A DNA stretch of 34,236 nucleotides from Acidobacteriota bacterium (lineage in GTDB: Bacteria > Acidobacteriota > Terriglobia > Acidiferrales > UBA7541). The translations under genes were made by a program, and so were the position numbers. This document shows positions 1 to 34,236 of this stretch, in pieces; the stretch's first letter is position 1, and every line of letters starts with the position of its first letter. The stretch is from positions 1 through 34,236 of the forward strand of contig PMES01000060.1 in assembly GCA_003154775.1 (NCBI GenBank). Reading direction: 5' to 3'. The notes beneath the pieces were generated by a model. The model was given only the letters and a program-made list of their open reading frames with translations, ran no database searches and was not told the DNA's origin.

Positions 1-220
1 GCCAGCCATCGTTGTCGTAGTCAATGAAGGCCACACCCGGCCCCATCGTTTCCGGCAGGTATTTTTTACCGAAGGCCGCATTGTTGTGGACAAAATGGAT
101 GCCGGCCTTTTGCGTGATGTCGCGAAACGTGATGGTGTTGGCCGAGGAACTCTGCGGCGTTTGCGCGCTCGCTCCCATCGCGCAAGATAACAGAAAGAGC
201 GCTAACCAAAATCTCCTCAC
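1..220 (-). CDS. CRTAC1-type FG-GAP/VCBS repeat protein, N-terminal part (cut by window edge)
   Basis: Only the first 73 codons are present. Translation from GTG at 220-218 gives a hydrophobic signal peptide (residues 1 to about 19, ending near ASAQ), then [28 protein letters not shown] and FIDYDNDGW. These match the start of the first FG-GAP blade of the CRTAC1/ASPIC-UnbV family and are closely alike to the gene at 3890-5575 (DVTSNAG, LPETLGSG, FLDYDADGW). The family consists of secreted, Ca-binding beta-propeller proteins, usually of unknown substrate. The start codon overlaps the TGA of the upstream selenoprotein gene as GTGA, so it is probably translationally coupled to it and part of the cytochrome operon. 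The C-terminal ASPIC/UnbV domain would lie outside the window, so its presence is inferred. Confidence 0.85.
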
Positions 221-801
221 TGGCCCTCCGCCGTTCCTTCGCGGCCCACGCCCAAAGCATCCGCCACGCGGTTGATGTAGTTGAACCACGAGGCGATCAG
301 GGTAATCTGCAAAATGCCGCGGTCGTCGAAGCCCGCGGCGCGCAGCTTCTTGTGGTCCGCGGGACTGCACTGCGTCGCATCTTTCGTAAGTTTCACCACA
401 TACTCCAGCATGGTTTTGTCCTGCTCGCTGATGGGGGCGGAGCGGAAATCCTTGCGCAAGGCCTCCACCAACTCTTCGTTCAAACTGACGCGACGCAGAA
501 ACTCTGCGTGGGATTCGATTCAATAGAAGCAGCGGTTCGTCACGGAAACCATCGTGGCGATCATTTCGTGCTTATCGCGCCGCAAAGGGAGCTCTGGCGA
601 CATCAGCGCCCCAAACGTGCTGAAGGCATGAAACAGCACTTGGGGGAACAGGCTGTGCGAACCGACGATGCTGTTCTCAATGCCGTGATCCACAATCGGT
701 ACAGGCGTCGCGTACTCCATGGGATACAGCTTGCGCTGCTCCATCATGGCTTTGCGCACCTGCTCGTCGTCTTCCATCTTTATCGTCTTGATCCAGGTCA
801 T
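217..801 (-). CDS. AhpD-like (CMD family) peroxidase-related selenoprotein, CxxU active site, Sec at in-frame TGA 520-522
   Basis: One 194-residue reading frame runs from ATG at 801-799 (AAAGGA ribosome binding site about 8 nt upstream) to TGA at 219-217, with a single in-frame TGA at 522-520. On both sides of that TGA the protein is colinear with the carboxymuconolactone decarboxylase/AhpD 'peroxidase-related' family. The upstream part ends [20 protein letters not shown]. The downstream part starts [10 protein letters not shown] and ends in [13 protein letters not shown]. The family active site is E(x11)CxxC(x3)H. Here E79, C91 and H98 are all present, and the TGA stands at residue 94, the position of the nucleophilic second Cys. 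A SECIS-like hairpin follows (separate entry). I read the product as a thiol/selenol peroxidase or disulfide reductase. It lies 37 nt downstream of the multihaem cytochrome and overlaps the next FG-GAP gene by GTGA. A pseudogene or sequence error is the alternative, but the hairpin argues against it. Confidence 0.85.
493..509 (-). promoter_or_regulatory. Bacterial SECIS element (selenocysteine insertion hairpin)
   Basis: Read on the minus strand, the sequence after the UGA is 10 nt of spacer and then ACGCAGA-GUU-UCUGCGU, a perfect 7-bp stem with a GUU loop. The loop G is the 18th nucleotide after UGA, close to its place in E. coli fdhF, whose 17-nt minimal upper stem-loop also carries GU in the loop. 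Unlike fdhF there is no bulged U in the stem. The element lies inside the coding sequence, as bacterial SECIS elements do, and would recruit SelB-GTP-Sec-tRNA. Confidence 0.8.
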
Positions 802-838
802 TCCCGTTGTCCTTTGCTTGTGGAAAGAATGTTCATGC

Positions 839-3694
839 TCAGCGGCCTGCGCCTGCCACAGCCTTCTTGGCCGGCGCGTTCTTTGCCATGGCAGCGGCCT
901 TCGCGGATTTCGCCCCCGTCGCGGGGCCGAGCGGGACCGAAACATGCTCGTGGATCGATTGGCGTTCATTGTTGTCTTCCGGATGCGCTTGACGGTACGC
1001 CCCGGTCAGCGCCTGCGAGGCTTCATCGGCTTTGAAGCGCAAGTATCGTTCCTTATGTTCGTTGGCGCGTGCCTCGTCGCCCAGGCCGGTGTAGCAGAGC
1101 ATCAGATTGTAATTCGCCTGGAGGTCTTCCGGGTCGATCGCGAGAGTCTGCTGGAGTTCCTTCACCGCATCGGCGTAGCGCTTCTGCAGGAAGAGTACGC
1201 GGCCCAATTCGTTGTGGACCACGCGGTCGCGCGGGTATTGCGCCAGCACGGCTTGCAATGCTTGCGCCGCCTCGTCGTACTTGCCCTCTTCCTTCAAAAC
1301 GCGCGCATAGAAGAAATTTGCCCGCGCCAGGCCCGGCTTCAGCGCCAGGGCTTTCAGCAGCACCTCGCGCGCGCCCTCGATGTTTCCTTCCTGCACGCGC
1401 ACGCGCCCGACGTTTGTCCAGCCATCGGGGTTTTGCGGATCCATCTCCGTGATTTTCTCGAACGCCTGCTCCGCTCCTTTCAGGTCGCCTTGGAGAAACA
1501 GTCCAATGCCGTAATCGTTCCAGCGCGTCCAGTCCTCTTTCACCCACGCCACCTGGGGCTTCGGCGCCGCAGCCGATTTCGGCAAAACGCGAAGGCTTTT
1601 CGTGTCTTCCGCCACGGCGATGATCGGCAAATTCGGAATCGCATTGATTTTGCTCGAAACATGCGAGAAGTCGCCGTTGAAGTTCCATTTGCGATCGTCG
1701 TGGTCCGGCGTAACGTCACCCGTCGAGTGCGGGTCAGGCACGCCCCCGAATGCAAACTGCGTGTTCCACCACTGGAATTTCCGGTAGTTCAACTTGGCGT
1801 GCAGGTTGATGTGTTCGCCCGCGTTTTCAGGCACGTGCAGGCGGTAGTGCACTGTATCCGCGGCGCCGGGAGGTATCAGCCGAACATAAACAACGGCGCG
1901 GCTCGCCCACGCATTGCGCTTGTTGATGGGATTGCCGTGCGCATCAATCTGTAGCGATTTGTAAAAGTGTGCCCCAGGATCGACCGGGCCTTTGCCATCA
2001 TCCTCAACCTTGCCGCTCCAGAAAATCGTCTGCCCTTTATCATCCGTGGCCTGCAATTCAACCCAGACGTCGAAGGCGTCGATCGTGCCGCCCGGGAAGA
2101 AATGCCCGACCTTGCGCGTACGCACTACAACTTCCACCAGCACATCATCCCCGCGGCGCACCATCGCATCCACGCGGCCAAGAGGCGCGGTGATCTCCCG
2201 CGCTTCTCCAGCCGGGCCTTTCGGCAGGGAAACATCCGCCTCTTCGCCCACCGCGAAGGTTGTCGAGAGTTCCTGCTTCGGCGCTTCCGCGGTCTTTTGC
2301 TCTCCCTTGCTCCCTGCCGGGGCAATCGCAAAAATATCCACGCTCAGTTGCTTGTCCTGCAAAAACTTCCGGCTCGCATCCAATTGAGAAGCATCCTCAT
2401 TCGCAACTGGCACCGCAGTGTTCGCTCCGGGGAAGCGGTGCGAGTGCACATAGCCGTCAATATTGCCTTCGTCCTTCGATGGCACTAATGGCATGTGGCA
2501 GTCCGCGCACATCATCGGAGTTGCCGGGTAATAAAATGACCGCGCGCCCTGCCCGGAAACGCCGCTGGCCTGCCAGTTGTCGTACTCGTTGAAACCCCGA
2601 ACCCAGCGATAGCTGTTCAGCGGCACGTCCAGGTGCACCTTGTGGCAGCCGGAGCAGAACTCCGGCACCTGATTCCTCATGAATGGCTTCAGAAACACGC
2701 GGCGGTGGGGCTCCGGATTCAGGCGCACCATAAAGTCATGAAGCCCTCGGATGATGGGATTGTCGCTCGCGGCCAATTCGTGCAGTTTCGGGTATTCCAG
2801 CACGAAATCGCCTTGCCCCATGGTGCTTTTCACCTGCACGATGCTGTGGCACATCATGCAGCTCAGGCCAGCCTGCGCTTCGGGCTTGTCGATGTTCTGC
2901 TTGATCGGTGCATCCATCATCCCGCTGAAGAGCAACGCGGGGTCGTGGCAACCCGCGCACCACTTCGACGGCTGCACGCCGGCGACGTCCTGCATGTACT
3001 CGATGCTCTTGCGGTACCACTGGTTGTTGAAGGAGGAAAAATGGTGCATCGAGCTTTCCCACTGTTTGTAAATGTCCGCGTGGCAGCGTTCGCAGGCTTG
3101 CGATTTCAGGAAATACCCGGAAGGGATGTACTGACCGTCGGTGGTTTGCGCGGAACTCGGAAAGAATTTTCCGTGCGCGCCGTCGCCCTCCTGCAACATC
3201 GTGGCCGGCGAAATCGGCGGATTCTGCACGACGTAGCGATTCTTCCAGGCAAATTCCCGGGCATACCAGGAGCCCGCGGCGATACCCGAGGTCAACAGCA
3301 ACAGTGCGGCGAAACCCGCTGCTTGTCTTCCGATGCTCGCGCCGAGCCACCCTCTTGCGGAGAGCCACGAAGCCGCTAGAAAAATCACGCCCAGGGTGCA
3401 CAGGGCAATATGTGCATACAACCAGGCTTTCAAACGATGCGGCGTTCCCAGGCGAATCAACGCCAGGCCCAAAGCCGCGCCCGCTGCAAACAGAATCCAA
3501 CCGCAGCGCGCCAGCAACCGCTCCTTGCCGATTCCTCGAAATAGAAATACCACCAGCGCCAGCGAAACCAGCACACCCAGACCGGTGTGCAGAAGAACCG
3601 CGCCGGCATAAACGAGAGTCGCGGATGGATAGGCGTAGAGATAAATTGCGGTTACAACGAGGACAAACACGCCAAGCGAGCGCCAGCGTTCCAT
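839..3694 (-). CDS. Membrane-anchored five-haem cytochrome c with C-terminal TPR domain
   Basis: A 951-residue protein. About five hydrophobic segments occupy residues 1-145. They are followed by an exported domain with five CxxCH haem c sites: CERCH near 201, CAGCH near 246, CMMCH near 279, CSGCH near 347 and CADCH near 396. Their spacing resembles cytochrome c554/c552-type multihaem proteins. A beta-rich stretch with HFFPGGT and WWNTQFAFGG comes next. Residues of roughly 740-890 form TPR repeats (AEQAFEKITEMDPQNPDGWTN-type), and the C-terminus is Ala/Lys-rich. The likely role is electron transfer in the cell envelope, with the TPRs as a docking surface; the partner is unknown. I chose ATG at 3694-3692 over an in-frame TTG 13 codons upstream because the ATG follows a G-rich Shine-Dalgarno-like stretch. 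The gene is followed after 37 nt by the selenoprotein, suggesting a redox operon. Confidence 0.85.
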   Translation of the reverse strand: MERWRSLGVFVLVVTAIYLYAYPSATLVYAGAVLLHTGLGVLVSLALVVFLFRGIGKERLLARCGWILFAAGAALGLALIRLGTPHRLKAWLYAHIALCTLGVIFLAASWLSARGWLGASIGRQAAGFAALLLLTSGIAAGSWYAREFAWKNRYVVQNPPISPATMLQEGDGAHGKFFPSSAQTTDGQYIPSGYFLKSQACERCHADIYKQWESSMHHFSSFNNQWYRKSIEYMQDVAGVQPSKWCAGCHDPALLFSGMMDAPIKQNIDKPEAQAGLSCMMCHSIVQVKSTMGQGDFVLEYPKLHELAASDNPIIRGLHDFMVRLNPEPHRRVFLKPFMRNQVPEFCSGCHKVHLDVPLNSYRWVRGFNEYDNWQASGVSGQGARSFYYPATPMMCADCHMPLVPSKDEGNIDGYVHSHRFPGANTAVPVANEDASQLDASRKFLQDKQLSVDIFAIAPAGSKGEQKTAEAPKQELSTTFAVGEEADVSLPKGPAGEAREITAPLGRVDAMVRRGDDVLVEVVVRTRKVGHFFPGGTIDAFDVWVELQATDDKGQTIFWSGKVEDDGKGPVDPGAHFYKSLQIDAHGNPINKRNAWASRAVVYVRLIPPGAADTVHYRLHVPENAGEHINLHAKLNYRKFQWWNTQFAFGGVPDPHSTGDVTPDHDDRKWNFNGDFSHVSSKINAIPNLPIIAVAEDTKSLRVLPKSAAAPKPQVAWVKEDWTRWNDYGIGLFLQGDLKGAEQAFEKITEMDPQNPDGWTNVGRVRVQEGNIEGAREVLLKALALKPGLARANFFYARVLKEEGKYDEAAQALQAVLAQYPRDRVVHNELGRVLFLQKRYADAVKELQQTLAIDPEDLQANYNLMLCYTGLGDEARANEHKERYLRFKADEASQALTGAYRQAHPEDNNERQSIHEHVSVPLGPATGAKSAKAAAMAKNAPAKKAVAGAGR

Positions 3695-3735
3695 TCCCCC
3701 CCATCCAACCTGGTTCAACTGCCCTATCCCCAAGA

Positions 3736-3772
3736 ATGAAAAATGCGGCCGGAGGGTCGTGTGTCCGGCCGC
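3736..3772 (-). terminator. Rho-independent terminator after the ASPIC/UnbV gene
   Basis: A perfect 9-bp stem (GCGGCCGGA at 3745-3753 against TCCGGCCGC at 3764-3772) has a 10-nt loop. On the minus strand it is followed by ATTTTTCAT. It lies between the FG-GAP gene (stop at 3890) and the cytochrome start (3694), so the two-component/FG-GAP unit and the cytochrome unit may be separate or attenuated transcripts. Confidence 0.7.
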
Positions 3773-3889
3773 AATCTTCCTTTGTTGGGGTGCTTCCTGG
3801 TTAGGCGAAGGCAGAGCCTGTTTCGGAAGCGGTTCAATGTTGCATCGTTTATAGAGCAGGGCGTAGGAGTTGACAATACTGTGAAAGTA

Positions 3890-5575
3890 TTAGAACTGGA
3901 AGATTTCCTTAATGCCTTTATTTTCAATGATTTGGTAGGCCTTCCCGGTCTTGAGTTTCTGGTGCTCCTGGCTCTGCCCGCTGGGCCAGTCCACGACCAC
4001 GCGGTCAATGACGTCCTGCTTGCCCACGCCAAACATTACTGGCAATTCCGATTGCGACAAATAGCTGGAGCCGCTGCGAACGACGCGCAACTCCGTCTGG
4101 CCATTGAAGAAAATCCGCACGTTCGCACCGATGGCGTCGCGATTCGATTTGGTGCCGATCAAGTGGAAGCGAATGCTGCGATTGCCGGAGAGCTGATCAT
4201 TGCGATAGAGAAACGCCGGCCCGTTGTTGGTGGTGAGCAGAAGATCCTGATCGCCGTCATGATCGAAATCGCCGACGGCCAGGCCGCGCCCGACTTTGGG
4301 CAAATCATATCCGCCGCCGATATCTCCGGCGATGTCGCGGAATTTGCCGCGGCCGAGGTTCAGAAAAAGCTGCGCGGGCTGCGCGTAGCCGACGTTGCCG
4401 CGAATGTGGCGCACCGTATCATCGATGTGGCCGTTGGCGACGGCGATATCCAGGAGCCCGTCCAGGTCCGCGTCAAAAAAAACGCAGCCGAAACCCAAGG
4501 TGTTCCGCGAAGCCGCGCCAAGTCCCGTTTGCATGGCCACATCGTCGTAGGCCTGGCCCGTCTTGCGGTAGAGTCCGATCATCTCGTTGTCAAAATTGGT
4601 GATGATGATGCCCGGCTTGCCGGAATTGTCGTAGTCGGCGACGTCCACGCCCATGCCGGCACGCGCCTTGCCGTCGACGCTGAACGCCAGGCCCGCCTCC
4701 ACGGCCGCATCCTTGAATTTGCCGTTGTGCAAATTACGGTACAGTTTGTTGGGCTGCGTGTCATTCGCGACCAACAGGTCCGGCCAACCGTCCTGATCGT
4801 AGTCCAGCATGGCCACGCCGAGGGATTTGGAACTGCTGTCAAAGATGCCGCTGGTCGCGGTTACATCCTCAAACGTGCCGTTGCCCCGATTGTGGTAGAG
4901 CCAGCAGGTGTCTCCGCGATATGCTTCCGGCGTGCAATAGGATTTGTTTTTGCCATCGAGGCTGCAAAAGACGTCGGTCTCCGCGGTCCAATGGACATAA
5001 TTGCAGACAAACAGATCGAGGAAGCCATCGCGATCGTAATCGAACCAGATCGCCGAACTGCTCAGCCCTTGCTTCCCGAGCAGGCCGCTGGCCTTGGTGA
5101 CGTCGCGAAATGTGCCCTTGCCGGTGTTGCGGAACAACCGGCTCTGTCCCACGCAGGAGATGAAAATGTCAGGAAAGCCGTCGTTGTTGTAGTCGCCCAC
5201 TGCCACGCCCATGCCGTACATTTCCACGTCCAGGCCCGCCGCCTGGGTCACGTCCGTGAACGTGCCGTTGCGGTTGTTGCGATACAACTTCATGGTTGTC
5301 CGCTGGCGCTTGTGCCCCGGCCAATCCATGGAGTTCACTAGAAGAATGTCCTGCCAGCCATCCGCGTCGTAATCCAGAAATGCGCAGCCGGATCCCAGGG
5401 TTTCGGGAAGCAGCTTGCCGCCGTACGCCCCGCTGTTATGCTGGAAGCGCAAACCCGCGTTGCTGGTAACATCTACAAAACGAAATCCTGCCGGAGCGGC
5501 GGGCAGGGCGCGAGGAAAGGCCGCGTGGATCAGCCCCGCCCCAACGGCCTGCCGGATGAAATCGCGGCGCTTCAC
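3890..5575 (-). CDS. CRTAC1 family protein: FG-GAP/VCBS beta-propeller with ASPIC/UnbV domain
   Basis: A 561-residue exported protein. The N-terminus MKRRDFIRQAVGAG fits a twin-arginine signal, suggesting Tat export of a folded or metal-loaded protein. Repeated FG-GAP/VCBS blades run from about residue 30 to 470, each with a Ca-binding Dx[DN]xDG loop: DYDADGWQD, DYNNDGFPD, DYDRDGFLD, DYDQDGWPD, DADLDGLLD, DFDHDGDQD. Residues of about 480-550 match the ASPIC/UnbV domain (SNRDAIGANVRI, RSGSSYLSQSE, VDWPSG). The start is GTG at 5575-5573, overlapping the response regulator TGA as GTGA, so the surface protein is translationally coupled to a regulator. The family's substrate is unknown. A paralogue begins at 220, and the pair flanks the cytochrome/selenoprotein genes. 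Confidence 0.92.
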   Translation of the reverse strand: MKRRDFIRQAVGAGLIHAAFPRALPAAPAGFRFVDVTSNAGLRFQHNSGAYGGKLLPETLGSGCAFLDYDADGWQDILLVNSMDWPGHKRQRTTMKLYRNNRNGTFTDVTQAAGLDVEMYGMGVAVGDYNNDGFPDIFISCVGQSRLFRNTGKGTFRDVTKASGLLGKQGLSSSAIWFDYDRDGFLDLFVCNYVHWTAETDVFCSLDGKNKSYCTPEAYRGDTCWLYHNRGNGTFEDVTATSGIFDSSSKSLGVAMLDYDQDGWPDLLVANDTQPNKLYRNLHNGKFKDAAVEAGLAFSVDGKARAGMGVDVADYDNSGKPGIIITNFDNEMIGLYRKTGQAYDDVAMQTGLGAASRNTLGFGCVFFDADLDGLLDIAVANGHIDDTVRHIRGNVGYAQPAQLFLNLGRGKFRDIAGDIGGGYDLPKVGRGLAVGDFDHDGDQDLLLTTNNGPAFLYRNDQLSGNRSIRFHLIGTKSNRDAIGANVRIFFNGQTELRVVRSGSSYLSQSELPVMFGVGKQDVIDRVVVDWPSGQSQEHQKLKTGKAYQIIENKGIKEIFQF

Positions 5576-6201
5576 GGAAGATTCACCAGCCCGTTGCGAA
5601 TCGCATAGACCACCAGCTCAGCCGTTTTGTGGATGCCCAGTGCATCCATGATATTCGCGCGATGGACGGACACCGTGTTTACGCTCAAACTCAATTCCGT
5701 GGCGATTTCCTTGTTCGATTTGCCCGCGACGATGTGCTGCAGTATTTCCAGCTCGCGCGGTGTGAGACCGGTGTCGCGCTCGCCCTTCAGCGCACCGCCT
5801 CGCGCAATCTGCGGATCGAGTACGGTCTGGCCCTCGGCCACTTTCTTGATCGCGCTGACGAGGTCCAGGTCCATCGCGTTCTTCAGGATGTAGCCCCGCG
5901 CGCCCGCTTCCAGCGCCTGCTTCACCAACGTGTCTTCCGAGTGCATGCTCAGCATCAGGATGGCGGTTTCCGGCAGCTTCGCCAGGATGCGCCGCGAAGC
6001 TTCAATGCCGTTCATCTGCGGCAGCGCACAATCCATCACGATGACATCGGGACGCAACTCCAGCGCCAGCTCCACCGCTTCCAGGCCATCGCTCGCTTCG
6101 CCGGCGACCTGAAACGTTGGCTCGTCCTCCAACATGCGGCGAAATCCGCGGCGCACCAGCGCGTGGTCGTCCACCAGCAGAACTCTCAATTTATTCGCCA
6201 T
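5572..6201 (-). CDS. Two-component response regulator, NarL/FixJ family (REC-LuxR HTH)
   Basis: A 209-residue regulator. The receiver domain (about 5-120) has the acidic pair D11/D12, the phospho-acceptor D57 in VIVMD, and conserved K107 in YILK. The LuxR-type helix-turn-helix (about 145-205) reads LTPRELEILQHIVAGKSNKEIATEL and VNTVSVHRANIMDALG. I start it at ATG 6201-6199 (MANKLRVLLVDD); an upstream extension of the frame has no receiver homology. Its 5' end overlaps the kinase gene by 11 bases and its TGA overlaps the FG-GAP start, so kinase, regulator and FG-GAP protein are likely made from one mRNA. It probably activates DNA targets after phosphorylation by the adjacent kinase; the targets are unknown, but the downstream redox genes are candidates. 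Confidence 0.93.
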   Translation of the reverse strand: MANKLRVLLVDDHALVRRGFRRMLEDEPTFQVAGEASDGLEAVELALELRPDVIVMDCALPQMNGIEASRRILAKLPETAILMLSMHSEDTLVKQALEAGARGYILKNAMDLDLVSAIKKVAEGQTVLDPQIARGGALKGERDTGLTPRELEILQHIVAGKSNKEIATELSLSVNTVSVHRANIMDALGIHKTAELVVYAIRNGLVNLP

Positions 6202-7531
6202 GCGTTTCCGCCCTTTCCCGCGGAATGTGGATCTGCACCAGCGTGCCTCCGCCCGCAATCGGCGTAACCTTCAGCGTGCCGCCGAGGATTTCCGCGCGTT
6301 CCCGCATGGCCACCAACCCAATGCCAGTGTGGCCTGCCGGAGGCGCGAATCCCTTTCCGCGATCTTCCACTTCCAATTCGAGGCTGGCGGGCTGAAAGCG
6401 CAAACGGACCCAGGCTTCCTTCGCACCGGAATGCCGCGCCACATTGTTGAGCGCCTCTTGAACCAAGCGGTACAGTTGTACGCTCGCGCTTGTTTCCAAC
6501 GGAAACGCCTGGCCCGATTTCTCGTAATGCAGCGCGAGTCCCGTCTGGCGTTCCACCGTGGGAATGTACCAGTCAAGCGTGCTTTCCAGCCCGGCCTCTT
6601 CAAGCAAAACAGGATGCAGCGCCTGCGAGAGGCTGCGGATATTATTCAGCGTGGTCTGGGCAATTTCCCTTACTTCCTGCAAGTCTTCACGCAGGGCCGA
6701 ATTTTCCGGCATGTCTTTATCGGCGCGGCGCAACAGCGAGCCAATCGCCGTGAGCACCTGGCCGAATTCATCGTGCAGCTCGCGCGAGATGTGCCGCAGC
6801 GTGGATTCCTGCGTGGCGATCAGCTTCTGCGCAAGCTCGCTGCGTTGCAGCGACAATTCCGCGACGTGCGCAAAAATCCGCCGGTTGTAGCGGATCATAT
6901 ACAGGCTGGTGACCACAATCGCCAGCAGAATCGCGGCCAGAAAATAGTAGAGCTGGCGCTGCACACGATCGTAGATCTCCGCGATGCGCGCGGCGGCCTG
7001 CTCCTCGCCTTCATTGTTTTGCACCAGCAGGCGGGAAACCGCGGAACTCAAAGCCGCTTGCTGCGGCTGCAGGGTATCGCGAATCTGCTCGCGCGCGGCC
7101 TGCTCCTGGCCATTTTGCGCCTGCGAGAACATGCGGTCGCAGGCGTCCCAGAATTGCGTCAGCGACTGGGTCAGGTAACGCCGTTGATCGCTGGTGCGCG
7201 TGGCCTCCGCCAGATTCTCTTCCTGCCGGAGCGCCGCGCTTAGATCGTTGCGGGTGCGATCGAATTGCGCGGTCCAGGCGATCAGGGGGTAAGGCTCGCT
7301 GGCATCGAGCATGTCCCGCATGGCCAGCCCCAGCGAGTTCAAATCGTTCTGGATGCGCAGGAGTTGCAGCGAATCCTTGCGGTTGCGATCTACCATTTCG
7401 CCCTGCAGCTTGCGCAGCCCCGAAAATTGCCGCGTGATGTAGCCGGCATAGGCCAGCACCGCGAGGATCGTGACGATCAGGCCGAGATAGAGGCCCAGGG
7501 TCGGGCCACGTTGCGGCGGACTTTTTTCCAC
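6191..7531 (-). CDS. Sensor histidine kinase, NarX/DegS-like (HisKA_3 + HATPase_c)
   Basis: A membrane kinase of about 446 residues. Two transmembrane helices (about 12-31 and 195-213) enclose a helical periplasmic domain of some 160 residues rich in Gln and Glu, resembling a four-helix-bundle ligand sensor. The HisKA_3 dimerisation box ISRELHDEFGQ carries the phospho-histidine (about residue 253). The ATPase domain shows the N box (VQEALNNVARHSGA) and G boxes (EDRGKGF, GIGLVAMRERAEILGG). The start is uncertain: GTG at 7531-7529 or TTG at 7537-7535. Neither has a clear Shine-Dalgarno sequence. A possible -10 (TATATC) lies just upstream, so the message may be almost leaderless. The gene heads the minus-strand block and is partner to the following response regulator. 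Confidence 0.92.
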   Translation of the reverse strand: MEKSPPQRGPTLGLYLGLIVTILAVLAYAGYITRQFSGLRKLQGEMVDRNRKDSLQLLRIQNDLNSLGLAMRDMLDASEPYPLIAWTAQFDRTRNDLSAALRQEENLAEATRTSDQRRYLTQSLTQFWDACDRMFSQAQNGQEQAAREQIRDTLQPQQAALSSAVSRLLVQNNEGEEQAAARIAEIYDRVQRQLYYFLAAILLAIVVTSLYMIRYNRRIFAHVAELSLQRSELAQKLIATQESTLRHISRELHDEFGQVLTAIGSLLRRADKDMPENSALREDLQEVREIAQTTLNNIRSLSQALHPVLLEEAGLESTLDWYIPTVERQTGLALHYEKSGQAFPLETSASVQLYRLVQEALNNVARHSGAKEAWVRLRFQPASLELEVEDRGKGFAPPAGHTGIGLVAMRERAEILGGTLKVTPIAGGGTLVQIHIPRERAETHGE

Positions 7532-7652
7532 GAGCAAAGGATATAACGTTGCCGCGACGGGAACAAATGCCGGCTATGCGATCTCCACGGCGCCGACTGG
7601 CGCGTCGGTGATACACTGCTGACGATTTCACACAATTCCTGGAGCGCGGCGC

Positions 7653-8705
7653 ATGATCGACGTGGGACTCATTGGATTTGGCCTGGCGGGGCGGTATTTT
7701 CACGCGCCGCTGATCCACGCCGTCCCCGGGCTGCGGCTTGCTGCCGTGCTGCAACGCAGCGGCAACGAAGCCGCCAAGCGCTATCCCGGCGCGCGCATCG
7801 TGCGCAGCATCGAGGAACTTTTGGCCATCGATTCCATCCGGCTAGTGGTGATTGCCTCGCCCAACCAGACGCATTTCCCCTTCGCCATGCAATGCCTGGA
7901 AGCCGGGCGCGACGTCGTGGTGGACAAGCCCATCACCCCCGCTCTGCCGGAAGCCATCGAGCTTTTCCGCATCGCCAAAAAGTGCGGCCGCCTCTTGACG
8001 GTGTTCCACAGCCGGCGTTTCGACGCCGATTTTCAAGCCGTGCATCAGGTCGTCGCCGGCGGTGAATTGGGGCAAATCCTGCGGTTCGAGACGCACTACG
8101 ATCGCTACCGGCCCACCTCGCGCGCGAATGCCTGGCGGGAAGTGCCCGGCCCCGGCAGCGGCATACTTTTCGACCTGGGCCCCCACTTGATGGACCACGC
8201 GATGATGCTTTTCGGCCCGCCGGAAGCGGTTGCCGCCGACATTCGCATCGAACGCCCAGGATTTCTCACCGACGATGCCTTCGACATCTGCTTCTTTTAT
8301 CCCGGCAACCTGCGCGCTCATCTGTGCGCGACCATGTTGTGCGTCACGCCGCGGCCGCGCTTTGTGCTTCTCGGCGAAAAGGGAACCTTCATCAAGAATG
8401 AATTTGATGCGCTGGAGTCGGCGCTCCGCCGCGAGGATATTCCAAAAGGTGAGGCGTGGGTCCTCGATCCGGAGGAAAATTGGGGCGTGCTGACGGTGGT
8501 CGCGGATGGCCAAACGCGGAAGCGAAAAGTCGCTTCGCGCGGGGATTGGCGCGAATTCTACGCGAATGTCCGCGATGTGTTGCTCGGCCAGGCCGCCCTG
8601 CAGGTCACGCCGAAACAGGTGATTGATGTGATGATGGCGCTGGAACTGGCGCAGGAAAGCCAGGCACTGCGTTGCGTCATCCCATGGCGGAATGTTGCAC
8701 TCTAG
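7653..8705 (+). CDS. Gfo/Idh/MocA family NAD(P)-dependent oxidoreductase
   Basis: A 350-residue protein. The Rossmann fold begins at once with VGLIGFGLAGRYFHAPLI (GxGxxG), followed by SPNQTHFPFAMQCLEAGRDVVVDKPIT, where DKP corresponds to the EKP motif whose Lys helps catalysis in this family. The C-terminal Gfo/Idh/MocA alpha/beta domain includes FETHYDRYRP and FDLGPHLMDHAMMLFG, with Asp and His in the expected catalytic region. Its closest type is the YdgJ-like group acting on sugars or inositols; the substrate cannot be told from sequence. It is transcribed divergently from the kinase across about 120 bases and sits 75 bases before rpe, so a role in sugar metabolism is plausible. Confidence 0.92.
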   Translation: MIDVGLIGFGLAGRYFHAPLIHAVPGLRLAAVLQRSGNEAAKRYPGARIVRSIEELLAIDSIRLVVIASPNQTHFPFAMQCLEAGRDVVVDKPITPALPEAIELFRIAKKCGRLLTVFHSRRFDADFQAVHQVVAGGELGQILRFETHYDRYRPTSRANAWREVPGPGSGILFDLGPHLMDHAMMLFGPPEAVAADIRIERPGFLTDDAFDICFFYPGNLRAHLCATMLCVTPRPRFVLLGEKGTFIKNEFDALESALRREDIPKGEAWVLDPEENWGVLTVVADGQTRKRKVASRGDWREFYANVRDVLLGQAALQVTPKQVIDVMMALELAQESQALRCVIPWRNVAL

Positions 8706-8741
8706 CTTTGTGAAGCTGGGCCAGAGGCGAGCGGTACGTCG

Positions 8742-8747
8742 TATAAT
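8742..8747 (+). promoter_or_regulatory. -10 box of a likely rpe promoter
   Basis: A perfect TATAAT lies 34 bases before the rpe start codon. No good -35 is visible 16-18 bases upstream, so the promoter call is moderate. A GGAAGGAG ribosome binding site follows it, upstream of the ATG at 8781. Confidence 0.45.
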
Positions 8748-8780
8748 CAAGCTTCGGGCGGAAGGAGCGCAGATCCATTC

Positions 8781-9461
8781 ATGACGAAAATCGAACTGTT
8801 GCCGTCGATTCTGGCCTGTAACTTTGCGCAACTTGGCAGCGATGCGCATGCGGCGATTGAGGGCGGGGGCACGGCTTTGCATGTAGACGTGATGGACGGG
8901 CACTTCGTGCCGAACCTCACTGTGGGGCCGCCGCTGGTGGCGTCGTTGCGAAAGGTCGTAAGTGTTCCGCTCGATTGTCACTTGATGATCGAGGACCCGG
9001 ATCTGTTTATACCGGCATTTGCCGACGCCGGCGCAAACTGGATTTCTGTCCATCAGGAAGCGTGCGCCAACCTGGACCGCACCCTGCACCTGATCGCGCA
9101 ACATGGCTGCAAACCGGGTGTGGTGGTCAATCCGGCCACGCCCGTGGAACTCCTGACGGAAGTTCTGGACCTGGTGCATCACGTCCTGGTGATGAGCGTG
9201 AATCCCGGCTTTGGCGGGCAGAAGTTCATCCCGAATTCGCTGAACAAGATCGCGGCGTTGGCGCGCATGCGCGCCGAGCGCAAGCTGGACTTCCGCATTG
9301 AGGTGGACGGCGGAATCGATCTCACCACGGTGGCCGATGTGGTGAAGGCCGGCGCGGAGTTGCTGGTCATCGGCACTGGCGTGTTCGGCCACGGCGACAT
9401 TCGCGGGAATGCCGCCAAACTCCTGGAAGCCGCGCGCAGCGCGACGCTCACGCGAGCGTAA
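8781..9461 (+). CDS. rpe: Ribulose-phosphate 3-epimerase
   Basis: A 226-residue (beta/alpha)8 enzyme of normal family length that interconverts ribulose-5-phosphate and xylulose-5-phosphate in the pentose phosphate pathway. The family signatures are all present: PSILACNFAQLG at the N-terminus, HVDVMDGHFVPNLT and CHLMIEDPD (metal-binding His/Asp), VVVNPATP, VLVMSVNPGFGGQKFIP and the late EVDGGID with the catalytic Asp. ATG at 8781 is preceded by GGAAGGAG. It may share a transcript with the upstream oxidoreductase but also has its own -10 box. Confidence 0.97.
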   Translation: MTKIELLPSILACNFAQLGSDAHAAIEGGGTALHVDVMDGHFVPNLTVGPPLVASLRKVVSVPLDCHLMIEDPDLFIPAFADAGANWISVHQEACANLDRTLHLIAQHGCKPGVVVNPATPVELLTEVLDLVHHVLVMSVNPGFGGQKFIPNSLNKIAALARMRAERKLDFRIEVDGGIDLTTVADVVKAGAELLVIGTGVFGHGDIRGNAAKLLEAARSATLTRA

Positions 9462-9483
9462 AGCCGGAGCCATTCCCGAGACG

Positions 9484-9544
9484 GGGTCGAGCGTGCTCGA
9501 CCCGTACAAAAGGAAACCCAAGAACACAGTCAAGAGTGACTGTG
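9484..9544. repeat. Two adjacent intergenic hairpins between convergent genes
   Basis: The first is GGGTCGAGC-GT-GCTCGACCC (9484-9503, 9 bp), the second CACAGTCA-AGAG-TGACTGTG (9525-9544, 8 bp). They fill the space between the convergent rpe and DUF2721 genes. Neither is followed by a T tract, so they are not canonical intrinsic terminators. They resemble other hairpins in this window's intergenic spaces and may be dispersed repeats that also act in 3' ends. Confidence 0.55.
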
Positions 9545-9562
9545 CCACAAGAGATAAGGTGG

Positions 9563-10063
9563 CTACAGCGGAGAAGGGGCGCGGCGTTCGCCGACGGAGG
9601 CGGAGTCGTCGGTCAAGTCCATGAAACGCGAGTCGGCGGCTTCGTCGCGGACGGAGCTGAGGGCGACATTCACTTCACGGATATAGTAGATCGTGCCGGC
9701 CAGTAGGCTGAGGAGTGAAAGCACGAAGACGATGGCGGCGAGAAGCTCGGCGATGCGCCAATACAAACCCAGGCCGAGCAACAGGCAAGTCGTGACGGTT
9801 CCCGCGAGAGAAACCAGAGTGAGCAGGAAGGCTACGCGAATCAGTTCGGCACGCTTTTGGATGTGGGCGATCTGCGCCGCGTAGGCTTCGGCTTCCGCGG
9901 GGCGTCCCTGCTTCGCGGCGGTATATTTGTGGTGAAGGTACTGGCGAAGGCGGCTGACCATGCCCATCAAGCGGACATTGAGGGAGAGCACGAAAAGGGC
10001 GGAGGCGGAGACGAAAATGGCCGGGCCGACGAAGGCTTGGAAGAGACGCGGTATGTCGTTCAT
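9563..10063 (-). CDS. DUF2721 family membrane protein
   Basis: A 166-residue protein of unknown function. Three hydrophobic segments lie at about residues 13-33, 76-97 and 103-127. Between the first two is a charged helix (RLMGMVSRLRQYLHHKY, IAHIQKRAELIR). This arrangement, an N-terminal helix, an arginine-rich amphipathic stretch and a paired hairpin of helices, is the pattern of DUF2721 proteins. The last 30 residues are acidic and look cytoplasmic or disordered. It begins 33 bases after the rhomboid gene stop on the same strand and may be co-transcribed with it. Confidence 0.75.
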   Translation of the reverse strand: MNDIPRLFQAFVGPAIFVSASALFVLSLNVRLMGMVSRLRQYLHHKYTAAKQGRPAEAEAYAAQIAHIQKRAELIRVAFLLTLVSLAGTVTTCLLLGLGLYWRIAELLAAIVFVLSLLSLLAGTIYYIREVNVALSSVRDEAADSRFMDLTDDSASVGERRAPSPL

Positions 10064-10095
10064 GACGAGAGTTTATCCACCTGTCTGGCCGCTGC

Positions 10096-11001
10096 TCATT
10101 GGGGCAGCGGGTTATTCAACTGAAGGAACATAAAGACAAACGCGGCGATCACCACAGCGCCCGCGAGCCAACCCAGAAGATAGGCGCGGGTGCGTTCAGG
10201 ACCAGGGGCCGGCTGGCGGTCGGCGAAGACCCTGCCCAGTAGAAAGCCCGTGGCGAGGCCGCCGAAATGTCCCCAATTGTCGATTCCCGGGAAGAGAAAG
10301 CCAAAGGCGAAAATCGTAACCACCCAGGAAATCAAGCGGGAGCGCATCGCCTGCATGCTGGCACCGCTGCGCCGTGTGGTGACGGCAAGGAGCAATCCGA
10401 TGAGCCCGAGAATGGCCCCGCTCGCACCGACAGAAGGATATTTCCCCAGCAAAGTGCTACAAAGTGAGCCGCCAATCCCGCAGGCAACATAGAGAAAGAG
10501 AAAACGAGCGGAGCCGAGCAACTCTTCGACAACGGGCGCAATATCCATGAGGACCATCATGTTGAATCCGATGTGCAGCAACCCACCATGAAGGAAGGTA
10601 GCGAGGATCAAGCGCCACCAGGCCCATAGTCCGCTATGAAAGGGAAGATTCTCTCCCAGGCGGTAAAGCTCGACGCCGCTCATGCCACCGAATAGACCGA
10701 GGCTGCCGCCCGAATGTAACGAGCGGAGCATGCAGACGCCGAACATGAACACATTGACAATGAGGACAACCACGGTGACCGGGGCGTGGCCGCCGAAGAA
10801 TTCGGAGAGGCCTTTGCTCCAGGCGGCGAGGGAGAAGCGCAGGCTGGTGCCGCACTCGTGGCAGCGATTAGCGTGGATGCCGACCAAAGCGCCGCAGGCG
10901 GGACAGAGTTGCGGGCGTTTTTCGCCGGAGCCGCCGAACATGCCGCCGAAGATTTGCTTCCAGCGCGCGAGGCGCATTTGCCAATGGTAGGGAAGGGCCA
11001 A
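10096..11001 (-). CDS. Rhomboid family intramembrane serine protease with N-terminal zinc ribbon
   Basis: A 301-residue protein. An N-terminal zinc ribbon (C33, C36, C47, C50: CPACG and CHECG) precedes a rhomboid core. The core has the HGGLLHIGFNMMVL segment (H138, H143, N147), the catalytic Ser194 in VGASGAILG and His245 in NWGHFGGLATGFLLG, the Ser-His dyad that cleaves transmembrane substrates. About seven helices span roughly 75-295. The start is TTG at 11001-10999: an AAGGAGG ribosome binding site lies four bases before it, while the next ATG (10977) is too far from that site. It is divergent from the RlpA operon. Substrates are unknown. Confidence 0.9.
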   Translation of the reverse strand: MALPYHWQMRLARWKQIFGGMFGGSGEKRPQLCPACGALVGIHANRCHECGTSLRFSLAAWSKGLSEFFGGHAPVTVVVLIVNVFMFGVCMLRSLHSGGSLGLFGGMSGVELYRLGENLPFHSGLWAWWRLILATFLHGGLLHIGFNMMVLMDIAPVVEELLGSARFLFLYVACGIGGSLCSTLLGKYPSVGASGAILGLIGLLLAVTTRRSGASMQAMRSRLISWVVTIFAFGFLFPGIDNWGHFGGLATGFLLGRVFADRQPAPGPERTRAYLLGWLAGAVVIAAFVFMFLQLNNPLPQ

Positions 11002-11010
11002 CCGTCCTCC

Positions 11011-11039
11011 TTGCGGGGTTCAGAACACATTCCTATAAT
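11011..11039 (+). promoter_or_regulatory. Sigma70-type promoter of the small protein/RlpA/HIT operon
   Basis: TTGCGG (11011-11016) and a perfect TATAAT (11034-11039) are separated by exactly 17 bases. The predicted start of transcription is near 11046, about 30 bases before the first ATG at 11077. The -35 lies just 10 bases from the divergent rhomboid start codon. Confidence 0.75.
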
Positions 11040-11076
11040 ACCGGAAACGCGCCGCGCAATCCGGCGAAGAGGACCT

Positions 11077-11277
11077 ATGGACAAATTCGAAGAATTCGGG
11101 CGGAAACTGGACGACGAAATTACGCGCCTGCGGAAATATCTGGATGAAGAGGTGGCGCCGGTGACGGAGAAACGCACGGCGCAGTTTCTGCGGGAAGTGT
11201 CCGACAAGCTGGCCGAAGCGGCAAAGAAGTTGGAAGAGCGAGTGGCGGCGCGCACACCGCAAGAACCAAAACCGTGA
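11077..11277 (+). CDS. Small coiled-coil protein, unknown function (66 aa)
   Basis: ATG at 11077 (GAAGAGG upstream) opens a 66-residue, highly charged and almost wholly helical protein. Residues 1-57 show heptad spacing (FGRKLDDEITRLRKYLDEEV, FLREVSDKLAEAAKKLEERV). It has no signal peptide or membrane segment. I do not recognise a family. It is the first gene after a strong promoter, and its TGA overlaps the GTG of the RlpA gene as GTGA, so it is co-translated with an envelope protein. A longer reading frame upstream of 11077 runs through the promoter and is not used. Confidence 0.7.
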   Translation: MDKFEEFGRKLDDEITRLRKYLDEEVAPVTEKRTAQFLREVSDKLAEAAKKLEERVAARTPQEPKP

Positions 11278-12077
11278 GGGCGAGCCGGCCCACGTTGCGT
11301 GCAGTGCTGATGGTAGTGAGTGCATGCAGCATGGGGTGTGCCGCGAGACGCCCCGTCGCCGACAAGCATCCGCCGGCTCCGGCACAGCCCGCCGAGACGC
11401 CGGAAGAAACCAGCGAGAAGGCCAAGCGCGACACGGAGGTTTCCCCAGCGCCCGCTCCCGCTGCGCCAGCGGCGAAACACGGCAAGACTCCGGCGGTGCC
11501 TGCGCCGGTGGGCTACACCGAAGAAGGCAACGCTTCCTGGTATGGGAATCCGTTTCACGGACGCCGGGCCTCGAACGGCGAAACTTACGATATGAACAAA
11601 CTGACGGCGGCGCACCGCACGTTGCCGTTTGAGACCATGGTGCGCGTGACGAATCTCAGCAACAACAAATCGACGATGGTGCGCATCACGGACCGCGGGC
11701 CGTTCGTGGAGAGCCGCATCATCGATCTTTCGCAGGCGGCGGCGCGGGAGATCGAATCGATCGGGCCGGGCGTGGTGCGCGTGCGGCTGGAAGTGCTGGG
11801 GAACGTGGATCCCACGGAAGGATTTTTCACGGTGCAGGTGGGGGCTTTCCGGGATCGCGGGAACGCCGAGAGGCTGCGCGACCGCCTGAACGCTTCGTAC
11901 ATGCCGATCTTCATTCAGCAGTATGATGCACCCGACGGGACGTTTTACCGCGTGAGGGTGGGGAAAATTTCCGGCGAGAGCGCGGCGCAGGATTTTGCGG
12001 AGCAACTGCGGGCCAAGGAAGGATTCTCGCCCATGGTGCTGCGACTGGATGAGCTGCCGCCTTCAGGAGGGAACTGA
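11274..12077 (+). CDS. rlpA: RlpA family septal ring lipoprotein with SPOR domain
   Basis: A 267-residue lipoprotein. The signal peptide ends in the lipobox VSAC (Cys18), then a Pro/Ala-rich linker runs to about 80. The RlpA double-psi beta-barrel follows (about 82-180: GNASWYGNPFHGRRASNGETYD, AAHRTLPFETMVRVTN, VRITDRGPF, IDLSQAAA). It resembles lytic transglycosylases acting on naked glycan at division sites. The C-terminal SPOR domain (about 187-262: FFTVQVGAFRDRGNAERLRDRL, YRVRVGKIS) binds denuded peptidoglycan at the septum. The GTG start lies in a GTGA overlap with the upstream small gene, and its TGA overlaps the next ATG as TGATG. Confidence 0.93.
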   Translation: MRASRPTLRAVLMVVSACSMGCAARRPVADKHPPAPAQPAETPEETSEKAKRDTEVSPAPAPAAPAAKHGKTPAVPAPVGYTEEGNASWYGNPFHGRRASNGETYDMNKLTAAHRTLPFETMVRVTNLSNNKSTMVRITDRGPFVESRIIDLSQAAAREIESIGPGVVRVRLEVLGNVDPTEGFFTVQVGAFRDRGNAERLRDRLNASYMPIFIQQYDAPDGTFYRVRVGKISGESAAQDFAEQLRAKEGFSPMVLRLDELPPSGGN

Positions 12078-12421
12078 TGGACGCGAATTGCCTGTTCTGC
12101 AAAATTGGCGCGAAGAAAATTCCGGCGAAGCTGGTGCTGGACGAAGAAGAGATTTTTGCGTTCGAGGACATCAACCCGCAGGCGCCCACGCACATACTGC
12201 TGTGCCCGCGCAAGCATTTCGCGTCGTTGCACGAGGCCAGCGAAGAGGATGCGGCCCTGTTGGGCAAGCTGCAGATGGCCGCGGCGAAGATTGCGAAGGA
12301 GCGCGGCCTGCTGGCGGGGTATCGCACGGTGTTCAACAACGGGAGCGGCGCGGGGCAGTCTGTGTTTCATTTGCACCTGCATTTGCTGGGTGGACGGAAT
12401 TTCCGCTGGCCGCCGGGATAG
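12077..12421 (+). CDS. HIT family protein (HINT-type nucleotide hydrolase)
   Basis: A 114-residue protein of normal HINT length. The histidine triad HLHLHLL near the C-terminus is intact, and the N-terminus CLFCKIGAKKIPAKLVLDEEEIFAFEDINPQAPTH-type opening is typical of bacterial HinT. Such proteins hydrolyse purine nucleoside phosphoramidates in the cytoplasm. AGGAGG lies 6 nt upstream of the ATG at 12077, which overlaps the RlpA stop by one base, placing it third in the operon. Confidence 0.95.
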   Translation: MDANCLFCKIGAKKIPAKLVLDEEEIFAFEDINPQAPTHILLCPRKHFASLHEASEEDAALLGKLQMAAAKIAKERGLLAGYRTVFNNGSGAGQSVFHLHLHLLGGRNFRWPPG

Positions 12422-12598
12422 GCGAAGAGGCGGGTGACGTGAACTTGAAGAAATAGTTGGCGGCGGTTGGGAAGTCGAAGGTGCGGGTGTAAGCGTGATT
12501 AAGGGTCGTACTGGTGATTCTGCATAGTCGTTCTTCATTGGCTGACTTTCCCTTTTAGATGGCTCAGGCTAAAATCATGCGTCTTTCCAGGAGGCAGC

Positions 12599-14842
12599 AT
12601 GCGTTTTCGCAGTGTGGTGCGCGCTGGAGTTGTGTCTGGCCTGCTGTTGAGTTTGTTGATTGGCGGGCAGTGCGACGTTCTTGGTCAGCAAAAAACAACG
12701 GCGGCGGCGAAGCCGGGTGAGCTGACGGTTGATCGCATCTTTGCGCAACCGAGTTTGAGCGGGCGCCTGACGCGAGGCATTGCCTGGGCGCCGGACAACA
12801 AGCGGCTCAGCTACTTCGAGACCAAAGGCAGCGGCAAGGACGTGAAGCCGGAGCTCTGGGCGATGGACGCCGCGACGGGAGAACGAACACTGCTAGTTTC
12901 GACGGAGAAACTGGAGAGCGCACTGCCTGCGGCGCCGAGTAAGGAAACGCAAGCGACGGGCGCGGGACGGCGTCCCCCGGCGCAGTATCAATGGGCGCCG
13001 GGAGGCGACGCTCTGCTGTTTGAAGGGCCTCACGCGCTGGCGTGGTTCGATCTGAAGAGCCAGACGCCGCGCGTACTTGTGAACGGAAAAGAGGATTTGA
13101 GCGACACGAAGATTTCGCCGGACGGGAAATACGTGAGCTTTGTGCGCGAGCACAACGTGTGGCTGGTGAGCACGGCGGATGGAAAAGAGCGCGCGCTGAC
13201 GACCGGCGGGACCGAGGAAGTGAGGAAAGGCGAGCTGGATTGGGTGTACCCCGAAGAGCTGGACATTTTCACGGGCTACTGGTGGGCGCCGGATTCTTCG
13301 GCGATTGCGTATCTGGAAATGGATGAGCGGAAAGTGACGCAATTTTCGCTGCTGGATTTCGAGTCATTTGCGGGTGAGGCGGAGCTGCAAAGGTATCCGG
13401 TGCCGGGAGGGGCGAATCCGGTTGTGCGCGTCCTTGTTGCGCCGGTGGGGGGCGGCGAGGCGCGCGCGATGGACCTGGGCGCGGAAACGGATGTCTACAT
13501 TGCGCGAGTGAACTGGCTGCCGGATTCGAAGCGCCTGGCGATTCAGCGGCTGAATCGCACGCAAACGATTGTGGACGTGCTACTTTCCGACGCGACCACG
13601 GGGAAATCGTCCACGATTCTTTCGGACCAGGACGACTATTGGATCAACGTCAGCGATGACCTGCATTTCCTGAAGGCTGGCAAGCGATTCCTGTGGTCCA
13701 GCGAGCGCAGCGGCTACCGCCACCTTTATTTGCATGATTTTTCGGGGAGGCAGCCGTTGCAACTGACGAAGGGCGACTGGGAAGTAGACCACGTGGACGG
13801 TGTGGATGAAGAGAGAGGGGTGGTGTACTTCTCGGCCACGGAGAAATCGCCGCTGGAACGGCATCTATATCGCGTCGGGCTGGATGGCAGCGGGTTCGCG
13901 CGGATCACCAAGGAAGATGGTACGCACCGCGTGAATTTCGCGCCGAATGCGGAAATTTATGTGGACACATACTCCAACGCGGGCACGCCACCGCGGCAGG
14001 ATGTGTATCGCGCGGACGGCAAGAAGCTGGCCACGCTGAACGAAAACAAGGTGGCGGAGCTAGCCGAATATCATTTGTCGCCGGTGGAATTCTTTACCAT
14101 CAAGGCGCATGACGGAGTGACGCTGAATTGCTCGATGATCAAGCCGCCCAATTTCGACCCGGCGAAGAAATATCCGGTGATTGTGTACACCTACGGCGGG
14201 CCGCACGCGCAAATGGTCATGAATATGTGGATGGGCGGCGGATTCCTGTGGCACCAGATGATGGCGCAGAAGGGCTACATCATTTTTTCGCTGGATAACC
14301 GAGGCTCGGCGGGGCGCGGACACGTGTTCGAGGAGCCCATCCATTACCGCTTCGGCGCGCAGGAGCTTTCCGATCAACGGGACGGCGGCGAATGGCTGAA
14401 GATGCAGCCCTACGTGGACGCGGAACGCATCGGCATACACGGCTGGAGCTACGGCGGGCATATGACGCTGCACGCGATGTTTGAGGCGCCGGACATCTAC
14501 AAAGTAGGATTCGCGGGCGGCCCGGTGACGGACTGGCACTTCTACGACACGATTTATACGGAGCGGTACATGGGGCTGCTGCCGATGCACGAGGAGAGCT
14601 ACCAGGAATCTTCGCCGATCAAGAATGCGGGGAAGCTGAAGGGGAAGCTGCTGATCGCGCATGGCACGGGCGACGACAACGTGCATTACTCCAACACGCT
14701 GGCGCTGATCGACGATTTGCTCAAAGCGGGGAAATACGTCGAGGTGATGGCGTTTCCCGGGCGAGGGCACGGGGTGAGCGACCTGCCGGCGGAGCGGGTG
14801 TTGTGGAACCGCGTGACGAAATTCTTCCTGGACAATTTATAG
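12599..14842 (+). CDS. S9 family dipeptidyl-peptidase IV-type serine peptidase, exported
   Basis: A 747-residue protein. A signal peptide covers about residues 1-30. The DPP IV N-terminal beta-propeller (about 100-480) includes DWVYPEELDIFTGYWWAPDS, with the paired Glu that binds the substrate amino terminus in this family, and LLSDATTG. The C-terminal alpha/beta hydrolase (about 510-747) holds the triad: Ser617 in GIHGWSYGGHM, Asp in GTGDDNVHY (about 692-693) and His724 in GRGHG. It probably removes N-terminal dipeptides in the periplasm, in peptide scavenging. AGGAGG precedes the ATG. It is monocistronic in appearance. Confidence 0.95.
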   Translation: MRFRSVVRAGVVSGLLLSLLIGGQCDVLGQQKTTAAAKPGELTVDRIFAQPSLSGRLTRGIAWAPDNKRLSYFETKGSGKDVKPELWAMDAATGERTLLVSTEKLESALPAAPSKETQATGAGRRPPAQYQWAPGGDALLFEGPHALAWFDLKSQTPRVLVNGKEDLSDTKISPDGKYVSFVREHNVWLVSTADGKERALTTGGTEEVRKGELDWVYPEELDIFTGYWWAPDSSAIAYLEMDERKVTQFSLLDFESFAGEAELQRYPVPGGANPVVRVLVAPVGGGEARAMDLGAETDVYIARVNWLPDSKRLAIQRLNRTQTIVDVLLSDATTGKSSTILSDQDDYWINVSDDLHFLKAGKRFLWSSERSGYRHLYLHDFSGRQPLQLTKGDWEVDHVDGVDEERGVVYFSATEKSPLERHLYRVGLDGSGFARITKEDGTHRVNFAPNAEIYVDTYSNAGTPPRQDVYRADGKKLATLNENKVAELAEYHLSPVEFFTIKAHDGVTLNCSMIKPPNFDPAKKYPVIVYTYGGPHAQMVMNMWMGGGFLWHQMMAQKGYIIFSLDNRGSAGRGHVFEEPIHYRFGAQELSDQRDGGEWLKMQPYVDAERIGIHGWSYGGHMTLHAMFEAPDIYKVGFAGGPVTDWHFYDTIYTERYMGLLPMHEESYQESSPIKNAGKLKGKLLIAHGTGDDNVHYSNTLALIDDLLKAGKYVEVMAFPGRGHGVSDLPAERVLWNRVTKFFLDNL

Positions 14843-14953
14843 AGTGATAGACGGCGGTCGCGGACTCGCTAGTGGTGCGGCTTACTTCGCGTCGAGGTCG
14901 ACGTCTTTGATAGGCAAATCCCAGTGGGCATCGAGGATTTCGAAGCGGCGCTG

Positions 14954-15358
14954 CTATTCCTTCTTGAAGGTGTCCTGATCGGGGAAGAGTTGTTTGAGAA
15001 GGGGCGCGGAGTCGTAGCCATCGTTGGCGATGGCGGCATTTTTGTAAACGATGGTGACGCGATAGTCCCAGCGGCCGTCTTCGGTGGTGTGGTAGACGGG
15101 AGCGACGGCGGTAACTTTCAAGAGGCGGCCCATCTCGACCTGTTTTCTCAGCACGGGATAGTGGTTCTTGCGGAAGAGCGCAATGAACTCATCGGCGTGG
15201 CCCCATTTGGTTTTGTAGTAGTACTCGATGACGAAGGGCTTGTCGCTGCCGGATGCGGTCTGTGCACTGGCCTTTGCGAAATGGCCGACGGCGAGAAATG
15301 CTGTGGCGATGAGAATGACGGATGCGAATAGGAAACGCGGTGAGAAAAGTTTGCGCAT
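14954..15358 (-). CDS. Small exported protein, shortened by an in-frame amber codon
   Basis: From ATG 15358-15356 (GAGGAG upstream), 134 residues: a signal or anchor helix (about 7-25, ending ASAQ), then a compact domain FVIEYYYKTKWGHADEFIALFRKNHYPVL and DGRWDYRVTIVYKNAAIA, with the flavour of a dimeric alpha/beta-barrel (NIPSNAP/antibiotic-biosynthesis monooxygenase-like) fold. I know similar small acidobacterial exported proteins but no function. After the TAG at 14956-14954 the same frame stays coding-like for 23 more codons (RRFEILDAHWDLPI then DVDLDA) before TAA at 14884-14882. The annotated end may therefore be a recent nonsense mutation or a base error, and the ancestral gene would span 14882-15358. 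Confidence 0.75.
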   Translation of the reverse strand: MRKLFSPRFLFASVILIATAFLAVGHFAKASAQTASGSDKPFVIEYYYKTKWGHADEFIALFRKNHYPVLRKQVEMGRLLKVTAVAPVYHTTEDGRWDYRVTIVYKNAAIANDGYDSAPLLKQLFPDQDTFKKE

Positions 15359-15473
15359 GAGAATCTCCTCGAACGGAAATGGTGCAGGCATTGTAACGCG
15401 GATTGCGCGATTTGCTCTAGTTAGCCGATGTCTTTGTACTTGGTCAGTTTCCGGTTACCGCAGCACGCAGGGG

Positions 15474-15941
15474 TCAGTCCCATTCTGAGGAAGCATAGTC
15501 GCAGCCCATTAGAGAGGAGAGGTAAATGCAGAAATGAACAGTGAGCGATGTCAGCCGTCCTTTCTTGTCGAACATAGTCGGGGGTTTATCTCGCTCGTGC
15601 TGCCATTCAAAAAAGCTCTTAAAGTGGAGTTGCTTGCGAGGCTCCCATTTCTTCAGGAATGGAGGTTTGTGACGGAATAAGAGGGCATTCAAATACATGG
15701 AGAGAGGAATCCAGATCAGGACGGTTCCAATCGCGAATCCAAGAATTGATCGAACCCGCAAAACGGCCAAAATCCCCCAGGCCACCAACACTCCGATTAC
15801 TGCCGCATGCTTACCATACGGGAGTGCCACACGAACTCGTCCTTGACAGTTCGGGAAGTAAGAAGGCCCTGTGACACCCGATGGCCGTCGAATAGCCGTG
15901 GCATCAAAATCGGTAAGACAAATTGGGCAGTGATATATCAA
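15474..15941 (-). CDS. Zinc-ribbon-like/two-helix membrane protein, unknown function
   Basis: A 155-residue protein starting at TTG 15941-15939, with GGAG seven bases upstream. The N-terminus YHCPICLTDFD and a later FPNCQGRVRV look like a treble-clef zinc ribbon that has lost one Cys (Phe where CxxC would begin). Two hydrophobic helices follow (about 47-63 and 66-88), then a basic tail with FLKKWEPRKQ and FEWQHERDKPP. No function is known to me. Base composition here is less GC-rich than the neighbours, and the last 25 residues (SLTVHFCIYLSS onward) do not resemble the rest, so the C-terminus may have been altered by an insertion or frameshift. Confidence 0.6.
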   Translation of the reverse strand: MIYHCPICLTDFDATAIRRPSGVTGPSYFPNCQGRVRVALPYGKHAAVIGVLVAWGILAVLRVRSILGFAIGTVLIWIPLSMYLNALLFRHKPPFLKKWEPRKQLHFKSFFEWQHERDKPPTMFDKKGRLTSLTVHFCIYLSSLMGCDYASSEWD

Positions 15942-16004
15942 GAGCCTACTCCAACCTCGATTCTACTCGTTCTCAGCTGTCTAGACCGAATGCGCTTGGT
16001 GGCT

Positions 16005-16034
16005 AGCTTCTGGTGAGCGCACTCACCGGAAGCT
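16005..16034. other. Strong hairpin downstream of sua5
   Basis: AGCTTCTGGTGAG (16005-16017) pairs with CTCACCGGAAGCT (16022-16034) over 13 positions with one G-T wobble and a CGCA loop. It lies 36 bases after the sua5 stop on the minus strand. No T tract follows on either strand, so it is a 3'-end stabiliser or a weak terminator at best. Confidence 0.5.
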
Positions 16035-16069
16035 GAGTCACTACCGGTTCATTCTGCCTAGATAACATT

Positions 16070-16999
16070 TTATTCGTAGGCGGCGCGGGTGAGGCGGTCG
16101 CGGATCGGGGTCCACTCCGGCGTGTCGGGGGGAAGTTCGACGGCGATCCAGTCGAAGGATTGGCGGTCCAGTTCGTGCAACGTGGCGTAAAGCTGCGCGG
16201 CGTATTCGTCTGCGCTTTGCGGCATGCGCTGCTTGAAAGCGGCGCGGGCGTTGTAGGCGAGCCAGAGATAGGCGCCGCGTCCTTCGCGGGGCAGATGGCC
16301 GCGGCTGACAAGGAGGACGCGTGTGCGCGGGCTGTAGTGCTTTTTGTGCTGACCGGGGGAACGATGGGCGTCTTCGAGAGGTTGCGTCGCCGCCGCGTCC
16401 GGCTTCTCCTCTTGTGCGTCTTCTACAAACGCCATGCCGGGGCGCAAGACTTCCAAGCCATCGGGCGTAACGGCGATCACCGTGGATTCGAGGCCGACTT
16501 CGCACGGGCCGCCATCGAGGAGAAACGGCGTGTCGTCACCAAAGGCTTCGCGAACGTGCTGTGCCGTGGTGGGGGAAAGTTGTGTGAAGCGGTTGGCGCT
16601 GGGGGCGGCGATGGGGAAGCCCACTTCGCGGAGAAGCGCGAGGGCGACGGGATGTCGGGGCATGCGCAGGCCAACGGTGGGGAGGCCGGCGGTGGCCTCA
16701 TCGGGAATGACGGCTTTTTTCGGCACGACGAGCGTTAGCGGGCCGGGCCAATATTCGCGGGCGAGGCGCTCGGCTTCCTGCGGCCATTCGGCGGCGAGAT
16801 CGCGCGCCTGCTCGATGCTGGCAACGTGAACGATGAGCGGGCTGGTGGCGGGGCGACCCTTGAGGGCATAGATTTTGCGGATTGCCGAGGGATCAAGCGC
16901 GTTGGCACCGAGGCCGTAGACGGTTTCCGTCGGAAAGACGACCAAGCCGCCGGAGCGGAGAATTTGAGCGGCCTTCTGGATGTCAGGATCGGCGATCAT
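16070..16999 (-). CDS. sua5: L-threonylcarbamoyladenylate synthase, Sua5 type
   Basis: A 309-residue cytoplasmic enzyme that makes threonylcarbamoyl-AMP from threonine, bicarbonate and ATP for the t6A37 modification of ANN-decoding tRNAs. The YrdC domain (about 5-195) shows VVFPTETVYGLGANA, KGRPATSPLIVHV, YWPGPLTLVV, VGLRMPRHPVALALL, AAPSANRF and FLLDGGPCEVGLESTVI. The Sua5 C-terminal domain (about 225-305) follows the linker SPGQHKKHYSP, so it is the long Sua5 form and not the short TsaC form. I begin it at ATG 16999-16997 (MIADPDIQKAAQ); the 40 codons upstream in frame are not family-like. No clear Shine-Dalgarno sequence is visible. Confidence 0.95.
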   Translation of the reverse strand: MIADPDIQKAAQILRSGGLVVFPTETVYGLGANALDPSAIRKIYALKGRPATSPLIVHVASIEQARDLAAEWPQEAERLAREYWPGPLTLVVPKKAVIPDEATAGLPTVGLRMPRHPVALALLREVGFPIAAPSANRFTQLSPTTAQHVREAFGDDTPFLLDGGPCEVGLESTVIAVTPDGLEVLRPGMAFVEDAQEEKPDAAATQPLEDAHRSPGQHKKHYSPRTRVLLVSRGHLPREGRGAYLWLAYNARAAFKQRMPQSADEYAAQLYATLHELDRQSFDWIAVELPPDTPEWTPIRDRLTRAAYE

Positions 17000-17105
17000 G
17001 GCGATGAATTGATTGTGGCAGAAGAAAAGCGAAGGAGCCAGCGTGCGAACTTGCGTCCTGCGAGTCCTCGCGTCGCGGCTTTCGTTTGCGAGAGAGTAGG
17101 CGGCA

Positions 17106-17228
17106 ATGAAAATAGTCAAGGCAGGAATGACCTACTTCGCGATCATTTTTGGCGTGGGGTTTGTGCTGGGGACGATGCTGTCGCAGGGGCGGACGCCGCG
17201 CCAGAAAGCAGAAGAATCGCAAAGCTGA
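17106..17228 (+). CDS. Short single-helix membrane protein, possibly a truncated remnant
   Basis: ATG at 17106 (weak GAGAGTAGG upstream) gives 40 residues: MKIVKAGMTYFAIIFGVGFVLGTMLSQG, then a charged tail. The first 23 residues resemble the start of a common small family with MK-LRAG-YF--VFG-GFVLG. The usual continuation after FVLG is replaced by an unrelated tail, so this may be the 5' remnant of a longer gene. It overlaps a minus-strand ORF at 17143-17265. I am not sure it is expressed. Confidence 0.4.
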   Translation: MKIVKAGMTYFAIIFGVGFVLGTMLSQGRTPRQKAEESQS

Positions 17229-17265
17229 ACAAGAGGCCCAGTTGCTTGTAGCCAGATGTTTTCAT
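17143..17265 (-). pseudogene. Possible 5' remnant of an AtpZ/AtpI-like membrane protein gene
   Basis: From ATG 17265-17263 the frame reads MKTSGYKQLGLLFSFAILLL and then a low-complexity Ala/Ser/Pro tail, 40 residues in all. 'GYKQLGLLFS' followed by a hydrophobic helix is how many small AtpZ/AtpI-like proteins of ATP synthase operons begin, but the second helix and the rest are missing. It overlaps the plus-strand ORF at 17106-17228, suggesting two 5' gene ends joined by rearrangement. This is tentative. Confidence 0.25.
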
Positions 17266-17996
17266 CGGATGACTGCCATTTCTGCGGCCCGCGAAGTGAA
17301 GCAGCGAGCAGACGCGAGCCTCTCCCCTAAGTGTGACGGATAAACTTGCAAGGGGCGGCCAGAGTCGCAGGAATCTGGGAGCGCACGGGCTGGCGTGACA
17401 ACGGGGCGCCATTTTCCTCTATCGTATTAATGAAACATGACTTACAGTTTGCCTTGGGCCTGCACGGCATGTGCTAGAAGGAGGCTGTGTGGTCAAGAGC
17501 AGGGAGATTTTTCAGCTAGAGTCTCAGGGTGAGATGTTTCGGTGGTTGACGGGCGCGAATGCTGAGACCTGGTGCGAAAAGCCAGAGTTCGCGTGAGGCC
17601 AGTCGCCGAGACTAGAAGAAGTGGAGAAGTTTCCGATGGGCCGGCTCGCATTCAAGCGAAAAGAGTTACGGGCGAAAATCGCTTCAAGAGCTTCTTGAGT
17701 GATGATAACTGCAGCTCATGCTGACGAGCAGCAAAATCATGCGTCCGGCGCCTCCTGCGCGCAGACGCTAGCGCAAAGATCGCTGATCGCGGGAGATGTC
17801 GCGTTCTTCAGGGCTTTTGTGCTTCCCAGGGTCTTCATCAGCTATTCACGAAAGTTACAATCCCGATTCACGCGCCTCTGTTAAGCCTTGTGATGCGAAG
17901 TTTTTCCTCGCCTAATCCCTCAGCTCTCAGGTGGTGTCCGGGGAACAGCGAAGGAAACCGCACGGGTAAAAAGCTTTCAATCTGAGAGGAGCACGT
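17266..17996. other. 730-base region without a convincing gene
   Basis: Short reading frames occur (for example 17699-17884, plus), but none has a good ribosome binding site with a family-like product. I see no tRNA, tmRNA, RNase P, SRP or 6S RNA signature. The last 30 bases hold the GAGAGGAGC ribosome binding site of the next gene. The region may be decayed sequence next to the two truncated ORFs at 17106-17265, or may hold an unrecognised RNA. Confidence 0.5.
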
Positions 17997-20072
17997 ATGC
18001 ACATAAAAGAATGGGCGAAGGCCGGTTGCGCTTACTTGGCGGTTGCCGCGTTGCTGCTGCAGCCAGCCACGCTAATGGCCCAAAACCAAAAGAATGATGA
18101 AGTTGCCGACCAGAACAGAGTTGTCGAAATTGCCCCGAGGTCAAGTGATGAAGTCGCTCAATATACGCATCGCGTGGAAGACTTCCCTTATCTCAGCCAC
18201 GCTCAGAAACTCGAACTGCTTCGTAAGCACATTAAGTACGTCTTCGTTCTCTTCCAGGAGAACCGCTCTTTTGACTTCTACTTCGGCACCTACCCCGGAG
18301 CCCGGGGCCTGTTCTCGCAGCCCGCGAGCGAAACTCCTGGTTTTTACCAGCCGATCGTCAATACAGCTGGCGGAGTTGAAACCATCTCCCCATTCTTGAT
18401 TCCCCAGTCCGTTAAGGACGTCAACGGCAATACGGTGTTGTTGTACCCCGAGGATACGGACTCCGTGAATCACGGCCACACTGCCATTGACGCCAAGCTG
18501 CATCTGGATGTCGGCAACGTGGCCCACAATGACCGCTATGCCTTTACGGAAGAAGGCATCACGGGCGGGACACTGAGCGCCGATGGAACGACCTATACCG
18601 GACCAGTGCCGACACAGGCGCAAGTGCAGAAGGGCGAGTTGGTCGTGAGCCATGTGGATTGCGATACGGCTCCCTTTATGTGGCAATACGCGGACCGCTT
18701 CACGCTTTTCGACAACTTCTTTGATACCGTGATTGGGCCATCGACGCCAAACGCCATCGCTATGATCGCCGGCCAATCGGGCATGACGCAGTGGGTCCTG
18801 CATCCCAATCTGGCGTTGGGGGGCACAGGCATATACGCAAACGGGCAGCTTCCCGTAACCGGTGATCCACAACCCTACTGGGGCAACGCGCTCGCAGCCC
18901 TTTTGAACCCGCCGGGTGTATTCCAGCCCACCGAGAGCGGGGCCGCTGAGACCAAAACCCCGGCCTCGAATCTAACCTTTGCCAGTTTGCCTCTCTCCTT
19001 TATGGGAAAAGAGATTCAAACCATCACGGCCAGTGATCAGGACCCCGCCTTCGATCTTCCAGATGTTCAGAATGACATCCAGAAGATTCTCGGCGATAAG
19101 AACAAGCCGGTAAATTGGGGCTGGTTCCAGGAAGGCTATGATCACGAGTCCACCGATCCCACCAGCACCCCAACCTATGCCACCTACATCGCCCATCACA
19201 ACGGCCCGCAGTACTTCGGTTACGAGGCCAATAATCCGGTCGAAACCCAGGCGCACTTGAAGGGTCTCGGCGACTTCTTCACCGCGATCAGCACGAATGC
19301 CCTGCCCAAAGAAGGCGGTGTGTTCTACGTCCGCGGCGGATATGGCAACCTGGACAACCTGCTTCCCCGGTCACCCAGCAAAGCGGTCCAAGCTGATTTC
19401 CCTGGGAATGACGACCACCCTGGCTACTCCGACGCACAGATCAGCGAGGCGCTTCTGGCGGACTCCATCAACGCGATCGCCAGCAGCAGGTATTGGCATG
19501 AGAGCGCCATCATCATCACCTACGATGAAACGGATGGCCTCTACGACCACACCGTGCCGCAGATCCGCTCCTTCGATCCCGTGGGAGATGCCCTGGATCA
19601 GGGTCCGCGCATCCCAGCGATCGTCATCTCGTCGTATGGCGTCGTTCACGCCATCACCCATGAAGCCACCGAGCATAGCTCGATCATCAAGTTCATCGAC
19701 GAACTCTTCAACCTGACGCCGCTTGCCGATCTTCCCGATGAAGCCAACGCGCGCGCGCTCGGCGAACAGCCGCCCTTCAACCAGAAGTACCTGGGGCCGG
19801 CCGATGCCCATACTCCTGGAGTTGGCAACCTCTTCTCCGCCTTTGACAATTCGCGCTTGCTGGGCTTCCTGCCGCCGTTGCCGGCCGACTACGCCAAGAT
19901 TCCGCGAAGCGAGGCGGTGACTCTTCCCCACTATGGCGCGGCGGGCTGCCGCGTCCTGCAGATCACGCCGACCGATATCGTCCACGGGAAAGTGATCGAT
20001 CCGGCTCCGGCCGACTTCAATCCGCGTCCCGGCAGCGAACCGGGTGTGCCGACGTCGGGTACCTGGCAATAG
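17997..20072 (+). CDS. Secreted phospholipase C/acid phosphatase-type phosphoesterase
   Basis: A 691-residue exported protein of the phosphoesterase family that includes bacterial phospholipase C and AcpA-like acid phosphatases. A signal peptide spans about residues 1-29 (cleavage after LMAQ). The N-terminal catalytic signature VFVLFQENRSFDFYFGTYPGA is the family's ENRSFDHYFG with Phe for His. The substrate-site HGHTAIDAKLH and the late ITYDETDGLYDHTVPQ, GPRIPAIVISSYG and EHSSIIKFIDELFNL also fit. It should hydrolyse phosphate mono- or diesters outside the cytoplasm, for phosphate or lipid scavenging. GAGAGGAGC lies upstream of ATG 17997. A terminator-like hairpin follows the stop. Confidence 0.88.
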   Translation: MHIKEWAKAGCAYLAVAALLLQPATLMAQNQKNDEVADQNRVVEIAPRSSDEVAQYTHRVEDFPYLSHAQKLELLRKHIKYVFVLFQENRSFDFYFGTYPGARGLFSQPASETPGFYQPIVNTAGGVETISPFLIPQSVKDVNGNTVLLYPEDTDSVNHGHTAIDAKLHLDVGNVAHNDRYAFTEEGITGGTLSADGTTYTGPVPTQAQVQKGELVVSHVDCDTAPFMWQYADRFTLFDNFFDTVIGPSTPNAIAMIAGQSGMTQWVLHPNLALGGTGIYANGQLPVTGDPQPYWGNALAALLNPPGVFQPTESGAAETKTPASNLTFASLPLSFMGKEIQTITASDQDPAFDLPDVQNDIQKILGDKNKPVNWGWFQEGYDHESTDPTSTPTYATYIAHHNGPQYFGYEANNPVETQAHLKGLGDFFTAISTNALPKEGGVFYVRGGYGNLDNLLPRSPSKAVQADFPGNDDHPGYSDAQISEALLADSINAIASSRYWHESAIIITYDETDGLYDHTVPQIRSFDPVGDALDQGPRIPAIVISSYGVVHAITHEATEHSSIIKFIDELFNLTPLADLPDEANARALGEQPPFNQKYLGPADAHTPGVGNLFSAFDNSRLLGFLPPLPADYAKIPRSEAVTLPHYGAAGCRVLQITPTDIVHGKVIDPAPADFNPRPGSEPGVPTSGTWQ

Positions 20073-20102
20073 AACGAAAGTCCACGTCAACCAATTATCT
20101 GT

Positions 20103-20138
20103 GGCGACCGGATATTCTCCCCGGTCGCCGTATTATTA
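20103..20138 (+). terminator. Intrinsic terminator after the phosphoesterase gene
   Basis: GGCGACCGG (20103-20111) pairs with CCGGTCGCC (20121-20129) in a 9-bp stem with a 9-nt loop, followed by GTATTATTAT. The tail is only partly T-rich. It separates the phosphoesterase from the binding-protein gene that starts 52 bases later. Confidence 0.55.
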
Positions 20139-20180
20139 TGAACAGGCCTGTCACAGGTACTCGAAAGGAACGTGACCTGC

Positions 20181-21206
20181 ATGATGCGAATTTCCGCACT
20201 TTTGTGTTTCATCGTCTGGCTGATAAGCGGAACAGCGCCGGCGGCTCTTGCCGGATCCACGCTCGATAAAATCAAAGTTGCCGGCTCACTCCCATGCGGA
20301 ATCAACACCGAACTGCCCGAGTACTCCACGCAGGACGCGCATGGAAATCATGCCGCCTTCGACCAGGACATTTGTAAGGCCGTGGCCGTGGCTGTGCTCG
20401 GGACAAATGCCAAGTTCACAATTGTGCCCTTCAACGACGAACAGGATGCCCTGAAAGCCCTAAAATCTGGGGAGATCGCGCTACTTGCCACGGGTTCTCC
20501 GAATTTCATCAATACAGCCAACACGGGCTTGGGCTTTGCGCGGCCCATCTTCTATGACTATCAGGGCTTCCTTGTGAACAAGACGATGGGAATCGCTTCT
20601 CCCAAGGACCTGACTGGCAAGAAAGTCTGTTTTCTGGGTGGCACCGAGATCGAGATTCAGCTTCAAGGGTACATGCAGCGCGAGAATATCAAGTGGCTGC
20701 CCTTCCTCTTTCAGGAAGAGGGCGAGATGGAAGCGGCATTCGTCACGGGCAACTGCGCCGCCATAAGTGCGGATGTCTCGCAACTCGCCTATGAGCGGCT
20801 CGCGTTTAAGAACAGGGCGCGGAACTACGAAATCCTACCGGACGTTATCGCCAAAGACCCATTGGCGCCCACCTATCGGTTGGACGACCCGCAATGGGCC
20901 AGCATCGTCAACTGGACTGTGGAAGCGCTGATCCAAGCCGAGGAAAGCGGCGTGACGCAGGCGAATCTCGCGGAGATGAAGAAGAGCGACGATCCGGTGA
21001 TCCGGCGCTTGCTCGGCGTACAGCGCGGTTACGGCCAATTCATCGGACTCGACGATGCCTGGGCGGCGCGCGTTATCGAAGCCGTGGGCAATTATGGCGA
21101 GATGTTCGAGCGGGACCTCGGCTCGGGGTCGGTGATGAAGCTGCCATGCGGTCCAAACAACCTCTGGACGCAAGGCGGGCTGATGTATGCGCTGCCCATG
21201 CGGTAG
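20181..21206 (+). CDS. Orphan periplasmic amino-acid-binding protein, AapJ/BztA-like (SBP family 3)
   Basis: A 341-residue periplasmic protein. A signal peptide spans about residues 1-25 (ending ALAG). The mature part resembles the general L-amino-acid binding proteins AapJ/BztA of ABC importers: LDKIKVAGSLPCGINTELPEYS, DQDICKAVAVAVLG, VPFNDEQDALKALKSGEIALLATG, DLTGKKVCFLGGTEIEIQL, ILPDVIAKDPLAPTYRLDDPQWASIVNWTVEALIQAEESG. AapJ usually sits next to permease and ATPase genes; none is here, so this copy either serves a distant transporter or has another sensory role. I start it at ATG 20181 with AGGA 12 bases upstream; GTG 20172 is too close to that site. Confidence 0.85.
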   Translation: MMRISALLCFIVWLISGTAPAALAGSTLDKIKVAGSLPCGINTELPEYSTQDAHGNHAAFDQDICKAVAVAVLGTNAKFTIVPFNDEQDALKALKSGEIALLATGSPNFINTANTGLGFARPIFYDYQGFLVNKTMGIASPKDLTGKKVCFLGGTEIEIQLQGYMQRENIKWLPFLFQEEGEMEAAFVTGNCAAISADVSQLAYERLAFKNRARNYEILPDVIAKDPLAPTYRLDDPQWASIVNWTVEALIQAEESGVTQANLAEMKKSDDPVIRRLLGVQRGYGQFIGLDDAWAARVIEAVGNYGEMFERDLGSGSVMKLPCGPNNLWTQGGLMYALPMR

Positions 21207-21353
21207 CGTTATCGCTGCGTGTTGGACGGCTATCGGGGAGGGTGGCGCGTGAAGGGATTCGGTAGTATCTGATTTCCGCGCGACCGGTTCTCAGTGCTGG
21301 TGTTGCTGTTCAAACTCTGCCAGGTTCTCCGCGCTAAGGGAAGTGCGCGAAGG

Positions 21354-22265
21354 CTATGAGGCGTGAGGGTGCTTGTAGAGTTTTTCGCCGGCGGGGATTT
21401 CCACGCGCAGGCGGTTGGCGGGCAAGGGAATGGGGCAAGTGGTGTAGGGGTTGTAGGCGCAAGGAGGATTGTAGGCTTTGTTGAAATCGAGTTGGACGGT
21501 TTTGCCATCGGGGCCGTCCTTGGGGAGATCGGTATCAAGGAAGCGGGAGGCTGGGTAGGTTTCCTTGCCGCTGGTGAGATCGCGAAAGACGATGAAAAGC
21601 GTGCCGTCGGGATTGGCTTCGGCTTCCAAGCGGTACTCCTGGCCGTGCAGCGAAAATAGCACGTAGCCGACGATGTCCAACTTGATGGGATCGCCGAGAA
21701 CATTCTGCGAGTCGAATTGCTTGGGCGAGTCATAGGGGATGAAGCGCGCGGCGAGCGCATAGGATTCGTCGACTGGGAACCAGTGCAGACCTGCAAAGCT
21801 CTTGAGCAAGGGACTGTGCTTATCCTTGAGGCGGAGAGCGAAGCGATCGCCGCTGGCGTGGACATAGAGCGTGAGATCGCCGAGCACGAGACGGTCATCG
21901 CGGTTGTCTGGGCGCAGTTCGGCGGATTGCACAGGCTTGCCGTTGATGGTCGCGGTGACGCCCCGATGAATGTGGACGGTGGTCTTGCCGGCATGGAAAT
22001 CGAAAGTGCCGGCTTGTGCAGGCGCGGAAGCGGGAAGAACGATGTCATTGAGAGGATCGGAGCCGAAGCGGTTCTCGCCGTCGTGGAGCCAGAAGAGACC
22101 CGAAACGCTGAGCCATCCGGAATCGGAAGTGAGCTGGGCTTCGTAATCGTGGCGCCACTTTTCGACGGACTGGCGATAAGCCGCCGAGTCTGCGCTAACA
22201 ACGCAGGCCATGAGAAGTAATGCAAGAAACACGGCGAGGCTGCGACGCGGACGGGGAAAGTTCAT
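21354..22265 (-). CDS. DUF1684 family exported protein
   Basis: A 303-residue protein of unknown function. A signal peptide spans about residues 1-25 (LAVFLALLLMACVVSADS). The DUF1684 features are clear: YRQSVEKWRHDYEAQLTSDSGWLSVSGLFWLHDGENRFGSDP early, FAGLHWFPVDESYALAARFIPYD in the middle, and the conserved end DGKTVQLDFNKAYNPPCAYNPYTTCPIPLPANRLRVEIPAGEK. I start it at ATG 22265-22263 with AGGGAG nine bases upstream. It is transcribed away from a repeat-rich spacer and convergent with the binding-protein gene. Confidence 0.9.
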   Translation of the reverse strand: MNFPRPRRSLAVFLALLLMACVVSADSAAYRQSVEKWRHDYEAQLTSDSGWLSVSGLFWLHDGENRFGSDPLNDIVLPASAPAQAGTFDFHAGKTTVHIHRGVTATINGKPVQSAELRPDNRDDRLVLGDLTLYVHASGDRFALRLKDKHSPLLKSFAGLHWFPVDESYALAARFIPYDSPKQFDSQNVLGDPIKLDIVGYVLFSLHGQEYRLEAEANPDGTLFIVFRDLTSGKETYPASRFLDTDLPKDGPDGKTVQLDFNKAYNPPCAYNPYTTCPIPLPANRLRVEIPAGEKLYKHPHAS

Positions 22266-22319
22266 GGATTGCTCCCTTCGAGTGCCAATCAAAAAATTAC
22301 CAAAAAAAAGGCCCGCCAA

Positions 22320-22605
22320 CCAGGGGCAGTGTAGAGGGACGTAAGCTGTGCCGCGATCCCTCCACTACACGGCCCGACGCGCCAAAATACGACGCGAAAG
22401 AGAAAGTCGGGCCGCTTCGGTCGGGATGACAAATTTGGGATGCTTCGAGGTAAACGCCACGCGAGAAGATTTGCGGAAAGGAATTCACCACAGAGAACAC
22501 AGAGAGCACGGAGGCGGAGAAAGATAGCGCCCCGACCGGGTCGGGGTAAACGCCGGTGCTGAGTTCGGAGAGATTCGCAGAGAAGAGAGAAGCGCCGGGG
22601 TTGGA
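22320..22605. repeat. Repeat-rich intergenic spacer with several hairpins
   Basis: Between the TolC-like gene and DUF1684 lie an imperfect hairpin (GTGTAG at 22329 against CTACAC near 22369), a 9-bp stem CGGCCCGAC/GTCGGGCCG (22370-22378 with 22406-22414), and the perfect palindrome CCCCGAC-CGG-GTCGGGG (22530-22546). The stretches TCGGGATGACA and CACAGAGAACACAGAGAG look like common intergenic repeat sequence. No gene is seen. The copy at 22530-22546 is identical to 32910-32926. Confidence 0.6.
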
Positions 22606-24114
22606 TCAGGGGGCGAAGGCGTCGCGAGTTTGCGGCTTAAGCTGGACGGCGGCGAGGCTGGCGGCGTCCCAACCACCGCCCAGGGCCTTCACCAGGAGCA
22701 CGGAGGTGACGAGGCGCTGGCCCTGGATGATGGCGGCTTCCTGCTCGTTATTGAGAAGATTTTGCTGGGCGCTGACGACGTCGAGATAACTGACGAGGCC
22801 GCCGGTGTAGCGCGAAGTGGCGATCTCGAGCTGGCGGCGGGAGGAGTCGACAGCGTCCGTTTGAGATTGCCGCGCGGCGTCCAGCACCTGCAGCCCGGTG
22901 ATGTTGTCCTGCACTTCGCGGAAAGCGTTGAGGACGGTGCCGCGATAGGTGGCGACGGAAGCGTCGTAACCCGCCTGGGAGAACTGCATCTGCGCGCGGC
23001 GGGCGCCGCCGGTAAAAATGTCCTGCGCAAGATTGGCGCCCACGGCCCAAAAAGCGCTTGCGGCGTTGAGCAATTGGGAAATCTCCTCGGAGTTCCAGCC
23101 ACCCTGGCCATAAAGAACGAGCGAAGGATAATAAGCCGCTTTGGCAATGCCGATCTGCGCGTTGGCGATGGCCATTTGACGCTCGGATTCAGCGATATCC
23201 GGGCGCCGCTCGAGGAGCTCAGAGGGAAGTGAAGTTTCGAGATTAGGCGGCTCGGCGGCGAGTGGGCGCTCCGCGACGTGGAAATCGGGAGCGGGCTTGC
23301 CGGTAAGAACGGCAATGGCATCCTCAAACTGTTTGCGCTCCTGGCGGAGAAGTATCGCCTGAGTGCGCGTAGTGTTGAGGAGCGTCTCTTCCTGAGTGAC
23401 GTCGAGGCCGGAAGCGACGCCGCCGTTGTGGCGCGAGTTGACGAGATCGAGTCCCTTCTGAAGAGTTTCCACGGTGCGCCGCAGAAGAGCGATCTGCGTA
23501 TCGAGTTGGCGCAGCGTGAAATAGTCGGCGGCGAGTTCCGCGTTGAGAACGAGGCGAACGCTTTCGAGGTCGGCGGCGTTGGCCTGATAGGAGGCTTGCG
23601 CGGCTTCGATGGTGCGGCGGCGCTTGCCGACGAGATCCACTTCGTAGCTCACCGTGAAGGGGAGAACATAATTGTTCTGCGTTACAGGACCCGTGAGTGG
23701 AACGTATGAGCCGGTGGAGCGAGTCCCGGAGTAGCGCTGGCGCTCGGCGGCGGGATCGACCGAAAGCGTGGGAAAGAGCTGAGCATTCTGGACGGCGGCG
23801 GAAGCGCGCGCCTGGTCGTAATGGGCGAAGGCGACTTTGAGCGTCTGGTTGGCGGCGAGGAGTTCGCTTTCGAGAGTGTTGAGGTCATCGTCGTGGAAGA
23901 CGGTCCACCACGATGTTTTGGGAATAGCGTCCTTGGGCACGGCTTCGCGCCAGGGCTCGACAGTCTCCCACTTGGCGGGCACGGCAGCGGCGGGTCGTTT
24001 GTAGTTTGGCCCGACGGTGCAGCCCGCGAGAAGCAGCACTCCAGCGAAAAGAAGACCCACACGCACGAGGCAAGGGCAGTGCGATCGGTGCTGAGCGCTT
24101 GCGCGGGAAATCAT
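22606..24114 (-). CDS. TolC/NodT family outer-membrane efflux lipoprotein
   Basis: A 502-residue outer-membrane channel of an RND tripartite pump. The signal peptide ends with the lipobox LAGC (Cys32), followed by TVGPNYKRP, the NodT/OprM-type N-terminus. Two OEP domains follow, each mainly long helices with beta strands: DDLNTLESELLAANQTLKVAFAHYDQARA in the first, and LLERRPDIAESERQMAIANAQIGIAKAAYYPSL opening the second. I start it at ATG 24114-24112, which overlaps the adaptor's TGA as TGATG; a longer frame upstream lies inside the adaptor gene. It is the last gene of the pump operon. Confidence 0.93.
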   Translation of the reverse strand: MISRASAQHRSHCPCLVRVGLLFAGVLLLAGCTVGPNYKRPAAAVPAKWETVEPWREAVPKDAIPKTSWWTVFHDDDLNTLESELLAANQTLKVAFAHYDQARASAAVQNAQLFPTLSVDPAAERQRYSGTRSTGSYVPLTGPVTQNNYVLPFTVSYEVDLVGKRRRTIEAAQASYQANAADLESVRLVLNAELAADYFTLRQLDTQIALLRRTVETLQKGLDLVNSRHNGGVASGLDVTQEETLLNTTRTQAILLRQERKQFEDAIAVLTGKPAPDFHVAERPLAAEPPNLETSLPSELLERRPDIAESERQMAIANAQIGIAKAAYYPSLVLYGQGGWNSEEISQLLNAASAFWAVGANLAQDIFTGGARRAQMQFSQAGYDASVATYRGTVLNAFREVQDNITGLQVLDAARQSQTDAVDSSRRQLEIATSRYTGGLVSYLDVVSAQQNLLNNEQEAAIIQGQRLVTSVLLVKALGGGWDAASLAAVQLKPQTRDAFAP

Positions 24115-25385
24115 CAGGGCCTTTTCTCCGGAGAAGCGCTGGAGGCCGGACGTTTCGCGGGCGCGGGTTGCGTGGAAGGCGCGGCAGTGGGGGCTGGCAC
24201 GAGCGGGTTGTTGACTTCCTTGACGTGCACCTCTTGGCCGTCTTCGAGAGAGTCTGGAGGGTTGAGAACGATCCAATCGTCGGGCTTGAGGCCGTTAAGC
24301 ACTTCGAGGCTGGTGCCGTAATCGCGGCCGATGGTGAGAGATTGCAGACGCGCGTGGTGATTCGCATCGATCACTACGGCGCGGAGTCCTTCGGAGCGGA
24401 AGAGCAGCGCGTTCACGGGAACCTGGAGGCGCTGGGCCTTGACTTTGACCAGAAGATGAACCTGGGCGTAGCCGCCGGGCAACAATTGTGCGGATTTGTT
24501 GGGCACATCCACTTCGGTGAGGAGCGTACGAGTGGATAGATCGATGGCCTCCGCGGTGCGCACGACCTTGCCCTCAAATCTCTGGCCGGGGAACTGCGTG
24601 AGTTCCAGATAGGCGCCGATTCCCGGGCGAATGGAAGAGGCGTAGGCTTCGGGCACATTGACGTACACGCGCATGGGATCGGTTTGCGCAAGGAAGAAGA
24701 GCTGCTGCGAGGAGCCGCCATTGCCGGCGTTGATGAGCATGCCAATGTCGGTATTGCGGCGGGTAATGACGCCGCTAAAGGGGGCGTCGATGCGCTGGAA
24801 GGATTTCAACTCTTCAAGGCGGCGGACGTTGGCTTCGGCGGATTGGACGATAGCGCGCTTGGCGGCCAGATCGCCATTGGCATTGTCGACTTCCTGTTTG
24901 GAGACGCCGTCGGACTTGAGGAGGTCGGAGTAGCGGACAGCCGTAGTTTCGGAGAGGTGCACGTTGGCCTGAGAGGTGGCCAGATCGGCGCGGGCCTGGG
25001 AAAGTTGCTGGTCAACTTCGGGGGTATCGATTTCCGCGAGGAGTTCGCCTTTGCTCACGCGGCTGCCAATGTCGCGGTACCACTTTTTCAGGTAGCCGTT
25101 GGTGCGCGCGTAGATGGGAGATTCGATGTAAGCCATCAGCGTGCCGGGGAGAATCAGATTCTCATCGCCCGCCTGCGCGGCGGGATGGAAGACGGCCACG
25201 GTGGGAACGGCGAGGACTTCGGTGTTGTCGGCGAGGGCTTTGTACTGCGCGCGGCGCTGGAACATCTGGAAAGCGCCAACGACCACAAGAACAATGACGA
25301 TGAGGAAGAGAATTAGAAAGAGGGAACTCTTCTTCGGCGGAGATGCGCCGGGATCGCTGTCGAGATGGGTTGAGACGTCAGTCAT
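24114..25385 (-). CDS. RND efflux periplasmic adaptor (membrane fusion protein)
   Basis: A 423-residue membrane fusion protein. A single N-terminal membrane helix lies at about residues 20-42. The lipoyl-type half motifs are ESPIYARTNGYLKKWYRDIGSRVSKGELLAEID and FQRIDAPFSGVITRRNTDIGMLI, on either side of an alpha-helical hairpin (about 125-200). Beta-barrel and membrane-proximal domains follow, and the C-terminus is a Pro/Ala-rich tail of about 40 residues. It links the inner-membrane permease to the outer-membrane channel. ATG 25385-25383 has GGAG nine bases upstream; an in-frame TTG at 25400 is less likely. It lies 46 bases after the permease gene. Confidence 0.93.
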   Translation of the reverse strand: MTDVSTHLDSDPGASPPKKSSLFLILFLIVIVLVVVGAFQMFQRRAQYKALADNTEVLAVPTVAVFHPAAQAGDENLILPGTLMAYIESPIYARTNGYLKKWYRDIGSRVSKGELLAEIDTPEVDQQLSQARADLATSQANVHLSETTAVRYSDLLKSDGVSKQEVDNANGDLAAKRAIVQSAEANVRRLEELKSFQRIDAPFSGVITRRNTDIGMLINAGNGGSSQQLFFLAQTDPMRVYVNVPEAYASSIRPGIGAYLELTQFPGQRFEGKVVRTAEAIDLSTRTLLTEVDVPNKSAQLLPGGYAQVHLLVKVKAQRLQVPVNALLFRSEGLRAVVIDANHHARLQSLTIGRDYGTSLEVLNGLKPDDWIVLNPPDSLEDGQEVHVKEVNNPLVPAPTAAPSTQPAPAKRPASSASPEKRP

Positions 25386-25431
25386 GGTCAGTGGCTCCAA
25401 GTCCTAGATCGAAGTGCGGGCTTCATGATTG

Positions 25432-28400
25432 CTATGCCCTCAGAGCGACGGCGCGGTGACGCCGGCGCTCCAGCCAGCCGTGAATAATGGAAAAGACGCA
25501 CGGCACAAAGAAAAGAGTAGCCAGGGTGGCGAAGAGCAGGCCGCCGATGACGGCGCGGCCCAGGGGCGCGTTTTGCTCGCCGCCTTCGCCAAGGCCGATG
25601 GCCATGGGCACCATGCCGATGATCATTGCGAGTGCGGTCATGATCACGGGACGCATACGGACGAAGCCCGCTTCCAGGGCCGCGTCAGCCGCGCTCCTGC
25701 CTTCGCTCAATTGTTCGCGCGCGAAGGAAATCATCAAGATGCTGTTCGAGGTAGCCACACCCATACACATGATAGCGCCGGTCAGCGAGGGAACGCTCAA
25801 GGTTGTGTGGGTGAACAAGAGCATCCAACAGATGCCCGCCAGCGCGCCCGGCAGAGCCGTGATGATGATGAAGGGATCGAGCCAGGACTGGAAGTTGACG
25901 ACGATGAGCAGATAGGCAAGAACGATGGCTCCGACCAGTCCAACGCCGAGGCCCACGAACGAGGAGTTCATGGTCTGGATCTGGCCGCGGATGAAGATGC
26001 GGCTGCCCCGGGGGAGTTCCTTCTCGATATTGTCCACGAGCTTCGTGACTTCGGTAGCCACGGAGCCGAGATCGCGTCCATCCACGGCGGCATACACATT
26101 GATCATCGGCTGGACATTGTAATGCGAGATGGAAGCAGGGCGCGCGACGGTGGAAATGTCCACGAGATTGCCGAGGATCTGCGCGGGAGCCCCCGGAAGG
26201 CCGCTGTTGATGGGAATGTTTTGGAGAGCCTGGTAATTGTCCACGCGGTACTGAGGAGTTTGGACGGCTACGCTGTAACTGACGCCATTTTTGGGATCGA
26301 GCCAGAAATTCGGTGAAGTCTGAAAGCTGGACGAGAGCGAGACAAGGACATTCTGTGCAACGTCGCGGGCCTGCAAACCAACGTATTGGGCGCGCGTGCG
26401 ATCGATGTTCATGAACAGGGTGGGAGCGTCAAAGGCCTGCTGGACGTGGACATCCACGGCGCCGGGGATGTGGCGGATTTCGTTGGCGAGTTTCAGCCCG
26501 ACGGCATAATTGGCGGGCTGATTCATGCCGGTGATCTGGATATCGACGGGGGCGGGCGTCCCGAAATTGAGAATCTGGGTGACGATGTCCGCGGGCTGGA
26601 AGAAAAACTGCACGCCGGGGAATTCGCTGGGGAGACTCTTGCGGAGATCGTTGATGTACTCGCGCGTGGAACGGCTGCGTTCGGGCTTGAGCTGGACGAG
26701 GATTTCGGCGTCGGAGGTGCCGATCGTGCCGGAGTTGCTGTAGGTGAGATTGATGCCGGAGTAGGGCAGGCCGACGTTGTCTAGCACGGTGGTGAGGTCG
26801 CGGTCGGGGATGGTGCGGCGGATTACCGCGTTGATTTGATCGGCTAGCCGGGCGGTCTCTTCAATGCGCAGGCCGGTGCGGGCGCGCATGTGCAGGCGAA
26901 TCTGGCCGGCGTCCACGCTAGGAAAGAAATCGCGGCCGAGAAAAAAAGTGAGTCCCGCGGAGAGGAGACAGAAGGCCAGGAAACACGCGGAGAAGAGAGG
27001 ACCGTGGTGCAGGGCGGCGGAGAGGGAGCGGCGATAGGCCGCGCGGAAACGCTCGAAGCCGCGCTCGAACGCCTGCTGGTAGCGCCGGAAGAGACCCATC
27101 TTCTCACCCGCGCGCTCGTCGGCATGGTATTCGTCTTCCGAACTCAACAGGTACATCGCCATCGTCGGGACGATGGTGCGCGACCACATGTAGGAAGCGA
27201 GCATGGCAAAGATCACGGCTTCGGCGAGCGGCACGAAAAGATATTTGGCGACGCCGGAAAGAAAAAACATGGGGATGAACACGATGCAGATGGATAATGT
27301 GGAAACGAACGCCGGAACGGCAATCTGCTGAGCGCCGTCGAGGATCGCCTGGACGGTTTCCTTGCCCATCGCGAGTTGACGATTGATGTTCTCGATTTCG
27401 ACGGTGGCGTCATCAACGAGGATGCCGACGGCAAGAGCGAGGCCGCCCAGGGTCATGATGTTGATGGTTTCACCGAGGGCGCTCAGGCAGAGCAGGCTGA
27501 CAAGAATAGATAGAGGAATGGAAGTGGCGATGATGAAGGTGCTCTTCCAATTGCCGAGGAAGAGAAGAATCATGATGGCCGTGAGGCACGCGGCGATGAT
27601 GGCCTCGCGGAGAACACCTTGGATGGCGGCGCGCACGAAAAGGGATTGATCGAAAAAGGTCGTGACGTTGAGCTCTTTGGGAAGGGAAGGCAGGTAGTCG
27701 TGAACTGTTTGTTTGACGCGATCAACGATGGCAAGCGTGGAGGCGTTGCCGGTTTTGTAGACGCTCATGAGCACGCTGCGATGACCATTGGCGAGAACTA
27801 CGTTGGTCTGCGGAGCGAACCCGTCGCGCACGTGGGCCACGTCGCGCAGGTAGATGGTTGAGCCATTGACAGTCTTCACGGGAAGGTCGTTGAGTTCGGC
27901 CACGGTGCGCGGGCTGCCATTCATCTCCACATTGAATTCCAGCGATCCGAGTTTTACCGTGCCTGTCGGCAGGATGAGGTTCTGGGCGTTGACGGCGTTG
28001 ACGATATCCACCGCGGAGAGCCCCTTGGCTTGTAGAGACGCGGCGTCAATATCCACGGAAATCAGGCGCGGCTTGCCGCCATAGGGATAGGGTGATGCGG
28101 CGCCCTGAACGGTGGCGAGTTGCACGCGGATGAAATTGGCGCCGTAGTCGAAGAGTTGCTGCTCGCTGAGGCTGTCACTGGTCAGGCCAATCTGAAGAAC
28201 CGGAACCGTGGAAGCCGAGTAGATCATGACCAGCGGGGGAGTGGTACCCGGGGGCAGTGAGCGAAGAAAGGTCTGCGAGATGGCGGTGGTTTGCGCGAGA
28301 GCGGTCTGAATATTGACGCTCGGCTGGAAGAAAATTTTGATGATCGCGATGCCGTTCAGCGATTGCGATTCGATGTGTTCGACGTCGTTGACCAGCGTGG

Positions 28401-28614
28401 TAATGCCGCGTTCGACGCCAGTGGTAATGCGCTGCTCCATCTCCTGCGGCTGGAGGCCGGCGTAATTCCAGACCAGGGCGATCACCGGGATATTGATGTC
28501 CGGAAAAATGTCCGTGGGCGTGCGTGGCACCACGACAAACGTCAGGAGCACGATGACCAGGGCCATGACGATGAACGTATAGGGCCGGGCAAGAGCTAAT
28601 CGGACAATCCACAT
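25432..28614 (-). CDS. RND superfamily efflux permease (AcrB/HAE1-like)
   Basis: A 1060-residue inner-membrane proton antiporter, full length for the family, with twelve expected transmembrane helices and two large periplasmic loops. Family signatures are the N-terminus WIVRLALARPYTFIVMALVIVLLTF, GLALAVGILVDDATVEIENINR in TM4 with the adjacent Asp pair of the proton relay, and the mirror segment MCMGVATSNSILMISFAREQLSEG in the second half. Both halves carry LPxG/P-rich linkers. The substrate cannot be read from sequence. It is the first gene of a permease-adaptor-channel operon. This order is unlike mexAB-oprM, where the adaptor comes first. No strong Shine-Dalgarno sequence or promoter is obvious. 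Confidence 0.94.
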   Translation of the reverse strand: MWIVRLALARPYTFIVMALVIVLLTFVVVPRTPTDIFPDINIPVIALVWNYAGLQPQEMEQRITTGVERGITTLVNDVEHIESQSLNGIAIIKIFFQPSVNIQTALAQTTAISQTFLRSLPPGTTPPLVMIYSASTVPVLQIGLTSDSLSEQQLFDYGANFIRVQLATVQGAASPYPYGGKPRLISVDIDAASLQAKGLSAVDIVNAVNAQNLILPTGTVKLGSLEFNVEMNGSPRTVAELNDLPVKTVNGSTIYLRDVAHVRDGFAPQTNVVLANGHRSVLMSVYKTGNASTLAIVDRVKQTVHDYLPSLPKELNVTTFFDQSLFVRAAIQGVLREAIIAACLTAIMILLFLGNWKSTFIIATSIPLSILVSLLCLSALGETINIMTLGGLALAVGILVDDATVEIENINRQLAMGKETVQAILDGAQQIAVPAFVSTLSICIVFIPMFFLSGVAKYLFVPLAEAVIFAMLASYMWSRTIVPTMAMYLLSSEDEYHADERAGEKMGLFRRYQQAFERGFERFRAAYRRSLSAALHHGPLFSACFLAFCLLSAGLTFFLGRDFFPSVDAGQIRLHMRARTGLRIEETARLADQINAVIRRTIPDRDLTTVLDNVGLPYSGINLTYSNSGTIGTSDAEILVQLKPERSRSTREYINDLRKSLPSEFPGVQFFFQPADIVTQILNFGTPAPVDIQITGMNQPANYAVGLKLANEIRHIPGAVDVHVQQAFDAPTLFMNIDRTRAQYVGLQARDVAQNVLVSLSSSFQTSPNFWLDPKNGVSYSVAVQTPQYRVDNYQALQNIPINSGLPGAPAQILGNLVDISTVARPASISHYNVQPMINVYAAVDGRDLGSVATEVTKLVDNIEKELPRGSRIFIRGQIQTMNSSFVGLGVGLVGAIVLAYLLIVVNFQSWLDPFIIITALPGALAGICWMLLFTHTTLSVPSLTGAIMCMGVATSNSILMISFAREQLSEGRSAADAALEAGFVRMRPVIMTALAMIIGMVPMAIGLGEGGEQNAPLGRAVIGGLLFATLATLFFVPCVFSIIHGWLERRRHRAVALRA

Positions 28615-28819
28615 AGAAAGAGAAAGTGACCTCTTGGCCGGCTAGAGCGCAACTTCACACACACCCTCGCTGCCTTGCAGGGTAAGCCTGCCTACTCTTA
28701 TTAGACTACGAGTGGACCATATTTGGGTACGCCGGGTTTGCGGCAGGTTCGCGCGAAAAAAGGCGGGGCCACCATCGAGGATTTTGATGGAAAAGGCAGG
28801 CGCGATACTCACCCGGAGG

Positions 28820-28852
28820 AAAACAGCTCGCGGAAACGAAAAGCGTTCCGCG
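28820..28852 (-). terminator. Possible terminator after the FHA gene
   Basis: CGCGGAAACG (28829-28838) pairs with CGTTCCGCG (28844-28852) as 9 bp with one bulged A and an AAAAG loop. On the minus strand it is followed by AGCTGTTTTCC, a weak T tract. It lies in the 281-base spacer between the FHA gene stop and the RND permease start, which otherwise shows nothing I can name. Confidence 0.35.
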
Positions 28853-28895
28853 CGCAGTGAGCTCCTTCAGGAGGAGTGGCCGTCGCGGAGGAGCG

Positions 28896-29621
28896 CTATT
28901 CGCGAATAATAAAGTTGAGCCGGACGCCGCAGACTTCGATGAGGTCGCCGTCGTTCAGACGCGTGGGCCCGGGAATCGGCGTGCCGTTGATGGTGGGGAC
29001 TTTGTCGCCGGTGCCGAGGTAGTAGCCGTCATCGCGCTGATTGATCTGGGCGGCCATGGGAGGTTTGAACCAGCCGCGAAGGCGAATGGTGGCCATGGGC
29101 GATTTGCCGATGACGGTGAGCTTGTTGGCGAGCACGTATTCCTTTTGATTGACCTTACCGCTGAGAACGACGAGCGTGGGCATCTTGGCGCGGCCGGGAG
29201 AAAATTGCGAGCGTTCGCCCATGGCAGCGGCTTGCGAAAGCATGTCGCGGCGCGCCTTGGTATCGAGGACCATGGTTTCGTTAATTTTGGGAGCGGCGGC
29301 TTTGCGGCCGGTGTCCCAGGGAATGGCGGCATCGGCGGTGGCGTCAACTTTGATGTGATGCTTGCCGATCCAGATGGAATCGCCATCGTGTAAAGTGGCG
29401 CGCTCCACGCGGAGATCGTTGACGAAAGTTCCGTTGAGGCTGTCGAGGTCTTCAACGACGAGGCGGCCGCCTTCGTAATAGACGCGGGCGTGATAGTTGG
29501 AGATGGCGAGGTTGTCAATGGGGATGTCGTTGTCCGGAGAGCGGCCAATGCTGACCGGACGGCTGCCGATGGGGACCTCCTTAACCAATCTGTCTTCAAA
29601 CATGAGGCTGAGCTTCGCCAT
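28896..29621 (-). CDS. Two-FHA-domain signalling protein
   Basis: A 241-residue cytoplasmic protein. The first FHA domain (about 18-95) is canonical: SIGRSPDNDIPI, SNYHARVYYEGGRLVVEDLDSLNGTFVN, with the Arg, Ser, His and Asn residues that bind phosphothreonine peptides. The second (about 150-241) has the fold pattern (LTVIGKSPMATIRL, PTINGTPIPG, DGDLIEVCGVRLNF), but the Arg and the SxxH motif are lost, so it probably does not bind phosphopeptide in the usual way. The linker holds NETMVLDTK, a possible phosphothreonine site. ATG 29621-29619 has AGGAGG upstream. It follows the PP2C gene by 20 bases, so they are one operon. Confidence 0.9.
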   Translation of the reverse strand: MAKLSLMFEDRLVKEVPIGSRPVSIGRSPDNDIPIDNLAISNYHARVYYEGGRLVVEDLDSLNGTFVNDLRVERATLHDGDSIWIGKHHIKVDATADAAIPWDTGRKAAAPKINETMVLDTKARRDMLSQAAAMGERSQFSPGRAKMPTLVVLSGKVNQKEYVLANKLTVIGKSPMATIRLRGWFKPPMAAQINQRDDGYYLGTGDKVPTINGTPIPGPTRLNDGDLIEVCGVRLNFIIRE

Positions 29622-29641
29622 GCAAATCCTCCTGCGGAGGT

Positions 29642-30454
29642 CTATTCTTTTTTGGCCGAGTCGCGACGCAGCCAGGAAAACCAACTCCTGGGCTCTTCCT
29701 GAAAGCGCGCGACGATGACCGTAACGTTATCAATGCCGCCGCGTTCGTTGGCTAATTCGATGAGCTTGCGGGCCGCGGAAGCGGGGTCGGTCTCCGCCTG
29801 CAAAGAGCCGGCAATTTCGGGTTCCGTGACCATGCGAGTAAGGCCGTCGGAACACAGCAGCAGAACGTCGCGGGGAAAGATGCCGACTTCATCTACGTCC
29901 ACTTCGACTTGGGAGTGAGCGCCGAGTGCGCGTAACAACACGCTCTGCATTTCGCTGGCTTCCGCTTCCTGGGGCGTGATGATGCCGCGGCGCACCTGTT
30001 CCGCGACCAGGGAGTGGTCGTTGGTGAGCTGCTGGAGAGTGCCGCCGCGCAACAGATAGGCGCGGCTATCGCCGACGTGAGCGATGCTCAGGCGGCCGTT
30101 ATCGAACCACGCGGCGGTAAGAGTGGCGCCCATGCCGCGCTGCTCCGGATTTTCTTGCGCGGATTGATAAATCCTGCTATTTGCCAGGTACACGGCGCTT
30201 TGCAGACGCTTGGTTTTTTCCGCCCAGTGGTCGCCGGGAGCGCCAGAGAAAGTAATGCCGGGATCGTCCTTCGCTTCCGCGCAGTAATTAACGATGGTTT
30301 CCACGGCCATGGAACTGGCGACTTCACCGTGGGCTTCGCCGCCCATGCCATCGGAAAGGACGAAGAGGTGGGGCGCTTCAAGAATCCGGAAGGAGTCCTC
30401 GTTGTTGGTGCGCACACGTCCTACGTCCGTCAAGCCGTCACTAGCGATCTGCAC
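29642..30454 (-). CDS. PP2C-type serine/threonine protein phosphatase (Stp1/PrpC-like)
   Basis: A 270-residue protein. All the metal-binding PP2C motifs are visible: TDVGRVRTNNEDSF, FVLSDGMGGEAHGEVAS, GMGATLTAAW, IAHVGDSRAYLLRGG, LTNDHSLV, LLLCSDGLTRMV and GGIDNVTVIVARF, with the Asp residues that hold Mn/Mg. It should remove phosphate from Ser/Thr residues. I start it at GTG 30454-30452, which has AAGGAG six bases upstream, not at an in-frame GTG 26 codons earlier. Directly upstream of the FHA gene, it suggests a phospho-threonine switch; no Ser/Thr kinase is in the window. Confidence 0.93.
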   Translation of the reverse strand: MQIASDGLTDVGRVRTNNEDSFRILEAPHLFVLSDGMGGEAHGEVASSMAVETIVNYCAEAKDDPGITFSGAPGDHWAEKTKRLQSAVYLANSRIYQSAQENPEQRGMGATLTAAWFDNGRLSIAHVGDSRAYLLRGGTLQQLTNDHSLVAEQVRRGIITPQEAEASEMQSVLLRALGAHSQVEVDVDEVGIFPRDVLLLCSDGLTRMVTEPEIAGSLQAETDPASAARKLIELANERGGIDNVTVIVARFQEEPRSWFSWLRRDSAKKE

Positions 30455-30758
30455 AGCCGCTCCTTCCAAGCTTTCCGTGAACACGCGTGGCACCCCCTGC
30501 GCGGACACACCAGCAAGTACCGTATGGTCCACGCTAGCAGAGGCTTGGCCGCCAGGAAAGGCTTTGCACCCAAGTGATTACTCGCCGATTGGCAACACTG
30601 GCTGAAGGGCCAGTTGGGAAGAATAACCGAATCGCAGCAGGGGAGACAGCAAGATATGAAGTAAGGGGCGTGGGAGTAATCCCGGGATGGGCGGGGCACT
30701 ACTGTGGAGGGGAAAACTCCACTACAATCGCGGTGTGCGGAAAACAACGTCGCGGCAG
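30455..30758. other. 304-base divergent spacer between PP2C and the Ig/IPT-like gene
   Basis: No gene is supported here. Near the right end a 6-bp hairpin GTGGAG (30704-30709)/CTCCAC (30717-30722) with a 7-nt loop is followed by TACAATC, similar in style to the other intergenic hairpins. Promoters for both flanking genes should lie here, but I see no clear -35/-10 pair. Confidence 0.4.
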
Positions 30759-31610
30759 ATGCGAAAGGGAATGCTGGGGTTGGCGGTGCTCTGCGCTGTG
30801 GCCGGGGCGTGCCGGGCGCAACAGGCTCCTGCGGCGTCCGGGGCGCGGATTTTGCTGCTGCCGCGGAAAATTGTTACGGGGGAGCGCTCGACGCTGGCGG
30901 TGCTGGACGTGAACGGGCGATTGACGCCGGGTGTGACCGTCGTTTTCTCGAACGGAGATAAAGTCACGACAGACGCGACCGGGCGCGCCTTGTTTGTGGG
31001 CCCGCTAAATGCCGGCGTGATTTTTGCTTCGCTTGAAGGGCGCGCCGGCCGCGTGACGTCCGTTATCCTTTCGCCCGCGGAGGTGCCTTCCAGCTCGCTG
31101 GAAGTGACCCTGGCGCCCCGTGTGGCCACGGTGAGCGATCGCTTCGAGATTTCGGGGCACGGCTTTTGCGGCGATGCGGATGCTAACAAAGTGAGCATCG
31201 GCGGCGTGCCCGGATTGGTTCTTGCGGCTTCGCCGGCGTACCTTACGGTGCTGCCGCCGGCGGACATAGATCCGGGGTTCGCGCGTGTGGAGGTAAGTTG
31301 CGGTGCGCGCAAGGCGACGGCGTTCACCGCGTTGTTTGTCAGCCTGGAACTGGATGCGAGCGGCGCGACCCTGGCACCGGGAGAGCATCGTGAATTGACA
31401 GTGCGCGTGCGTGGGAGCACGGCGAAGATTAACCTGGAGGCGCGGAACCTTGCGCCGGATGTGGCGGATTTGCAGGGAGGAACCACGGTGCGCGCGGCTT
31501 CTTCAGGCGGCGCGGACAATGTGGCGCACTTCGCGCTGCAAGGGAAGCAGCACGGGAGTTTCCTGATTTCCATCCGGCTGGTCGCGCCGCTTGTGACCCC
31601 AAGACCGTAA
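30759..31610 (+). CDS. Exported Ig-like/IPT-domain protein, unknown function
   Basis: About 283 residues. A signal peptide covers roughly residues 1-21 (LGLAVLCAVAGACRAQ), so the protein is exported. The rest is beta-rich and low in Lys. Residues of about 25-105 look like a bacterial Ig-like or carboxypeptidase-regulatory sandwich (LLPRKIVTGERSTLAVLDVNG, VTTDATGRALFVGP). Residues of about 110-195 look like an IPT/TIG domain (APRVATVSDRFEISGHGF, DANKVSIGGVPGLVLAAS, GFARVEVSCG). A third sandwich ends the chain. Start choice is unsure: ATG 30759, ATG 30771 (AAAGGGA adjacent) or GTG 30735. Likely an adhesin-like or scaffold component of the cell surface. Confidence 0.7.
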   Translation: MRKGMLGLAVLCAVAGACRAQQAPAASGARILLLPRKIVTGERSTLAVLDVNGRLTPGVTVVFSNGDKVTTDATGRALFVGPLNAGVIFASLEGRAGRVTSVILSPAEVPSSSLEVTLAPRVATVSDRFEISGHGFCGDADANKVSIGGVPGLVLAASPAYLTVLPPADIDPGFARVEVSCGARKATAFTALFVSLELDASGATLAPGEHRELTVRVRGSTAKINLEARNLAPDVADLQGGTTVRAASSGGADNVAHFALQGKQHGSFLISIRLVAPLVTPRP

Positions 31611-31637
31611 AAGCGGTCCCGCAGTTGCGGGACCGCT
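31606..31637 (-). terminator. Intrinsic terminator of rmuC (convergent spacer)
   Basis: AGCGGTCCCGCA (31612-31623) and TGCGGGACCGCT (31626-31637) form a perfect 12-bp stem with a two-base gap (effectively a short loop using the inner pairs). On the minus strand it is followed by TTTTAC, which fits termination of rmuC. On the plus strand no T tract follows, though it may still stop or stabilise the convergent transcript. Confidence 0.7.
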
Positions 31638-31648
31638 CTCCAAAAAAT

Positions 31649-32803
31649 TCAGGCGGATTTTTTGGCGGCGGCGGGCGGCAGCGCCAGGGTGTCCTGGGTG
31701 TCTTCGAGAGCAGGCTGCGCGGCGTCGCCGCTGCTAAGCAGGTTATCGAGGGTGTTGGAAGCCTTGTCAAAGCGCTTGTCGGCTTCGGTGTAGCTCTGCT
31801 GCGCGTTCTTCAGGTGCGTGCCAATCTTTTCAAAATACTCGCCAAAGGTATCAAGCTGTTTGCGCATGCCGGATAGATTTTCCGAAAGGCGCTTGGCGTT
31901 TTCTTCAATCTGCATGCCGCGCAAGCCCATGCCGATGACGCAGAGATGCGCGTACAGAGTGTTGGGCGAGACGGCAACAATGTTGCGGCTGCGGCAGTAG
32001 GCGTCAACGGCCTGCCCCTTGGAATCCACGCTCATCAGCAGTTCATAATAAACCGTTTCGCTGGGAACGAACATCAGCGCAAGGTCCAGCGTGCCTTCAT
32101 CAGGAACGATGTATTTGCGCGCAATGGAATCGGCGTGGCCCTTGATGGAGGAGACGAAGGCCTTGCGAGCATCGTCACCTTCGGCGCCGATGCGGCGGTA
32201 GGCGTCGAGAGGAAACTTGGAATCCACAGCCATCATTTTTTTGTCGCGCAGGAAAATGATGGCGTCGGCGACTTCACCGCTGCGGAAGCGGTATTGCGTG
32301 GAGTATTGCGAAAGTGGGAGGGAATCCTCCAACAGGCGTTCGAGCGTGACCTCACCGAGCGAACCGCGCGATTTGGTGCCGCCGAGAATGCTCTCCAGCG
32401 TCTGGGCGGTCTGAAACATTTGCTTTCCGGCTTGCTGGACTTCGCCCAACTGCAATTGGATCTGGTTGATCTGCTCGCGCGTATTTTTCAGCTCCGTGGA
32501 CATGGCCGCCTGGGCGTCAGAGGTGATTTTGGAAGTCACCTGGGCGGAATCCTTGACGCCATCCTGAAGGGCTTTGGTGACGGCTTCGAGGCGGGAGGCG
32601 ACGGTTCCGGCCAGGGTCTCGATTTTGGTGCTGCTCTGCGTATGCGCCGTGGACATCCCCTGAAAATCTCGGCGCATCTCGTTCATTTGCGATTCCAGTT
32701 GTTCGTTCTTCTTCTGATCCTGAGTGTTCTGGAGGAGAACCCAGACGACCAGGCCAATCAAAACGAGTGCGAACACCGCGACGGCAATCAAGATGACGTT
32801 CAT
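31649..32803 (-). CDS. rmuC: DNA recombination protein RmuC
   Basis: A 384-residue protein. An N-terminal membrane anchor (about 3-24) is followed by a long coiled coil (about 27-130: KKNEQLESQMNEMRRDF, MSTELKNTREQINQIQLQLGEVQ). The RmuC nuclease-like core (about 135-340) contains SRGSLGEVTLERLLED, IIFLRDKKMMAVDSKFPLDAYRR, KYIVPDEGTLDLALMFVPSETVYYELL and VAVSPNTLYAHLCVIGMGLR. RmuC limits inversion at short inverted repeats in E. coli. Its exact activity is unproven, but the core resembles restriction-type nucleases. ATG 32803-32801 starts it. The C-terminal tail is Ala/Pro-rich. Confidence 0.93.
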   Translation of the reverse strand: MNVILIAVAVFALVLIGLVVWVLLQNTQDQKKNEQLESQMNEMRRDFQGMSTAHTQSSTKIETLAGTVASRLEAVTKALQDGVKDSAQVTSKITSDAQAAMSTELKNTREQINQIQLQLGEVQQAGKQMFQTAQTLESILGGTKSRGSLGEVTLERLLEDSLPLSQYSTQYRFRSGEVADAIIFLRDKKMMAVDSKFPLDAYRRIGAEGDDARKAFVSSIKGHADSIARKYIVPDEGTLDLALMFVPSETVYYELLMSVDSKGQAVDAYCRSRNIVAVSPNTLYAHLCVIGMGLRGMQIEENAKRLSENLSGMRKQLDTFGEYFEKIGTHLKNAQQSYTEADKRFDKASNTLDNLLSSGDAAQPALEDTQDTLALPPAAAKKSA

Positions 32804-32909
32804 GCGTGCTCCAATGCGTTAACGGGAAACGGTAAAACTACTTTACTCGGAAGACCGCGGATTGGGTAGAGCGCAACGATCGACAGGAGCGGCTGGGTTG
32901 CCCATGCGC

Positions 32910-32926
32910 CCCCGACCGGGTCGGGG
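32910..32926. repeat. Intergenic palindrome identical to 22530-22546
   Basis: CCCCGAC-CGG-GTCGGGG, a 7-bp perfect stem, is followed by CCGCTACAAAAAAG and then a second CGGTACAAAAGAG. The same 17 bases occur at 22530, and a related hairpin followed by CGTACAAAAGG is at 9484-9512. This points to a dispersed intergenic repeat. Confidence 0.6.
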
Positions 32927-32949
32927 CCGCTACAAAAAAGAGGGCCGGT

Positions 32950-32985
32950 ACAAAAGAGAAGAGGCCCCGATGGCGCGGGGCCTCT
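32950..32985 (-). terminator. Intrinsic terminator of the TonB-dependent receptor gene
   Basis: AGAGGCCCC (32960-32968) pairs with GGGGCCTCT (32977-32985) over 9 bp with an 8-nt loop. On the minus strand it is followed by TCTCTTTTG. It lies 27 bases after the receptor stop codon. Confidence 0.75.
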
Positions 32986-33011
32986 CTGTTGAAGTGGAAT
33001 TGCGGATGGCG

Positions 33012-34236
33012 TCACCAGTTCAGCTTGATGGCGAACTGGAACTGCCGGGCGTCGTAGGCAGCGGAGGGCTGGCCCGCGCTGCACACGCTGCCTGCGGAAG
33101 GATCGCACAACTGGTTCACGGCAAGAATGTTCGTGTGGTTGAGAAGGTTGAAACCGTCGGCGATCAGGTCCAGCCGGAAGCGCTCGCCAAAGTTGATGCC
33201 TTTGGAGACGCGCATGTCGAACTGGAAGAAACCCGGCATACGGAAGGCATTGCGGCCGAGGTCGCCAATGCAGCCGTAAGGCGGCGTAATGCCAGGAACA
33301 GTGAACGTTGCGCCATTGGCCAGCAAGCAAGTAGTGGGCTCAACAAAGGCCACGCCAGGAATGTAGGGCGACGTTGTGGCGCCGGGCGTTCCCGCCGCAA
33401 CAACCGCAGGACGAATCTCCGACGCGCCCAGGTCGAGACGCGTATCGGTGCCGGTGATCACGTTGTACGGTCGCCCCGAAGCCAGTTCCACGAGGGGGGC
33501 GAGGGTGAAGTTGCTCAAGAAGCTGTTCCAGAAGGACTCCCCGGACTTATAGGGAGAGGATTGGAAAACACCGCTGGTGACCCAGCGAAGGCGCTGGTCG
33601 TTGACGGAGTCGGAGCGCTCCAGGCCGGGGAAACGGCTGTCTTGCGGCTCCAGCGTGGATTGCAGGTCGGTGGAATCGTCCATCGAGTGCGACCAGGTAA
33701 AGCTGGAGAGCAATTCGAAGTGTTGCGAGAAGCGCTTTTCCAAATTGAGGGTCAGGGCGTTGTACCAGGAGTTTCCATTGGAAACCTGTGTATCCACGCT
33801 GTTAAACGGCACAGGGACGCCTGGGACGCCAACGGGAAAGCCCGCGGCGGCAGCAAGAGCTTGCTGAACGGCAAAGCCGCAGGACAATAGAGCCGACGCG
33901 GGAGCCCCTTGACATTGCGGCGCGCTGAGCGCCGTAGCAGTGGCGAACGAAGGATTCGGGCCGGAGGGCCGGAAGAAGTTGAAGAACGCCGGCGTGCCGA
34001 CGAATTTGCCGTTCAAACCGGACGACGGGCAGCCGTAGAGAACGCCAAGAATGCCGGGGACAAGCCCAGGCGCCGCGGTGGTGAGGCCGCACGTGGCGCC
34101 AGAAATGGGGGTTTTATCCTGCACCTGCACAAGCAACGGATTGGTGGCGCCGAGGCCGGCCGCATCCGCATAGGCCATGTTGGTGGTGAGGAGTTGCGGA
34201 TCGGTGGAGTTGATATTGGAGTGAACCCTTGAACTG
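33012..34236 (-). CDS. Oar-like TonB-dependent receptor, C-terminal part (cut by window edge)
   Basis: About 408 residues run to the window edge without a start, so only the 3' part of the gene is here. The sequence is that of the outer-membrane beta-barrel of large Oar/CarboxypepD_reg-type TonB receptors, which are expanded in Acidobacteriota: NGNSWYNALTLNLEKRFSQHFELLSSFTWSHSMDD, SRFPGLERSDSVNDQRLRWVTSGVF, ELASGRPYNVITGTD, GRNAFRMPGFFQFDMRVSKGINFGERFRLDLIADGFNLLNHTN, and a final strand ending in an aromatic residue (KLNW), as outer-membrane barrels do. The N-terminal regulatory and plug domains are expected outside the window. It probably binds or imports glycans or other large ligands. Confidence 0.88.
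   Translation of the reverse strand, partial: SSRVHSNINSTDPQLLTTNMAYADAAGLGATNPLLVQVQDKTPISGATCGLTTAAPGLVPGILGVLYGCPSSGLNGKFVGTPAFFNFFRPSGPNPSFATATALSAPQCQGAPASALLSCGFAVQQALAAAAGFPVGVPGVPVPFNSVDTQVSNGNSWYNALTLNLEKRFSQHFELLSSFTWSHSMDDSTDLQSTLEPQDSRFPGLERSDSVNDQRLRWVTSGVFQSSPYKSGESFWNSFLSNFTLAPLVELASGRPYNVITGTDTRLDLGASEIRPAVVAAGTPGATTSPYIPGVAFVEPTTCLLANGATFTVPGITPPYGCIGDLGRNAFRMPGFFQFDMRVSKGINFGERFRLDLIADGFNLLNHTNILAVNQLCDPSAGSVCSAGQPSAAYDARQFQFAIKLNW

Follow-up and report, generated by a model that had tools for sequence, protein, structure and literature searches.

An AhpD-like gene with a putative selenocysteine codon is conserved across bacterial phyla and lies beside a five-haem cytochrome gene in Acidiferrum-like bacteria

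The window, i.e., the whole stretch of DNA that was analysed, comprises 34236 bases and is an entire contig (C55) of a genome of 4.6 Mb that is 98.2% complete. The closest match in a scan of named genomes was Candidatus Acidiferrum typicum at 92% identity, a member of Acidobacteriota, Terriglobia, Candidatus Acidiferrales according to the NCBI taxonomy. On its minus strand, the window carries an AhpD/CMD frame of 194 residues (801-217), which by direct reading starts with an ATG at 801, ends with a TGA at 219-217 and contains a single interruption, a TGA at 522-520. The initial annotation had taken the two ORFs on either side of this codon as one hidden AhpD-like gene with a CxxU active site, and this reading held: the coordinates were exact, the CMD match spans the TGA, and the same TGA occurs in relatives. 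Direct reading also bore out that the TGA replaces the second Cys of the AhpD/CMD CxxC motif (C91-F-Y-U94), while Glu79, Cys91 and His98 are retained; the active-site motif reads N-R-C91-F-Y-U94-I-E-S-H98, in addition to E79. As had been expected of gene callers, standard ORF calling cuts the frame at the TGA and yields fragments.

The features of the region are listed in Table 1. The protein encoded upstream has a hydrophobic N-terminus, five CXXCH haem motifs and a C-terminal TPR region, and its gene is separated from the AhpD start by 37 nt. Downstream, the GTG start codon (220-218) of an FG-GAP/UnbV gene overlaps the AhpD stop, and the start of the encoded protein is signal-peptide-like.

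Table 1. Features of the AhpD-like locus in the window, and positions of paired AhpD-like genes in a sister family
Feature	Position	Strand	Basis
Predicted AhpD-like (TIGR01926 / CMD) selenoprotein gene	217..801	minus	direct reading, Pfam CMD, TIGR01926
TGA codon 94, putatively read as selenocysteine, second position of CxxU	520..522	minus	homologue comparison
Cys91 codon, partner of Sec94 (resolving role inferred)	529..531	minus	homologue comparison
SECIS-like hairpin, ACGCAGA-GUU-UCUGCGU	493..509	minus	synonymous freeze, pairs, folding
Five-haem cytochrome-TPR gene (cytochrome c554-type)	839..3733	minus	Pfam, motif count, hydropathy
FG-GAP/UnbV-type gene, start only (window ends)	2..220	minus	direct reading; full-length in relatives
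FG-GAP + UnbV/ASPIC protein, second copy	3890..5575	minus	Pfam; same place in relatives
Response regulator (receiver + GerE/LuxR), open frame, start perhaps further in	5572..6258	minus	Pfam; conserved order
Sensor histidine kinase (HisKA_3 + HATPase), open frame	6191..7537	minus	Pfam; conserved order
Tail-to-tail pairs of AhpD-like genes, sister family f2	L056:230-1451, L057:2692-4214, L058:1-1004, L061:2613-3952		

The joined protein scored 32.7 bits with the Pfam CMD family (PF02627; cut-off 23), the matched residues 70-114 extending across the TGA. It reached 106 bits with TIGR01926 (peroxidase-related enzyme; curated cut-off 81.8), a model that was matched by all 31 aligned members at E 1e-5 or better. 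Two related profiles, NF041238 AhpD_rel_CFYUT, which carries CFYU in the model name, and NF053654 GroundWater_YciW, do not include it (56.6 bits against a curated cut-off of 175 and 31.2 against 310, respectively), and neither does the model for AhpD proper, TIGR00777 (19.8 against 191.95). No other NCBIfam model named as a (seleno)protein matched the 31 aligned members at E 1e-5, the cut-offs being compared for the first member. As the protein falls under the cut-offs of both similar NCBIfam (seleno)protein models, genes of this type will probably be split by automatic annotation. Among solved structures, a profile search ranked highest the peroxidase-related entries 2pfx, 3c1l, 2prr, 6k40 and 2oyo (E 4.7e-28 to 2.4e-21), which were also among the best by fold. 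An AlphaFold model of the protein (pLDDT 77.3, with a weak N-terminus) retrieved 6k40, 2pfx and 3c1l at the top of a fold search, with a probability of 1.00, a query TM of 0.63-0.70 and an rmsd of 3 to 7 for the best matches. The search also returned AhpD entries, followed at lower rank by the debrominase Bmp8, and 6k40, 2pfx, 3c1l and 2prr ranked near the top in both the sequence and the structure search. By its predicted structure, the protein has the AhpD fold. All 31 aligned members begin with M-x-W-I and no signal sequence is evident, so that the protein should be cytoplasmic.

The codon at position 94 was then compared among homologues. Fetched loci with at least 55% identity that cover the site were pooled and identical cores removed, which left 112 distinct sequences. 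In 111 of these, codon 94 is TGA, and in one it is TGC; Cys91 is likewise present in 111, with Thr taking its place in the Cys94 variant. Outside the last eight aligned columns, which were exempt from the stop count, there were zero other internal stops. The pooled count does not include a second copy from genome G267 (58% identity, one TGA) or a fragment on contig C105 of genome G079; the latter has five TGAs in the aligned frame, overlaps a better match in another frame and looks like a frameshifted or broken piece. Before as well as after the TGA, the proteins of 13 aligned relatives are 65-92% identical to that of the window. The alignment of the joined protein, which the initial annotation had proposed, hence gave a common TGA site and no further internal stop in the counted stretch, and the same TGA at the same codon across relatives shows that it is not there by chance.

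Wider searches gave the same picture. Species-representative genomes were scanned with two peptide patterns that exclude the site, yielding 317 stretches, 311 of which encode relatives. In the best 80 of these 311, codon 94 was TGA in 80 of 80 loci, which by record title belong to Acidobacteriota (68), Planctomycetota (5), Gemmatimonadota (4), Latescibacterota (1) and KSB1 (1), with one more labelled Betaproteobacteria. Within the order (95 genomes), a match at E 1e-5 or better was found in 69 genomes; the close form (at least 65% identity) was present in 36 of them, and in every one of these the matched stretch contained one TGA or more. Such stretches may include the gene's own stop, which explains the two-stop rows that were examined. 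In a sample of the phylum (396 genomes), 67 genomes had a match at E 1e-22; a TGA lay inside 29 of the 30 rows with at least 58% identity, the window's own included, and one row had none. The other 43 rows were 34-46% identical, except for one that was partial and did not reach the site; 42 of them contain a TGA, its exact place being established for a minority only. Plasmid records matching the protein numbered 239, all below 60% identity, and the annotation among the 20 listed was mostly 'peroxidase-related enzyme'. Some hits come from genomes that are close to complete, e.g., G219, G178 and G103. By sequence comparison, the putative Sec gene has changed very little between several bacterial phyla, and the lineage appears to be almost purely of the Sec form, with an unusually strict predicted use of selenocysteine.

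Related genes were also observed in a sister family (f2), where four genomes contain two different AhpD-like genes arranged tail to tail, about 220-530 nt apart (Table 1). Both genes have an in-frame TGA in L056, L057 and L061; in L058, the contig ends before the site of the second copy. The distant AhpD(Sec) genes L057:3651-4214 and L061:2613-3152 further contain an in-frame insertion with the residues SGQAG, placed directly behind the hairpin. The insertion is absent in L058 and resembles a short repetitive element that lies within a selenoprotein gene.

The genome of the window encodes the components for selenocysteine incorporation. All four genes that the initial annotation had suggested seeking were present: selC, a tRNA-Sec with tca anticodon, selB (361.5 bits, cut-off 242.25), selA (543.4 bits, cut-off 267.9) and selD (349.9 bits, cut-off 125), the last with one in-frame TGA inside. 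The own-genome SelD (L200, C102) is itself a selenoprotein, and the hairpin after its UGA differs, so it lends no direct support to the loop sequence of the AhpD hairpin; SelD matches from the order are mixed in this respect, a TGA being present inside some and missing from others. Of the 95 genomes of the order, 80 gave a selB, 83 a selA (82 over the cut-off) and 84 a selD match under the thresholds applied. The close TGA form occurred in 36 of the 90 genomes with at least one of selA, selB and selD, compared to none of the five with none of these genes (Fisher p 0.15). As the five sel-free genomes (G087, G088, G089, G090 and G092) form one genus and the p value is high, co-occurrence at the level of the order is too weak to serve as evidence by itself.

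The single Cys form stems from a genome that is 99% complete (G108, locus L198). Its gene has TGC at codon 94 and Thr at the position of Cys91, and the codons of the hairpin are lost. In this genome, no selA match was obtained at E 1e-20, and the best matches for selB (182.5 bits, cut-off 242.25) and selD (60.3 bits, cut-off 125) stayed under the cut-offs; of 15 matches to the tRNA-Sec model, none of the best eight had a tca anticodon. The models for selA, selB and selD all passed in four genomes with the Sec form that were run beside it. The only Cys copy has lost Cys91 and the hairpin as well, in a genome without detectable sel genes by these models. A Cys where the Sec machinery was not found, a single case, fits a selenocysteine at codon 94 in the other members, and the sequence suggests that residue 94, and not residue 91, may be the essential one. 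In a quick tree, the Cys form of G108 was placed inside the Sec clade (SH-aLRT 89) on a long branch; a topology in which the Sec rows were constrained together was not rejected (p-AU 0.42 with 63 of 118 rows). In G108, the Cys-form AhpD copy is followed by a TPR/FG-GAP gene and directly preceded by another CMD gene, which has a CxxC motif (L198:411-1184).

A hairpin with a stem of seven pairs and a three-base loop starting with G begins 10 nt past the TGA. The corresponding codons 98-103 read CAC GCA GAG TTT CTG CGT in 93 of the 112 distinct sequences, across phyla. Codon entropy was evaluated in 86 distinct sequences at 94 positions that are conserved and degenerate; for residues 98-103 it amounted to 0.09 of the expectation for the degeneracy, compared to a median of 1.04 for sliding sets, and none of 100000 random codon sets was as low. 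The hairpin is thus under strong constraint at the nucleotide level. Base pairing was counted in 39 of 95 distinct 42-nt stretches, which were chosen by hand to include distant relatives. In these, 94.1% of the hairpin cells pair, compared to 91.2% (sd 0.6) in shuffles, none of which was as high, and the covariation score exceeded that of all 500 shuffles. On two of the five measures the hairpin did not exceed its shuffles: only one of the seven pairs was changed on both sides, a value reached by 349 of 500 shuffles, and the five further pair types were equalled by 334 of 500; a C-G to G-C change occurred at one pair in five of the 39 sequences, and sliding the hairpin by +2 and +3 gave two pairs changed on both sides, compared to one in the hairpin itself. 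As the covariation is modest, the synonymous freeze is the main evidence for the hairpin. The 18-nt hairpin folds with -8.5 kcal/mol (z -3.97), and its 36-nt context gave a z of -1.12, with 28 of 200 shuffles as good. Rfam had no match within the window at the gathering threshold, and the assignment as SECIS accordingly draws on constraint and folding. In structure, position and constraint the element agrees with a SECIS-type hairpin, with weak covariation. Taken together with the conserved TGA and the sel genes, it is well supported by the sequence data that the two ORFs constitute an intact selenoprotein gene in which the UGA would be read as Sec.

The less expected part of the finding is the surrounding cluster with a five-haem cytochrome and FG-GAP/UnbV proteins. 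From the 36 close-form genomes of the order, 20 neighbourhoods were fetched. The complete series of kinase, regulator, UnbV, cytochrome, AhpD and UnbV was present in 13 of these; one had cytochrome, AhpD and UnbV only, two had kinase, regulator, UnbV and AhpD without the cytochrome, and in four AhpD lay apart from such a series. Among the best 80 named loci, which partly overlap these genomes, a cytochrome upstream and UnbV downstream were found in 21, all of them among the 25 nearest; the cytochromes have five CXXCH motifs in 19 cases and four in one, and one is cut at the contig end. In other lineages, a permease-type gene lies directly upstream of AhpD (20 of 80 loci), with a 4-nt overlap in seven loci and an AA_permease_2 match in the two that were scanned. 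The link with a multihaem cytochrome and FG-GAP proteins, which the initial annotation had singled out as not seen described before, is therefore real and conserved. It is restricted to Acidiferrum-like bacteria (21 of 80 loci): the cluster is a trait of this lineage and not a property of the family, and since the neighbours differ elsewhere, it does not define one function. A family-wide link between AhpD(Sec) and multihaem cytochromes was rejected, as only two loci beyond the 25 nearest have one within four genes. These are L130, where a related five-motif cytochrome is the second gene downstream of AhpD, and L163, which is described below; in addition, L129 has a protein with two CXXCH motifs within this distance, and in L157, a 30% match to the window's cytochrome lies about 7 kb upstream.

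Two further loci were recorded. In a locus from Gemmatimonadetes (L163:1268-8212), AhpD(Sec) is followed by three frames on the same strand with 8, 18 and 14 CXXCH motifs, the first of which matches multihaem cytochrome families. The locus titled Betaproteobacteria (L092, CAJCHZ010000047.1) has an Acidiferrum-type series of kinase, regulator, UnbV and AhpD and groups with Acidiferrum relatives in the tree; its title is probably wrong.

In AhpD, the second Cys attacks the peroxide and the first resolves, and Glu and His activate. By analogy, the window's protein would most likely be a selenol peroxidase with Sec94 as the attacking and Cys91 as the resolving residue, a role that is derived from family resemblance; AhpD-fold proteins include other activities, e.g., that of the debrominase Bmp8 (6ohi). 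We consider it likely that a UGA read as Sec with the aid of the hairpin gives rise to a peroxide-removing enzyme of AhpD fold that is tied to a redox system of the envelope. The ribosome would read the UGA at 522-520 as selenocysteine with SelB, tRNA-Sec, SelA and SelD, and the hairpin would guide the insertion. The product is predicted to be a cytoplasmic protein with Glu79, Cys91, Sec94 and His98, in which the selenolate of Sec94, activated via His98/Glu79, would attack a hydroperoxide; Cys91 would resolve the selenenic acid, and the resulting selenenylsulfide would be reduced by a cellular dithiol. In Acidiferrum-like bacteria, spacing and conserved order suggest that AhpD is probably co-expressed with the two-component system, a putatively membrane-bound five-haem cytochrome-TPR protein and two presumably exported FG-GAP/UnbV proteins. 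A peroxide or another electrophilic product would most likely be removed in connection with the redox system of the envelope, and the conserved cytochrome cluster is a place to look for the role of AhpD(Sec).

A more far-reaching reading, which we regard as rather unlikely, would make the Sec enzyme a dedicated part of an as yet undescribed, two-component-regulated envelope module, with Cys occurring only where the Sec machinery is gone. In Candidatus Acidiferrum-like bacteria, the five-haem cytochrome-TPR protein and the two FG-GAP/UnbV proteins would serve electron transfer within this module, and selenium chemistry would handle a specific peroxide or a halogenated or electrophilic substrate. 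Less probable still is that the Sec enzyme uses the AhpD fold for the selenol-dependent reduction of halogenated compounds or other electrophiles, similar to Bmp8. The fold search returned the Bmp8 entries 6ohi/6ohj (14-15% identity, E 1.4e-3 to 3.6e-3), Sec suits dehalogenation chemistry, as in deiodinases, and the permease gene upstream in other lineages suggests a small-molecule substrate; however, the sequence is closer to the five peroxidase-related structures, and no halogenase or dehalogenase family occurred among the scanned neighbours, some of which matched no family. We give slightly less weight to the possibility that the protein is a Sec-based thiol-disulfide/selenenylsulfide redox sensor or a partner of the neighbouring system rather than a detoxifying enzyme. 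The conservation of the two-component system and the cytochrome in the same cluster would be in line with this, but the arrangement is missing from 59 of 80 loci, and with no exported N-terminus evident and partners that look membrane-bound or exported, direct contact is not obvious.

Two alternatives concern the codon itself. A reading of the UGA as Trp or Cys by a code change or suppression would agree with the Cys in the sole non-TGA homologue, but is very improbable: TGA also terminates both the AhpD frame and the cytochrome frame, which speaks against a general change of the code, the genome holds the full sel set including tRNA-Sec, and the constrained hairpin after the UGA fits recoding of SelB type; this explanation was rejected. 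A nonsense mutation or assembly error, leaving a pseudogene or two short genes as standard ORF calling would have it, was likewise rejected as next to impossible in view of the TGA common to the homologues, the absence of other counted stops, the identity on either side in the 13 relatives and the nucleotide constraint directly downstream.

Among solved structures, the selenol peroxidase proposed here is closest by sequence profile to the peroxidase-related entries, of which 2pfx and 3c1l have a CxYC motif, i.e., Cys where the window's protein has Sec, in the two alignments shown. It also shares the AhpD fold with AhpD of Mycobacterium tuberculosis (1knc, 1gu9), a weak match by fold (best E about 0.1), whose Glu/Cys/Cys/His site we take to have the same spacing as that of the window's protein. 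Searches of the open-licence PMC literature for selenocysteine in Acidiferrum, or for UnbV together with a multiheme cytochrome, returned nothing; no description of the cytochrome/FG-GAP cluster with an AhpD(Sec) gene was found in the parts of this literature that were covered, and among the papers listed on selenoproteins in Acidobacteria no title or opening lines of an abstract described the gene. For this phylum, the sections consulted of one study count four selenoproteins of three families (PMC1794560), and another lists three known selenoproteins in Occallatibacter riparius, AhpD being absent from its main text (PMC12013277). AhpD-like selenoproteins as such were reported in 2006 (PMC1794560) and 2008 (PMC2398784), the former with an AhpD-like selenoprotein under COG2128. 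A review of 2026 (PMC13188914) tabulates, in the part covered, CxxU proteins under TIGR01926 and CMD as selenoproteins, with MCB9421940.1 as an example. As the window's protein passes TIGR01926 and shares both family model and CxxU motif with this entry, its kind is already known, and the three sources, to the extent covered, agree with the initial annotation on this point. The covered parts of the entry mention no cytochrome cluster, whereas the window's lineage has one. The GOS proteins AhpD-like 1 and 2 (PMC2398784, parts covered) have a CxxU like the window's protein, and AhpD-like 2 is assigned to CMD (pfam02627). In those data, Cys forms exceed Sec forms by 902 to 299 and 207 to 70, whereas 111 of the 112 members of the window's subfamily appear to be of the Sec form; such a lineage, in which nearly every member is of the Sec form and the hairpin is frozen, makes a good case for asking why Sec is kept instead of Cys.
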